From Cylindrobasidium torrendii FP15055 ss-10 (Eukaryota; Basidiomycota; Agaricomycetes; Agaricales; Physalacriaceae), in assembly GCA_000934385.1 (NCBI GenBank), contig KN880436.1, forward strand, positions 124,001 through 188,000: 64,000 bases of DNA, given 5' to 3'. Position numbers and translations under genes: made by a program. The notes beneath the pieces were generated by a model that ran no database searches, was not told the DNA's origin, and was given only the letters and a program-made list of their open reading frames with translations. Shown in pieces: positions 1 through 64,000 of the stretch (within the stretch, counting starts at the first letter, position 1; every line of letters begins with the position of its first letter).

Positions 1-127
1 CGAGAATGCACAAGAATCGCGCGTATGAAGTTTGAACGCCTCTATTTCATAAGGTAACCATAATGTATCGAAAACATCTATCCATCCTATTATCCTATCA
101 CCGTTGCTCAAGCTCAAGCCCTTCTAC

Positions 128-844
128 TCAGCGACGTTTGCCATTGCCGTTCGAAAGAGGTGCTTCGGACTTCATGCCAGTAAAGCCAACGGAATGCCCA
201 ACAGCCGCTCCGATATTGGAGATATAGGCAGCGATGATGAGAATGAGGCTAACGATAGGGATAAGTGGGGGAAGTACAAGGGCGATCAAGTCCTGAGAAG
301 TCTTTAGCAGGGCGGCCATACTCTATTCCTGCATGTACGAACCTCGGGATGGTAGTAGTCTTCCTGTAAGGAAATGTAGTGCAGGCCACCGATATCCTGA
401 AGCGTGAGACGGACGTTCAAACTGAAATGAATGTCAGTAAGTGGTATGGAGCAGAATACGCCTGCATACCGTGACTTTGCTGGCTTGAAAGGGGAGAGGA
501 AAATGTGGAAGGTCTGGACGACTTCAAGGATAATCACGTCTAGCGACGCGTCGTAGACTGGCGTTTCTCTCAGCCCCCAGAATTCGAGTTGACGTAGGAA
601 GCGAACAGCACGTACTAACACTCTTCACCTCGCCGATGATCTTGGGTGACATGATACGGTACCACTGGTATATCCCAAGGAGATTTTCGCGCGAGTTTTC
701 GCCTTGCTGGACTTTGCACAGCGGGTGCTTGAAGCCTGCATCAGGTGTGAAGTAGGTTTTGATTGTGTTTAGTTGTATTTCTTGCGTTGATGCCATAGTT
801 AATTTGTGGAAGACATCGGAGATTTCTGCTGCTGGATTCTGCAT
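128..844 (-). CDS. SigF-like NTF2-like domain protein with C-terminal membrane segment
   Basis: The protein starts M-Q-N-P-A-A-E-I and continues with a fold typical of fungal SigF-like NTF2-like proteins (YFTPDAGFKHPLC, then GIYQWYRIMSPKI). Four exons can be joined. One clear intron begins gtatgc at about 469 and ends cattcatttcag. Another begins gttcgt at about 343 and ends cttctcag, giving HPE followed by DLIALVLPP. The last exon encodes a long hydrophobic run (LPPLIPIVSLILIIAAYI), so the protein is probably tail-anchored in a membrane. It ends in a basic GNGKRR at a TGA. The ATG at 844 matches the family's usual N-terminus. The molecular role of the family is unknown to me. It is divergent from the Skt5-like gene. 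The exact border of the first intron (around 600-620) is not settled. Confidence 0.62.
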
Positions 845-1353
845 GGTGTCTGTTCTAAGGAAGAGTCGACTGGGAAGGGCTGGTGGCGGTGGGAGGAGAA
901 GGTAAAGTGTGACTTTTCACACGGTTTGTCAATGTCATTGCAGAATGACGTAGAGCGGGGAAGGCGCCCGCATATGTCGAGCAGCTCATAGGCGACATCA
1001 TAGCAAATGGACCACCTCACCTGGGCGTTGTACATGTCAGTTGGCTGCGACTACAAATTTGTAACCAGGCCATTTTTCTTTGGTGGTTCCAGTTTAGAGC
1101 TGGTGGTTCTACGGTGTAATTTCACCAGTATTCGAAGATTTTTCCTCTGCATGGTATACTGAGCGCTGTTTTACAATGAGACAGTTTGCTCTGAGGGCGC
1201 GCGCCGTCGCGTCGTGAAAACGGGTGGCGTCGGGGTGCAATATGATGTAATTGCCGCTTTAGGCGTCGATCTGATGTAGCCTGGTAAACGGCCCTGGAAA
1301 GGCCAGAACCCAAACTACCACCGCCAACACCCTCAGTGACGGCGGCCACAACC
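845..1353. other. Divergent intergenic region (509 bp), no gene seen
   Basis: This stretch separates the ATG of the SigF-like gene (minus) from the ATG of the Skt5-like gene (plus) and must hold both promoters. Short open frames occur on both strands, but none shows a recognisable protein or coding continuity. Confidence 0.5.
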
Positions 1354-2979
1354 ATGTCGGTCGCAGCTATGCAGCAGCGACCCATGTCAGCGTACACCGA
1401 TGATGGTGGGATGCGCGGTCCATCCTACCCGCAGCAATACGACTCTACCAGGTCTCGCGGTGGATCGCAGAACGGCCTGAGCAACCACGGTCCTGCTCCC
1501 AACGAGGAGCAATACGATGCCTACGACCAGGGATATGCGCAGAACCAAGCAGACGATCCTGACGCGGATGACTTTTACAACGCCAGCCATCCCCCGTCCA
1601 CATATTTCCCTGACCAGTCAAGGTCCATTGCGACGCAGTCCGTCCGCGCTCCCTCGCCACCACCCGCGCCCATCCTTGATCACTCTCATCTACGACCTGG
1701 CGCCCAGGCCGCCCTTCTCTCCCACGACCGCACCCTCGAACTTTACAGGGCAAACGCCAAGAAGACACAGGATCCCGATCTACAGTTCGAATTTGCCGTA
1801 TTCATGATTGATGCCTCGAAGACGATGCCGATACCTGAAAATACGCCAGGAAATCTCTTAGTAGTCGAGAAGGCGATAGAGAAACGGGAGGACCTCATCA
1901 AGGAGGCGATAACATTGTTGAAGCGACTAGCCGATCGAGGCCACATGCCGGCACAGTATTTCCTGGCCGACTGCTACGCGAATGGCATCGGGACGGTGAA
2001 AGGAAAGCAGGACTTCGATCGTGCATATCCGCTCTTCGTGCTGGCGGCGAAGCATGGTCACGCAGACGCAGCATATCGTGCTGGAACTTGCTGCGAGAAC
2101 GGATGGGGTTGCCGACGAGAGTCTCCGAAGGCGTTGCAATTCTACCGACGAGCCGCAGCATCTCTCCATCCTGGCGCTATGTACCGCCTCGGTGTCGCAG
2201 AGCTCAACGGCGAGCTCACCCTTTCCAAATCACCCAAAGAAGGCGTCAAGTGGCTGAAGCGCAGTGCCGAACACTCCACAGCCGAATTCCCTCACGCACT
2301 CCACGAGCTTGCTCTCTTGCACGAACGAGGAATCGACAACGTTGTCTTTGTCGACTACGAGTACTCAATAGAGCTTCTGGCCCAGTCTGCTGAGCTGGGT
2401 TACGCACCGAGTGCGTATAGATTAGGAGAATGCTACGAGTACGGCAAGAATGGGTGCCCGAGTGATCCTGCGCTATCCATTCACTACTATGTGCGTCTCA
2501 TCCACTGCATCAGAGGCATCTATTGACTTTCTGTGGACAGAACATCGCTGCTCAACAAGGACATCGCGATGCATGCTTTGCGCTCACTGCCTGGTACCTC
2601 GTTGGGTCACCTGGAGTGCTCCCACAGTCAGATACCGAGGCCTATCTGTGGGCCGAGAAAGCGGCAGAGGCTGGTCTAGCGAAGGCGATGTATGCAGTGG
2701 GCTACTTTTCGGAGGTAGGGATAGGTACAACAGCTGACATGAGCAAGTACGTTCACTTTATTTGATTCACCGACTAGCATCTGATGGCGTTATCGTAGGT
2801 CGGTCACTTGGTACAAGAAAGCCGCTGACCTGGGAGACAAGCGTGCAGCCCAACGGCTGAAAGGCTCGATGAATTCGCCCGTGATGCAGCCTGGCGGTCC
2901 TGGCTCTGTACTCTCACGAAATGGACCGGAAGGTGATGCCAGTGGCAAGGGGAAAGACAAGGACTGTGTGATCATGTAG
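1354..2979 (+). CDS. SKT5: Chitin synthase regulator, Skt5/Chs4 type (Sel1 repeats, CaaX box)
   Basis: Three exons, 1354-2490, 2541-2746 and 2799-2979, joined by 50- and 52-nt introns (gtgcgt..acag and gtacgt..gtag), give about 507 aa. The N-terminal ~130 residues are Gln/Pro/Ser-rich and disordered. A run of Sel1-type TPR-like repeats follows (MPAQYFLADCYANGIG, DAAYRAGTCCENGWGC, SAYRLGECYEYG, AMYAVGYFSEVGIGT). The protein ends K-D-K-D-C-V-I-M, a CaaX prenylation signal, as in yeast Skt5/Chs4, which is farnesylated and activates chitin synthase III at the membrane. The Sel1 array plus the CaaX end makes this family assignment strong. Which chitin synthase it serves cannot be told from sequence. 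An in-frame GTG at 1336 lies upstream, but the ATG at 1354 is the natural start. Confidence 0.85.
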
Positions 2980-3296
2980 ATTACTGTGCATATCCTGGAC
3001 ATTTTGGATTTACATTCGCACTGCGTGCCACTCCTCTCCTTTCGACTTTCATCTCAGCCTTCGGTAATATACCGTTGCCTCTAGGACTCTTCGCATCTTA
3101 GGTACACTTCTTTACTTCGACCAGCAGCTAGAATAGCATAGTTACGCGACGACTTTCTATGTGCAGCACATATAACCACGCATGTAATTAATTAGCTGCT
3201 TTTTGTAGCACGACCGAATTTACCGCCTTTATTGCACGTGAACGTGACCTTTATGTCTGTTTGGCAATCACTGTTCGCGCCTGCCTCTGCTCTATC
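2980..3296. other. Intergenic region between Skt5-like and importin genes
   Basis: These 317 bp hold the 3' end of the Skt5-like transcript and the promoter of the importin gene. I see no gene, RNA or repeat. AT-rich stretches (for example taattaattag near 3185) are the only notable composition. Confidence 0.4.
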
Positions 3297-6200
3297 ATGG
3301 TGTCTGCTTCAGAAGTTTCCGAATGGCTTTCGGGCACGCTCAATCCGAATCCCAACATCCGCATGACGGCGGAGCTCAAGCTGTCGGCGCTTTCCAGTAA
3401 TCCAGGTGCGCAGAACAAGGCGCGTCGATAACATGCTGCTGACGAACAACGCGTGCCAGACACAAGCTTAGCGCTATCCGAAATAATCGTCTCTCAAGAT
3501 GCCGACATGGCCCTGCGTCAGATGAGTTTTTCTCGCGTTTCTAAAGTGTCGGACGCGTCGCTTATAGTTCCCTGCACTCAGCGATCATCTTGCTCAGAAA
3601 ATATGTTCGTGAGCACTGGTCGCCCTATTTCCAGAACTTCCAGGGAAACGCCCCACCCGTTGAAGTACGCGCCGTTTTCGCCGCTGTTTGGTTCGAATTT
3701 GACGGTAGTGGATAGGTCAAGGATCGAGTGCGCCGAGCAGTATTCCAAGGATTGTCGGATCCTAACAGGAGGATACGTTCTTTATGCGTGCGTCGACACA
3801 GAAGTTCCCTCTCTATCTTTCTTAACCTATCCACCAGGCCAGCGTCATCAAATTTATTGCCAACTGCGATTGGCCCGATGAATATCCCGACCTGCTCGAG
3901 AACCTCATCTCCCTCATCTCCTCTGGCTCTCTGGATTCCGTCCATGGTGCTATGCAAGTCTTCACGGAGTTCATCAAGGCCGATCTTAGTGAAGACCAAA
4001 TTATGCCCGTTCTGCGCGACCTTCTCCCAGTCATGCACCGTATCCTTGGCGAGTCGCAGGTGTGTAGTGCGCGACTTGTATCATGAGCTATGCTCAATTT
4101 CGTCTTAGCAATCACCCTTCACCCGTGCCAGGACCATTTCTGTCTTCCGCCAATGTACAATTTCTTTGTACACCGTGAAGGAGCAATATTCGACTGCCGT
4201 GAAAGAGGCGTCCACTGTTATCCTCCCGGCATGGCTCGAAGCATTCAAAGTCCTTCTCTCAGAAGACCCCAACAATGGCATATCTCCTGACAACTGGGAC
4301 CTACTTGCCATCCGCGTCCAAATATTCAAAGTGCGTGGATACCCAACCTTCATACGACACGTCTAACAATATTTCAGGCGCTCGAGACTGTGCACACCAG
4401 CTTCCCCCGCGCCCTTGCTCCATATCTACCAAGCTTCCTCGATTTGGCCATCTTCCATCTCAACTCGTTATATCAAGCATTTGACCGCTTCTACCTAACA
4501 AACACCGACCAACCACCCTCATCGTCCGATGAAGAGGAAGCTGTCCACTTGTCCAATCTCATTTCATCTATTCTCGACTTCATTGCAAACACTGTTCGTG
4601 GCGGAAAAGCAAAAGCGTGGTTCACAAAGGAACACTCGCAAGAACTCATTGCGTGTGTATTCCGGTATGCGCAAATGACCGTGGAAGACGAGGAGAGCTG
4701 GGCCGAAAATGCTAACTCGTTCGTCGCACAAGAGGATGACGAGACGCAGGACTACAGTGTCCGCATCGCCGGATTCGACTTGCTTGCTGTACGCCTACTT
4801 TGCATCCTTGTCCTCCCCATTAACATTTCGCACAGTCCCTCATGGACCGCAACGATGTACAAAGCACTTCTATCTTTCAAGCAGTTATTCGCCATGTCAT
4901 CGAGACATCGGACCAAGCCCGCAACAGTGGCAACGACCATTGGTGGAAACCTCTGGAGGGCGCCTTGTCCTGCGTTGGGTCTCAAGCGGAGGCGATAGCC
5001 GAATGCATTTCTGACGAGGCCGAAAGCGGTAGAAGCGCTCCAATAGATGTGGAGTATCTTCTCAAAGACGTTGTTCCTACTGTTCTTGGACTGCAAGGTA
5101 TAATCAACCTTTCAAGTCTTGGGTTCTGGTCTGACCTTTTCAATAGAACATCCGTTCCTACAAGGTCGTGGGTTTGTCTTTGCTAGCCAATATTCGGAGT
5201 TGCTTCCCGCACAGCTCGCTGGTCAGTATTTCGACGCTGCGGTCAATGTCATCGAGTCAAACGAGGGATCAATTCCTGTCAAAATTTCCGCTGTTCGCGC
5301 GGTTCACAAGTAAGTTGGTTGAATTTTCTCGACTATCCCTTCTTACCAGGATTTCAGTTTCTGCAAGAGCGAGAATACCGAAGCCCTGGTTCCGTACATG
5401 GCGCGAATTGCGAAGGATATGGGCCCCTTCATCCTGCACACATCCGAGGACACTCTTTCACTAGTTCTGGAGACACTTTCAGTAATTGTATCGGTGGACA
5501 AGGCAAGATGGATTACCCCAGAACTTGCGCATGATTTAGTGCAGGCCGTGCTGCAGGTGTGGGCATCGAATGTCAAAGGTTTGTGGTACTGCCACTACAA
5601 GATCAATATGAAGTGCTTACTAAAGTGTAGACCCAATTCTCCTTTCCATTTTCCCTGATATTTTGGAGTCGCTGGCATCCGCGGATGCTTCTGGAGTGTA
5701 TGAGGTCGTCGCCAAGGTTGCTCTTCCTTCGCTGTGCGAGTCTCTTTCAAACACTACGGAACCATGGGCTACTGCCTCTGCAATTGAGCTCATCAATGCC
5801 TTGATTTCTGCCGACCACCCCATGGGAGAAGGGTTCTTCGCTGTGTTGGCCCCAGCACTCTTCAAATCTCTGGCCACGGTTGAGGATCGTGACGCATTGC
5901 AGGTGAGCGAGAAACTATGATGCTAGCCTGTCCACTTACTCTTGTGCGAAGAATGGTATCGTGGCTTTGACTCTTGTCGTTCGGAGGGATTGCAACCAAC
6001 TGTTGAATTGGGCTGACGAGTCTGGACGGTCTGGTCTTGACTACGTCCTGACTTTGGTGGCCAAACTTCTTCAGGGCGAGGATGAGTCTGCTGGTCTGAC
6101 CATCGGCGATCTTATCATCCATCTACTCAGACGTGCTGGCGAAGCTGTGGTCCCTGTTCTTCCTGAGCTCCTTCGGGCAATGGTCAACAGAATGACGAGC

Positions 6201-7227
6201 GCAAAGACAGCATCATTCGTCCAGGTGCGTCGGGCAATAGACATTCTCGGTAGGACTGAGTTTGTCGTCGCAGAGCTTGATCATTCCGTTTGCATTCCTC
6301 ATCACGGCGCAAAGAGACACCGTCCTATCCTTGCTCGAGACAACAGAAGTGCAAGGACGCTCCGGGCTCGACATTCTCATACATACGTGGTGTGAAAACG
6401 CAGAGACATTCCAGGGCTTCTGGGCATCTCGTGTCAGCACATTGGCTCTTTCGCAGCTGTTCATGTGCGAGCGTCCGTCGCTGCAAAATTTGACTGTCAA
6501 GGGTGACTTGATTGTAAAGGAGGAAACACGGAACGGTCAGTCCCCTCCCGTCTTCCCCCCTTTCGTCGAGGTGGTTGATGGTTGAGGTGCAGTAATCATG
6601 ACCCGCTCACGGACTAAGACGAGTGCGCAATCCCTCCATTCCTCGTATATTCATGCCACATTCCTGCACACCTCTCGATCACAATCACCCAACGCTTCGT
6701 TCTTTCGCGCTTTTGCATCGGTCTTGGAATAGCGTGCTGACTGGAGAATACAGCACCGACCGAGTTCACGAGTGTGACATTCCCGGTGAAGGCGCTCAAG
6801 ATTCTCATTCACGACCTCACGGCAAACGGTGAATCAGCAACGATCGCTGCAGCAGTGCCAGAGGACTTCCCTGACGATGATGAGGTGCGTATACAACATG
6901 ATAGACGATCCTGTTTCTGTCTAATCTCAGTTGCAGGACAAGGATTGGAGTGATGAAGAAGGTCCATCGACCAAGACGCAGCAGGAGCTCCAATTCCTCT
7001 CGGACCTTATTGGACCAAAGGGACTTGCGTTCGACAATGATGATATCCTTGAGCAGACAGAAGACGAGGATTTGAAGAACGACCCGATATCACAACTGAA
7101 TCTCCAGGAGCATATCTCTACATTCTTTAAGGAATGCGCATCACGCAACACAGGAGGCTTCTCGTCGCTTGTGCAGCAGCTGAAGCCGGAGGAGATCAAT
7201 GTTGTGCAAGCTGTGGTGCAGCAGTAG
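3297..7227 (+). CDS. KAP114: Importin-beta family karyopherin, Kap114 / importin-9 type
   Basis: At least 14 exons can be chained from ATG 3297 (M-V-S-A-S-E-V-S-E-W-L) to TAG 7225-7227. The product is about 1,000 aa of HEAT-type helices. The N-terminal part carries the importin-N signature: ALRQMS, then LLRKYVREHWSPYFQNFQG and VRRAVFQGLSDPNRRIRSLC. This is followed by CDWPDEYPDLLENLISLISSG, typical of Kap114/IPO9. The C-terminal region has an acidic insert (PEDFPDDDE, DKDWSDEEG), also typical of this subfamily, and ends LKPEEINVVQAVVQQ. Kap114/IPO9 imports histones H2A-H2B, TBP and other cargo and binds Ran-GTP through its N-terminal repeats. Introns are short, for example gtacgcgcc..gatag near 3665 and gtgcgtcga..caccag near 3789. 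A short exon between about 6595 and 6760 is the least certain part. Confidence 0.85.
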
Positions 7228-7933
7228 GCCAGGCGAGTGGTCTTCAAATTGGATACCTTCGCATTAATAGAATAGTATTTGTATCCTGTATGTTCTGGTT
7301 CAACATGTTTTTTTTTCTGTGATATTACTGAGCTGCACTCGATCGTTTAAGAATGTGTATTGTGCTTAGCAAAGGTTACCAACAACGGGGCGGGGGTCCG
7401 AGTCGGAGGCTCACTGTATCTCGATAATGGATGATGGCGTCCATCAAGATTCGTCAGCGAAGTAGGACCGGTGAGTAACCGGTTTATGTGGATTATACAT
7501 TGCATCTCATTCACCTGCCACAAACTCTCAGCAAGGCCTAGCGATGCCGAATGAACTGAGCACACCACGATATGGATAACATGAAGAGGCCGTCTGACTG
7601 TGCTCCAGTGCCGCAGTGGAAAATCCGGGTCAAGGTGGGTGCGGTCACCTGCAGCCTCAGATTTCGGAAAGGGGCAAGCTTTGGAAAAATGATCAAAATT
7701 CCAACAAAATGTCTGTAATATTTCCTGCGTCAACGCCGTTATCTTCGACGCCTTCCAGTCCCTTTGGACATTTCTCTTACGTGCATCTTCGTGCGGGGGC
7801 AAAATCCGTGGCTCAATCAGCCATATAATATTCCGCACCATCAATGACGCCAAGGCTGAGAGAGGCTCACTATATAAGACTCTCTCCAGAACTCAGCGGA
7901 AGTATCAGTTCTACATTCCTCATCTTCACTATC
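7228..7933. other. Intergenic region with TATA-type promoter of the reductase gene
   Basis: About 700 bp without a supportable gene. A 168-aa minus-strand open frame (7347-7853) has no family resemblance. The region ends with the promoter of the downstream reductase. Confidence 0.45.
7871..7877 (+). promoter_or_regulatory. TATA box of reductase gene
   Basis: TATATAA lies 57-63 bp upstream of the ATG at 7934, with pyrimidine-rich sequence (ctctctcc) just after it that could hold the transcription start. Position and sequence fit a fungal TATA promoter. Confidence 0.5.
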
Positions 7934-9240
7934 ATGTCTCCTACCAGAAACGCAGCTGTCCTCTTCAACGAAATTCCCAATGGTCTGTCTATACAGTGCT
8001 GAATTGTCTGGCATCCAACCAACGACTGTTTGTAGATTTCCCTGTACCGGGGAAGACGACCAAGTACGATGAGAGCTCGACTATCGATTTGGACAATGTT
8101 TCTCTAGGCGAGGACGGCGTCCTTGTCAAGACTGTCGCGCTTTCTATCGACCCATACCTTCGCAGCAAGATGCGTGCAGCGGACATCGAATCTTACCAGC
8201 CCCCGTACCTACTCGGAAAGCCGTACGTCGATACCAACTTTCGATTGTACTCCAGTTGACTTACACACTACTTAGACTGAACAGCTTGGGTGTCGGACGC
8301 GTCGTTCGTTCGCAGAACCCCAAGTTCAAGGCGGGCGAGCGCGTTTACGGTCTTTTTGGTGCGTTCATTGTTGATGAATCCCAGTGTCAACGTCTCTTAC
8401 AGAGTGTGTAGAGCACCAGGAGTACAACATCTTCGATAAGGACAGCTTCCTCCAGGCTCTTCCTGAGACCCCCCTGTCCAGCGCGACTCTCGTTGGTGCG
8501 GCTGGCATGCCCGGAGGCACCGCCTACATCGGATACAAGGAGTACGCCCAAGCGGAGAAGGGAAAGACAATCTTTATCTCGACTGGTGCTGGCGCAGTTG
8601 GCAGTGTTGTTGGTCAGCTCGCCAAGCTCGATGGGCTCAAAGTCATTGGTTCCGCCGGGTCCGATGAGAAGGTTGAGTACATGAAGTCTCTTGGCTTCGA
8701 CGTGGCCTTCAACTACAAGAAAACCGACACGCTCGAGGTGCTGAAGAAGGAGGGTCCTATCGATATGTGTGTACTCTTCGCTTCTTTCGGGTGTTTATCC
8801 AGCGCTGACAGCCATGCAGCTACTGGGAAAACGTCGGCGGTGCTACCCTCGACGCTGCAATCGAAACTCTGAAGAAAGACGGCATCATCATTGTGTGTGG
8901 TCAGATTACTGCCTACAACGGAGGCGATGGTTACAACTACAAGGTATACCTCTTCCCCCAAGTCGCTGGTTATCTGCTCAACAACACTTCGCAGAACCTT
9001 TGGCAAATCTTCGCACGCTCCATCCATATTCACGGCTTCCTGTACTTCGATCTCATGCCCAAGTGGATTGAGCAGTTCTCCAAAGAGTTCTTGCCACTAA
9101 TCGAGAAGGGCATCATCAAGCACAAGGAAGAGGTTGTTCATGGTCTTGACAAGGTTGGCGATGCTATTCTCAGGGTGCAGAAAGGAGAGAACAAGGCGAA
9201 GAGTGTGGTCCTTGTCGCCGACGACAAGGATTCCCACTAG
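7934..9240 (+). CDS. NADP-dependent medium-chain reductase (alkenal/prostaglandin reductase type)
   Basis: Five exons give about 345 aa, starting M-S-P-T-R-N-A-A-V-L-F. The protein belongs to the zinc-independent MDR subgroup that includes leukotriene-B4 12-hydroxydehydrogenase/prostaglandin reductase and plant and yeast alkenal double-bond reductases. It has the N-terminal substrate domain (LSIDPYLRSKM), the central LPETPLSSATLVGAAGMPGGTAYIGY region, and the dinucleotide motif GAGAVGSVVGQLAK followed by VIGSAGSDEK. These enzymes reduce alpha,beta-unsaturated carbonyls with NADPH, detoxifying lipid-peroxidation or plant-derived aldehydes. No zinc ligands are seen. It is likely cytosolic, as no leader is present. 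The substrate cannot be inferred. Confidence 0.85.
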
Positions 9241-9570
9241 TCCTATAACCACATTGTATCAGTCTAGAATTGTAAACCTAATGAGCCCATTTTGAATAAT
9301 GTACAAATACTTTGTCTGCAATCCGAACACACGTCTCCTCTATGCAGGAATGTGCAGCGCTCAGCATCAGACATGAGTGGCTCAATCGACTATGGATTCA
9401 CGGGGAAGTTGTAGGGGCATACAAGGGGGAAAAAACTAGCTACATAAATAGAGTTACAGAAAGAGCACGCTAAACTACAGTAAGTAAATCAAACACCCCA
9501 TCTCGAAAAGGGTTAACAGCGATAGCAAAACACGAAGAGATATTAGTATGCAGACAGCTCGTAAGTTCGT
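9241..9570. other. Convergent 3' region between reductase and kinase genes
   Basis: 330 bp between two gene ends that point at each other. It is AT-rich (aaaaaactagctacataaatag near 9431), consistent with cleavage and polyadenylation signals for both transcripts. No gene seen. Confidence 0.4.
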
Positions 9571-11009
9571 TCATATCATGTTCGCTCCGCCCACAGGTAG
9601 CACGAATTTCCTTCGCTCCTCCTTGAGGGCTCGTTCGCGCTTTCCCTTAGGCTCGCGTAGGCGTACGACTGGAGAGGGCATTGCAGCGGCGCTCTCCAGA
9701 TTCTCGTGTGCCTTCATCCTCTTCGGCACTCTATGGAAAGATGGAGGTGTAGGCATTCCGGACGCAGCTTTGCGTTTGCCGTGATCGTTATCTGGGATGG
9801 GACCAGGCGTATAACCCAGAGTCTTGACAGTGTGCCAGTCTCTGTGACCGAGTGTCAGCGGCGGATACCAGTAGTAAAGCGAACAAAAGACGCACAACTG
9901 CACGAAGAACTCATGGTTCTGGATATCCACAATGCTCAAACGTGCTTTGGGCGTCACTGCGAGCATCTACATACGTTGCGTCAGTGGTACGGTCCTCGAG
10001 GAGGGAGAAAGGGAAAAAGATGACGCACCCCGACGATGAGGTTTCGTGCTGCGGCATTCCTGTCCATTCCCTTCACATCCAATCGAACAACATTCCCTGA
10101 TCCAAAGGCCTGCTTCGAGCCAACATACATCTCGTGGATCACCACACCCGCGGAGTAGATGTCTGCCTTGGCGCCGTCGTAGCTCTTCTCGTCGTGTATC
10201 TCGGGCGCCATGTACTCTGGTGTCCCGCGTATGGCAGCTGGGAGTATACTCGTCTTCTTGGGGACCTCGGCAATGCCAAAGTCGACGAGCGCGATATGTC
10301 CGGTTTCAGTGACCATGATATTGTCCGGCTTAATATCGCAGTGGAAGCATCCTTTCTGGTGGAGGGCATCCAAGCCGCATATCTTCGAAAGAAATCAGTA
10401 TACAGCATTGATGTGAGAGTAAGGTCCCATGGCACGCACCAATTCAGCCGCCATCAACCTGATTTCTTCAATCTTCAGTGGGCCACCGCGCGCGTCCAGA
10501 TGTTGCTGAAGAGATGCTGGATAGAGCTCCATCACAAAGTAGACGCGTCCTTGATCCTGAAACATCGCCTCGACGTTGGTGAGAAACGGAGATTTTACTT
10601 TCATCACGACGCGTAGAGCGCGATATTCGCGCTGGAGGTCCCCGGTCCACACGTCGTTATCTTCAGATGAGGCTGAGTCGGCTATAGGGATGCCGTCGAT
10701 GAACGCCATAGAGCAGTTGATGATCTTGACAGCGACAAGCCGGCCTGAACCTTCGATAACGGCGCGACGGACAGTGCCAAAGGCGCCCTGGCCGAGGACG
10801 TTCTGGAAATGATAGGTTTGGCCTTCGTATTTGGTCGACGAAGGGACCGTGTCTTCAATCGTTGGCGGCGGGCTGTATTGTGCTTTCTTGGCCTTCTCGA
10901 CGCGTCGCATGCCGGTCTGGATATCGCCCAGTTTCTGAACCTGGACGATAGCGGGTCGGACGTCTTTGCAGCGCGAGAAGATGAGCTCGGGCAGGCGGAG
11001 ATATGGCAT
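9571..11009 (-). CDS. Serine/threonine protein kinase, non-RD type
   Basis: Four exons from ATG 11009 to TGA 9571 give about 410 aa. The kinase domain spans roughly residues 65-340: glycine loop LGQGAFGTV, catalytic lysine VAVKII, catalytic loop [12 protein letters not shown] present, activation segment [10 protein letters not shown], and a C-lobe ending LTPKARL-like with a final HEFF motif, as in AGC-like kinases. The usual HRD arginine is cysteine (H-C-D), so it is a non-RD kinase. The tail is basic ([25 protein letters not shown]) and may direct nuclear localisation. I cannot assign an ortholog; it looks like one of the lineage-expanded basidiomycete kinases. Confidence 0.8.
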
Positions 11010-13081
11010 GGTGGTCGGTGGTTTGGTTGGTGGAGCCTGGTCATGTAGGCAAAGGCCCTATTTTATACGGAGGGCCGCGAGGGGCGGTGACGAAGGTTGC
11101 TATTTTCTTTGTTCTCTACTTTTTGTTGATCGAGGTCCATTAGCTGTTAAAGTTTGAAATGTGTGTTGCGGCCCTTCGAGCCTCGTTGGCTTCCAGCAGG
11201 CTTCTATTGAGTCAGAGACGCCCAAGGCTGTGAATCCGACACGCACCTCCTGCTCGACGAGTGCAACAGCCCGTGAGAACAGAACCAAACTGGTATGATG
11301 GGTGCGATATGTTTTCCAAGATGCCCATTGATTGTTGATTCCCCTGGCCATGGCTGCCGGAGCATATCTGCATGTTCACAACGTGGTGTATGTGCGATGG
11401 AAATTGTCCGTTTGCAAAGGCTATTCCGAAAGGGCTTTGGGTGTTCATGACCGCAAGAGGAAAGTAACATTCCGGCCCGGTTCATTTACACGACACCACC
11501 CGGTCAAAGCTCATAATGAATCGCCACTTTACACAACTCTCAGAGCTCAGTTATTGGCTCTCACAGTAGACGGACCAGTCTCGGTATGAACGATTTACCG
11601 CATCTTACCGCCGACGTCGTACCATCTAGCTTCACTAACAAACTTCTTTGTCCAACCTTTGTCAGGGACTCAGGGTTCTCTTCATGAATTCGAAATTAAC
11701 GCGGGAAATCCACACAGCAAGCTGCAAGTCGCATCTTCTTGTCTTGGTACTGGGCGATGGCAGGAGAATCCAACATAATCGTCGTAGTTTGTAGCGAAAC
11801 AAGTATACAACTTAAATACTGTTGCATTCAGAATAGGCGCTGTTCCACAGACTGCAATATCCTTCAACGTGTCCGAGACAATTGTCAAGCGAAGCCTTCG
11901 CGGGTTACTGTGGATGGGTAAGTTAGATTATGCCAACGAACTCGGAATAGGTGTAAGAAGAATCAGGTCTGCAAAGCAGGAGAATGGGATCTCATACGTC
12001 TCTGGCAGCGAACAACCCAGAACAATACTGTCCGCTCGAACCAGCATCTTTAAGGAAACTTTATGCACGTAACCACACGATGAAGACATGGGCCTTGGTC
12101 TCCCCCGCTTATTTGCGCGCACGTTTGGTATCGCATTCCTCGAAAAGAGAGAAACCACTTCTGAATGACCACCCGAGCTGGAGTGAGGAATGAACCCAGT
12201 CGAGCTCGGCTTCGAACGGCAGATTGTGTGACTCTGCCTTTGCCGTCGCGACGTTGGTCTGCAGACGCGACGGCCAGGCTCACCAACGGTGAGTAGAGTC
12301 GCTGAATGTTAGTCGAGCCTTACAGCCCATCTCGTTGAGCGTGATGAGATTGACTAGGGAATGGACTAGTGCATGGTTCGAGCGGAGGAAGTACCATCGG
12401 GTTGTTCGCAATAACCAGGACTCGACCCTTTTACAAAGACATCATCGGAAGGCGACAGACCCGAGGACTTACATTGAGTCCAGTGTTCTGTGGTACAATG
12501 CACTGCTTTATGCGACACGTTGCAGCGCTCGTCCGGGCGATAGTCAGAAGGTATCCGCGGAGAATACATCATGGAGAGACGAAGGCAAGTCGCGCGAGTG
12601 ATCGGAAGGTGATTTGGGCTCTCGGCAATGGCCGCTCACCGCCACTCACGACTTTCATGAACTTTCACAAACAGATATATGGTTCTGGATATCACAGCCC
12701 GTAATGAAACTTCGATGGCAACAATCAGTCCTTTTCTCCTTACAGGGCCAGACAATCCAGAGGGTGGTTGGCCAAGTTTGGGCACTTCAGTCAAACTTCA
12801 AGTTCAGCTCGAGCCTCGTTCCTCATAACATTGCCTTGTATACGAAGCTGTGCTAGGGACCTTCAGTACCGTCCTGTGTCTACTTTCGATGACCAGGAGT
12901 CCGAGATCTCGTCTGAGATGAATTTACCGGCAGCAGGTTCATTCTCGTGCTGCTTCTCCGTCTTGAATCTTGGTCGTCCTGGCTTTGCGTGCTGGGTTTG
13001 AAGATTATTCAATATGTATAGGGATAAGCTTTGTAGACTGTCATTACATAAATGATATCGTTCATAAGTGTGCGCTATAGA
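11010..13081. other. 2-kb region without a recognisable gene
   Basis: Apart from the kinase promoter at its left edge, I see nothing supportable. Open frames are short, on both strands, without family motifs, and do not join through plausible introns. There are no obvious inverted or direct repeats and no tRNA-like boxes. It may hold regulatory DNA, a noncoding transcript or decayed sequence. Confidence 0.35.
11059..11067 (-). promoter_or_regulatory. TATA box of kinase gene
   Basis: Read on the minus strand the sequence is TATAAAATA, about 50 bp upstream of the kinase ATG at 11009, a normal spacing for a fungal promoter. Confidence 0.5.
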
Positions 13082-14833
13082 CTATATCACCATTCGCCAA
13101 CCACCGCGTACAAAGTACACATCCTCCATACTTTTCAGTGCATCCAAAACCTGCTCCTGATTGACATTCTGCCATCTGTAGTCCCGTCGCAATGCCTTGT
13201 AGATTTTATCGGTCATGACTACCTTGCTATTGGACCAGTCCAATCCGGGCAACTTGAACAATTCCTGCTTGAAGACATGAACCAATGCTCCTGCTGTCGG
13301 TGCATAACATTCCTCGTCTTGCTCCGCGTCTGACACTTCCACATCTTCATAGTCCTCTCCCATTGTCGTCGATGCCGTGGTATTGATTGTAGTGTTCATC
13401 GTCAAGTCCGACGTTTGCGTTTGGGATTGAGATTGGGATTGCGCGCTCCGCCAAGGTCCTTCAATAGGCGCCCCATTGTACGCTGGCCCATCCCAAAGAA
13501 CAACACTCCCATCTTTCAGTAGACGTCGAACAGTGCTCTCAAATAGACGCTTCATCCTCTTGCCTAGGTCAACTCCAGTAGGTCGCTGTCGACGCGCGTT
13601 TGGATCCTTGGCCTTGGCCTCGCGGTACGCGCGCTTCGCGTCTGCTTTCACAACGCGTTGTGCAAGGAGTGCGAGCCCTGGGACGCGGCGGATATAGTTG
13701 AGAGTGAACCCTGGGCCTCCAGCGCAAGTGGAGGATTGGGTTACAGTGCTCCAGGCATGAGAGATGCATTCGTGTGTGTATCTGGCAAGGATGTTTGCAG
13801 TAACGTTGCGACTGTCTAGCCGCGATGGGTGTCTGAATTTGGGAGGCTAGAATATGGTGTTACAGGTTGTTACGGACGATACGAGGAAACGTACGTAGGC
13901 TTGCAATTCTTTGGATTTGGGGATAGATGCGGGGATCGAAGTAGGCGATGGAGAAGGCGTTCGGGGGACAGAGATGGTCGTATGTGCAGCATGAGATATT
14001 GGTTTTGCTTGAGATTCCGCCGCCTGGGATATCGATTTCGCGTAGGACGTTGGTTTGGCGGAAGAGACTGAGCTTGCATAGGAATGTGGCTTTAGAGAAG
14101 ACAATGGCTTTCGCGAGACGGGTTTGTCTATGTCCATCTGGTCGTCGACGAGAGGGGGTGAAGTCATTTGGAACGGTTCATCCAAATCGTAGTTGGTCTT
14201 GTGCAACATATGAACCTCTTTCCAATGTTTCGGCTCGTCGTTGTATCGCACCCTGTCTGTCCACTTATAAGCAACAGTCAGAGAGAGCGGGCAGGACGCA
14301 CCCAGAAATATGACATGTAATTCTCTATTCTCGCGATATGACTGTACCCTGCCTCGCACGCGCAGTGGCCAGCCAACCTTCACGACTGGAGAAGAGAAAC
14401 CTTGTTGCTGATCCTTGGTCTTGTTAACGGTGGGAAATGATTTGGTCTCAGGTCCAGGTCGATAGATACATTCAATGACTTCCGTCCCGTCATCCACTGC
14501 ATCGCGTCAGCCCTGCATCAAAAGTAGGATAGATGGCGCACCCAAGATTTTCCATCTGGCCTCATATTCTGCTGCACCCACGCACAAACCAACGATTTCG
14601 ACGACGCGACAGGGCACACGGCCAAGCATGAAAAATTCCTGCCCTTGCTCGTCTAGCATCGTCAGCCTCGATGGCGAGAAAAATAGTCGAAGCGCAACGT
14701 TAGACATACATGGTTGCATTTCCCAAACATCCTTGACCCAGCATTTCTCATAATTTCTGGTTGTGTAGCTAAATAACTCCCGGTTCGTGTACGGCAGCGG
14801 TGGCTTTGAGGAAGATGCTACAGGACAGGCCAT
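13082..14833 (-). CDS. STN1: CST telomere-capping complex subunit Stn1
   Basis: The N-terminal OB-fold is clear after splicing. The opening segment YEKCWVKDVWEMQPY is followed, across a gtatgt..gctag intron near 14707, by EQGQEFFMLGRVPCRVVEIVG. The next exon gives VDDGTEVIECIYRPGP, the hallmark strand of Stn1/OBFC1 OB folds. A Ser/Pro-rich linker (PLSSLKPHSYASS, RTPSPSPTS) leads to a C-terminal part with KRMKRLFESTVRRLLKDG and a final DALKSMEDVYFVRGGW that looks like the winged-helix domains of Stn1. The TAG is at 13082-13084. Stn1 pairs with Ten1 and recruits polymerase alpha-primase to the telomeric 3' overhang. The ATG at 14833 is used; frame upstream of it has only a TTG. Confidence 0.8.
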
Positions 14834-15794
14834 AGCTAGCTGGATAGAAGTTGAGTTGGTTGATGAGGTAGACAAGACGCGTGTGATGGCAGGAGCAGAG
14901 TTTGCCGCGCGATCAGGTGACCAATCGGTTAACAAACCGTGACGTAGTCACGAAGTTGTTTCTTAGCCTGCTGAAATGTTAGGTCGGAATCCCAGATTTT
15001 TGAAAATTGCCTTTTCGGGACGGTTGCGCGTGGCAAAAACGTGGCAAAATGCTCCTCCACCATTGTAGTACAGAGCCGGCTGGCGTCTTGTCTCTGGTCT
15101 TTCGTGAAGAATTTGTGGTGTCCATCTTTCCTTTGGTGATGGAAATGGCATTAATGTCACGGCAGCGCGATAATTCTGCTCCCGAACGCTGACCCCTGCT
15201 GACCCTCAGAACCTCCAAGCGCGCGGCGGAGCCGCGTACAATTGTGCGCCGCGCCGCCTGTTCAGAAACTCAAATGTACTGTCTGTTACCAGACAGACCA
15301 CTGGTCCCAGCTTTTTGCACTACACTGACACTGGACAGTGCCGCTGTCTGTAGTAGGTTACTACTGTACTATGTAATAATTGTATCAACACACAGATGCA
15401 AATTGAGCCTCTGAACACATCGCGAAGCCGTGTAATTGTGCTCGGGATATTGACAGATATACAATCATTCGTATTAGAGGACTTGAAAGCAATGTGTGGC
15501 AAGAAACTATGAGTCTGTGACCTTTACGGTTTGTTCTTGCCGCTTGTCGGCCGTACCCCCCCTGGATCTTTGTTCTTGCCGCTTGTCGGCCGTACCCCCC
15601 CTGGATCTACCGCGTTTGCTTTGGCTGACCTTCAAAGTTCAAAATCTCCTTATTTGGGCAACTTCTCGATCAAACTCTTTGAACAACTTCCAGTTGAATT
15701 TGGGCTCATGAAAGAATTGTAAATGATGATTACTCTTAGGCTTCAACAGAATTGTCAGCCAGTATATGGGACTGCTAGTAGTACATCGGACTGT
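14834..15794. other. Intergenic region with a tandem duplication
   Basis: 961 bp between the STN1 start and the end of the CE16-like gene. It holds the STN1 promoter, a GC-rich imperfect palindrome near 15215-15262 (gcggcggagccgc and gcgccgcgccgcc) and the 39-bp tandem duplication listed separately. No gene seen. Confidence 0.4.
15531..15608. repeat. Perfect tandem duplication of a 39-bp unit
   Basis: The unit beginning ttgttcttgccgcttgtcgg and ending cccctggatct occurs twice without a gap (15531-15569 and 15570-15608) and without mismatch. It sits in noncoding sequence about 190 bp beyond the 3' end of the CE16-like gene. Confidence 0.9.
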
Positions 15795-17069
15795 TCAGAT
15801 AACACAGTCGTTGAGAACCTTGAGCGCATACTCGGACATCAGCGAGTGCGTGGCTGTCGAAGGATAGCTGTTCAAAGTCTCAGCATCTATCGCGCGCAAC
15901 CAAGCCAAGATCAAAACTCACTTGTCAATGTAGAACACCGTAGTGTTTGGGTTGCTGCACTGTCCCTCGATGGTGTCTTCGCTGACGGTGCACGGCCCGA
16001 CATTCTCGAAACCAAAATCTGCTGGCGAAGAGACCATGCTAGTGATCAGGCCACCCATGTCGACGAATGCCAGAGAGATGTCCTCAGTGTTGTACGCAGT
16101 ACGAGCCCCCTTCCAGATTTCGGTCTTCCACGCTTCTCCAGCGTCGGAGGTGTTTCCACGTCCATAGCTGTCGACGATGAGAAAGTTCTTGCCGAAGAAC
16201 GGTGATGAAGTGAGCTTAAGGATTTGGAAAACGACGTTGTCGGCGGCGTCAGCTAGGTCTTACAAAGAGGAAAGATATATTGAGTGTGGAATGACGGATG
16301 GTAAACAGTAGCACGAACCAACTTCCGCACGCTGAAAGTCTCTATGAATCCATATCAGAATCCTGAGGATGGAGTGGAAACGGCGGGACTCACTCCATAC
16401 CCTCGTACAGGACCACAAGAGTACTATCTGACTCAGGACGACCTTTCTGTGCCATAAAGAGGCTGCCTGAGGCCAGGTTAGATAACCCATTGCACGTTTG
16501 TTCCAATAGTACAAACTCACTTTGGGTAAGAAAATCCCGCGTGTCGGACAGGTCGGCCTTTGCGTACAAGTCGTTCGACACGACCGTCTTGGGTACCTTC
16601 ATAGAACATATTTAAGCCGTCTCGCCGCGCATGAAGATGGACATGAGTTACCGCGTAATCCTTGAGCGTGGCGCTAATGTTCGAAGCAAAGTACTCCACC
16701 CATACCCGCCCATTTGTGAAGCGTCCTCCAGCTTTTGGATCAGTCCCGCTCTGCTCGGGCGCAGACGCGGAGTCACCTCCGTCGGCAATGTCGATGGACG
16801 TGTAACCATCCTACATAGAAGCGTTGTCAGTACTGCATTTCTCATGCCCGCCGTGACTAGGAGCTTTGCGGGGAGTAGGAAGGATGAGAAGCAGCAACGA
16901 AATTCACCCCAAATGCGACGACAGTGGTGATCTTGCTGAGGTCGATGCCTGCGTTGACATCGACAGCGGTATCACTGCTCATGGTACCGCACGAAGGATC
17001 TTTCGCCAAGTTGAGGGCACGAACTCCCAGCGTCAGAAACACGCCCGAGAAGAAGGTGCTACGCAGCAT
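15795..17069 (-). CDS. Secreted CE16-type SGNH (GDSL) protein, probably catalytically dead
   Basis: Start M-L-R-S-T-F-F-S-G-V-F-L-T-L-G-V-R-A looks like a signal peptide. Six or seven exons chain to a TGA at 15795-15797. The overall plan is that of fungal carbohydrate esterase family 16 acetylesterases: DLSKITTVVAFG, GGRFTNGRVWVEYFASNI, LKDYAV, NFLIVDSYGRGNTSDAGEAW, and a C-terminal YPSTATHSLMSEYALKVLNDC. The SGNH catalytic positions all look replaced. GDS reads G-D-G (codon 16805-16807). The block II Gly after DYAV is Pro-Lys. The GxND block reads G-M-E-D. The block V His before P-S is Tyr (15864-15866). The reading frame and splice sites are otherwise intact. A secreted pseudo-esterase is the likeliest reading. 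Confidence 0.7.
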
Positions 17070-17557
17070 GTTGAGAACGATAGGCGATGTGTGTAGAAAA
17101 GTAGGTCAGATGCGACAGGAAGAAAGAAATGAGCGACGTTCGGTACCATCTAATTTGTTCCTCACAAGCTTATATAGGTTTTGCTTCACGGGATCCCACT
17201 GGTGCATTATACTGACGAGGCGGCGACCGGAAGGACTTGGATGTCTACTCACAGTAGGAAGCATTCAATCAGAAGTGGCTGCGGAGGCTTCCTTGCGATT
17301 AGCTGGCGACTCTGCGCATCGTCATTTCCTAGAGCGGTCGAGAGATCTGATGAGAAAGCAGGTCGTTGGCCGATTTCATGTGGTCCATCCTTCCCAATAT
17401 GGTTACGAATGTCCGCAATACGGCCGAGTGGCAACCGACCATCGTTTGCTGTGTATCGTTGATGGTGCACGGTGACATAGGGACTATGCAACGTTAGTAA
17501 GTAGATGAATATTATATCGGCACTATATTGAGCGTAAGATATCCAGCCAAGCAGGCA
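17070..17557. other. Intergenic region between the CE16-like and MutY genes
   Basis: 488 bp holding the CE16-like gene promoter and the 3' end of the glycosylase gene. Plus-strand frames here have no recognisable content. No repeats seen. Confidence 0.4.
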
Positions 17558-19489
17558 CTAGCCCCACATCTTGCACGCCAGTTGCCAGACCTTTCCGGTG
17601 CCAGTCGAAATACTGATGCAGCTGTATGAGCCTCGAAGTGTGCCAATAAAAATGACGGGACGTACTTGGATCGCTCTACCTCAGAATACGGCCTCCACAC
17701 ACACTCGGCTGCACCTTTGCCTTTGTTCTTGATTGCCGGCGGCTCTGTACCGCCACCGCTCAACTTCACCCATTGCGCTCTATAGGTTTTGCGGATGTGA
17801 CTAAAAAGGTGGAGGACATCCCCGACAGGCTTGACATGCTGTACTGTCAACATGTCCTCCAATTTCTCGTCATTGTTGCCTTCAGACTGGCTCCCAAAAA
17901 ATCGAGAGAGCGACGGGTCTGCAGTCTTTTGGAATGGGCCTTCTATGTATCCCTTGACCATCTGCATAGATTTATCCAGACAGGCCTTGACCGTGAGTTT
18001 CTCATCCACGTCAGCTTCGCTCAGAAAATCGAAGAGACCGGCAAGCAGGCCTGCGAAGTCAGTGAGCTTTCACACGCTAAGTAGGTGTAGCGCCTACCAG
18101 TGTCTGGCCTTCGAAGGAGGAGGAAAAAACGATCTGTTGAGTCTTTCGATGCTGTCCATTCAACAATAGTCACAATGTCCAGCTCAGTCCTGGGAGCCTT
18201 GCGTTCAGCTTTCATGGGGTAGGCAGTAACCCCAACTTCAACCAATGGCTCGCACAATGTGCACAAGTCTTCGATATCCGGTTCGCTTGCTGCAGGCGTC
18301 TGCACTTCCCTTTGATACGCCATGCAATGCGTTTGAATTGGACAGTCTGCACAGCCTGGGTTCTTGACCTTGCAAACAGTACTCCCAAGTTCGATGAGCG
18401 CTTCGTTGATATCGCCAGCATGCCGTTTGCCCACGATAGTCTCCTTGTTGCCTGCATCCAACCGTCAAAATCCTGTATGGCACCTGATGCAGAAGGTTAC
18501 CATCAGGAGACGGTTTCACTTTGACAATGGTCTCTGCTGCCTCCCAGAGAATGTCCAATGTTGCTTTGCCCTTTGGCTTTGCGTGAAGCGCCAGAACTCG
18601 ACTGAGTAGTCGCATTACATTTCCGTCAAGCTGAAGAGAAGTTAGTGTTTCAGTGGGAGCAGCAAAAATGAACGTACGACAGGTACGCGCTCCCCATACG
18701 CAATTGAACATATGGCTCCAGCGGTATATCTTCCAATGCCTGGAATGTCGCTTTCCATGTCCTTGGCATTATCAGGTAAACGTCCGTTATTTGACTTGAC
18801 GGATTTTTGTGCTCCAGCGAGGAGGCGACTGGCACGTTGGTAGTATCCGAGGCCAGCCCAAATGGCATTGACTTCGTCAATAGTGGCCGCACCCTAGAAG
18901 CGTTGAGTGTGCGAGGCGATATGGGTAGGACTGTACGAACAAGGTCGCGTATCGTAGGAAACCTACAACTCCATTAATTTCTGCGGGATAGCGGGGGAAA
19001 TGTAACAGGGTACTTGGCCATCCATCTGTTGTAGTACGGAATTACGGTGGCGACTTGCGTTTGTTGCAGCATCATTTCAGATACCCAAACCTGAACATGC
19101 GTTAGTTGAGGCACAAAGGCTAAAGTTCGACGCACTTCGTATGCCCGCTGTGCTCTCTCGTCTTTGGATAATGTGGAATCATATGTCTTGCGCCATGGCA
19201 TCCCGCGGGTCTCATTCACACCGGTGAACCAGGTCAACAAGTCATCGCAAAGTGTGTCTGCCGAAGATATTCGGTGCAAGTTCTTGTCATGAGGAATGTC
19301 TCGAGCGTCTTCGCATTCCATGGGCGCGTCTTCCGCCTTGGATTTCTTCTTGGCCTGCTTTGGTGTTGACTTGGTTTTCTTCTTAACAGGCTGCTTCGTC
19401 TTCTTCACGGGGGCATCGTAGCCACTTCCAGATGCTTCAGAGTATGCCTCGTCGTCTGTATGCTGCTCGCGCCGCCGTTTGAACGCCAT
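17558..19489 (-). CDS. MYH1: A/G-specific adenine DNA glycosylase (MutY/MUTYH)
   Basis: The ATG at 19489 (M-A-F-K-R-R-R) opens a lysine-rich leader (VKKKTKSTPKQAKKKSK) that should act as a nuclear signal. The glycosylase core follows: GMPWRK, then VWVSEMMLQQTQVATVIPYYNRW with the catalytic Glu, the HhH DIPGIGRYTAGAICSIAYG, VLDGNVMRLLSRV with the catalytic Asp, and the iron-sulfur cysteines in CKVKNPGCADCPIQTHC (C-x6-C-x2-C-x5-C). The C-terminal NUDIX-like domain (DIVTIVEW, FFLLLRRPDTG, HLFSHIRKTYRAQW) recognises 8-oxoG. It ends STGTGKVWQLACKMWG at TAG 17558-17560, after an intron gtacgt..catacag. The enzyme removes adenine mispaired with 8-oxoguanine. All key residues are present. Confidence 0.9.
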
Positions 19490-19609
19490 GAAGGTAGTAA
19501 ACAAACAGAATATTGTTACGTAATAAACGCGTCGCGATCATTTCGCGATCTCGTGAGCATTTGACTTGACTGAGTACAATTTTTGGCATTTTCCGATGAT
19601 TTACTGCTA

Positions 19610-20734
19610 TTATCCGGACACATTATAGTCCTCTACAGAGTTGTAAAACTCTCCAATAATCCTCTTCTGTGCGTCAGCGCCCTTTTCGTTGGGAGAGTCG
19701 CCAATAGCGCGAACGACAATGTATTTGCGGCCAGTGAGGATAGATTCGCCAACATCACCAAAGGTGGGCGTGTCCTTCGTCGCTTGATAGTCTTGGTGTC
19801 CTCCAGTCACAGTGCAGCCGGCTTCCTGGGCAATGATGACACCAGCACTGACATCCCATGGCCAACAGCCAATTTCCCTATCATCGAACATCAGTACCTA
19901 TTAACATGGTTTTCACAAACACGCACCAGTAAAGGTCTAATCCCCCCTGAGCGACGTTGGCGAAGTTAAGCGCTGAGCTCCCAAGGGACCGTAGGGCATG
20001 GACCATTTTTCCCCCTTCGACACTGGCATCCCCCGCGAGCTGGTGAAAGCTCTTCGAGCGCGACTGGAGTGGCTTGGACGAGCGGTCGTTGCCCCATTCA
20101 ACAGCGATTTGGGCCTGGCTGAGAGATGCAAGCGTCTTCGGAGACTGTGCGAATGGCAGCTTGCGCTTTTTGCCTTGGGGTCCACCCCGTGTGAGATGGG
20201 AGCCGAGACCCTTGGCGCCGGAGTACAGGTAGTCGATGAATGGGTTGTAGATGACACCAAGTACAGAGTGACGCTTGTAGACGAGTCCAAGTGAGATTGC
20301 AACATATGGAAAGCCATGGACGAAGTTGGTAGTTCTTCGACCATTGGTGAGTATTTCATAGAACCTCACTGCGAGACGAAGAAGCTCACCCATCTATAGG
20401 ATCAACAACAAAGGTTGGTAGATCAGTCCATTCTGGGCGAGAGCCAGCAGCGTAGGACTCCTCCCCAATGCTTGGAGAAGTTCAGTCGACAATCTGGCCG
20501 CTACGAGACAGACACGCACAATTGAAAGGTTGGGTATTTCTCCGAAATTCTCTTTCTCACGAGCTCCTCAACCTTGACATCGTACTCCGTGACAAGATCA
20601 ACCGAATTCTTCTTCTCGTCGACGTTGGAGCCAACGGACTGGATGGCCTCAGACCCAGCGAGGATGACTTCTCCGGCCTCGTACGCGAGGGCGATGGTGA
20701 AATCGAGGATGGATTGCAAGTCAAGTTCTGACAT
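19610..20734 (-). CDS. Inositol-1-monophosphatase family enzyme
   Basis: Three to four exons from ATG 20734 (M-S-E-L-D-L-Q) to TAA 19610 give about 310 aa. Metal-binding motifs are complete: DLVTEYD in the first exon, GEES, then [14 protein letters not shown] formed across an intron (gtgagc..gtcgaag), and [16 protein letters not shown] near the C-terminus. These bind three Mg ions in Li-sensitive inositol monophosphatases. The enzyme hydrolyses inositol monophosphates to myo-inositol for phosphatidylinositol synthesis. It is probably cytosolic. Related 3'-nucleotidases and FBPases lack the DGTTNFVHG pattern, so the assignment is firm. Tail-to-head with the MutY gene, whose ATG lies 121 bp beyond this gene's stop. 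Confidence 0.88.
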
Positions 20735-20917
20735 GGTGGAAAGGTCGAAGGAGGGGAGTCGATCGGAGATGATAGATGCTAGAGATACTAAGTCGCGACA
20801 TATGACGCATTAGACACGTTCGAAAGAGTTTACTTGCTCAATACTGCGAGCGTTCAGACAGCATTATTATCAACATTAAAACGATGTGGTAGACTTGGCA
20901 ATATGTTTTGAGCGCGT

Positions 20918-21768
20918 TTACTCGACAACGCCGGACTTCTCAACGAAGACCTTTTGGCTGGTAGCACCACTGCGGCTGCCAAGCTTTTCCACTGCAGAGA
21001 CAACATCCATACCCTCCTCGACTTCGCCGAAAACGACATGTTTCCCGTCAAGCTGGAAAGGATAATGAGGACACCATGAAGAAAAGACTGTGGTAGCGAA
21101 CGTACCCATGGGCAAGGAACAGTGGTGATGAAGAACTGAAAGAACCTAGTCAGCTTCGGAATATATATTTGACGAGGGAGACGCACCTGCGAGCCGTTGG
21201 TGTTCGGGCCAGCATTAGCCATGGAGAGAAGACCGGGACGTGTGTGTTTGTGTTCAAAGTTCTCGTCTTGGAACTTCTCGCCATAGATGGACTTGCCGCC
21301 TGTACCGTTTTGGCGCGTGAAGTCACCTCCCTGGAGCATGAACTGGAGAACAAGCCAAATGAGAGAGCATTACAGGAGATGTCTGCGTATTGAGCTGACC
21401 TGAGGGATGATACGGTGGAAGGGGGAGCCAGAGTATCCGAAACCGTGCTGGCCCGTGCAAAGTTCGCGGCTGTCGGACGAGTCAGCAAACAGTATACAAA
21501 TCCACGGCAAGCCACGCACAAGTTTTTGGTTGTCTTGGGCACAGTCTCGTCGTAAAGCTTGAAGGTGATCCTGCCAGCCGACTTTCCGCCCGCGTTAATG
21601 TCGAACTGCAAACGCGACTTCAGCGACGCGACGTGGAGACATTGTGTAAAAACGTACGAAAACGCGCGAGCTATGCGTGTTTGATTAGCGTGAAGTATAC
21701 CAAAAATTGAATGAAACGCACGACTTGCTCGCAACAGTGCTGGAGAAACGGCGGAAGATGGTAGACAT
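20918..21768 (-). CDS. Cyclophilin-type peptidyl-prolyl isomerase, probably mitochondrial
   Basis: Short exons joined by five or six introns give a protein of about 185 aa ending EKSGVVE at TAA 20918-20920. Cyclophilin signatures are all present: [48 protein letters not shown] with the catalytic Arg, [33 protein letters not shown], and [11 protein letters not shown]. The first exon reads [15 protein letters not shown], a short Arg/Ser-rich amphipathic leader lacking acidic residues, so import into mitochondria (Cpr3/PPIF-like) is likely. Cyclophilins catalyse proline cis-trans isomerisation. A cytosolic location cannot be excluded. Confidence 0.87.
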
Positions 21769-24481
21769 GGTAGGTGGTTAAGCTAACTTTTCGCGTGGCC
21801 AATGTCCGAAAGCAATTCGGAGCAACGTCATTTGGTAGCATCGGCGGGTTCGGGCCGGGATTCCGTCTCTTGAACGTATGTACTTACCCGTTTTGTCGTG
21901 CCACCCCCTGGCGACATACAAATCTTTGTACGCCCTTGCAAAATTATCCAGACCAATACTTGATGGTGGATAGGTGAATTTGAAGAGGCCGTGTGTTGTT
22001 TAACAAGTGTCAAGCTTACCGCAGTTGGTGCCATTCTTAAAATCCCAAGAGGCGCTCTGACTCTGAGATATGGAGTTATTGGGAGCGTTACTGTTATCGG
22101 GCGCTGGAGATTGGATCAAGCTACAATTACTACTAGCAGTATCCAAAACAATGAAGTGCGACATTCTTGTACTGGTAACAGCTCTGTCACTGGCTTGAAT
22201 ATTCTAATAAAGACGTCTGGGATTAAGGCCCGTGAAATGCAGAGTGCATGGGAGCGACCGATGATTCACTCCTTCGTGTCTTAAGAAAAGGACTTCGGAC
22301 TAGGTACATACTCACGCGACTCAAGGAGTAGGTAGTACTTGTAAATTTACGGTGTTTGGAAGCAAAGCCAAAGTCGAAGTTGTTGGAAGAGAGCGCGGCG
22401 ACACAAGATGTCTCAGAAATGACAGGATACTGCAAGCACAGAGTATAGAGTAGTGCTAGGGCTCAACGGGGCTCAATGATGTTTAGAGCTAAGAGCACGA
22501 AGACAATGTCACGAAACGGGGGATGAGGAAGGACAGGAAGGAAGCGGAAGGTCGGGGAAGAGGTAGAGGATGAGCTCTCAGGGATGTGGCGATGAAGAAG
22601 AGCGGAACTGGCGTCGGGAGAGACGATAACGCCTGACGAAACCTATTTTGGCTATGAATCTAGGAAAGTCCAGCGGCATGTCCAAATGACAATGCCACCA
22701 AAGACGCGCCTGAGTCATAGTCAAATAGGCCGCCAGGGGATATGTGTGCCCGAGCGCCAGTAGACTCTCTCTGGGGGAAAGGGAAAAAGGAGGAAGGGAG
22801 GAAACGTCTGAGAGCAATGAGGCCGATTCGCATATGAACTTTATAGAAACCAGCGTCGAATTGCATCATCTGAGCTAATATAATCCTGGAAACCGCACAT
22901 GCATATTGCCGGTCCAATTCAAGGCGCCGAACCAAATGCGCTTGGTCGGGGGTTGAATTTCGATCGAAAAAGGAAGGATATCTACCCCTGCGAACAATGC
23001 TGCCGATCGACAGACATACTATCGATGTTAAAACAGCGGTTTACAGGCGACTGTGATTATTCTTGAGGACAATAAGAGGGTAAAATCCATTTATCTGATA
23101 GAAATTAGTGGCGGATCATGTCAGAGGGTCCGGGATGGACGATGCTTGGATAACGAGTATGAATTCTGCAGGGACATCCTCCGACCGGTGTTTCTTGAAT
23201 CTTAAAATTCGCATGTCCCTTGCGTTCCGAGCTGATTGAATACACTAGCTCAGACAGAACCGGTGTAATTGATTTCGGCTTGGATTGTTCATGAAGGCAC
23301 GTATTAGCTTGTTCATTATCACACAGAGCTTCCCTAGTCCTAGTAAGCCTATCGAGCGCAATCTCCACCCATTGAATGAGTCTTTCTATGTGCAATATGA
23401 CTTGAGAGAGATCTCAGCCGGAGCTCGTAAGCGTTATCGATGGCTTGACCTCTGACTGGCTACGGCCGACACCAGTGGTAGCTGTGAAGCCGACATTTCA
23501 GGCCGAAGATTGGTCTAGTGCATTGCAAAGTCTAGATGCCGGTCGCATTTGAAGCTGAAGCTCGTTCTTGCAGTGTCATGCTTTCTCTCAGATAGATAAC
23601 GAGGCCATGACAATTGAGACGAACGAACGGAAACGCTTGAAGTCAATCTTTGTTAGTACTCTGAACGTGCCGGGATCCGCAGCCAGGGCCTGTGAGTTGG
23701 AACAATCGATATTCTCGCCTGTCAGAGGGCAACCAGTAGCATAGGTTTCTCATGGCGCTGCAAATGTTGGCAAGGCCCCAGAGAGCATGCACATCGCAGC
23801 TTGCCGAGACTGGTTTTGTGCTTGCCCCGAAGAACGTGGGTAGATCTCCTCGGCATCGGAGAGAAATTTTCACCTTTACAGGTTGCCTCTGAGCTGCCTG
23901 ACGCACAAGAGGTGGTACAGACCGCAGGTCTAAACTGATCATGTTACTGAGAACGGAGCATTTACTTCGCATACACATTGTTCTACGACAGAATTAAGAG
24001 CGAGATCGCACTTGTGCTTCGTAGTCACTATGCGGGGAATCACCTTTTCGTGGATCTAGACTTGTATGATTGACGATACCTCTTTGAGAGTGCGACCTCC
24101 CGGTGCTGGTGTAATTACACCAAGACAACGCACCTTCACGGAGACCCCATGCATACTCAGCTGCGCGTAACACTAGGAGGATAATTAGGAAGGGAAAAAG
24201 TGCTCTGCACAGTGCACGCGACGTATTCAACGTGCTTCAGACAGCATCAGATAGCCACCTGTAGGCAGCTAGCAGATAGATAATACATCGGCGTTCGTGG
24301 GCATGGCTACAATGGGGTTACTACTAACAATCAGTGGGTACAATAATCCAGAAACAAAGGCAGTGTGTATGTATATGTCCAAAATCCCCCGTGTTCTACG
24401 AACCATAAAGAAATTGATACGACCGGTGACTTGCATTCATACCTTGATGAATGGCGCTATAATGCGCCGAGAACTCCGCCT
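21769..24481. other. 2.7-kb region without a recognisable gene
   Basis: The left end must contain the cyclophilin promoter. Elsewhere I find only short unconnected open frames without family motifs, a purine-rich tract near 22500-22580 and AT-rich parts near 23000-23100. No long repeats, tRNA-like boxes or transposon ends were seen. Nothing is supportable here as a gene. Confidence 0.35.
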
Positions 24482-25981
24482 CTAACCAATGCTGACAATG
24501 CATCCCTCGTTCATGGATGAGACCCAACGTGCAGCATTCCATGTAAAGCCTGAGGGTAGGCGCACTTCCTTCAGTTTTCTTCCATTCACCAATCGCCAAA
24601 CCTTATCCTCTGACACAGACGCCAAGTTGGCTTCGGACATGTCGAGTACAGCGAGGCCTAGTGGCACAGCGCCGAGCGTCGAGAAGTACGTTGGGTCAAT
24701 ATCATCCTTGAGCACGAGGGTGTCCACCTCACACGAATCGCGCAAGAGGTCACGCATTTTCGGCGTGTACGTCTCCAGTTTGACCGCCAAGGTCGTGAGT
24801 GTGCAATTACTGCGCCGAACGAGCGACTGGGTAGCTTTGACGTCCACGCCGCGAATCCACCCCAGGCTTTGCAACGCGGGTAGTTCCACCGCGTTCATGA
24901 ATTCCTGAATGCCGAGGTCGTTCCCATCGACAGAGGTATCGATCCAGAGGGTATGGAGGTATTGGTGGCGGAGACGAGAGTGAGGCGAAGGCGCTGGGAC
25001 CGCAAATGTGACCAGCTCCGTTTTGAATGTGCGTGCTGTCGACAGCTTTTTGAGGATGTCCAATGTCGTTGCGACCCTACCGCGAGACAGGTCCCCCCAC
25101 CGCCTGGATTCAGGGTGTAAGACGAATTCTTCTAGACGTGACCAGGGCATGCCAATGGACACCGCGTTGGTGACCTGCATGCTCTTTAGACGCGGAGCAG
25201 ATGTCGGGTCGCTGAACACGTCGAAATCGGTGTCTTCTGCAGGAGTGTGATGGCTGGGTGCAGACTTGATGGCCACATATTCCAGTGCATCGAGAGCACC
25301 AAACGTAGGTGCGAGTATGTTGCGATTTGAAGTGTCCGTCATGTCGAGACTAAGAGTCCGCCAGCGATTGGATGTTCCCCAGAGAACAGGCAAAATGGGA
25401 TGCATTTCCGAGACATGGGTATAGCTTGAAAGTTCCACCTCCAGCGAACATTGCTTGGACCGAGAAATCTGGAGCCATAGCACATGTACCAGGCGCTCGG
25501 GGTGTGGATGGAGGGCAAGGGTATCGAAACTGACATGTACGCGCGACCACAGACGTGACGCACGTATTCCAGCTGCCCGCCAGGTGCCGCAGACCTGAAC
25601 CAGCACCCATGGCATGCCGTTCGTATCCAGCGAGTCCGCTCTGGGGTCTTGCTCATCGAGGCAAATAGCGAAGATTTCGTTCAATATATCAGGTGGTAGT
25701 CGACGGATGGGGTGCAGGACCGTCTGGATGTCGTTGAGGTCGCGGTGTTCCATGCGGCGCCTTCGAACAAGCGAATGCAGCTTTGCCTGTGCCGCTGATA
25801 TTTCTTCTTCAAGTCGGGCAATCCTACTATGCCGTACAGGTAGCTCCGCTCTGAAGGAGGCCTCTTCCACTTGTAATGGGCATGCGTTGGAACTGAGCAG
25901 CTCAGACATTCGCTGTGAACGCGGGGGCAGATTGGATGGCATCTCGTCGTGGTGTCCGCAGGTAGTACATTTCGGTGCCAT
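24482..25981 (-). CDS. F-box/LRR-like protein of the Agaricomycete family
   Basis: A single uninterrupted exon of 499 aa from ATG 25981 (M-A-P-K-C-T-T-C-G-H-H). An N-terminal C-x2-C-x-H-H patch is followed by a coiled stretch (RIARLEEEISAAQAKLHSL) and the F-box-like core IRRLPPDILNEIFAICLDE with VLVQVCGTWR and SRLWSRV. The remainder has leucine-rich-repeat-like strands (LEYVAIKSA, LKSMQVTNA, LQSLGWIRG). Such proteins are greatly expanded in mushroom genomes. F-box proteins generally link substrates to SCF ubiquitin ligases, but neither partner nor substrate can be inferred. The open frame runs upstream to 26131, but only from a TTG, so 25981 is the start. Confidence 0.78.
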   Translation of the reverse strand: MAPKCTTCGHHDEMPSNLPPRSQRMSELLSSNACPLQVEEASFRAELPVRHSRIARLEEEISAAQAKLHSLVRRRRMEHRDLNDIQTVLHPIRRLPPDILNEIFAICLDEQDPRADSLDTNGMPWVLVQVCGTWRAAGIRASRLWSRVHVSFDTLALHPHPERLVHVLWLQISRSKQCSLEVELSSYTHVSEMHPILPVLWGTSNRWRTLSLDMTDTSNRNILAPTFGALDALEYVAIKSAPSHHTPAEDTDFDVFSDPTSAPRLKSMQVTNAVSIGMPWSRLEEFVLHPESRRWGDLSRGRVATTLDILKKLSTARTFKTELVTFAVPAPSPHSRLRHQYLHTLWIDTSVDGNDLGIQEFMNAVELPALQSLGWIRGVDVKATQSLVRRSNCTLTTLAVKLETYTPKMRDLLRDSCEVDTLVLKDDIDPTYFSTLGAVPLGLAVLDMSEANLASVSEDKVWRLVNGRKLKEVRLPSGFTWNAARWVSSMNEGCIVSIG

Positions 25982-26644
25982 GACGGGTATATCGGACGCT
26001 GGATTGCGCGTATCAAAGAACAACAGGTGGCACCAGAATGTGTCTGGATCGTGAAGGAAGTAGAGGTGGTGTTGTCGATGGATGTGGCGAGCTAGGTCGA
26101 TGGAGCTATAGGTCAGTGACCATATTCTCAATAGCAGAACAAGTGGATCTACCTTTCCTGTGTGAGCTCTGTGCAGAGACGGCCAGCACTGTCACAGGCT
26201 AACGATGGCCGAAGATGGTGGTGGCTTGAAGAACAGAGTCACCGATCAGCCCGGAATCTATAGTTTGACTTGATCCTGACTTGGACAATGCCTACAGCGC
26301 GTTGTCTTTGCACAGGAAGTGTTCATATTCTAGGCGCAAGAGCAGAGTCAATTCATAGTGAATGAAATGCTATATTGGCTTGCGAAGCTACTGGTAAGTC
26401 GATACTAGGCATCTCATTGGAACACTGGTGCCACTCGCGAATCTGACAATACAAACCCGTTCCAACGCCCCAAATTCCTATTAGTATTCCACACGGCTGC
26501 TAGACACTGGAATAGGCATATTGTCACTTGGGAGTGGCACTAAACGGGGTATCCAAAGCCAGCAGGTTGCATGAAAAAAGCACTCATAATTCTGGCCTGG
26601 CCGAAGCACATATCTTAACCATCCATCCACAGTTGCAATTTGAT
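25982..26644. other. Intergenic region between F-box and EXO84 genes
   Basis: 663 bp containing the promoter of the F-box gene and the 3' end of EXO84. No gene, repeat or RNA recognised. Confidence 0.4.
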
Positions 26645-29321
26645 CTAGAACATCCCATCACGTTGTGGAACAGCAGGCGCCGGCCGCGAGCCCGACGCAC
26701 TTCCAGGACGATGTGTCGAACGCGGCGGAGGCGCTGGGCTGGCTTTTGTAGACCTTGGAGGTCGGTCCCGAGAGCCAGATGGTGGTGGCGGTGTACGTGT
26801 CCGTCGAGGCGTAGGGGAGCCTAATGCTGTTCGGCTGCTCGACGCAGACAATGGTGGAGTCTGATAAGAGCCGTTGGTAGATGTCGAAGGACTCCGTGCA
26901 CGGTGGATTGCAGGAACAGGAGGGATATCAGCAAACCCATCGTATGCCGAGGACGTGGAGGAGGAGTGGCTGACGGGTGTTGAGGTCGGCGTGGGCGAGC
27001 GGCGGGGGAGATTCTGAGTTGAAGCTTTGGGTGTGGCCGTTTTCGCCGGACGACTCTTCACTTGACGCTGAATGTCCTGCATTGTGACTCGGGCAGGCGC
27101 TATAGTTGCTTCTGAAGCCACCTTTCCGGCGGCCAGCATTTCATCTAAAAGGAAGCGGAAGTCCAATCCATACTCTTCCAGGAGCTGTGAACACATGAGC
27201 GAGACGGTGTAGTTGTTTGCATAGGTCGCACCTTTCGACTTTGCGCATAGGTCACATCTTGAGCTTCTTGTATGACTTTGCTTTCTACGTCGGAGCTATA
27301 TACCTGCTTGCGGAAGATCTCTCCGTACATCTCAATCTGCAACTTTGCCCAGTCAATGAAAGCTGAGAACGCGAATTAGCATGCTCTGCGCTGATTACTA
27401 GGAAATCGTGACGAACTGCTAGCATTCTCGTTGTCCTTGAAGCTAGCAAGAAACCAATCCGCACTATGTTTTATGGCGGTGAACACAACAATCGCTAAAT
27501 CGCCAATGTACGCTCCAATGTGACCTTCAAACCTAATCTTCCGGATGAGATCCTTGATGACCTGCGAGCGCATCTTCAGGAAGGTAGTTTTGGCAGCCGC
27601 TCCCGCGTTGAGGCGTAAGAGGAGACCGATAAGCATGGTAGATGAAGATTTCTTATTGTCCGGCATCGCGAGCGCAGCGAGCAGCGCATTCGTCAATTGG
27701 GCGACAAGAGGAGGCAGCTTGGCTCCAAGGGCTGGTATGGTTACCAATTTGACACGACCTTGGAACAGACATTGTGAGTTCAGATTTATCATGACTTGTA
27801 ATGGCACGTACCTTCTTCAGCAAGTTTAGTAGCCTTCTCCCATTCCTTGAGCGCAATCGCCACTGTCAAGTCATCGGCCCATTCGCTTGCCCATAGGGCG
27901 TCAGACTCCGTCTTCTCCTTGGTGGAATTTGACGCAGTTTCGCGTCCAGCGAATTCCATCCACTCCGCATTGTAAGCGGACGAGCGCTGGAATAGGATTA
28001 GCGGACTCAGTCACGAAGGAACTGTAGGAGACACACATCTGCGGCCCCAAGGGAAGCGCCTCCCTGCCACATGCTCTTCCTCCGCTCATGTTCACCTTCA
28101 CGCTCTTTCCGCTTCCTCACCGCTAGTTCTTCTGCAACGTGACGAAGTTGTGCCAGCAGGCCCTTCTTCTCGGAGGGGGTTTCTGTCCGGTAGACATGCG
28201 TTTCCTTCCCGTGCTTAATCTTGAAGACATTCGTCATGCCTGAACAAGAGGTTCAGTCTGCAATCTCCAACTGGAATTCGAACGCACTGGGAGAATCCTT
28301 TGTGTCAAGAACGAGCATCTCATGCAATGGCCAGCACCGGTCAGCAACCAGCTTGCCTTCAGCAGCGCCTCTTGATGTGCTAGCTTCAGCATTCCGCCTC
28401 CTACGTTTGGCTACCAATACCATGTCATCCAAAACGACGAACTTGATCTTGCCCATCACCTTGAATGTTGCTGCGTTCAACGAGAGAATACCGTCGACTT
28501 CGGAAACAACATGCCGACCAGTCGTGATAGGACAGAATTTGGCAGAGCCTTCGATTTGTGCATGGAGGGTTTGCATTTGGTTGTAGTACATCACGCGTAG
28601 GTCGGCAACAGAGGAACGACGGAACGCGGATATGTTGGAGGACGAGGCCGTCGTTGGATCTGGTATATGGAGCAGGGATGGCATTGATTTGTATTCGTTC
28701 AGAGACTCCTTGAGTTCAAGCATTTCATTCTCGAGAGTGGATATTTCTTTGGATATGAGGACAAATTCGGCATAACTACAAAGATATCAGTACGCTCCGC
28801 GCTTAGGGAACTCAGTACACGCACTTTTTGAACACACTCTTCTGGAGGTCTGCTGCAAGGTCTTCCTTGGCCCCGCGCAATGAGGATTGCAACGATTTGA
28901 CCTCGGCCTCTGTAGAATTGGCCATCTTCTGGCGCAAATCTCCATGATATTAGCTTTGAGCACTTTCGCTGAAGACGAACTACGCACAACTATCAGCATC
29001 AAAGTCGTCCTGGTCAAGCAGCTTCTTGTCCTCGTCCGCAGCCTGCACCGCGTCTGGTACGGGCCTCTCTGTATACACCGCATCCTCTTCACGCAGAGCT
29101 GGTCCCGCTCGGAAACTTGGCATAGTCGGCATCGGGGGCGGCACATCTACAGGGCCAGAGATGTCGGCATAGCGCATTGACATGCGCTTCTTGATACGGT
29201 CATCGACGCGGGACTTGCGCGCGTCGCCAGTGCGCTTGGTGGACTTTGTCTTGGTTCCCGAGCGCTGTGGCTGGGTACGCGCAGCGGGCGCTTGCGAGCG
29301 CCGTGTGCGCAGAGATTGCAT
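26645..29321 (-). CDS. EXO84: Exocyst complex component Exo84
   Basis: About eight exons chain from ATG 29321 (M-Q-S-L-R-T-R-R-S) to TAG 26645-26647. The N-terminal coiled region of Exo84/Vps51 type is clear (LQSSLRGAKEDLAADLQ, YAEFVLISKEISTLENEM). A PH-like domain follows (KFCPITTGRHVVSEVDGIL, KIKFVVLDDMVLVAKRRRR, WPLHEMLVLDTKDSP, NVFKIKHGKETHVYRTET). The C-terminal helical bundle (LLAALAMPDNKKSSSTMLIGLL, GAYIGDLAIVVFTAIKHSADWF) leads to a long Pro/Ser/Thr/Arg-rich disordered tail (SPTPTSTPVSHSSS, RTPPPPSGSRD). Exo84 is one of eight exocyst subunits that tether secretory vesicles to the plasma membrane at growth sites. The basic Pro-rich tail is longer than I would expect and could bind SH3 domains. 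Confidence 0.85.
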
Positions 29322-30018
29322 GTTGGTAGAGATGGATGACGAAAGTGGGAAGCAACAGTATAGTCGATCAGAACTCAGATTGGACTACGAGTCAACACAC
29401 ATGCTATGAGAGTTTGTCTCATTCATAAGGTCTTGTGTTAACCAGCCTGTGAGTTTATGTTGGTATAGGCCAGCTTTGCCAAGCGAAGTGATTGTCCAAA
29501 CTCAAGCTTCATAAAGTGGTTGTTCAAATACATTTATTGGCTGCATTTGAGTACAGAGTGTATTTTTTAAGGTTAGGGTTAGGGCCGACTTCCGACATGA
29601 AAAAAGGCCCACCCAGCCAGAGTGGCCAAAGTGGGACAGGAAAATATTGAGACGGTGCATGAGCCGAAGCCCATACAAACTGCAGACTTCCTCTGTAATG
29701 GACAGGGTCGCCGTGCTATGAAGGAATTCCACAGCCCACAACCACAGGACATGAAGGCAGTTATGCCATCAAGGTAAGTATGAGTTGTTCGATTGCGCGA
29801 AGATCCAATTTAAAGGGTGGGGGAAGCAGTTCCTGCGCACGGACCAGGCGCTATATACTACCGCGCGTCGGCGTGATGGTGCCTGCTCATTGTGATGACG
29901 ATCGCACTTCCAAATTGGTCATCGAGTAAACGTAGCGCGGAAGAACGGCCTCTGGTTGAACAACACAAAAACCAAATATTTAAGCAACCGTAACTGATGT
30001 GTAAGTCATAAAGATAGT
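29322..30018. other. Intergenic region with a short telomere-like motif
   Basis: 697 bp holding the EXO84 promoter and the 3' flank of the large secreted-protein gene. Apart from the two telomere-type hexamers listed separately, no gene or repeat is seen. Confidence 0.4.
29571..29584 (+). promoter_or_regulatory. Two telomere-type hexamers (ggttagggttaggg)
   Basis: Two consecutive TTAGGG units occur 250 bp upstream of the EXO84 ATG, outside any reading frame. TTAGGG is the telomere repeat of most basidiomycetes, and such short internal copies can be bound by Tbf1/Teb1-type Myb factors. Function here is inference. Confidence 0.35.
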
Positions 30019-33000
30019 CTATACTTTAAAGAGCGCATACGAGCCAATCGCTGCGACCAAATTGTCCCTTGTACGGCCACTGAACAAGTAACATGTACCA
30101 CCCGACACAGCGCTATCTACGCCCTGCCAGGAATTTTGACTGGCCCAGTTTGCACATCCCGTAACCGTATTCGGCGGAGTCAGACTGGAGGATGGAGCAC
30201 TCGCAATGTTTCCAGTCACCGTATCCAAAGATGCGTTAGGATACTCGATGAAACCCGACTCTGTCGTAAGTGCAGACACCTTTACTGCATATCCGTCGGT
30301 TGCAACCGCAGTCTTCTGTGCAGAGGCTGTTGGAAGCGCGGAGAAAGAGTAGCAGACGCCTGCGTTGTAGGTCACAGCCGTGCATCCTCCATCTGCGACG
30401 CATAGCTGAGCGCATTGATCCACAGACCCTGCGGATGATGACAGCGCGTATGCGCTGTCTGTAGGGTAGACAAGACCAACTTGGGTATAAATACCCCCCG
30501 AAATGGTCGGCTTCGACGCAGAGACATACGCTGGCAAAAGGGCGAGCTTTGCACCGTTGTTGACCGAAAGGTCGTCCGCGGTGTTTGTCGAGGTGTAGAT
30601 GTAGCAGCGGCTAGAGACCAGCTGTACTGCGACACACGGCAGCCAATCCCTCGACAAGCAGTAGTCCATACATCCGTTGAAGTCCTGGGTGTACGGCGAC
30701 GACAGACTAGTGAGTGGGAAGTTTTCGTTCTGCGTCGACTTGGATCCCAAAATCATATTACTGTACACAGTAAATGTCTTGTACGTGGGTAGGGTCGAGG
30801 TGGCGACGGCATAGCCATTGGCGGAAGACGACGTGGGAGCCGGGGAACCAGAGGGGACCGAGGGGAGACTGTAACACACCCCTCCATCATACACGGCGGC
30901 GGCGCAAGATCCGGTCGATGCACACCACTGGGCGCATGACGCTAGATCTGTCGGTGTGGTAGAGCTCGCGCTACTCCCAGCAGTCGAATAAACCAGACCC
31001 CCGTACTGAACGAAGCCGCCACTAATGACGGGTGCGCTAGGAGTGACTGGTCTAGGTCGGAGAGCAAAATTCGAAACGGCCAGATAGGATAGGCTTGTGG
31101 TATCGGCGTTGTTGTAAATGTAGCAGTAGTTCGCGTCCACCTGTGCTCCAACACACGAGCTGCTGTCGTAGCACATATCCATACAACCAGTGAAGTCCGC
31201 GCTGTATGTCCCGCCCATGTTGCCGAAATATGTCCAGCTTGAGTATGAAACTTTCGGTACGATGTGCGGGTAGATAGTGAAGCTCTTGTATGTTGACAGG
31301 CTTGAAGCGGGAACGGCATAACCATCGGCAGCTGAGTACGCGGCAGTCGCTGCAGTGGTTGGCAGAGAGGGAAGACTATAGCAAACACCACTGACAAACA
31401 AGGCGACCCCGCACGAATCAGCGGAAGAACACCATTCAGCACACGAGGCGAGCGTGGTAGGTACACTTGAACTTGACGAAGCGTCGGTAATGGGATACAC
31501 CACACCCTTGTACTGCAGGTATCCACCATCAAGAACCGGAGTGCCAGGCGCAACAGCGGTAGGTGTAGGTGTCGCGGATGTCGTTGTCGAAGTAGAGGTC
31601 GAAGTCGCGATGGATGCAACCGAGCCATCAGGATAGACAACGACCAGCGTAACAGTCACATCCACACAAACTTGAGTGGCAGTCGTGGCGAACTTCCAAT
31701 ACAGGTTTCTTGTATCGCCGGACGCGTCCATACAGAGGGTTACTGGGCCCGTGAACGCATCGGTGTTGGTCCAACTAAGCGATCCACCGGCGGCAGAAAA
31801 CGTCGTACTGACAAGCGTGCTATCAAGCGTGGCAATGACACTCCAGGGTGCAGAAAGTGTAGTGCTGATATCTGTGGCGGTTGCATAGGTGTATGATGTT
31901 CCACCAACCACGAGAGCACCATCAGCGTCCACGACGAGCGGGGCAGCATCCGTAGCAGCTATAGTTGAAGAGAACTTGACTGAATCGCCATCCAAGAAAG
32001 CATATCCGCTGGTGCTTGTCTGACGTTTCCTGTTTCTTGAGCCGGATATCTTGATCTGGGCTGCCGTGAAGGTCGCGCCAGCAGCGCTGGATGTGGTGGT
32101 GCTCGCAACAGAACTACCTAAGAGAAGCTCAGTATCACGTCTAATCTCGATATCTGAGTAGGCGTACTCGAGGAGCTGGCAGAGGTTGATGTAGCACCGG
32201 TGGAAGACGAGGTAGTGTCGCTCGCAAGTGTAACAGTACCATCCGCGTGGACTATGACAAGTTCTGTAGTGACTTCGTCGCATACAAGCTCGGCTGCTGT
32301 TGAAAACTTCCAGTAGATGTTCCTTGTCTCTCCGGAAGCATCCACGCAGATTGTCGCTGGACCCGTGAACGCGGCCTCGTTTGTCCAACCAAGGGAGCCA
32401 TCCAGGGTGAACGTCGTGCTAATGTCACCAGTGTCGACCGTATTGGCAATGCTCCAGAGAGCAGACAGAGTAGTTCCAACGTCGGCAGCGGTTGCGAAGG
32501 TGTAATATTCACCATCGACGAGAAGAGATCCTTGGGAAATCGAGAGGGCGGCAGCGTCCTTGGCATCAATGGTGGACGAGTATTTGACCAAGCCGGCGTC
32601 CACATAGGCGTAGCCAACATCCGCGGTTTGGCGTCTTTTGCTCGCTACAGTAAGCCTAACAGCAGTGAAGGTAGGCTGAGTATCAGTCGATGTGGAAGTT
32701 ACTAAGGGGGTTCAATAGAGGATTTGGAACATCAGCCAAAAGGCGCACCAGATGTAATGGTTGAACCAACATTCGTAGAGGTCGCCGAGGTTGAGGCTAC
32801 CGCGATATCGTCAACACAGATCACGCTACAGAAGCGGGTCAAACGCTCACATATCGAGGTAGGGCCATTATTCCCTGCTGCTGAAGCCGAAGAGGCTATG
32901 GTGCCGGTGACCGAAGAACTTGAAGGCAAAGACGGGCCAGCTGTGACCGATGCCGTGGAAGAACCACTCAAAACACCGCCAGAACTGCTGGCGACGGATG

Positions 33001-34086
33001 AAGCCGAGGAGTAGCCAGTAGACGAGAACTGGAAGGCCGACGCGCTACCCTGGGAACCGTCGGGGCCGATACTTGAAAGGCTGCTATTCGAACCACCACC
33101 CGACGGGCTACTTCCAGAGCTCGAGCCATTGGTTGTCTCTCCGCCTGACGAGTTGTTGGAACCACCGGTGAACGAGCCGTTGCTTGAGCCCCCGGAGCCA
33201 TTGGATGTCGACCCACTGCCGGAATTGACGTTTGAGTTAGGACCTGAAGACGGGCTGCCAGTAGTTGACCCGCCGTTAGTCAGTCCACTATCGCTCGAGC
33301 TGCCTGAAGTGGATCCTGACGATAAGCCAGTGCTCGGGCCACTTGTTGAAGCACTGTTCGACCCGCTCCCAGAAGAGCCATTGCTCGAATTGGAACCAGA
33401 AGATGAGCCACCGCTTCCTGATGAACCGCCAGTTGAACCACTCCCTGTCGATCCACTAGTTGGCATCGTCGTTCCAGCCGTGACAGTGGCAGAGACGGGA
33501 GCGCCTGTGCCTGTGCTGGATTGTAATCCAGGCGCGGGGGTTAAAGTCACATACGCAGTCGCTGTCAAAGCATTAGATATTGTCCGGGGAATTCGAAGCG
33601 TACCATACCTGAGGAGGTTTGAGTGCAAGTACTTGTGCCACGGACTGTGGTGCTGTAGATGGTGCTTGTAGTGGTTTCACGCGTCTTGTGGGCAGCAGAC
33701 TCGATGCAGTAGCAGGCACTAGACACCTTCGCGGATAACACTGGGGCTGGGACATTGCGAGGGACAGAGGAGGCTGGAGTTGGAAGATGTTCTGGGGCAG
33801 CAGTAGTGAGGCCGCGCGCCCACGCAGCACCAGGAGCGACAGTGATAGTGGCGGTTGACACTACTGTTTCGGTTGGTGTATAGGTGTAGGTTCCCGTGGC
33901 AGATACACTTGTAACGATTGGCGTATCCCAGCCCAAAAAGTGGCGGCAGAAGGGCTCTGCGAGAGGGAGATTGTCGGGGTCGGTGAAGAGGCGTATTATG
34001 CTATCTTTCCGGCTGCATGTTTTGGCACTTGGGGCGGCGACGACAATCCCGACGAGGAGCAAGCAAAAAGAGTGACTGAGCTTCAT
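30019..34086 (-). CDS. Very large secreted modular protein, Ser/Gly/Thr-rich with Cys repeats
   Basis: Four exons give a protein of about 1,300 aa. A signal peptide (LLLVGIVVAAPSA) is followed by a fungal surface-protein head (CSRKDSIIRLF, FCRHFLGWD) and a Ser/Gly/Asn/Thr linker of about 200 residues. Next come two related modules of ~150 aa, each just after a dibasic site (A-S-K-R-R-Q-T and N-R-K-R-Q-T) and each containing LSWTN/LGWTN..FTGP..CxDASGxTRN(I/L)YWKF. The C-terminal 500 residues are three alternating Cys-rich pairs: type A (SCAEWCSS..C..GVCYSLPS..DGYAV) and type B (FTGCMDMC..CYIY), resembling PAN/apple or WSC-like carbohydrate-binding domains. The last B copy lacks most cysteines. 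A wall or matrix protein is likely; I cannot name a family. Confidence 0.72.
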
Positions 34087-34743
34087 GGTGCGGGGGGAGC
34101 GCGCGAAGCGTAGAGGCTACCAGGTCCAGTATACCTAGTATTTATGGGATGGCGAGCGGCCCACAGGAGTGTGAACATTGCTCCGCTCTGGGTTTTGACA
34201 GCTCAGCCCACCGCTACAGACTCAAAAGGACTCGAGCCATCCAAGCTCTTCCGCGTTCCACCGGCCCCGACCATGCCGAGTGGCAGTGGTGAATTTTGGC
34301 AACCTGTTGACGCCGATGGACAGTGATTGAGCTACCATGATGGCTAGGGAAAGAACATGCCCTCTTCACTTGAATTTTGGACAGGCTAGGTTAGAAATGA
34401 TTCGGGAGGGCCAGTCGGATTGGGGAAAACCCTTGTTTTTTCTTTCCTTAATTTTCTCGGCCGTGGTAGACGAATGGAGGAGTTGTTTTGTCATGGCTTG
34501 ATCCAGATGAGAGCCTATGTAAGGCAATGGGCGGAACCTATACGGAAGCTTTACATTTAGACCGATCGCGATCAGGACCAGGGCCACAACGATTTCATTG
34601 TGTCTTTCCCAAGTTCCAACGAGGCGCAGCAGGAAAGCACAATTTTATGCACAAGAAACGTATGTGTAGTCCATAATGATATAGCTAAACACAAACGAGC
34701 CGTAGATACAATATGCAGGTATACTACGGGAACCGATACCACC
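34087..34743. other. Intergenic region between the secreted-protein gene and FIP1
   Basis: 657 bp containing the promoter of the large secreted protein and the 3' flank of FIP1. No gene, repeat or RNA recognised. Confidence 0.4.
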
Positions 34744-36762
34744 TCAACGCCTCTTCGAACTACGCAGATCATCGATATTTGGGGAGCCCCGACGCTTCCT
34801 GCGGAATACAGTCAGGAATTTGGAAAACACTAAAGCAAATTCTCATGGCATACCTGCTTCGGTCCTCTGGTTCGCCGCTGGGTGTACGTCCGTAATCCAA
34901 ACCATCGACGGCTGGAGCATTATTGTCTCTGTCCTTGTACTTGTTTTGGTTCCGTGGTCCTGTTGGGACGTTGGAAGGCAGTGGTGAGACGGGGCGTTGA
35001 ATACCACCGGCTATGTCAACTCAGTTAGTACGCAGACATTGTTGGTATCATTTTTGATCTTACCTTCATAGCTTGGACGTCCACCACGACCACGGGCGAA
35101 TCCTCCCCGACCGCCACGCAATCCGGACGGTCCAGTTGGAGGCGCGCCTCTTCCACGGAAAGCAGGAGTCGCACCGCGACTAGCCTGCTGTGGGACCTGG
35201 CTAGGTGACGACTCCATCCCATAGTTCATCTGTCCTTCCTGCATCCTCAAGTCAGCGTCGTTGCAACGAATCTATCCAACTCTGGCTAAGCACCTGCATC
35301 CCATAGTCGCCGCCCATCATCCCGCCTGCGTACCCATCCTGCATCATAGGCTCTGGCGTCCCGTTAGGTCCCTGTCCTCCGTCTGGCATCATTCCCTGCA
35401 TCATTCCCATGTCCATCATGGGATTCATCATGCCCATATCCATCATACCCATCATCTGTCCACCATTGTTCATGTTGTTCAGGAAAGTATTTGTACCCGT
35501 CATGACCATCTGGCGCGCCTCAGGTGGAAGGTTCGTAACCTGCTCAGCCTCCAGCCCAGCAAAGTTGAGCACGCTCGCTTTGAGAACGTGTGCAAGGTCT
35601 CCGACATCCCGCCTACGATAACAATAAGCTTCCCACGAAATCTCGTCGAAGCCGTAATTGAACCAATCGCTGATGTCTGAACCAGGCTTGCGCCATGGCT
35701 TGTCAGCGAGAGCGGAGAGATCGACCTCAAGAATCGACCGTCCATCCATAGTTCCTACGGCGGCCGGGTCGATGGGTGGGTGAGAGGCAGGGGCAGTAGC
35801 AGGTGGTAACTTGGACGTGTCAATTCCATCGTCGACAAGCGGGGATGGTTCGCGCGCTGGCGCTGGAGCCGATGGGGCCGCTTGTGGTTGCGGGACAAAC
35901 TGGGTGGAGGCTGGTACCGACTGGGAGGGAGGGATATGCTGCGTTGGGGTTGCACTAACAGCCGGCACAGAGGCAGATGGCGGGAGACCTCGCTGGAGAG
36001 GAGTGTATTCAGTCGTTCCAGCAGGCCCAACCGGAGCTGGAGCGGCTGTGCAACGTTAATCCAAGTAATGGCGGCAATTCCATTCACTCACGTCTTGATG
36101 GTGGTGGTTGGGACGAACCGACGCTTCGGTTGAGTGCACGGTTCTGCTGTCTGGAGAGGAACTCAGTCCTCAGTCCAAAATTAGGCGCATAGGACTCTCA
36201 CCGGAGATCCAGTGTACGCGAAGTCGGTTCCATAATGATTTCAATCTGCGCAAAACAGTTACATTCAATGCGCGGTGTTGCAACAACACAACGTACATCC
36301 TCGTCACTCTCTTCTTCCTCTTCCTCCTCCTCTTCGGCATTTGATTGCGCCTGGTCCTCATCTTGCTCCCCGCCGGATTCTGCAGCACTGTTTTGCTCGT
36401 CCTGATTTGCTGCCTCCTGCTCGAGATGCGAGACCAGCCCGTTCGTAGCCAGTGCTGTTTCAATGGGGGACCTACACGAGTTGAATGGACGAGGCAGGGG
36501 ATAGTTGCGCAAACTTACGGTTGAGAGACTGGATCACGCAAATGAAAAGGCAAATCGTTGTCATTGGGAGGACTACAACAAGGGATACGGTAAGTCTTAC
36601 CCTCTATAGGGCCCGCGGTTGTCTCTGCTACTGGGGCAGGTGTATTCGACGTCCCAGGTGTCACTGACGGCGCCCCGTACAAGAAATCATCTTCGTCCTC
36701 CCTACCAGGCGCGTCAGTCAACAGGCGGACAAGTATCAGGCGATTCCGAGAACGAACATCAT
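34744..36762 (-). CDS. FIP1: Pre-mRNA polyadenylation factor Fip1
   Basis: The conserved Fip1 motif is unmistakable: LADKPWRKPGSDISDWFNYG followed by FDEISWEAYCYRR. Upstream lies an acidic segment (NAEEEEEEEEESDED) typical of Fip1. The start is assembled from a 5-nt first exon: ATG-AT at 36762-36758, an intron gttcgt..ggtag, then GGAGGACGAAG, giving M-M-E-D-E-D-D-F-L-Y-G. The middle is strikingly rich in Met and Gly (GMMDMGMMNPMMDMGMM). The C-terminus has RGG-type repeats (RGRGAPPTG, LRGGRGGFARGRGG) and ends in a bipartite basic signal (RKRRGSPN, SSKRR) at TGA 34744-34746. Fip1 bridges poly(A) polymerase to the cleavage and polyadenylation factor. It is divergent from the F-box gene at 36837, with 74 bp between start codons. 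Confidence 0.88.
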
Positions 36763-36836
36763 GGTGGGAAAGAAAAAGCCGAGCCGTGCCGCTCGATCAA
36801 TTGTGGCTCCGCTCAACTTGCCTCCGACCACCAAGC
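36763..36836. promoter_or_regulatory. 74-bp bidirectional promoter region (FIP1 / F-box gene)
   Basis: The start codons of FIP1 (minus, 36762) and the F-box gene (plus, 36837) are only 74 bp apart, so core promoters and 5' leaders must overlap or lie inside the neighbouring gene. No TATA box is evident in the gap. Confidence 0.55.
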
Positions 36837-37869
36837 ATGGCTAATTTCTTGGGCGAACTACCACGAGAACTTTTGTACGCTATAACCGATTTCCTCAATG
36901 AAGAAGACAGGCCCGCGCTGAAAGCCTTCTCTACGACATGTCGCTTAGTGCGCACATACGCTCTCTCCCATCTATTCTATCATCTACACTTTGGGCGCCT
37001 GCTTTATTCCAATGAGAGGATCGACAAATTTCTCGAGTTCTGCAAACACCGCAAGCACATCCCCGGCATCTACCGCAAGTTGACACTGTCTCTGGGATAC
37101 GTAGACAACACCCGCTCGGCTGTGCTTTCCATTCGCCTGCTGACCAACATCGAGACATTGAGGTTGACCCAACTGTCACCGACAAACATATCCCCATACC
37201 TCCAAGACGCATTTCGCAGCATGCCAGTGCGCTCCTTGACCTTTGAGGATATGAAGATTAACAACAAGGTCGCCTTCGTGCAGTTCATTGCACAATGCCT
37301 ACCGCGTGTCGTTCAGTTAGGACTGTCGGATATAGGTAGCGCAGACAGCGCAGGCAAGAGTGCTGCCCGCGCAAGCCTGATCAACAATCCCTTGCGCCGT
37401 ATACAAACAGTTACAATGGTCATGGGCACCTCCCCTTTCGCTTTCGATGTCAGGATGCTCGAGCTGCCTTGTATGCGGGACGTGACCATAGGTTCGTGCC
37501 GACTTGCCCTGCTTTTCCAGTGCTCACACTTCCGCAGTTTGCTCTAAACTCGCTCAAAAGTCTCTGCGCCTTGCCAGTCTAACTTATGTCGTATCCTTGA
37601 CCATACCCGAGATATGTCTTCCGTGGCTCGTTGGATGTCTACAAACAAGTTCAGCCCCCGTCCTAGAAAGGATTAGTGTTCAACTGGACAAGTCAAAGCC
37701 AGAGGGTGCCCTGGATGCTTGGAAAGCACTTGATGAAATGGCCAGTACGAGGGAAGGTGTGCCGTCATTGCACAGTGTCATGTTGAAGCAGCAGATAGAG
37801 CGACAGGTAGAGTTACAAGGATTATGTACGTCCATGCAGGAGCACAGTATTCTGAAGTGTATTCGATAA
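36837..37869 (+). CDS. F-box-like protein
   Basis: Two exons (intron gttcgtgcc..ccgcag about 37492-37538) give about 328 aa. The N-terminus is an F-box: LGELPRELLYAITDFLNEED followed by LKAFSTTCRLVR and LFYHLHF. The remainder has LRR-like segments (IETLRLTQLS, VRSLTFEDM, VVQLGLSDI, LPCMRDVTI, LERISVQL). It is shorter than most such proteins. The role is presumably substrate recruitment to an SCF ubiquitin ligase; the substrate is unknown. The open frame extends 17 codons upstream from a GTG, but the ATG at 36837 precedes a good F-box N-terminus. It is divergent from FIP1. Confidence 0.72.
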
Positions 37870-38090
37870 TATTGCTTAATGAACATCTATTGACAAACCC
37901 GTTGGGATGCTGTATTTCAAAGGATGTCCAGTGGGCGATTTGCCTTGTATATATGCGTTTGTTGCCTTTGAGCGCGTGTGTGCCACTGCTGTGCCACTGG
38001 GAATCTACTACCGCGACGGTGATCGGACCGATAAAAGCCACTTTCATTCGAATCACCACCGAGCACTTGTCTATATCAACGTTATTCAAA

Positions 38091-38692
38091 ATGGTTGTAC
38101 GTCGCGTCGATTTGAAATACACCTGAATCAATGGCTCAAATCCTACTCTAGCTTGAGGTCCGTATGTCCAACTCAAAGAAGATGCCGTACTTCTTCAACA
38201 CGGAAACGCACGAATCCACTTGGGAGCCCCCCGCCGGTCTGAGTAAGGAGGATGTTGCAAACCTTCCGGGCGCAGAGTACCTCAAGGGTGGGGCGCCACC
38301 GCCCGGTGACCAGGTCCGCGCAAGCCATCTGCTGGTGAAGCACAGTGGCAGCAGGCGTCCGTCGAGCTGGAAAGAGGTGCGTGCCCCGCCATCCCCTCGG
38401 CGCCATTCATTAATATTCATCCCAGGCCAACATCACTCGTTCCAAAGAAGAGGCCATCGAGATTCTCAAAGGCTTCCAAGCTGAGATCGCCGGATCACCA
38501 GAGAAGTTCGCTGAGCTGGCCACCGCCAACTCGGACTGCTCCTCGCATGCCAAGGGCGGGGATTTGGGATTCTTCGGGCGTGGACAGATGCAGAGGCCAT
38601 TCGAGGAGGCAACCTATGGACTGGAGCCTGGCACCATGAGTGACGTCGTCGAGACTGACAGCGGTGTGCACCTCATCCTCCGGACGGCATGA
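38091..38692 (+). CDS. ESS1: Parvulin peptidyl-prolyl isomerase Ess1/Pin1
   Basis: A WW domain (RMSNSKKMPYFFN, then HESTWEPP) is followed by the parvulin catalytic domain: VRASHLLVKHSGSRRPSSW with the phosphate-binding Arg pair, FAELATANSDCSSH with the catalytic Cys, KGGDLGFFGRG, FEEATYGLEPG, TDSGVHLILRTA. The exon border WKE|ANITRS (intron 38377-38425) is clear. For the start, the best model is a tiny first exon ATG-GTT (38091-38096), an intron gtacgt..ctctag, then CTT-GAG-GTC-CGT, reading M-V-L-E-V-R. An alternative start is the ATG at 38164. In the first model the usual first WW tryptophan is leucine. Ess1/Pin1 isomerises pSer/Thr-Pro bonds, for example in the RNA polymerase II CTD. Confidence 0.85.
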
Positions 38693-38894
38693 AAGGGAGC
38701 AAATACTGGGATGATAAACGACGGCCGTAATGTCGAAATCTGTACTATAACGTCTTGCGCATCGTCTGCGAATTGATCTGGCCCAATTCATGATCGACAA
38801 CGCGTGAACGCGCTCCGCCGCGGCCGGCAGGGTTCCTTTCTAACCCTCACCGCGTTCATCTCTTTCAGAGGATACTTTCACACTAAGGTAATCC

Positions 38895-40500
38895 ATGTCC
38901 TCGACATTGGACGCTTTCGTAGGCTCGGGAAAGCCATTCGTGGCAGGCCTATTGGGTCTGCTGGTGGCCGTCATCCTTTTCTTCACCCGTTCCTTCAAAG
39001 AGACGGGCAACGCAACACCGCCACTCAAAGCGACATCCATATCCTCCGAAACATCTTCCTACGTCGTGCCATCGACTTCCCGGGTTGCAACAATTGATGC
39101 AGCGCATTTAACATTGCCTGGGTTTGGATATGACAATGTCAGAATATCCAAACTTCTTATTCATCCTATCAAGGTAAACTCAAGCGTGTCCGCCTCATGC
39201 ATGGGCTAAGCTAGGGCCGTAGAGCTGCCGTGGGACGTCCGTGCGTAGCGCGCGCTACACTCCAGAAGGATTGGAGGTGTGTTCTCTATGGCTGTCCGTG
39301 GGCATAGCTGAGCGTCCCTCCTGTAGAATGACAGACTTTGGTGTGTTGTGGACCCGGAAACGCGGGCTACTATCACGGCGCGCGAAGTTCCCAAGGTGCG
39401 CTTTCGCTGCCCCAAGTACGCAGTCTTGACTGATGATTACACAGATGGTACTCATTACCCCGGAGGTCGTGGTAGACGAGGCTTTACCCTATGGGGGCGT
39501 CCTGAGAATCTCATTTCCTGAAGACTCTGGCTGCGAAACGTTCGAGGTTCCGCTTAGACCAACGACAGAACAACTCGATAGATGGGAACCGTGAGTAGAG
39601 AGCATCTATGTCTTTTGCGCAACTAACATACTTCAGCTTTGAAAATACACTGTGGGGCAGCGAAATCGACAGCCGCATCTGTGAAAAGTGCTCGCCTGGG
39701 CCATGCTCTGCCTCTGAGATTATGTCTTTGTACTTCGGCAAGCCTGTTCATCTAGTCGTCAAAAGCCAAACACCAAGAATATGCAGCCCTACCGAAAACT
39801 TTCCGGAACTGAAAGCTTCCGCTGTATTTCAGGATGGATATCCGCTGTTGTTCATCACAGAAGAAAGTCTGGAGGTTATTGAGGCGGCGATACAAAGTCA
39901 AATTGGGAAGGCTGGTGTGGAGGAGCGCTGGAAGAAGGAAAGACTGGTAGTCGAAAGGTCAGCATTGTGTCTCACCACAACACGGTCAACCAGTCGACCA
40001 GCCTTCCGGGCCGGTGGCTGGTCACAGTCGTCCACTCAGAACTGCGCGCCGTTCACCTCAGTTCCATCTTGTACTGATCAGCCTCATCTGACGCATTCGC
40101 TAGGTTCAGGCCCAATGTTGTGCTCCAGGGTGCGGGGCCTTTTGCTGAAGACCTCTGGGAAGAGATTAACATTGGCGAGACCTCGACTGAACGACAAGAT
40201 TTCATTCTAGTGTCCAAGTGTGCACGATGCCTGGTGTGTGGCCAACTCCCGACCGTTCTCGAGTAATCCGTTCCTAATCTTCTCAAGTTGCCAAACGTGA
40301 ACCCCGACGACGGGACAAGAGACAAGGCCGTACCATACAAGCCACTTCTCAAGATACGCGTCGGTGTCGATGCTGCGAACAAGCGGAAGCCGTGTTTGGG
40401 GTGCAATGGCATACCACTGGGATGTGGGGAGCTGCGGGTCGGTGACCGGGTTTCGGTCAGACGGCTCGTGCAGGATATTTTACCAATGAATCTGAAGTAA
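38895..40500 (+). CDS. MOSC-domain protein, mARC-like (amidoxime-reducing component type)
   Basis: The protein starts with a short lumenal segment and one membrane span (FVAGLLGLLVAVILFF), as in outer-membrane-anchored mARC. The MOSC N-terminal beta-barrel follows: LIHPIKSCRGTSV, ARYTPEGLENDRLWCVVD, ITAREVPK, MVLITPEVVVDE. The MOSC domain has RFRPNVVLQGAGPFAEDLWE, then CARCLLPNVNPDDGTRD, which includes the conserved cysteine that binds the molybdenum cofactor, and PYKPLLKIRV near the end. About seven exons run to TAA 40498-40500. mARC enzymes use molybdenum cofactor with cytochrome b5 to reduce N-hydroxylated compounds. An extra Cys-rich tail (CLGCNGIPLGCGEL) is present. Sulfite-oxidase or YiiM-type MOSC roles are less likely given the anchor. 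Confidence 0.8.
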
Positions 40501-40918
40501 TGAGTACAGAGTCGGGTTATACTTGTATTCCGTAGATGCGTCATGTACTTTATCTCTAGATAATCAGAGTTATAAAAGGTGAACTTTCAAGCACACTGAG
40601 TGCCGCGGCGGCATATACTGACGAATCGGAGTGAAAACAAAGGCGGCGGATAGAGCGCAAGACGATGACCGCCACCCCCAGGTGCACGAGTTTTAGTGGT
40701 AAATGGAGTGGCTGGGAAGCATGTGGAGGCAGCCTTTGTAAAGTGGAAAAGAGGCACTACAGGAGATAGTACTGTTATGTAATCGGTGCCTTGCGCGCTT
40801 GATGCATTGGCCAGAGTTGATCTCTTCTCTCTCACCTGTACTCTCAACATTCTGCTCAACGCCGCCGCCTCAAAGTCGAAACATTGGTTCGGTGGGCAGA
40901 CAGAGGTCGCCCATTACT
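40501..40918. other. Intergenic region upstream of the deubiquitinase gene
   Basis: 418 bp with the 3' flank of the MOSC gene and the promoter of the deubiquitinase. An in-frame ATG at 40802 could extend the deubiquitinase N-terminus by 39 residues. No other feature seen. Confidence 0.4.
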
Positions 40919-43854
40919 ATGGCAAGGGCAAAATGGATATTTGGCGCACCACAGGCATCTGCCGAAGACCCGAAGGCACTCCCCATTATCCCGCCCCCAT
41001 CCACTGCCGATGCCAAGAGGTTCGGACTGGAGAACGTGCGTTCAACTGCTCTGTTCTGTTCTTTTCGCTGACATTCTGGCCGCTTGCTAGTTTGGCAACA
41101 CTTGGTAAGTCATGAATTGTCGTTCCATCGCGGATAACATGCTAAACGGCCGCGTTAGCTATGCCAATTCGGTGATCCAAGCCCTCTACTTTTGCACGCC
41201 GTTTCGGGACCTTCTTATCCAGTCAGAAGACGATAGCCGGACGGAAAGCACCTCCAACGTACATCAATCTCGAGCAAGCACACCACCGCCAGTGGGACCA
41301 CCTCGCGCCAAGCCAGCGTCGGCTGGAAATGGACAACCGGACACCATTGCACCTCCATCCGGGGCGAGCGCTGTGCCAATACCAGAGTCTCCGCCAACGC
41401 TATTTGCAGCGCTCCGCTCCCTTTACTTGCACATCTCCAGCACACCAGCGGACAAAGGTACCGTCGCTCCGCGCGCTCTCATCGACAAAGTCCGGGAGGG
41501 CAACGAAATATTCCGGAGCCCAATGCACCAGGATGCGCACGAGTTTCTCAACTACATGCTGAACAAGATTGTTGAAGAGGAATCACAGCGGACACACCCA
41601 GATGCTAATGGAGATTGTACGTGTCTTTCATCCAATGATTATAGGGCCGGCGCACTCATTCGCGTGTGCAGTATCAAACTCCATTTCCACATTATCCTCC
41701 TCCGCTCCCCCGACTGTCACGACCTCAAGTTCGGGCGGGCACTCTCACGCACACGAGTCTTCTATTGTTCACAAACTCTTCGAGGGTGTGCTCACAAGCG
41801 AGACGCGTTGCTTGACCTGTGAAAGGGTACGTTTCTTTTCGCGGCATTGCCTGGAACGCGCAAGACTCAACTCCACAGGTTTCCGCGCGGGATGAAACCT
41901 TCCTCGATCTCTCAATTGACATTGAGCAAAATTCCAGTGTTACCGCCTGCCTGCGACAGTTCAGCGCAAGTGAAATGCTCTGCCACAAGAACAAGTTCTT
42001 CTGCGACTCGTGCTGTGACCTCCAGGAGGCCGAGAAACGGTCGGTCTTCAATCATTTTCTTCGGCATGTATTGTCTGATACACCCGTCCCAGTATGAAGA
42101 TTAAAAAGCTCCCCAATGTTCTTGCACTGCACCTCAAGCGGTTCAAATACCAGGATGAACTGAAGAAGTACATCAAGCTTGCTTATCGTGTTGCCTTTCC
42201 ATTCGAGCTGCGGCTTTTCAATACCGTTGATGACACGGACGACGCCGACAGACTATTCAACCTGTTCGCTATCGTTGTCCATATCGGAAAGTGAGTCCCT
42301 ACTTGACCATTCACGGCGTTTGCTGATGACCATCTGTCCTCAAGCGGCCCGCACCACGGGCACTACATCTCGATCATCAAGTCCGGTGCTGTGTGGCTGG
42401 TATTCGATGACGAGACAGTTTCCCCCATACCGGAGAGTGAGATTCCAAAGTATTTTGGAGACTCGAACTCTGGTTCGGCCTACGTGCTGTATTACCAGGC
42501 AGCAGACATAGACCGCGCCGGCCTTGGCATTCGCACCCCATCGCCTGTTCCGGAGCCTGTCGAAACACCAGCCGTCGTGTTGGAACAAAGCTCCTCGCCG
42601 ATACCCTCGCATACTCAAGCCCCTCCAGGACTCGAGGAAGAGAATTCATCAGACCTCAGCGACCCTCCTTTCCCCATTACACCTTCTCAATCCTCCTCTC
42701 CCCGTCTACAACCATCCGACAAATCTCTTATCCGTCAACCACTCGAGATCCAGGTGCACGGTGTCGATGCTATAGCGGGACCTTCGTCAGCTACGGGCTC
42801 TACACCTATTACAACAGCGCCCCGGAAAGGTGGTTTGTTTAAGCGGAGGCCTTCAACATCAGCGTCCACTAATGGCGCGGATGCACGGAAATCACTCGCA
42901 GAAAAGTCGGGGCTGCCGCCTCTACCCTTGCCAGCAATGGACCCCAGTCAGCCGTCAGCGCCTCTGACAAGTGGCCCCACGCCATTGGAACGTGAAGTGT
43001 CGCAACCTAAAGAAGCACGACACAAGGATCCAGAACGCAAGTCAAGTACATGGTTTAAGAAACGGACACCGCGTTCGAGGCCGGGCAGTGCGTACGGGAT
43101 GCCTGAGACGTTGGCACCATCGCCTATGTCACCCATGTCGAAAACAAGTTCTGCAGAGGATGACCATGCGGCATGGACCCAGAATACCGACCGGAGGCCG
43201 TCAGAGCCTACCGTTGGATCCAACTCAAAACTTGCCCCGCCGCCGAAGGTCAGGCCAAAGTCCTCAGGCGGCGGTCTTGCAGCAGCATCGACACCCGACA
43301 AAGGTCGGAGGACCGACTATGAAAGTACATCGGTGGCTTCCACGACCTCGTCCATTGCCTCGACATCGCAGGCCCCCTTGCACCTGTCTACCTCTCTTCC
43401 CTATGAGCATCCCGCTCATGTTTCTCCCACTCGTTCCTCCCTCGACCGGATACCGCACTCGCCAGAGCACAAGAAGTCGTTTACCAATTTGACATTTGGC
43501 AAGAAGTCCAAGGAACGCATACCTCCGCGGCCATCAACGTCTACAGGTGTTAGGCCTGGCTTGATGTCACCTCGTGAGCCCCCAGTTCCTGCGATACCCA
43601 AGGAGTATTTGACGCCGACGTCGCCAAATGGACACGCGAATGAACCAGACGGGCACCATTTAAGGCCATCGGATGTACCGGCCCTCGACTCGACGGCGAG
43701 CACGTCGAGCAGCAGCAATGCGAGTTCGAACTGGAAGCGGACTAGTCGAAAGCTGAGCCTGTCGATGGGATTCGGATTTGGGAAGAAGGACAAGGAGAAA
43801 GAGAAGAAGGACAAGGACAAGCCACCGACGTCGTATAACGGCTTCATTTACTGA
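40919..43854 (+). CDS. Ubiquitin C-terminal hydrolase, USP12/USP46 type (yeast Ubp9/Ubp13)
   Basis: Starting M-A-R-A-K-W-I-F-G, seven exons encode the USP core. The Cys box FGLENFGNTCYANS is split by two introns. The rest of the core is [22 protein letters not shown], a zinc-binding pair (ETRCLTCE and [11 protein letters not shown]), [15 protein letters not shown], and the His box [14 protein letters not shown] with [10 protein letters not shown] and [10 protein letters not shown] Ser/Pro-rich insert sits inside the fingers/palm region ([12 protein letters not shown]). The core is followed by a disordered ~400-aa tail rich in Pro, Ser and Lys, ending [23 protein letters not shown]12/46 enzymes work with WDR48/Uaf1-type WD40 activators (Bun107/Bun62 in fission yeast) in membrane trafficking. 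The tail is far longer than in animal USP46. Its 3' UTR is interrupted by the retrotransposon. Confidence 0.87.
41091..41104 (+). other. 14-nt microexon carrying the catalytic cysteine box of the deubiquitinase
   Basis: TTTGGCAACACTTG lies between an intron ending gcttgctag and one starting gtaagt, the latter ending cgcgttag before CTATGCC. Spliced, it reads F-G-N-T-C, and the catalytic Cys codon itself (TG|C) spans the second junction. No other reading restores the invariant Cys box. Confidence 0.85.
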
Positions 43855-43930
43855 CCGCCCCGGGGATGGTCGCGGACATGCTTTTACGGTTACTTATTCA
43901 TTTCGTCTTTCTTTTATTGTACCGCACGTT

Positions 43931-43944
43931 CTTCTTTATTTCTG
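43931..43944. repeat. Left copy of 14-bp target-site duplication
   Basis: CTTCTTTATTTCTG lies directly against the T8 tract that is the poly(A) end of the minus-strand retrotransposon. The identical 14-mer occurs at 55030-55043. Confidence 0.88.
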
Positions 43945-43952
43945 TTTTTTTT
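43945..43952 (-). other. Poly(A) tail of the retrotransposon (A8)
   Basis: Eight T on the plus strand, read as A8 on the element's strand, 86 nt after the ORF2 stop and immediately next to the target-site duplication. Confidence 0.8.
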
Positions 43953-44038
43953 GGATGAGCGTTAACTTGAGGCCCCGTTCGCGATGTAACCGTGTTCGGA
44001 GCCACGCTATAGTAAAACCTGGTCTGTCGGTCAAAATG

Positions 44039-47000
44039 CTAGTTACGCACATTGTGGGACGACTCGGCTGTGAAAGCGTCGCTAAGGATGTACTCCAGTC
44101 GCGACCTACAACCCATACTCCCTAAAACCCCGACAGTCAGCTCTTCAAGAGCACGCTCTCCAGGAATTACCGCGTTGTCATAGAAGACCCTCCAAGTGTA
44201 CAAGACCTCCCCGATGTTCAGGGCCCGTCGCTTGAAACGACGCTCGTTCGTCCGAAAGCTTTCCGTTCGTGATTCCTGGTCCAGAGCGTCGATCAGCCTT
44301 TTAACGGCCGTGGCTTTGCTGAAAGAGAAATCCGGGATGTGTGCGTGTTCAATTCGGCGTTCACATCTGAGTTTCCAAATGAGGAAAGCCGTTTCCGACA
44401 CTATCTTCTTCAACAGGCGATTCCTCCCTTTCTTCTCTTCGCGATTGCCCCTTCCTCTGGGTCTGAAGAGCCCACACCCCATTACCAGGCCAAGATTCAT
44501 GTTTGGCCATCTGTCCCCCGTGATTGACCATAGCCGTTCCGCTGCCTCCCAGAGGGCTTCCCTCTCCGGGGCCACACACTCAAAGAGAACATGGTCGATC
44601 GTTTCTATCTTCCCGCACAAGACGCAGTCGCCTCTTGCCATGTTTGAACTCATGCGCGCAAAGAAGGGCCCGCATGCGTGAGCGTTATGGATTGTCCTCC
44701 ATCTGAATTGTTGGGTTCTCTTAGAGGTGTCCCGGTCCCTTGTCGATTTCCATACTTGAGTGGTCGATGGTTTCACATCAAATTCTTGCATAATCGCATT
44801 CCTCGTGACTCGCAGATTCTTCGTGGTGTCTTTCCTCGGGCCCGCCTGATGGAGTCTCCTAAGCGCTTTGTACGCTGATTTCTGTGTCATATTCTTAAGG
44901 CTCATTCCCCTCACATACGCTTCTTCCTTTGGGAGGCTCGCCGCGTCTGCAGCCATTGGGGCCGGGTGATTACGCACGGTCATAGTGCTTGACAGTATTG
45001 CCAGCTCCTCCGCGCCTTTGGTCCCGGGGCTCCGTTTGTCTGTGTCGAGGACCAATTTGACGTCTCCCGTTCTCGACCTCATGCGAGCGATCATTTCTTC
45101 CACTGTTTTCTTCTCGTAAATGCTCAAATCTGGCCAGCCCGCATCTTCGAGGGCGACTAGATTTTTTGTAAGTGACTTAACCACTAGCTTGTCCGTACAG
45201 TGGAACGTTACGCTTATGTTCTCCGGGACTAGTTTCATGGCTTCATGGAGGATCCACGCGAGAGCACCCATCGGATTCAGAAAGTCTTTAGGTGGTTTAA
45301 TGGAGGTGTTTCTTTCATCTGTTGTGCCGAACCAGACTGCTCCTCCGGGGTCATTTCTGTTGGATTTGTACCAGCATACGAAGGCATGAATCTGAGGGGC
45401 CTCGTGATGCGCTTCGGGGGGTACAAATTGGTTTTCGGACCTATTAACTCGGCCTCCTCCAAGGATTCGATAGCAGTCTTGCACCATTCTGGCCGGGGCA
45501 CGGCCTTTTCTAAATTCAACGACCCTCCCTTGGGGGCTCCTCGGTGGTGCTATGGCTGGGGCGGGGGTCCTTGGGTCCCACTTTCGTTCCAGCCCATTTA
45601 GAAGTGCCGTTGCCTGTTCGCGGCAGCCGTTGAAATCAGCGCATTCGCCCGTCTCTCTGTTTATAATATTTACTAGGTCGCCTACCGTGGTAACTCCATG
45701 GGTCGAGCGTAGGCACTTGCTCGCCCCCACGTTAGTGATCCTTACGTATCTTTTGGAATCCCACCCATGGTGGAGGAAGGCCGGCATTGATAGTTTGAGC
45801 TCTGTCGATATGCTCAGAGCATCCAGCACCAGACCATATTTACTTGCTACCTTGAGCATGCGTTGTAAATCTTGCGGTAGCTTTGTGGGGGAGGTTTCCC
45901 ACGTTTGTATTATGGGGTCGATGAGGACTGCTTCCGGTATGTCCTTATAGGCGGTCTTCCGCACTTTCCTCATAAGGGAACGGGCCACTTTCGCCCATTT
46001 AGGTTGCGGGCCATCCACGCCCAAAAACGATTTCAACATCATGAGAGCTATCGCATCCGTTCTCTTTGTAAAATCCACCCAGTTTTGGCCTCCTTCGTTC
46101 AAAGGTAGTTTCAGCGTATCCATATTTATTTTCGACTTCTTCCCTTGCCAGAAGAATTTCCTGAACACACTTTCTAGGGTTTTTTCGATCGCAGGCGGTA
46201 TGCCGTCCGCTGCTATCTGGTATTGCGTCCTCGACACTCCGTATGTCTGCGCTCCCATTCTGATGCCCTGTATCGGTGGGTTGAGCTTAGATATCGAGTC
46301 CAGTACCAGCGAAGTTTTCCTAATGATTTCGGTCCAGACCAGTTTGTGATCTACCCCGTTCCCGATTTGCGCCCCGAGCGCTCTAGTCGAGGATTTGTCT
46401 TTGATAATTGTCGCCGTTATCGGGACAGTCGGTCCGTTCTCTCCCAGAGACCGGGAGGTCACTACTTGTTGCCTATGGGTTACGCTCCCAATCGGGATAA
46501 TTACGGTCTTTTCTATGTTGAACTTGGCGCCCGACGCCATACACCAGGTCGACAGAATGCTTTCTAAGGTGGCCCAGTCATCCTCCCTCGCTAGATACAC
46601 CGTAGTGTCATCTGCAAAGAGGGTGACTATGATTCTTTCCATGATTTCAGGGATATTATAGCCGGTTAAGCTGGATTCGCGAAGGAGGTCGGCCAAGGGT
46701 TCTATTGCCAGATTGAAGAGGAGGCAGGAGAGCGGGTCCCCTTGGCGTACTCCCCTCGTTACCCTAAACCGAGAGCTTACACAGCCGTTGAGTATTACAC
46801 ATGTATGGGCATTCTCATATAGGGTTTTAATCGACGCTATGAATTTTGGGGGCAAGCCGTTCTTCTCCAGCACCGCCCATAGGTAGTCATGTCTTATTTT
46901 GTCGTAAGCTTTCTCTTGGTCAAGGAGGACAATGGACCCATCTGTGTCCGTTGCTTCAGCGTGATAGATGATGTGTTTTGCCAGTTTGATCTGGTCTGTT

Positions 47001-49084
47001 ATACTTCGGCCTTTAACAAAGCCCGCTTGGTCCGGGTTTATAAGGTTCGGGGCAATTTCCGCTATCTTGACCGCGATGCTCTTTGTGTAGAACTTATAGT
47101 CCGAGTTAAGCAGTGTTATAGGTCTGTAGTTCTTCATCTCAGTTTTGTCTCCCTTCTTGTACAGCGGACACAGCCAGCCTTCCGCAAAGTTAGAGTTATC
47201 TATGATACCGTAGTTTTCGATGTCGTTATAGAGAAGAGTCAACATAGCCGACACATCCCAGTCCGAGACAAGGCCCTTTCCAGGCGTCATTGGGCTTCCC
47301 CCTTCTGCTGCTTTGGCAAACAAGGTGTATCGTTTGAGGAAGACTTTATAGAAGTCGTTCTGTAGACCATCCAGACCCGCGCCAACAAACGGTTTCGAGT
47401 TCATTATCGCTTCACTAACATCATCGCTGTCACAGTCCGAGCACTTTTCCCATATCTGGGCTTTCGATAGGGAGTGTGAGATTGCTCCTAGTACTGATTT
47501 CGTTGCCGCGTCCCTCAGGTTTGGTTCGATATCCAGGTCTAGGTTCTGCAGCGCGGAGTGATAGTCCCGGGTCATTTCTGAGTTTTTCTGCGAGTCTCTT
47601 TCAAAGACGGCTGGGTTCGTATTGGGCACCTTGAGACTCATGATGGGGTCCCTAGGTTTGCCCCCCTTTATGACCTTTGTCCACTCTTTTGTGTTCTCGT
47701 CATATAGTGTTTCACGAGTTGCAGCGGTACGAGTTCTTTTGTGGCGCCAGACGTCTTCGCCTAGCCGTGAGATCTTATCTTCCAGGAGCGCTACCTCTGC
47801 TGCTTTCTGGGCTTCACTTTTGCGTGGGTTTTTCGTTGTCTGCGAAATTTTATTCTGCAGCTTTGCTATTTTCTTCTTTACGTTTGGTATCTTTTTCTTG
47901 GCCTGTACGCGCAAGTATTTCACCAGTGATTCTTTCCAGTCTTGGTATATCTTTTGAGGGTTCATGGTTTCGTTACGGCTAGGCACTTCCGAGAACTCCA
48001 GCATCGACATGTAGGCCGCCTTCGCTGTACGGGTTACTTCTTGGGAGACTTCGGGGATGTCAAGGATATATGAGGGGATCGTGTATCTCCCGTGTCCTTG
48101 CTCCGGGACCGAGTCTAATGTGAGCATGCAGGACACTAGGCGGTGATCTGTCTGGATCCCACTTGTCGAAGGGGTCTCTATATTCCAGCCACGCGTCTGG
48201 AGCAGTCGCTGTTTAGTGACATAGATTCTGTCAATTCGTGAACTACTCCTGTTCTCGCCCCCTTTCTGCGTGAATGTATACGCCATTTTGGTATCATTTT
48301 CATTCCTCCACCCATCTATGAGGCCAGCGCTTAATAGGAAGGCAGACATCTCTTCGGCGGCTCTCAAGTTGTCATTCCGCTCTGGGATCCTATCGATCGC
48401 GCTTAGAGTCACGTTGGCGTCCGTGCATAGCACATCCGGCGTCCAGCGACTATTTTCCAGGGTAAAGTCCTTCAAGCTCTTCCAGAAAAGAGCATTTTCG
48501 GTATGGGTATTGGGTGCGTATGCAACCATTATGTTTAGGTTGTCTTTTCCGTGCCAATTTGTTCGTATTACCATACATCTGCCAGGAATGACTTCCCTTT
48601 TTTCCAGTTTCGATGTGAGTGTTGTTTTCTTGTTAAAGGCCAGTGCTATGCCTTCCGCCTGTGTTTCCCTTGAGGGAGGGGCACTCCATTCAAGATGAAC
48701 GGTATCCCCTAGAAAGTTATCTATCTCGTCAACACGCTCTTGGTTCAGGTGTGTCTCTTGAAGGGCAACAACGTTGAACTTCTCCCCAAACATTAGCCCG
48801 GGGAGGCTTAACAATTTGACTCTCGACTCAGATTTGTATCCGTTCACGTTTAGTGAACCAATTTTCAAATGCGCTTTGGTCTTCAATTCCTTTGGGTGTG
48901 CGCTCGGATTACGCGGCGGGGGGTTCGAGTTCGTTGTATTGCCGCTCTGCCCACTAGGCACTCCGTGAGTTGCAACAGGTGTATCGGAAGTGGGGCGCCC
49001 AGATTCCTCTTCCCTCACGGAGCTGGGACCAGCATTGGAGGTCACCGCATGCCCAGCTGTAATACTTGTCAAACTACTAGGCAT
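44039..49084 (-). CDS. LINE ORF2: endonuclease, reverse transcriptase, RNase H-like, zinc finger (1681 aa)
   Basis: One uninterrupted frame. A Ser/Thr/Pro leader precedes an APE-type endonuclease from about residue 73 (IGSLNVNGYKS, VVALQETHLN, SRIDRIYVTK, QTDHRLV) with its acidic and His residues present. The reverse transcriptase covers about 640-890 (MKNYRPITLLNSDYKF, PDQAGFVKGRSITDQI, DQEKAYDKIRHDYLW, VRQGDPLSCLLFNLA, and the catalytic FADD at residues 823-826). An RNase H-like domain begins near 1232 but departs from consensus at most catalytic positions. A Cys/His motif typical of LINE C-termini follows near 1488 (CVLCGKIETIDHVLFEC). The protein nicks the target and primes reverse transcription there. 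The frame is open throughout, so the element may be active. Confidence 0.93.
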   Translation of the reverse strand: MPSSLTSITAGHAVTSNAGPSSVREEESGRPTSDTPVATHGVPSGQSGNTTNSNPPPRNPSAHPKELKTKAHLKIGSLNVNGYKSESRVKLLSLPGLMFGEKFNVVALQETHLNQERVDEIDNFLGDTVHLEWSAPPSRETQAEGIALAFNKKTTLTSKLEKREVIPGRCMVIRTNWHGKDNLNIMVAYAPNTHTENALFWKSLKDFTLENSRWTPDVLCTDANVTLSAIDRIPERNDNLRAAEEMSAFLLSAGLIDGWRNENDTKMAYTFTQKGGENRSSSRIDRIYVTKQRLLQTRGWNIETPSTSGIQTDHRLVSCMLTLDSVPEQGHGRYTIPSYILDIPEVSQEVTRTAKAAYMSMLEFSEVPSRNETMNPQKIYQDWKESLVKYLRVQAKKKIPNVKKKIAKLQNKISQTTKNPRKSEAQKAAEVALLEDKISRLGEDVWRHKRTRTAATRETLYDENTKEWTKVIKGGKPRDPIMSLKVPNTNPAVFERDSQKNSEMTRDYHSALQNLDLDIEPNLRDAATKSVLGAISHSLSKAQIWEKCSDCDSDDVSEAIMNSKPFVGAGLDGLQNDFYKVFLKRYTLFAKAAEGGSPMTPGKGLVSDWDVSAMLTLLYNDIENYGIIDNSNFAEGWLCPLYKKGDKTEMKNYRPITLLNSDYKFYTKSIAVKIAEIAPNLINPDQAGFVKGRSITDQIKLAKHIIYHAEATDTDGSIVLLDQEKAYDKIRHDYLWAVLEKNGLPPKFIASIKTLYENAHTCVILNGCVSSRFRVTRGVRQGDPLSCLLFNLAIEPLADLLRESSLTGYNIPEIMERIIVTLFADDTTVYLAREDDWATLESILSTWCMASGAKFNIEKTVIIPIGSVTHRQQVVTSRSLGENGPTVPITATIIKDKSSTRALGAQIGNGVDHKLVWTEIIRKTSLVLDSISKLNPPIQGIRMGAQTYGVSRTQYQIAADGIPPAIEKTLESVFRKFFWQGKKSKINMDTLKLPLNEGGQNWVDFTKRTDAIALMMLKSFLGVDGPQPKWAKVARSLMRKVRKTAYKDIPEAVLIDPIIQTWETSPTKLPQDLQRMLKVASKYGLVLDALSISTELKLSMPAFLHHGWDSKRYVRITNVGASKCLRSTHGVTTVGDLVNIINRETGECADFNGCREQATALLNGLERKWDPRTPAPAIAPPRSPQGRVVEFRKGRAPARMVQDCYRILGGGRVNRSENQFVPPEAHHEAPQIHAFVCWYKSNRNDPGGAVWFGTTDERNTSIKPPKDFLNPMGALAWILHEAMKLVPENISVTFHCTDKLVVKSLTKNLVALEDAGWPDLSIYEKKTVEEMIARMRSRTGDVKLVLDTDKRSPGTKGAEELAILSSTMTVRNHPAPMAADAASLPKEEAYVRGMSLKNMTQKSAYKALRRLHQAGPRKDTTKNLRVTRNAIMQEFDVKPSTTQVWKSTRDRDTSKRTQQFRWRTIHNAHACGPFFARMSSNMARGDCVLCGKIETIDHVLFECVAPEREALWEAAERLWSITGDRWPNMNLGLVMGCGLFRPRGRGNREEKKGRNRLLKKIVSETAFLIWKLRCERRIEHAHIPDFSFSKATAVKRLIDALDQESRTESFRTNERRFKRRALNIGEVLYTWRVFYDNAVIPGERALEELTVGVLGSMGCRSRLEYILSDAFTAESSHNVRN

Positions 49085-49104
49085 GAATAAGGTTTTTGGC
49101 TACC

Positions 49105-49578
49105 TCAAGCCTTTGTCCCTTGACCAACCACGTCGCCACTCCGGAAACCATTCTCACCCTGTTGGCGGGTGGCTCCAGAAGCTAGCAACGTCCTGCGCTC
49201 CTCCCACTCGCTCCAAACTCTCAGATTCTCCGCACACTCCGATTCCTTCTCGATCTTCTTTACCCATTTCCGCCTCCGCGCCATTTGGGTCCTCCTTGAG
49301 GGGTTTTCGTCGTTCCAGGCTTTCGCGGATCGTTTGTGTTTCCGCGGGATGCGGTTTGTGTTAACGAGCCGGAAGTTGGCCAGCCCTGCGCTTTCCTTGG
49401 GACTAATCTCCTCCCGTCCTACTACCTCATCCTGGTCCACCATAGACGGGGACCCGGACGTGTCCTGCATTTCTTGCGGTTTTGTTGTAGTAGGGGCCGG
49501 GCGTAGGTATGCTGGGGGTACTACCAGGGCTCCTAGCGTCCATTTTGTCTGCGGCTTTTTGCTTTTCAACTTTGTCAT
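49105..49578 (-). CDS. Short basic ORF immediately upstream of LINE ORF2
   Basis: 157 aa from ATG 49578 (M-T-K-L-K-S-K-K-P-Q-T-K-W); an in-frame ATG at 49611 would add 11 residues. It contains a strongly basic, helical middle (RIPRKHKRSAKAWND, ARRRKWVKKIEKESE) and no zinc knuckle. Its stop at 49105-49107 is 20 nt before the ORF2 ATG, so ORF2 could be translated by reinitiation. It may be a nucleic-acid-binding accessory protein of the element. I recognise no family. Confidence 0.5.
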   Translation of the reverse strand: MTKLKSKKPQTKWTLGALVVPPAYLRPAPTTTKPQEMQDTSGSPSMVDQDEVVGREEISPKESAGLANFRLVNTNRIPRKHKRSAKAWNDENPSRRTQMARRRKWVKKIEKESECAENLRVWSEWEERRTLLASGATRQQGENGFRSGDVVGQGTKA

Positions 49579-49839
49579 GATGGGGGCAAGCAGGCGGCAG
49601 AGATGACTCATTCCATATCGAGTCTATGAGTTTTGGACTTTCTCACCATTTGCGAAGAAACCCAAGGAGTTAATTAACGGAGTAACGACTGGACATTGCC
49701 TTTCTACATAGGCTAGGGTTTCAGGGGTACGGAGATCTAGGATGGACGAGAATGTAATAGGATAGGTAGCTTGTAGCAACAACTGCACTCAGTGTTACGG
49801 GAGGGAAATGATAACGTCTAAATCTAACCAACGAGATAA

Positions 49840-52107
49840 TTACAACTTGCGAGGACGGTTGGTGTCTCCTCCCATCGGGGCAAGGGCCGGCCGTTTGTTA
49901 CGTCCCTTGCCTTCAGCTGGACCCGAAACACTGCTCTGGGCCGGTAGACGAAACTGAGACTGCTGGTTTTGCTGCTGGGGTTTGACTACGAAGCCTTCCA
50001 CTTCTCCAAGCCAGCACATCCCGAGAACGTGATCCGTGCCCAGGCATGCCTTGCAGGTGTGGATGTCGATAGACGAAGTCGGGTTCCCGCCAGTACCGGC
50101 CATGCGATGGGAACTGGGGAAGGCGAAGCGGCGGCCTTTGAAGAAAGAGAGCCACTCGACGGTATGAGCGATGAGCTTGGTGGGCGGCGTGCAGTATACG
50201 GCGGACGACAGGCGGTCCGGCTGGCCAGTCGTCAGGCTCTTGTTCAGGTGGACTGTGGTGATGCTGATAGATGCAAGGATAAATTCGACTCTGTTCTCCT
50301 TGGCGACATTCTCCGGGATCGCATCATGGTGGTCATGGATGAACTTCCGGAAGGCGTCGTCTTTCTGGAGGGTCGCAATGATGAGGAGACGAAGAATGGC
50401 ATTCCCCTCATCATTGAAGGTGGTGGCAATGTTGGTGAGTTGGCACACATGGTACGGCATGTAGCCAAGGACCTTGCTAAACGCCCAGGATGTCTTCATC
50501 GACCCTTTGAAGAGAACGCAGGCGTTGTGGATGACTTCGTACTCGTCTTCCGTGAGGCCAGTGATGATGAAGAGCGTAGCGTACGGCTTGGGACCAGGAC
50601 CACCTCCGTGATTGAGTGCGACGAGGGACACGCGTGGCCCGAAATTCATACTCTCGTCCGGCGAGCCGGCCTTCGCAAGGTCATACTGCAGGTCGCTAGC
50701 TGGGATGGCGAACTGCTCCACCAGAACCCTGCTCAGCAGCGTCCGGGCCGAGCCTTCACTCGCTGGCGCATACTGCGAGCTAATCGCATGCGCCACCACC
50801 ATGTAGGGGTCTTCGCGGCCGACCGTATCCACGATGATCCCCGTATCGACTCCTCGTGTCCAGAAGTCGAAGGGGTAGTGAACGCGGGGAAATCCAAGCT
50901 TTGGAGTTACGATGAGGTCTGGGTCCGTCGGTAGCTGAGAGAGTAGGGGCCTAGCGGACTCTGCCATGTCCCCCAACGAAGCGTAGTTCGGGTCGTTCTT
51001 CTGGGGGGAATTGGGGGACGCAAACGCATCCAGGAGATCCTCGAAAACCGAAAGCGTAGACGCTTTGCTTCGCTGGTTCGTCTTGGGGAAACGGCCAGCC
51101 GCCTTGATGGCTGCATCTCTGCCAGGATAGGCAACGAGGGCTGGAGCAGGAAGCCCCTGCGATTCCGGCTTCGACTGCTTTCTGACCTGCAGGTCGTTGA
51201 AGCTGTCGATGTCACTCGGGGTATCTGGCACAACGAAGTCGTCTTCAAAGAGCTGAAGAAGGATAAGTACAAGTTGATTTCTGGTAGTGGAAGGGAAACG
51301 TGCCTGGAACGGATTTGTCTTTTCCACGGCCATCTGACCTTCCTGCTCATTGCTGGGCATCGCAGTCGCCTCATCTTCCGGGACTTGGGAAGAATCTTGA
51401 GGGGAGTCGTTGTCGTCAGCCTCAGAGAGGCTCTGGAGGTGGAGTTAGATAGACTGTTTGGCAGGGAAGTGAGGGGCCCTTACCTGCGTGTCCGACTCGT
51501 TATCCGAATCATCCTCATCAGCTGCCCCAGTAGCAGCTAAGGCCTGCCCCTCAGGGCACTGAGCGTTCAACGGCAGCGCCGTCTCTTCAGTTTGCGGCTT
51601 CTCCTTGACCTGACCGGACTCGTCGATGGGTAGGGCCGCATCGACTTCATTCAGGTCGTTCGAGGCGGCTTCCTCGCGTACACTTTGCTGGGTTACGCCC
51701 AGGAGAGTGTTCTTCGCCTGTCTCGGCTTGGGACGCGGCGTCGGGATGGAGACGTGCGCCTGGGGACGCGCCTCGCTGGCGAGGGCGGCGACGGGGCTTG
51801 CGTCAGCAGCGGCGACCGTCGACTGTTGCGCTGGGATCGGGGAACCGTCGACACCGGACGAGGTGGCTAGCACCAGGGCCGATTTCTTGACTGCGCGGGG
51901 TTTCTTGCTCTTGGACTTAGTCTTAAGCGGGGCTTGCACCGATGTCGTTGGGGGGGCGGCGGTCACAGTCCTATTCTCCACAGCAGCGGCCTGCGTAGGA
52001 GTAGCTGGTTGGATGTTTGGCCTTTGGGGAGCGGAGATAGACTGCATCGGGGTTGTTTTTGCCGAGCGAGTCGACGAGCGGGTAGAACGAGGAGCGGCAG
52101 AAGACAT
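49840..52107 (-). CDS. Gag-like ORF1 protein of the LINE, CCHC zinc knuckle, one apparent intron
   Basis: Exon 1 (52107-51484) and exon 2 (51432-49840) join across a 51-nt intron (gtaagg..cctccag) to give about 738 aa. Acidic sequence runs smoothly through the junction (DNESDTQ then SLSEADDNDSPQ), which supports splicing over two separate ORFs. The first 200 residues are Ala/Pro/Ser/Thr-rich and basic (KTKSKSKKPRAVKKS). The middle is a folded-looking domain (LIVTPKLGFPRVHYPFDFWT). Near residues 668-681 stands a C-x2-C-x4-H-x4-C knuckle (CKACLGTDHVLGMC). The C-terminus is basic. This is what a LINE ORF1 RNA-binding protein should look like. An independent host gene is excluded by the flanking target duplication if that is accepted. 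Confidence 0.65.
51433..51483 (-). other. Apparent 51-nt spliceosomal intron inside the LINE gag-like ORF
   Basis: On the minus strand it starts gtaagggcccc and ends ccacctccag. Unspliced, the frame stops after V-R-A-P-H-F-P-A-K-Q-S-I. Spliced, both open frames fuse in phase. Confidence 0.6.
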
Positions 52108-52193
52108 GGTCTGAAGGTGAGACTGTTGGGTCTCAGTTATCCTAAGTTGTCCTTTAAATACTCACCATTTCTCTACTGGGGACGTGTTCTCTG

Positions 52194-52442
52194 TTACTCC
52201 ATTTCGGTGTGGCCGAGGGTCGGCGATGAGATGGGCTTCCTGCATGTGTCGGCGCTTGGTATCCGCCTCGACTCAACTGGTAGGCAGGGGCCGCGATTTA
52301 GACAGCGTGTCTCGTTCTTGGCCAGATGGATTTCGGGGATATGTGCTGCGATGCTCGCCCATTCCCCGTCGGCGTTCGGGGAGTGCAGTGACCGAGGTCG
52401 GTCATGGTGGCTCGAGGAGAAAATTGACCGATCGTTCCTCAT
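52194..52442 (-). CDS. Small ORF of 82 aa within the LINE
   Basis: Starts with an ATG directly after the TGA of the preceding small frame (TGA at 52445-52443, ATG at 52442-52440) and ends TAA before the gag-like ORF. Sequence begins M-R-N-D-R-S-I-F-S-S-S-H-H-D-R and is Pro/Ser/Arg-rich. No family recognised. It could be chance, but it is in sense orientation and packed head-to-tail with its neighbours. Confidence 0.25.
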   Translation of the reverse strand: MRNDRSIFSSSHHDRPRSLHSPNADGEWASIAAHIPEIHLAKNETRCLNRGPCLPVESRRIPSADTCRKPISSPTLGHTEME

Positions 52443-52944
52443 TCAGCGATCATGCGTGACTGTCGCATTTTGATGTGCCTCGTCCGCGTCTGTATCGTCT
52501 TTTGCTATCTTGGCTCCTCTGCGACTCGCGTTACCATTCGGGCTTTGCAGTTTATCTAAATGGGCTTTGTTTCCTTGGTATCCCAGGAGATGTGTTACTT
52601 TATCCTCTGTCAGGGACCTGGCCTTTCGCTCTTCAAGATGTTTCGATGCGCCAGATTCTCGGTGCTCTCGTTTCGCGTTATACACTTCTGTTTGCTGACG
52701 AAGGCCTTATAACTATTTGCCCGTGGTCTAGAGTGTTGTAGGGTATCATTCGACGCTTAGATCCGTTCATCGTCGTTGTCACTGGCCTCTCACGCTGCCG
52801 CTACAATAGTCCAGTCCGATGTACTTTCCATTGGTAAGCCATTGCCTCCGCTTTCTCCATGCCTAGTATTATTTCTTCTAAGATGCATCTTACAAATGTA
52901 GCATATTCTCTTTTTGCTTTGCGTTTTTTAGATTGTCGCTCCAT
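52443..52944 (-). CDS. Small highly charged ORF within the LINE, possibly spliced
   Basis: ATG 52944 opens M-E-R-Q-S-K-K-R-K-A-K-R-E-Y, with a basic nuclear-signal-like patch, then a helical stretch (CILEEIILGMEKAEAMAYQWK). That frame stops at 52801 (47 aa). A possible 130-nt intron (gtacat..gtcag, 52824-52695) would join it in phase to an 83-residue charged frame (QTEVYNAKREHRESG, SKHLEERKARSLTEDK), giving about 123 aa. The intron is longer than its neighbours', so confidence is low. No family recognised. Confidence 0.28.
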
Positions 52945-53186
52945 GGGGAACTCAATGCATTGTAGCTTGCGAACATGTCACTTCTTCGACCTCCTCTACG
53001 GGGTGCTTCTCTTGCTATATTTTCTCGATGGGTGCGACGTAGATTTTTACGGTGGTCGTGGGGATTCCGACGCGCCATTCGTGGTTGGGTCGAGTCGGTG
53101 GACAGTGGATTGTGGTGGGGACTTTGTATAGTCCGCCGCCCTTCCAGTTCTTCTCTTTCATTGTCAGTTATATTACATTTCCTTCT

Positions 53187-54200
53187 TCAAGTACGGTCCG
53201 TAATTACAGTTACGCCTGCCTCTCCTAGTCTTTTCGTAAGCCTTGTTGGTACTGGCTTCCCTGTCTTCAGTGTCACCCTTTGCAGCATCCCGTTCTTTAC
53301 TGCTCGCCCATGCAGAGCTGCCATCGCTGTTTCGTTCGGTGACCATCCTCCGATTCTGATCCAAAGGTGCTCCAGGTTTTCCCATAGCATCTCTTCCTCG
53401 TTCGGAGCTATGGCCGCCATCAAGCCTTTTGCTGTGACTGCTTTCTCGGCTTTGTTCGAGCTCGCGTGTACTCCCAGGCTTGTGATGTAGGGGAAGATTT
53501 CCCAGAGGGTCTCCATGTCCCCCCGGCTGGTCAGGACGCAACGTCGCAGTTCGAGGGATCTGACCGAGGGGAAGCTACGCTTATCCTGAGCGTCGCCTAT
53601 GCCGTCTAGCACTCCCCAAATAAGCCTGTCTATCGCCACATCTCGGAGCTTCGGGGCAACTATTGTCGTGAGCAACGCGGTGTATTCAAACTCCTGTAGC
53701 GTCGACAGTCGAAGCTCCTCTAAGTTGGGGAGGTGGAAGGATGTGAAGCCTTGGTTTCCGCGCGGGGGAATGAAAGGAGAACCCGACCCCAGTGCTAGAG
53801 AGACTAGGAGTGGGACGTGCACCTTTGTGGAGTATCCCGGCCATAGGTAGTAGTGCATGTTGCGCGTGCATGGGCTGAACGAGATCCACTTCCATTTGTC
53901 GCAGGCCGCCAGGACCCTCCGTAGGAGTGACGAGCTCCAGACTGTGTTGCCTGTAACCTGAACAAGGAGGAGTAGTGGTTGCTTCGCGGCGTTGTGGATA
54001 AAAGTTGATACCACTGCGGGCGTGGTTGTGTCTTGGATTAGGATATTAGACCAGAGGGTAGGTGACGAGATGAGGTCCAGTCTCCACTTTGTGCACACCT
54101 GCGACATGGCCACCAATGTCGCACCAGTTTCGGCTGTAAGATCCCATGTTTGGGTGTGCTGCGCCACAGACCTGATGATGTCGGTGGCTAGGAGGGACAT
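53187..54200 (-). CDS. F-box/LRR-like protein carried inside the LINE
   Basis: A single exon of 337 aa from ATG 54200 (M-S-L-L-A-T-D-I-I-R-S-V-A) to TGA 53187-53189. The N-terminus has the Agaricomycete F-box-like pattern (LVAMSQVCTKWRLDLISSP followed by TLWSNI). The rest contains LRR-like strands (LEELRLSTLQE, VRSLELRRC, ITSLGVHAS, LEHLWIRIGG). It resembles host F-box families such as the gene at 24482-25981 in plan. It lies in sense with the retrotransposon ORFs and inside its target-site duplication, so it appears to be captured host sequence or a standard ORF of this LINE lineage. The frame is fully intact. A TATATAA stands 29 nt upstream. Confidence 0.72.
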   Translation of the reverse strand: MSLLATDIIRSVAQHTQTWDLTAETGATLVAMSQVCTKWRLDLISSPTLWSNILIQDTTTPAVVSTFIHNAAKQPLLLLVQVTGNTVWSSSLLRRVLAACDKWKWISFSPCTRNMHYYLWPGYSTKVHVPLLVSLALGSGSPFIPPRGNQGFTSFHLPNLEELRLSTLQEFEYTALLTTIVAPKLRDVAIDRLIWGVLDGIGDAQDKRSFPSVRSLELRRCVLTSRGDMETLWEIFPYITSLGVHASSNKAEKAVTAKGLMAAIAPNEEEMLWENLEHLWIRIGGWSPNETAMAALHGRAVKNGMLQRVTLKTGKPVPTRLTKRLGEAGVTVITDRT

Positions 54201-55029
54201 TTTGGTGCGCTCAACTCATGTGCACTCGTTATATACTGAGTGGCCATGTTTCTGTTACGTATACCTTCAGGTCTCAGCGGGTATAAAGGAGTAGCGTGGT
54301 TCTGAGAGGATCCTATTCAACCTTGTTGTACGGAGGTTTCCACGTTTTCGCCCTCTATACAGCGCAGTACGTAGAGGGTTCTACTATCTCCGATGATGGT
54401 AAATTGACTGTAACGTAGCGGCTGGCCGTTATATGGCCTGCGGCATACTGCCGTACCAGAGGAGTAGTGGGCTAGCAGGCTTTTGTCCCAGTCCTAGCAT
54501 CTCGCCAAAGGTAGTAGGGGTCTGGGAGGGGCAGTCGCGCCATTTGTTGGGAGCATCCAAGTGCTTGTTTTATACCACAGTCGTTACTCGAACCCTCACT
54601 CGCTTTACCTAATTGCCGGGGTTATTGATCCGCCGTTCCTCGGCCAATTCTCATGGGGCTACGTTTTACCACGTCATTGGTGACGTGTCAATCCTTACAC
54701 GGGTGTCTTGACCGTCCTCGTCGCCGCCTCACTCATGAGCGACTTAGAGCACACCCTGCTACGAATATAGTCTGGGGGCGGGGGATGGGAAGGGAATTTT
54801 GTTTGGTGGACACCTTAGAGGTATCTTCGGAACCGACCACTCGTCCTAATGGCCCAGAGATAATTTCCTGGATGTTACGCCTTTCTTCATTTTAGTTCGA
54901 GTTCCTCCCAAATCGGTGGGGAGTTGAGAAGATTCTCGGGGGAGGGGGCGCTATGGCTGGTGGCCTCTCGTTCAAGACCTTGTCCTTTTCCGCACGACAT
55001 GATCGTGGTAAAAGGTCAAGGGGCCCCCC
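54201..55029 (-). promoter_or_regulatory. 5' untranslated/promoter region of the LINE
   Basis: 829 nt from the element's G-run 5' end to the first ORF. It holds no long frame. Two TATA-like sites read on the element strand are TATAAA (54573-54568) and TATATAA (54235-54229). The second is 29 nt before the F-box ATG, so the cargo may have its own promoter. A short perfect palindrome, CGGCA-tac-TGCCG, is present near 54440-54455. Confidence 0.45.
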
Positions 55030-55043
55030 CTTCTTTATTTCTG
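55030..55043. repeat. Right copy of 14-bp target-site duplication
   Basis: CTTCTTTATTTCTG, identical to 43931-43944, directly beyond the G-run that forms the 5' end of the minus-strand element. Confidence 0.88.
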
Positions 55044-55378
55044 CACTGACAACCCCGTTGATATGTAGGATGTACTAGACGCCACCCGTCCACTCGTTTG
55101 GTTGGCCGAGAAGGTAGCATGGTGGGGACCTGGACGTCGAGATCTACTTATGTATTTGCTTTGCTCTTCACGGTTCTCGTAATACTTAACTCTACACACT
55201 GCTGCAACTGTATAACGTAATTACCCTACCAAACGCAGAATGTCCTTCCCACCATGAGTAGTAGATGGCTATTGTGCGTCGATCACTGTGGCTTAGTCAG
55301 TAGCCTCGTCTTGCAGAGGGACAACCATGACAATAACAAGGCATCCCGGACCGAGGACAATAAAGCTTTCCCCACGCT
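55044..55378. other. Original flank of the insertion site, upstream of an F-box gene
   Basis: 335 bp. Before the insertion this sequence continued directly from the 3' region of the deubiquitinase gene. It should now contain the promoter of the F-box gene at 55379. No gene seen. Confidence 0.45.
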
Positions 55379-57519
55379 ATGTGCGCTTCTTCACTTGCTT
55401 CACTTGTTACTTCCATGGCCGACTTGAGAAATCTTCCTGCCCATCTGTCCAATACTTTCCATGCCCAGGCTGGTGCCTATCTCGAGCGCGTCCCTGTTGA
55501 TGTGCTAGTTGACCGCATTCTGGTGCATTTGTCGGTGACAGAACTGCTTCGTTTGCGGCGGGTACGTACACCCTCCCATCGCCAGCAGCTTCCGTTAGGC
55601 TTACTGTACTTGCGAGCAGGTTAACAAAGCCTTTTGTATTCTCACCCATTGTGCGACGCTCTGGAAGCAGCTGTTCATGGATGCCCAAGTGCCCGTGCCG
55701 TTTGTGGCTGAGTACCCCGACAGGTTCGCATTCCACCCCAGCGACTTTGAGTACGAGCGTCTCGTAGCGAAATGTGTTTCCCTCGAGGACAACTGGACGA
55801 GTAAATTCCCCCACGCAAAGGGGATGAGTACACTCTTTATGGGGTGTACGGTCTTTGAGGCGAAGCTGATGCCGGGCGGGAAGTATTTGGTTGCGTCTGT
55901 CAAGGAGGTTTGTGGCGACGGCGGAGGACCGTATTTCGGAGTCCATGTTTATGCACTTCTGGGCCATGGTACGCAGATAACGGCAAAGCTGATCATGGCG
56001 TTGAACACAGTCGGGAGGGTGCACGAGCTGCAGGCGCGCTTCGTGAAGAGACGCAGGGTGACGTGGCTGGCTATAGCATTTGTGAGAAGGGAGTACCAAA
56101 CGACAGGGTTGTGCGTATTATGGTTTTCATCGTGTATTTTCGTGTCTCTAATGGATGTGTAGATATGACCTGAACACTGTTGACTATGATTGGGAGTCCG
56201 ACGACCACAAAGTGAACTACATATTCGAGGCCGGATGCCTGACCATGGAGGAGATTGAAAAGGCGACACAGTCCGGAATAGAATATCAAGACTGGCATCC
56301 TCTGGTCATGAGCAAACATACACGACGAGTCCAATGCATCCAGTTTTGCACGCTGAGCGGTATTGGTTTAGTCGTGTACGTATTGCAGCCTGCGATGTTC
56401 GTCTTTTCTTTCCTTCAATCAGGCAAGACTACGGTCATACCCCTTGTTACGGAAGCAAGAGAGTTGATAGAATTCCAGGTCAGACGAAATCTCGATATGT
56501 GCGACTTTGCTAATGCTGTACAGAACCGCATCGAAGCTATCCATCTTCTCCCTGTTCAAAACAGAGTTATCGTCTTGCGTACGTTTACGAATGTAGTGGC
56601 TGCAGGATGGGATAGCACCGTGCACCGGATGGAGAGCCACGACTTGATTGTACGCAATGAAGGCGGCAGGCCCCGGCGTCCGGCACAAGCGATGAATCTC
56701 CATGTGGCTGAACCTCACATTTCCTTTTCCCAGTTCTGGTTCTCGGACCCGCCGTTGCTTGAGGAGTACTTTGACTCTCCTGGTGCTCTTCCAACGGCGC
56801 CGCCTCCAATTTCTGTGTATGGTGTCTCCACCGATACAAGAGCTTTCGTGCACTGGACAATCCATCCAGTGTCTGGCATGCACCGGCCAGACAATTCACG
56901 TCGAGAAGGATTGCGCGTGGATCCGTCAAATCGTTCGTTGCTTGGGATGTATGCTACGGTTGATCCTCCGCGCTACTCTATTTCTCAGCCGGACATGGTT
57001 ACTTCCCAGCCACGATACGAGTATACGGAGACACAAGGCAGACTTGGAGTATTGCCAGGCGTCCGTAGGCCGCTTGTTTATTTTCTATCTGGCCAGAAGA
57101 ACGTTGTGTGCGACCTTCGACGGTACCAGCCACATTGGATGCTTGATTATGGAGCGCCGGACTTGGAGAGCTGGGACAGGCGGGTTGGACGTGTTGCCAC
57201 AAACAGGGTGAACAGAGCGAAGCTTGAGGATGCGTGGATGAAGCACCCTCCGCCGCTGGTTGAGCGCAAACGGGACGAGACATGGAGCCCGGTTTACGCC
57301 TTCACGTCAGTGTCTCTTATTCCACGGACAGTGTATGAAAGATGGAAGGGGCAGGATGCCTGCGTAATGACGTGGGACGAAACGAGTGGCAGACTCTGTG
57401 TAGTGTCCTCGCCGGACATGAACGCGATATTTATTGACATGGGCATCGAGATTGAGAGGAACCGGAGCCTAGAAAACTGGAAGCTTGGAGATGAACCTAG
57501 TATGGATGTAGATATGTAG
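55379..57519 (+). CDS. F-box protein of about 630 aa
   Basis: Four exons from ATG 55379 (M-C-A-S-S-L-A-S-L-V-T-S-M) to TAG 57517-57519. The F-box is YLERVPVDVLVDRILVHLSV followed, across a gtacgt..gcag intron, by N-K-A-L-C-I-L-T-H and TLWKQLFMD. The C-terminal 500 residues look like beta-rich segments of a WD/beta-propeller or similar fold (FGVHVYALLG, RVIVLRTFTNVVAAGWDST, GRLCVVSSPDMNAIFIDMG) but without a diagnosable repeat. Proteins of this plan are multi-copy in Agaricomycetes. A role in an SCF ubiquitin ligase is presumed from the F-box; the substrate is unknown. An internal ATG at 55415 is a possible alternative start. Confidence 0.72.
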
Positions 57520-57601
57520 CTAGTTGTCCCAAGTTGTGGAAATCGTTATTGGCTATCATCGAACATCGCGCGTCGCGCTGACATCACTGTCCTCGATCGC
57601 G

Positions 57602-57609
57602 TATATAAA
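57602..57609 (+). promoter_or_regulatory. TATA box of the unrecognised 313-aa gene
   Basis: TATATAAA lies 45-52 bp upstream of the ATG at 57654, a typical core-promoter arrangement. Confidence 0.5.
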
Positions 57610-57653
57610 CTTGGACTGCACCAGCCAGCATCGAGGTAAGGCACCAGTTGTCC

Positions 57654-58649
57654 ATGTCTGTGATAGACAACGCCAACGTCAATGTCCGTGTCGTCTGGCG
57701 TCTCCCTCACCTGGTTGACCAACGCCTTTTTCGCCTTGTATCGGTGGGTTTCATCCACTCATACAGCATGAGATTCCTCTCATTTCCTAACAGTCTATTT
57801 GTAACTGTACAAATCAACCTTGCCTCTTCCCGCATCTCATTCGCCTGGCCGTACATTGTCTTCACCGGCTTCAACTACGACTATAAAGACGCGCTTTGCA
57901 CAGTGCACATTTCCCAAGTCGATGCCTCCTTCACTCTACTCCCGCATCCTTTATGTTTCATTGGCTCACGTCCATTTGGCCTCATCAAACTGCACGAATT
58001 CAAGGTGCACGTCTACGGGTCTGAGGCAACGCCCAGCTGGCTAGGCCAACTGCGATCCAGATGTATCTTTGCCATCCTCAATGGGACAACGACCCGGCTC
58101 GACGACATCAAGACCGGCATAACGTTCAAGGACACGGACGGTAACACTCGCGCCGAAGTGAACTCGGCCGCGTGGTACATCGAGAACGCATTCGACAGAC
58201 GGCAGTATATCTTTGGAAGGATCGCTGCCGTCTTGCGACGCAATTGGGACACAGATTTTGGCGTGTTTGCCATGGTGGCCAACGACTGTCAGTGGTATAT
58301 GAACGACAGCTACCTTCGCGATGATTCTGCGTGGGAGTGAGTACATATCCGGTTTCTCATTCCGTTCTGCCATACTGACAGTTTTCGCAGTATGGTCAAG
58401 CGATGTGCATCTTTCCTCACACATGCAATACCTAGATTCTTCCACAACCCGCTTGTCTTCACGGACCTATACATAAAGCAACTAGATGTCACCTTTGGCC
58501 ATTTTCGAATTCACGACGCGGAATTGGTGAAGCAGTGCGGCGCTGCTGTGCGCAATAACTACACAGAGGCAAACGGGCGGGGATCATTAGATGGGTTTAC
58601 ATGGGACATGTTTATGGACACCGTTTTTAGAGTATGTACAGATAATTAG
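57654..58649 (+). CDS. Unrecognised protein of 313 aa
   Basis: Two exons, 57654-58336 and 58391-58649 (intron gtgagt..ttcgcag), fuse in phase. The protein begins M-S-V-I-D-N-A-N-V-N-V-R-V and appears beta-rich in its first 150 residues (SSRISFAWPYIVFTGFNYDY, LCTVHISQVDASFTLLPHP). Helical segments follow (YIENAFDRRQYIFGRIAAVL, MVKRCASFLTHAIPRFF). No signal peptide, membrane span or catalytic motif is obvious. I cannot assign a family. The intact splice and TATA promoter argue that it is a real gene. It converges with SPO22/ZIP4. Confidence 0.62.
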
Positions 58650-58872
58650 TTACTCAACATGTCATCTGCATGAATGCATTTCGTGCTGGCGTACATCTAC
58701 ATGTAGTTCCTGTATTCCCATTCCCATAGTCGCACAAGACAAGTCGATCCATACGAGTGACGAGAAATGGCCGAAGAAAAATCACGGAGACAAACAAGAA
58801 CAGAAACAGAGCAAGTCACAGAGCAACCGAGAGACGAGCATCGAGTGAAAGCAGAGCAGTCGAGAGCCGTTT

Positions 58873-61800
58873 TCATCTTGGTGTATACCTCGACAGTAGT
58901 TCCGCATATGTTTCTGATATCTGTATCGCACTCAGCTACCATACTGCTCAAATGAGGGAAGGACTCACCCTAGCTGCCCGTTCCTGCCCTCCGGGCACAA
59001 ACTTACAGATCATGGTCGACGTCTCAAACCATCGCTTGGCCTCGTCGAGCGCAGAGGCCCTGTGTTTTGCAGTTAAATTGATGTCATCCGTTTTGTGACA
59101 AACGAAACGCACTCTAGGCATTCGAACCCAGTGTTATACGCCGTGCTAAGCAACCAGTTCCGCTCGTCGATGGGATACATCTTGGCAGAGGTCAGCTTGC
59201 CGTACATGGCACAGAGGTGATATCAAGCAAGAGCCCGCTGCAGCAAGGATCTCACATATTCCCCGTTCAGATTCCGCTCCATAACTGTCACTGCTTGTTC
59301 GACATAGCCAATTGCTTTGACTCGTTCTGCCGCGGAATTTTTCGCAAGCATAATTGTGCATATGGCTCGTACCCAGCGCGAGAATTTGTCGACGGAGAGG
59401 GAGCCATGGTCAAGACTTGCATGTAGAATAGCCTGACCGAGTTAGACGGATCAGCCCAAATCGACAACCTCCGGGGCTCCAAGGTGTTCCAAATGACCAG
59501 CGCACCTCAAGGGCCTCGTAAAGAACTAGACAAGGTAAGCATTACGCATATCAACGACGACCAGAGACGTACCACTCATAGGGCAATCCCTTTCGATCCA
59601 CTGCAGTAGCCAAATCAGTAAAATAGCAGAGACCATTACGAAGACATCACACCAGTATGTCCGCAATAGCTTCGTACGTACTTGCAGCCAAAGGTCCAGC
59701 AGCAACTGTATCCTGCATGAAAATATCAACAACGACCAGCCATCCTCATGATGGAACTCACATTGACTGCGTTGCTGACACCGTCCCAATCTGCTGCCCA
59801 GGCTAGCATTTCCACCTCGAAGACTCTAAGAGTATGGATGAAGTACTGTAACCTCGATAAATCATTCTCATCCGTGATGACTCCACTGTCAGTAATGTTG
59901 AATATCTTCCGCCGGCACGCGTTCAACTCGGACGCTAGGTCCTTGACTCGAGTGGACTGGGGACCTGTGAGCTGGCTCGAGTAGGCAAGGATACAACACG
60001 TACGGCATCAACGTCTGTTTCCCTAATCGCTCGTAGGGAAAATACCCTCCCGGAAGCGGCGGCGAATGAGGTTATAGCTAGATGAAGGTAGATCTCTGGC
60101 TCAAGGTCTACTAATGAGATTGCCACGACGGCTTCGAGTAGCTTAACAAACGTCAGGATACAGTTGACCAAAGATGGCTGGGAAGCAAACGGACCTCTCT
60201 TGCAACATCAAAGAGAGCAGCAATTCTTGCTTCGTCTTCCCATTCTGAGCAACCTTGGACTGCACAATTATACGCCGTCCTCCACAGCCATGAGACATCC
60301 TTAGTGACCATTTGGGCTGTCTTCTCCTTTTGGGCTTTGGCTACTAACTTGACCGCTGTGGAAGGCTTAGCTACGAGAAATATTGAGGTCATCGCTTACC
60401 TGTCCTGAAGTGTTCCAGCATGGTGTCCACTAAGAGTTGCCTAGGCGCGTCGTGTAAGCACGAACACTTGGTGGCCAGCGCACTCACTTGTTCGCCGCCG
60501 GTTCCACTATTATCCGCAACACCAACTTCACAATACACCTTATGAGGGTCATCGCTTCGACTACGCCATGCCCTTTGCCTGATTTGTCACCGCTCTCTGA
60601 GATATCGTCAGCGTTCAGTAAATATTACAATGAGGTGTACTCACCGTCTCCCACGGTCGGCGCACCGTGATCTAGCTCCAGGCTGACAAGCAGGGCCTTG
60701 AGCGCGGCGAGTAGGATGGCCTTATTCTCAGACGCGTGCGAGATCTGAGTCGCAAGCAGTAGCATCTTACGATTGAAATCCTCGCATGTAGCCATGTCCT
60801 GGACCGCCTTGATTGCTATACGAGACATCAATTGCTAGTACAAACAGAGAAGGAACAGCAAACATACCAACATCGTCGATACCCTGCTTCACAGATATTA
60901 AGAACTTAACATAATGTGTAGCTGCTTCCTTGGGGTCGCATCTACGCAACACGGCCGACGCCTGGGCGTATTGCTTGTCTTCTACATAGCAAAGCGCGGC
61001 TTTGCGAAGGCATTTTGTGGTACCTGTAGATATTAGACCAGGAAGTGATACGGGACGACTCCAAGTCACCAGATACGCCTATTCCGTCCTGCCCACTAAA
61101 TGCAGCGTGTGCACCCACCAAAAACCAATCAGCAGCAATACCGAACTTCTTCATGTTATATTGTCGGTCGCCGTATTGCCACAGAAGGGTTATGCACGCA
61201 GTCGATGGAACATCTCCCATAGTGTAGTCCGATTCGTAGAGCACTGGGCAATGTCAGATAAGGAATACCAAATGTGTGTACTGAGTAGAACGCACAGCCA
61301 AACGCTTCGTTCAAAACATCCATAGCCCGACTGTGGTCTTCGTCCTTTGACGTATGCACAATAAGAGAGAGCAACAAGCGGTCAACAAAGTTCTCGCCGT
61401 TGTCCTTGCTACCAAGAGAGCGCTTCAGGCATGCCATGTGGACTGATGATACAAGAGTTTGTTGGTGGCTAATTGTTCGTAGCTCTTGGAGGATGCTGGC
61501 AGTCGGGTCAGAGCAGAACGAACAGACGATGCCGCACTCACTCGGTCAGCTTCGGTTCAGTCAGTTCCATATGGTCGATGATGGATTGAAATGCGCGGAG
61601 TGTGGCTTGCTCGCTTGCATTTCGTTTCTTCATGATAGACAATCTAAGCCAGCGCAACTCTTGGTCCGCATTGCGAGGAGTTGCCTGCGAATGAGCCTGC
61701 AGAGCACTTTCCACGATGTTGGAAGCTCAGCGTACTGTGTCATCATCATCGCCTATGTTTCCGAAAAGCTCGTCTAAGGTGGCTTCTGCCTCTTCGTATG

Positions 61801-62909
61801 CGTTCGATTTAAAATATGCGCGAGCCAAAGTTCGCAGGATGTCATACTGCCATGTTCGGTGATTCCAAAACGGGAGGAATAGCAAAGCGCATACCTTGAG
61901 TGAGTCCTTGTCCGTGTCCTTGTCACCTTCCTCGTGTTCCGCCATCGTGAAGGCCTTCTGTATCCAACTAACAGACTCGTGGAGCTTGGCAGGGCCTTGA
62001 GAGGACGCCGCAGTCTTCTCATTGAGGAGGGTCTTGCCGATCTCATGTAGCTTGTACGCAATGATAGTTCGCTGCAAGAATTAGCAAGCATCATAAGCAA
62101 TTGAAGTTGCAACTCACCTCACGCACGGGCAGCAAGACAAGTCGCGCATCATCAGTAGTAACCCTGTCCGCCATGTATTCGGCAACACTGAAGTTGCCCT
62201 CTGCTGCTGCCGCCTCCATTCTACATGTGAGATATACAACGATCGCACTTGCTTTCGCCTTGTCATGGGTCTTGTCGGTCTTATCACGGTTACGAACGAG
62301 GTCCTCGTACTTTGCAGCGCAGGTGAGAATTATAGCGGCCTGGTCATTGCGGCCCGACTCCGCGAGGGTCGCACCGGTCTTGCTCGCGAGATTAAGTATA
62401 TTTATCAGGCTCTCCATGCCAGGGTCTGCTTCGAGACCAGCCTCCATCATACGAAACGCGGCAAGGCGCACTAGGCACGTGAGCGTGATAGATAATGTGG
62501 GGGCGGGAAATAAGGCGTACGCGCAGCGGTAAGCTCGTGAGATTGATCCTTGGAGGCAGATTGCACCGATGGCAGTCCAGATAGATTCCATAGATTAGCA
62601 CCTAATCTAAGTGAGAAGGGTGCGCACAAGAAATTGGGAATGCGTGCCGTCTTCGTCAAGCCATTCGCGAGTGTCCTCCGACAGTGCCGCCGCAGACAAC
62701 ACTAGTTGCTCCACCAGCGTCCCAATCCGCCATAGTGGCTTGCATGCGCTGATCTTCTCGGTGGTCTCGAGTGCAGTCTTGGCTAATGCGAGAGTGTCTG
62801 CATGCCATCAGCTGTTGAACCGTATATATGCGTCGCGAAACGCACCTTTGATATCTGCGATGACTTCCGCAGCATTCTCAGCCCCCGCCTTGCGTTTCTT
62901 GCTCGACAT
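58873..62909 (-). CDS. SPO22: Meiosis protein Spo22/Zip4 (TPR, synapsis initiation complex)
   Basis: About 20 short exons chain from ATG 62909 (M-S-S-K-K-R-K-A-G-A-E) to a TGA at 58873-58875. The product is a long helical TPR-type protein. Segments typical of the Spo22/Zip4 family include RTIIAYKLHEIGKTLLNEK, CITLLWQYGDRQYNMKKFG, AADWFLVGAH, LCYVEDKQYAQASAVLRRCD, ERNWLLSTAYNTGFECLE and the closing DEAKRWFETSTMICKFVPGG then ISETYAELLSRYTPR. Zip4/Spo22 is a ZMM scaffold on meiotic chromosome axes that promotes crossovers and polymerises Zip1. It should act in basidia at meiosis. Individual exon borders in 59200-61300 were not all resolved. Confidence 0.78.
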
Positions 62910-62981
62910 CGTGATGGCGGTCGGAAACTGGAATTAAAGCATTCGACCGGGCCGAGCTTCCGGTGTCTGTCTGTGTCTTCC
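62910..62981. promoter_or_regulatory. 72-bp bidirectional promoter region (SPO22 / small membrane protein)
   Basis: Start codons of two divergent genes are 72 bp apart. The strand facing the small gene carries a pyrimidine-rich stretch (ctgtctgtgtcttcc) just before its ATG. No TATA box is evident. Confidence 0.5.
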
Positions 62982-63401
62982 ATGTCTGCACTACCGAAAG
63001 TGCCCGCCGAGGCCGTTGAGCGCGCGGAAACTGTACGCCAATCGTCTGGAATATGTCGGCGCTTGTGACACGTCCGCCAGGAATCACGGAAGGAAGCTGT
63101 ATTCGCTGGTCTCGCGTCCGGCCTCACGTCGGGCGTCATTGGGAACAGGTTCTTTAAATTCGACAGGAACAAGACGATTATGAGCATTGTTTGTGCGTAG
63201 CACAGTTTTGCATCAGATATCGACTGATGAATGGCAGTCGCTTCTGGTCTTGGAGGCTGGTACTTCTACCAGGCCTTTCGTGCTACCAACCATCGCGCGC
63301 TAGAGGTCGAGTGGAAAAGTATGCAGCAGGACTTGCGGGCCGGTGTTGACTATTCCATACCTTCAATACCCAAAGAGGATGCGCCTGCCGAGGAGCATTA
63401 G
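62982..63401 (+). CDS. Small two-span membrane protein, 108 aa
   Basis: Three exons (62982-63032, 63081-63192, 63238-63401) with introns gtacgc..gccag and gtgcgt..ggcag join perfectly in frame. The protein starts M-S-A-L-P-K-V-P-A-E-A-V. Two glycine-rich hydrophobic segments follow (AVFAGLASGLTSGVIGNRFF and IVFASGLGGWYFYQAF) separated by a short basic loop (KFDRNK), a hairpin pattern common in small mitochondrial or ER membrane proteins. An acidic tail ends it (IPKEDAPAEEH). I do not recognise the family, and location is inference. Confidence 0.6.
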
Positions 63402-63640
63402 TTTGTCCCAAGATAAAATTGCCATACCGAAGCCATGAAGCAATGTTGGATTGGCACAGGCTACATAACTTGTTGTCCACAGGTCGTTGAGGCTCTTGTG
63501 AGGGGATTCCGTCAATGATCAGTGCTACGACTTCAAAGCTTCACAGCGAAAACCTGTGCATCAGTAGTAGTGATATTATTCTGCAATTACTGCAATCACC
63601 GTCGGGTTTATTGATATGTGGAGAAAGCATGATCGAGTAA

Positions 63641-64000
63641 ATGGACGCGACCCTCATTCCTACTACGATGTCCGTGTCAGAGGATTTTTCGCGCACAGAA
63701 TCTGAAGCTTCATTCGTGCTTGTTGATGGTGAAAAGCGCCGCGTTTCTTCCGCGTCATCCTCATCGTTCGCCGGCGAACATGAGCATCCATCCGCAGCTC
63801 CGGGATATCGACCTGGCGCGGTCCCGTCTTACGCGCACGACTGGACAGGTGCTGGCCTACAGAAGCATGGGCGGCACTTCGTGGACAAATACGGACGCGT
63901 ATGCAGCCTGCGTGGTGTGAATGTGTCGGGAGCTTGCAAAACGTGCGTGGCGCGCATACCTTGGGACTATCTGTTAACGCTTCTTAGGCCAGTGAACCAT
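63641..64000 (+). CDS. GH5 steryl-beta-glucosidase / endoglycoceramidase-type enzyme, 5' part only
   Basis: Starting M-D-A-T-L-I-P-T-T-M-S-V-S, a Ser/Glu-rich leader of about 75 residues is followed by GRHFVDKYGRVCSLRGVNVS and GACKT. Across a gtgcgt..cttag intron the next exon starts PVNH before the window ends. The sequence FVDxxGRVCxLRGVNxSGxxKTPVNH is characteristic of the basidiomycete EGCrP2/Sgl1 group, which removes glucose from steryl glucosides and ceramides. The catalytic residues lie beyond the window. No signal peptide is seen, consistent with the intracellular location of that group. Confidence 0.7.
   Translation, partial: MDATLIPTTMSVSEDFSRTESEASFVLVDGEKRRVSSASSSSFAGEHEHPSAAPGYRPGAVPSYAHDWTGAGLQKHGRHFVDKYGRVCSLRGVNVSGACKTCVARIPWDYLLTLLRPVNH

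Follow-up and report, generated by a model that had tools for sequence, protein, structure and literature searches.

Accessory open reading frames (ORFs) are known in a number of retroelements. The sections of PMC5408684 drawn on here describe an esterase in CR1, L2 and RTEX LINEs, as well as GDSL and DEDDy types of ORF3 in LTR elements of bdelloid rotifers. Host genes may also be mobilized, as in Adineta vaga, where a host gene was relocated in trans by Penelope elements (PMC3846280, in the sections drawn on), and host F-box genes fused with transposon domains have been reported (PMC12062965, likewise in part). A LINE with an F-box ORF was found nowhere in the full-text literature searched (titles and abstract openings, with thin coverage of subscription journals), in agreement with an earlier note on this DNA, whose author knew of no described fungal LINE of this type.

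In this study, we have analysed a stretch of 64,000 nt (the window; C6:124001-188000) of the assembly of Cylindrobasidium torrendii FP15055 ss-10, an agaric in the family Physalacriaceae; the assembly comprises 29.3 Mb in 494 contigs. Our preferred explanation of the locus, held with moderate confidence, is that a full-length 11.1-kb LINE bearing an accessory F-box/LRR-type first ORF in its 5' leader was inserted, ORF and element together, as one RNA-derived unit.

Limits and coding content of the LINE unit

The LINE unit extends from 43945 to 55029 (11,085 bp) as a minus-strand element and encloses the F-box ORF. Its features, in window coordinates, are as follows:

43931-43944, no strand: target-site duplication, 3' copy, exact 14 bp, CTTCTTTATTTCTG
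43945-43952, minus: A8 tail at the LINE 3' end, appearing as T8 on the plus strand and directly abutted by the 3' copy of the duplication
44039-49084, minus: ORF2, 1681 aa, with an RVT_1 reverse transcriptase; its endonuclease and zf-RVT matches are weak and stay under their cut-offs
49105-49611, minus: ORF between ORF1 and ORF2, 168 aa, no Pfam match at E 1
49840-51444, minus: ORF1, 3' part, 506 aa counted from the first ATG; a zinc knuckle of the form CX2CX4HX4C, CKACLGTDHVLGMC, was identified by eye
51433-51483, minus: intron-like stretch in ORF1, 51 nt, GTAAG...CTAAC...CAG, containing an in-frame stop
51445-52107, minus: ORF1, 5' part, 220 aa, in the same frame as the 3' part
52108-53186, minus: spacer separating ORF1 from the F-box ORF, 1,079 nt, TG/CA low for host DNA, discriminant undecided
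53187-54200, minus: F-box/LRR-like ORF, 337 aa, ATG start, no internal stop, in sense with ORF1 and ORF2
54201-55029, minus: 5' leader of the LINE, 829 nt, of a composition unlike host DNA
55030-55043, no strand: target-site duplication, 5' copy, exact 14 bp, CTTCTTTATTTCTG

The hallmarks of a LINE insertion are present at the 3' end, where the A8 tail is joined to the 14-bp duplication, and in ORF2, whose reverse transcriptase match is strong (RVT_1, E 3.3e-33, 115.6 bits against a cut-off of 29.6). The Exo_endo_phos match of ORF2, of the APE-type endonuclease, falls under its cut-off of 24.5 (E 0.0044, 17.2 bits); PF03372 is present in many of the 120 ORF2 relatives listed. The 168-aa ORF is a candidate separate gene or part of the ORF2 leader. 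When ORF1 was searched in the protein database, one protein was returned, CYLTODRAFT_417062, 97% identical, which also omits the 51-nt intron-like stretch and is apparently the annotated product of ORF1 at this same locus. The ORF1 of a related LINE of this genome, located on C3, is likewise broken in one frame, by 54 nt (GTAAG...CTGAC...CAG), and both interruptions resemble spliceosomal introns with a length that is a multiple of three. If such an intron were truly kept in the LINE, the template would be unspliced RNA; a chance stop or read-through are the alternatives.

The duplication that delimits the unit is rare in this DNA. Exact copies lying 8-12 kb to the right were found for 14-mers at 4 of 52,000 starts in the window, the target duplication being one and three others making up the rest, and none of 382 random segment pairs reached a 14-nt match, with six reaching 13 nt. 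Comparison of 43820-44045 with 51000-57000 gave, beyond the duplication itself, no exact repeat longer than 9 nt. The window contains only two T-runs of at least 7 nt, at 7308 and 43945, and among the four 12-mers bordering them, only the one belonging to the target duplication recurs 3-15 kb away.

On the left, a plus-strand gene ends at 43854, 76 nt before the duplication, and encodes a ubiquitin carboxyl-terminal hydrolase (UCH, E 8.5e-06); this gene and the LINE are arranged tail to tail. On the right, beyond the 5' copy of the duplication, a host gene occupies 55415-57519 on the plus strand (start by eye) and has an F-box-like beginning (Pfam E 0.13). Without the LINE unit the two flanking genes would stand about 460 bp apart, given the by-eye start of the right one.

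The presence of a host F-box-like gene next to the insertion makes an F-box gene at this place less surprising, and it favours an alternative in which the LINE, starting between 52107 and 53187, adjoins a host gene, the F-box ORF, and the 14-bp repeat arose by coincidence. Against this stand the exactness of the 14-nt repeat, its abutment on the A-tail and the lack of any other repeat of 10 nt or more in the compared flanks; the F-box ORF, furthermore, shows no significant similarity to the neighbouring F-box-like gene (best E 4.6). We regard a host gene beside the LINE as distinctly unlikely, also on the grounds of base composition and codon usage given below.

The F-box/LRR-like ORF and its composition

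The earlier note had described an intact, uninterrupted 337-aa ORF in sense with the LINE ORFs and inside the target duplication, and this description is borne out in full (minus strand, 14-bp duplication, A8). It had also called the gene intronless, which is true of the open frame and is not diagnostic, as 111 of the 141 F-box-like matches listed in this genome also lie in open frames of at least 337 aa; the lack of introns was consequently dropped as a mark of a retrocopy.

As for the nature of the protein, the F-box corresponds approximately to residues 4-55 (start by eye, with profile matches spanning 28-55 and 28-80). The F-box-like identity proposed earlier stands by comparison with host proteins, the ORF scoring 36.7 bits with a host F-box profile against 5.3 for the best of 200 shuffled versions, but not by the Pfam threshold, since the F-box-like model gives E 0.014 and 15.6 bits, under the curated cut-off of 24.3. 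The host profile was built from 25 frames of at least 300 aa, out of 31 loci, with F-box status checked by length. Alignment of the ORF to this profile with hhalign gave a probability of 96% over residues 28-80, and a phmmer search of 903 frames, taken from chosen loci and deliberately rich in F-box loci, returned seven non-self matches under E 0.01, all seven in F-box frames. Judged by its resemblance to host F-box proteins, the 337-aa product is F-box-like, and LRR-like strands can be read by eye in its C-terminal part. A single-sequence structure model was too poor (mean pLDDT 33.5) to bear on the Skp1-binding fold, whose absence the earlier note had named as a further ground for rejection. 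The protein database search returned only the ORF itself among 7,998 candidates scored, and no relative appeared in the viral contigs scanned.

Dinucleotide composition was compared by the TG/CA value with 457 host windows, which overlap one another and include one locus (L048) containing about 0.5 kb of a partial LINE. The 829-nt leader has a value of 0.92, which only one of the 457 host windows reaches; it is also below all 33 windows of the C3 LINE (0/33 reach it), so the leader is to be described as unlike host DNA rather than as like the C3 LINE. The spacer has a value of 1.00 (reached by 14/457 host windows), and the F-box ORF, at 1.13, is ordinary for host DNA (161/457). CpG gave no separation of LINE from host. 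A discriminant trained on the C3 LINE versus host DNA, which misassigns 12% of host windows and assigns 89% of the LINE body in the window correctly, gave LINE scores of 1.0 for the leader, 0.94 for the F-box ORF and an undecided 0.57-0.61 for the spacer. It is a rough tool, since the flanking host DNA scores up to 0.74 as well (0.72-0.74 at 43000-43930, and 0.70 or 0.32 at 55044-55943).

In codon usage, with three LINE references in each comparison, none of 25 host F-box frames and none of 18 host frames is as LINE-like as the F-box ORF. The latter are the longest non-overlapping frames of at least 200 aa in the window, chosen by length with gene status unchecked, and at least one of them (55409-56117, minus) is probably antisense. 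By the same measure ORF1 is host-like, and untranslated frames of the spacer come out close to the F-box ORF. The result therefore points to an absence of host bias more than to LINE character, and what can safely be said is that the codon bias seen in the host frames compared is missing from the F-box ORF. A host gene that merely adjoins the LINE is disfavoured both by the non-host composition of the 5' side and by a codon usage that departs from that of the host frames compared.

Taken together, the duplication with its abutting A-tail, the F-box profile match, the non-host composition of the 5' side and the non-host codon usage support the proposal of the earlier note that the F-box ORF is part of the LINE unit, and co-mobilization of the two is likely, as judged from these features.

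Copy number and origin of the F-box ORF

No second copy of this LINE, and hence no dispersed family, was found in the 29.3-Mb assembly, copy counts from the genome search being lower bounds. The ORF2 relatives in the genome are the C3 LINE (34% identical, nearly full length) and a match on C236 (45% over 423 aa); partial LINE relatives lie at C56:121706-124627, with two in-frame stops, and at C236:33844-36425. The C3 LINE, delimited in the same way as a check on the method, is a unit of 10,520 bp, and its ends are of the same type, with a 16-nt duplication running into a T-run (copies at 258941 and 269477). This shared end structure, together with the exact 14-bp duplication on A8, speaks for joint insertion. 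The points against an ORF carried by the element are its single copy, the lack of a homologue among the protein-database candidates scored and the C3 LINE, in which no convincing F-box was found: the best of 90 frames reached 7.6 bits with the F-box profile, on the antisense strand, and ORFs of at least 60 aa in the 5' part, read by eye, revealed none. By-eye comparison of the 18 other RVT_1 places listed with the F-box matches gave no F-box match within 12 kb on one contig, both lists being lower bounds and the F-box lists omitting the ORF of this very LINE, so that a divergent F-box would escape.

The C3 LINE bears on two further points. Its leader measures about 2 kb by eye, the start of ORF1 being uncertain there, which is close to the length of the leader plus spacer of the LINE in the window once the F-box ORF is subtracted (about 1.9 kb). 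This likeness in length would agree with a later insertion of the F-box gene into a LINE already in place. Such an event should be considered very improbable, as direct repeats on the two sides of the ORF within the LINE do not exceed 10 nt, a length that random pairs also give, and the longest A or T run there is 6. The absence of a convincing F-box from the C3 LINE also agrees with the F-box ORF being a host gene next to the element, as does the clustering of F-box matches at several places in the genome (e.g., C108, C137, C166 and C233, among the matches listed).

Genes of this type are numerous, with at least 141 F-box-like matches in the genome (150 of 418 candidates scored). A read-through transcript from one of them would therefore look much like the arrangement observed, most of the matches being open over the length in question. 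This brings in a one-off 5' transduction, in which transcription initiated at a host F-box gene lying just 5' of the source LINE gave a joint RNA that was inserted, with the F-box gene as a passenger useless to the element. Passenger status of the F-box gene is a serious rival to our explanation, and it is consistent with the single copy of both element and ORF and with a C3 relative devoid of F-box; on balance we consider the transduction somewhat unlikely. For such a transduction, an idea raised in the earlier note, no donor gene was found in this assembly, which may be incomplete: the F-box ORF is single-copy, and the next best match is 34% identical over 72 aa. The leader, reached in TG/CA by one host window in 457, and a codon usage unlike that of all 43 host frames compared argue in the same direction. 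A donor that was lost, unassembled or strain-specific would lift these objections, and the source LINE is missing as well.

No host F-box protein exceeds 34% over 72 aa, so no recent donor is seen, although one would be expected had 5' transduction within this genome taken place recently; an older capture fits better. The codon usage of the ORF, outside that of 43/43 host frames, and the non-host character of the DNA on its 5' side likewise speak for an ORF that has travelled with the element for a while, rather than for a fresh pick-up. The earlier note had named, as grounds for rejecting its proposal, a single-copy ORF syntenic with a host gene in species lacking the LINE; the ORF is indeed single-copy, but the LINE itself is equally so at that similarity.

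A possible role, and comparison with known systems

The F-box of such proteins docks on Skp1, while the C-terminal part picks the substrate for ubiquitination. In the preferred explanation, that of a joint RNA-derived insertion, the F-box gene, of a type numerous in this genome, probably derives from a fungal gene that was captured long before the insertion seen here, and LINE and F-box gene would then have landed jointly between the ubiquitin-hydrolase gene and the host F-box-like gene. From what is known of the family, the N-terminal F-box is predicted to dock on Skp1 and the LRR-like remainder to bind a target that would then be ubiquitinated; the product, if made, may help the LINE. A more specific idea, namely that a LINE lineage encodes its own SCF substrate receptor, kept by selection, and uses it to clear or alter some host factor restricting retrotransposition, appears unlikely at present, and the suggestion that the ORF directs silencing or repair proteins to degradation is speculation.

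If more copies were to share the F-box ORF, they would connect a LINE directly with the protein-degradation machinery of the host, and would open a route for the spreading of F-box genes, so numerous in this genome. This is a single-copy case, and its worth hinges on further copies in other strains or species.

Basidiomycete LINEs related by ORF2 (closest protein-database relative 51% identical over residues 500-1000, the part searched), among whose names is "Transposon TX1 uncharacterized protein", share the reverse transcriptase family and a similar length, the comparison being one of proteins only. The Penelope elements of Adineta vaga, as described in the sections of PMC3846280 drawn on, resemble the present locus in that a host-type gene lies inside a target duplication made by a retroelement, and in being often single-copy. 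They differ in belonging to another class of retroelement and in that the host gene is flanked by terminal repeats, has retained its introns and was mobilized in trans. In the fusions covered by the cited part of PMC12062965, the F-box family also meets a transposable element; there, however, host F-box genes have captured a transposase domain, whereas here the F-box gene is an ORF of its own within the element. The accessory-ORF retroelements in the cited sections of PMC5408684 likewise have an extra ORF of cellular type beside the replication genes, but theirs encode esterases, exonucleases or env-like proteins and occur in several families, while the LINE described here carries an F-box protein and is found in one copy.
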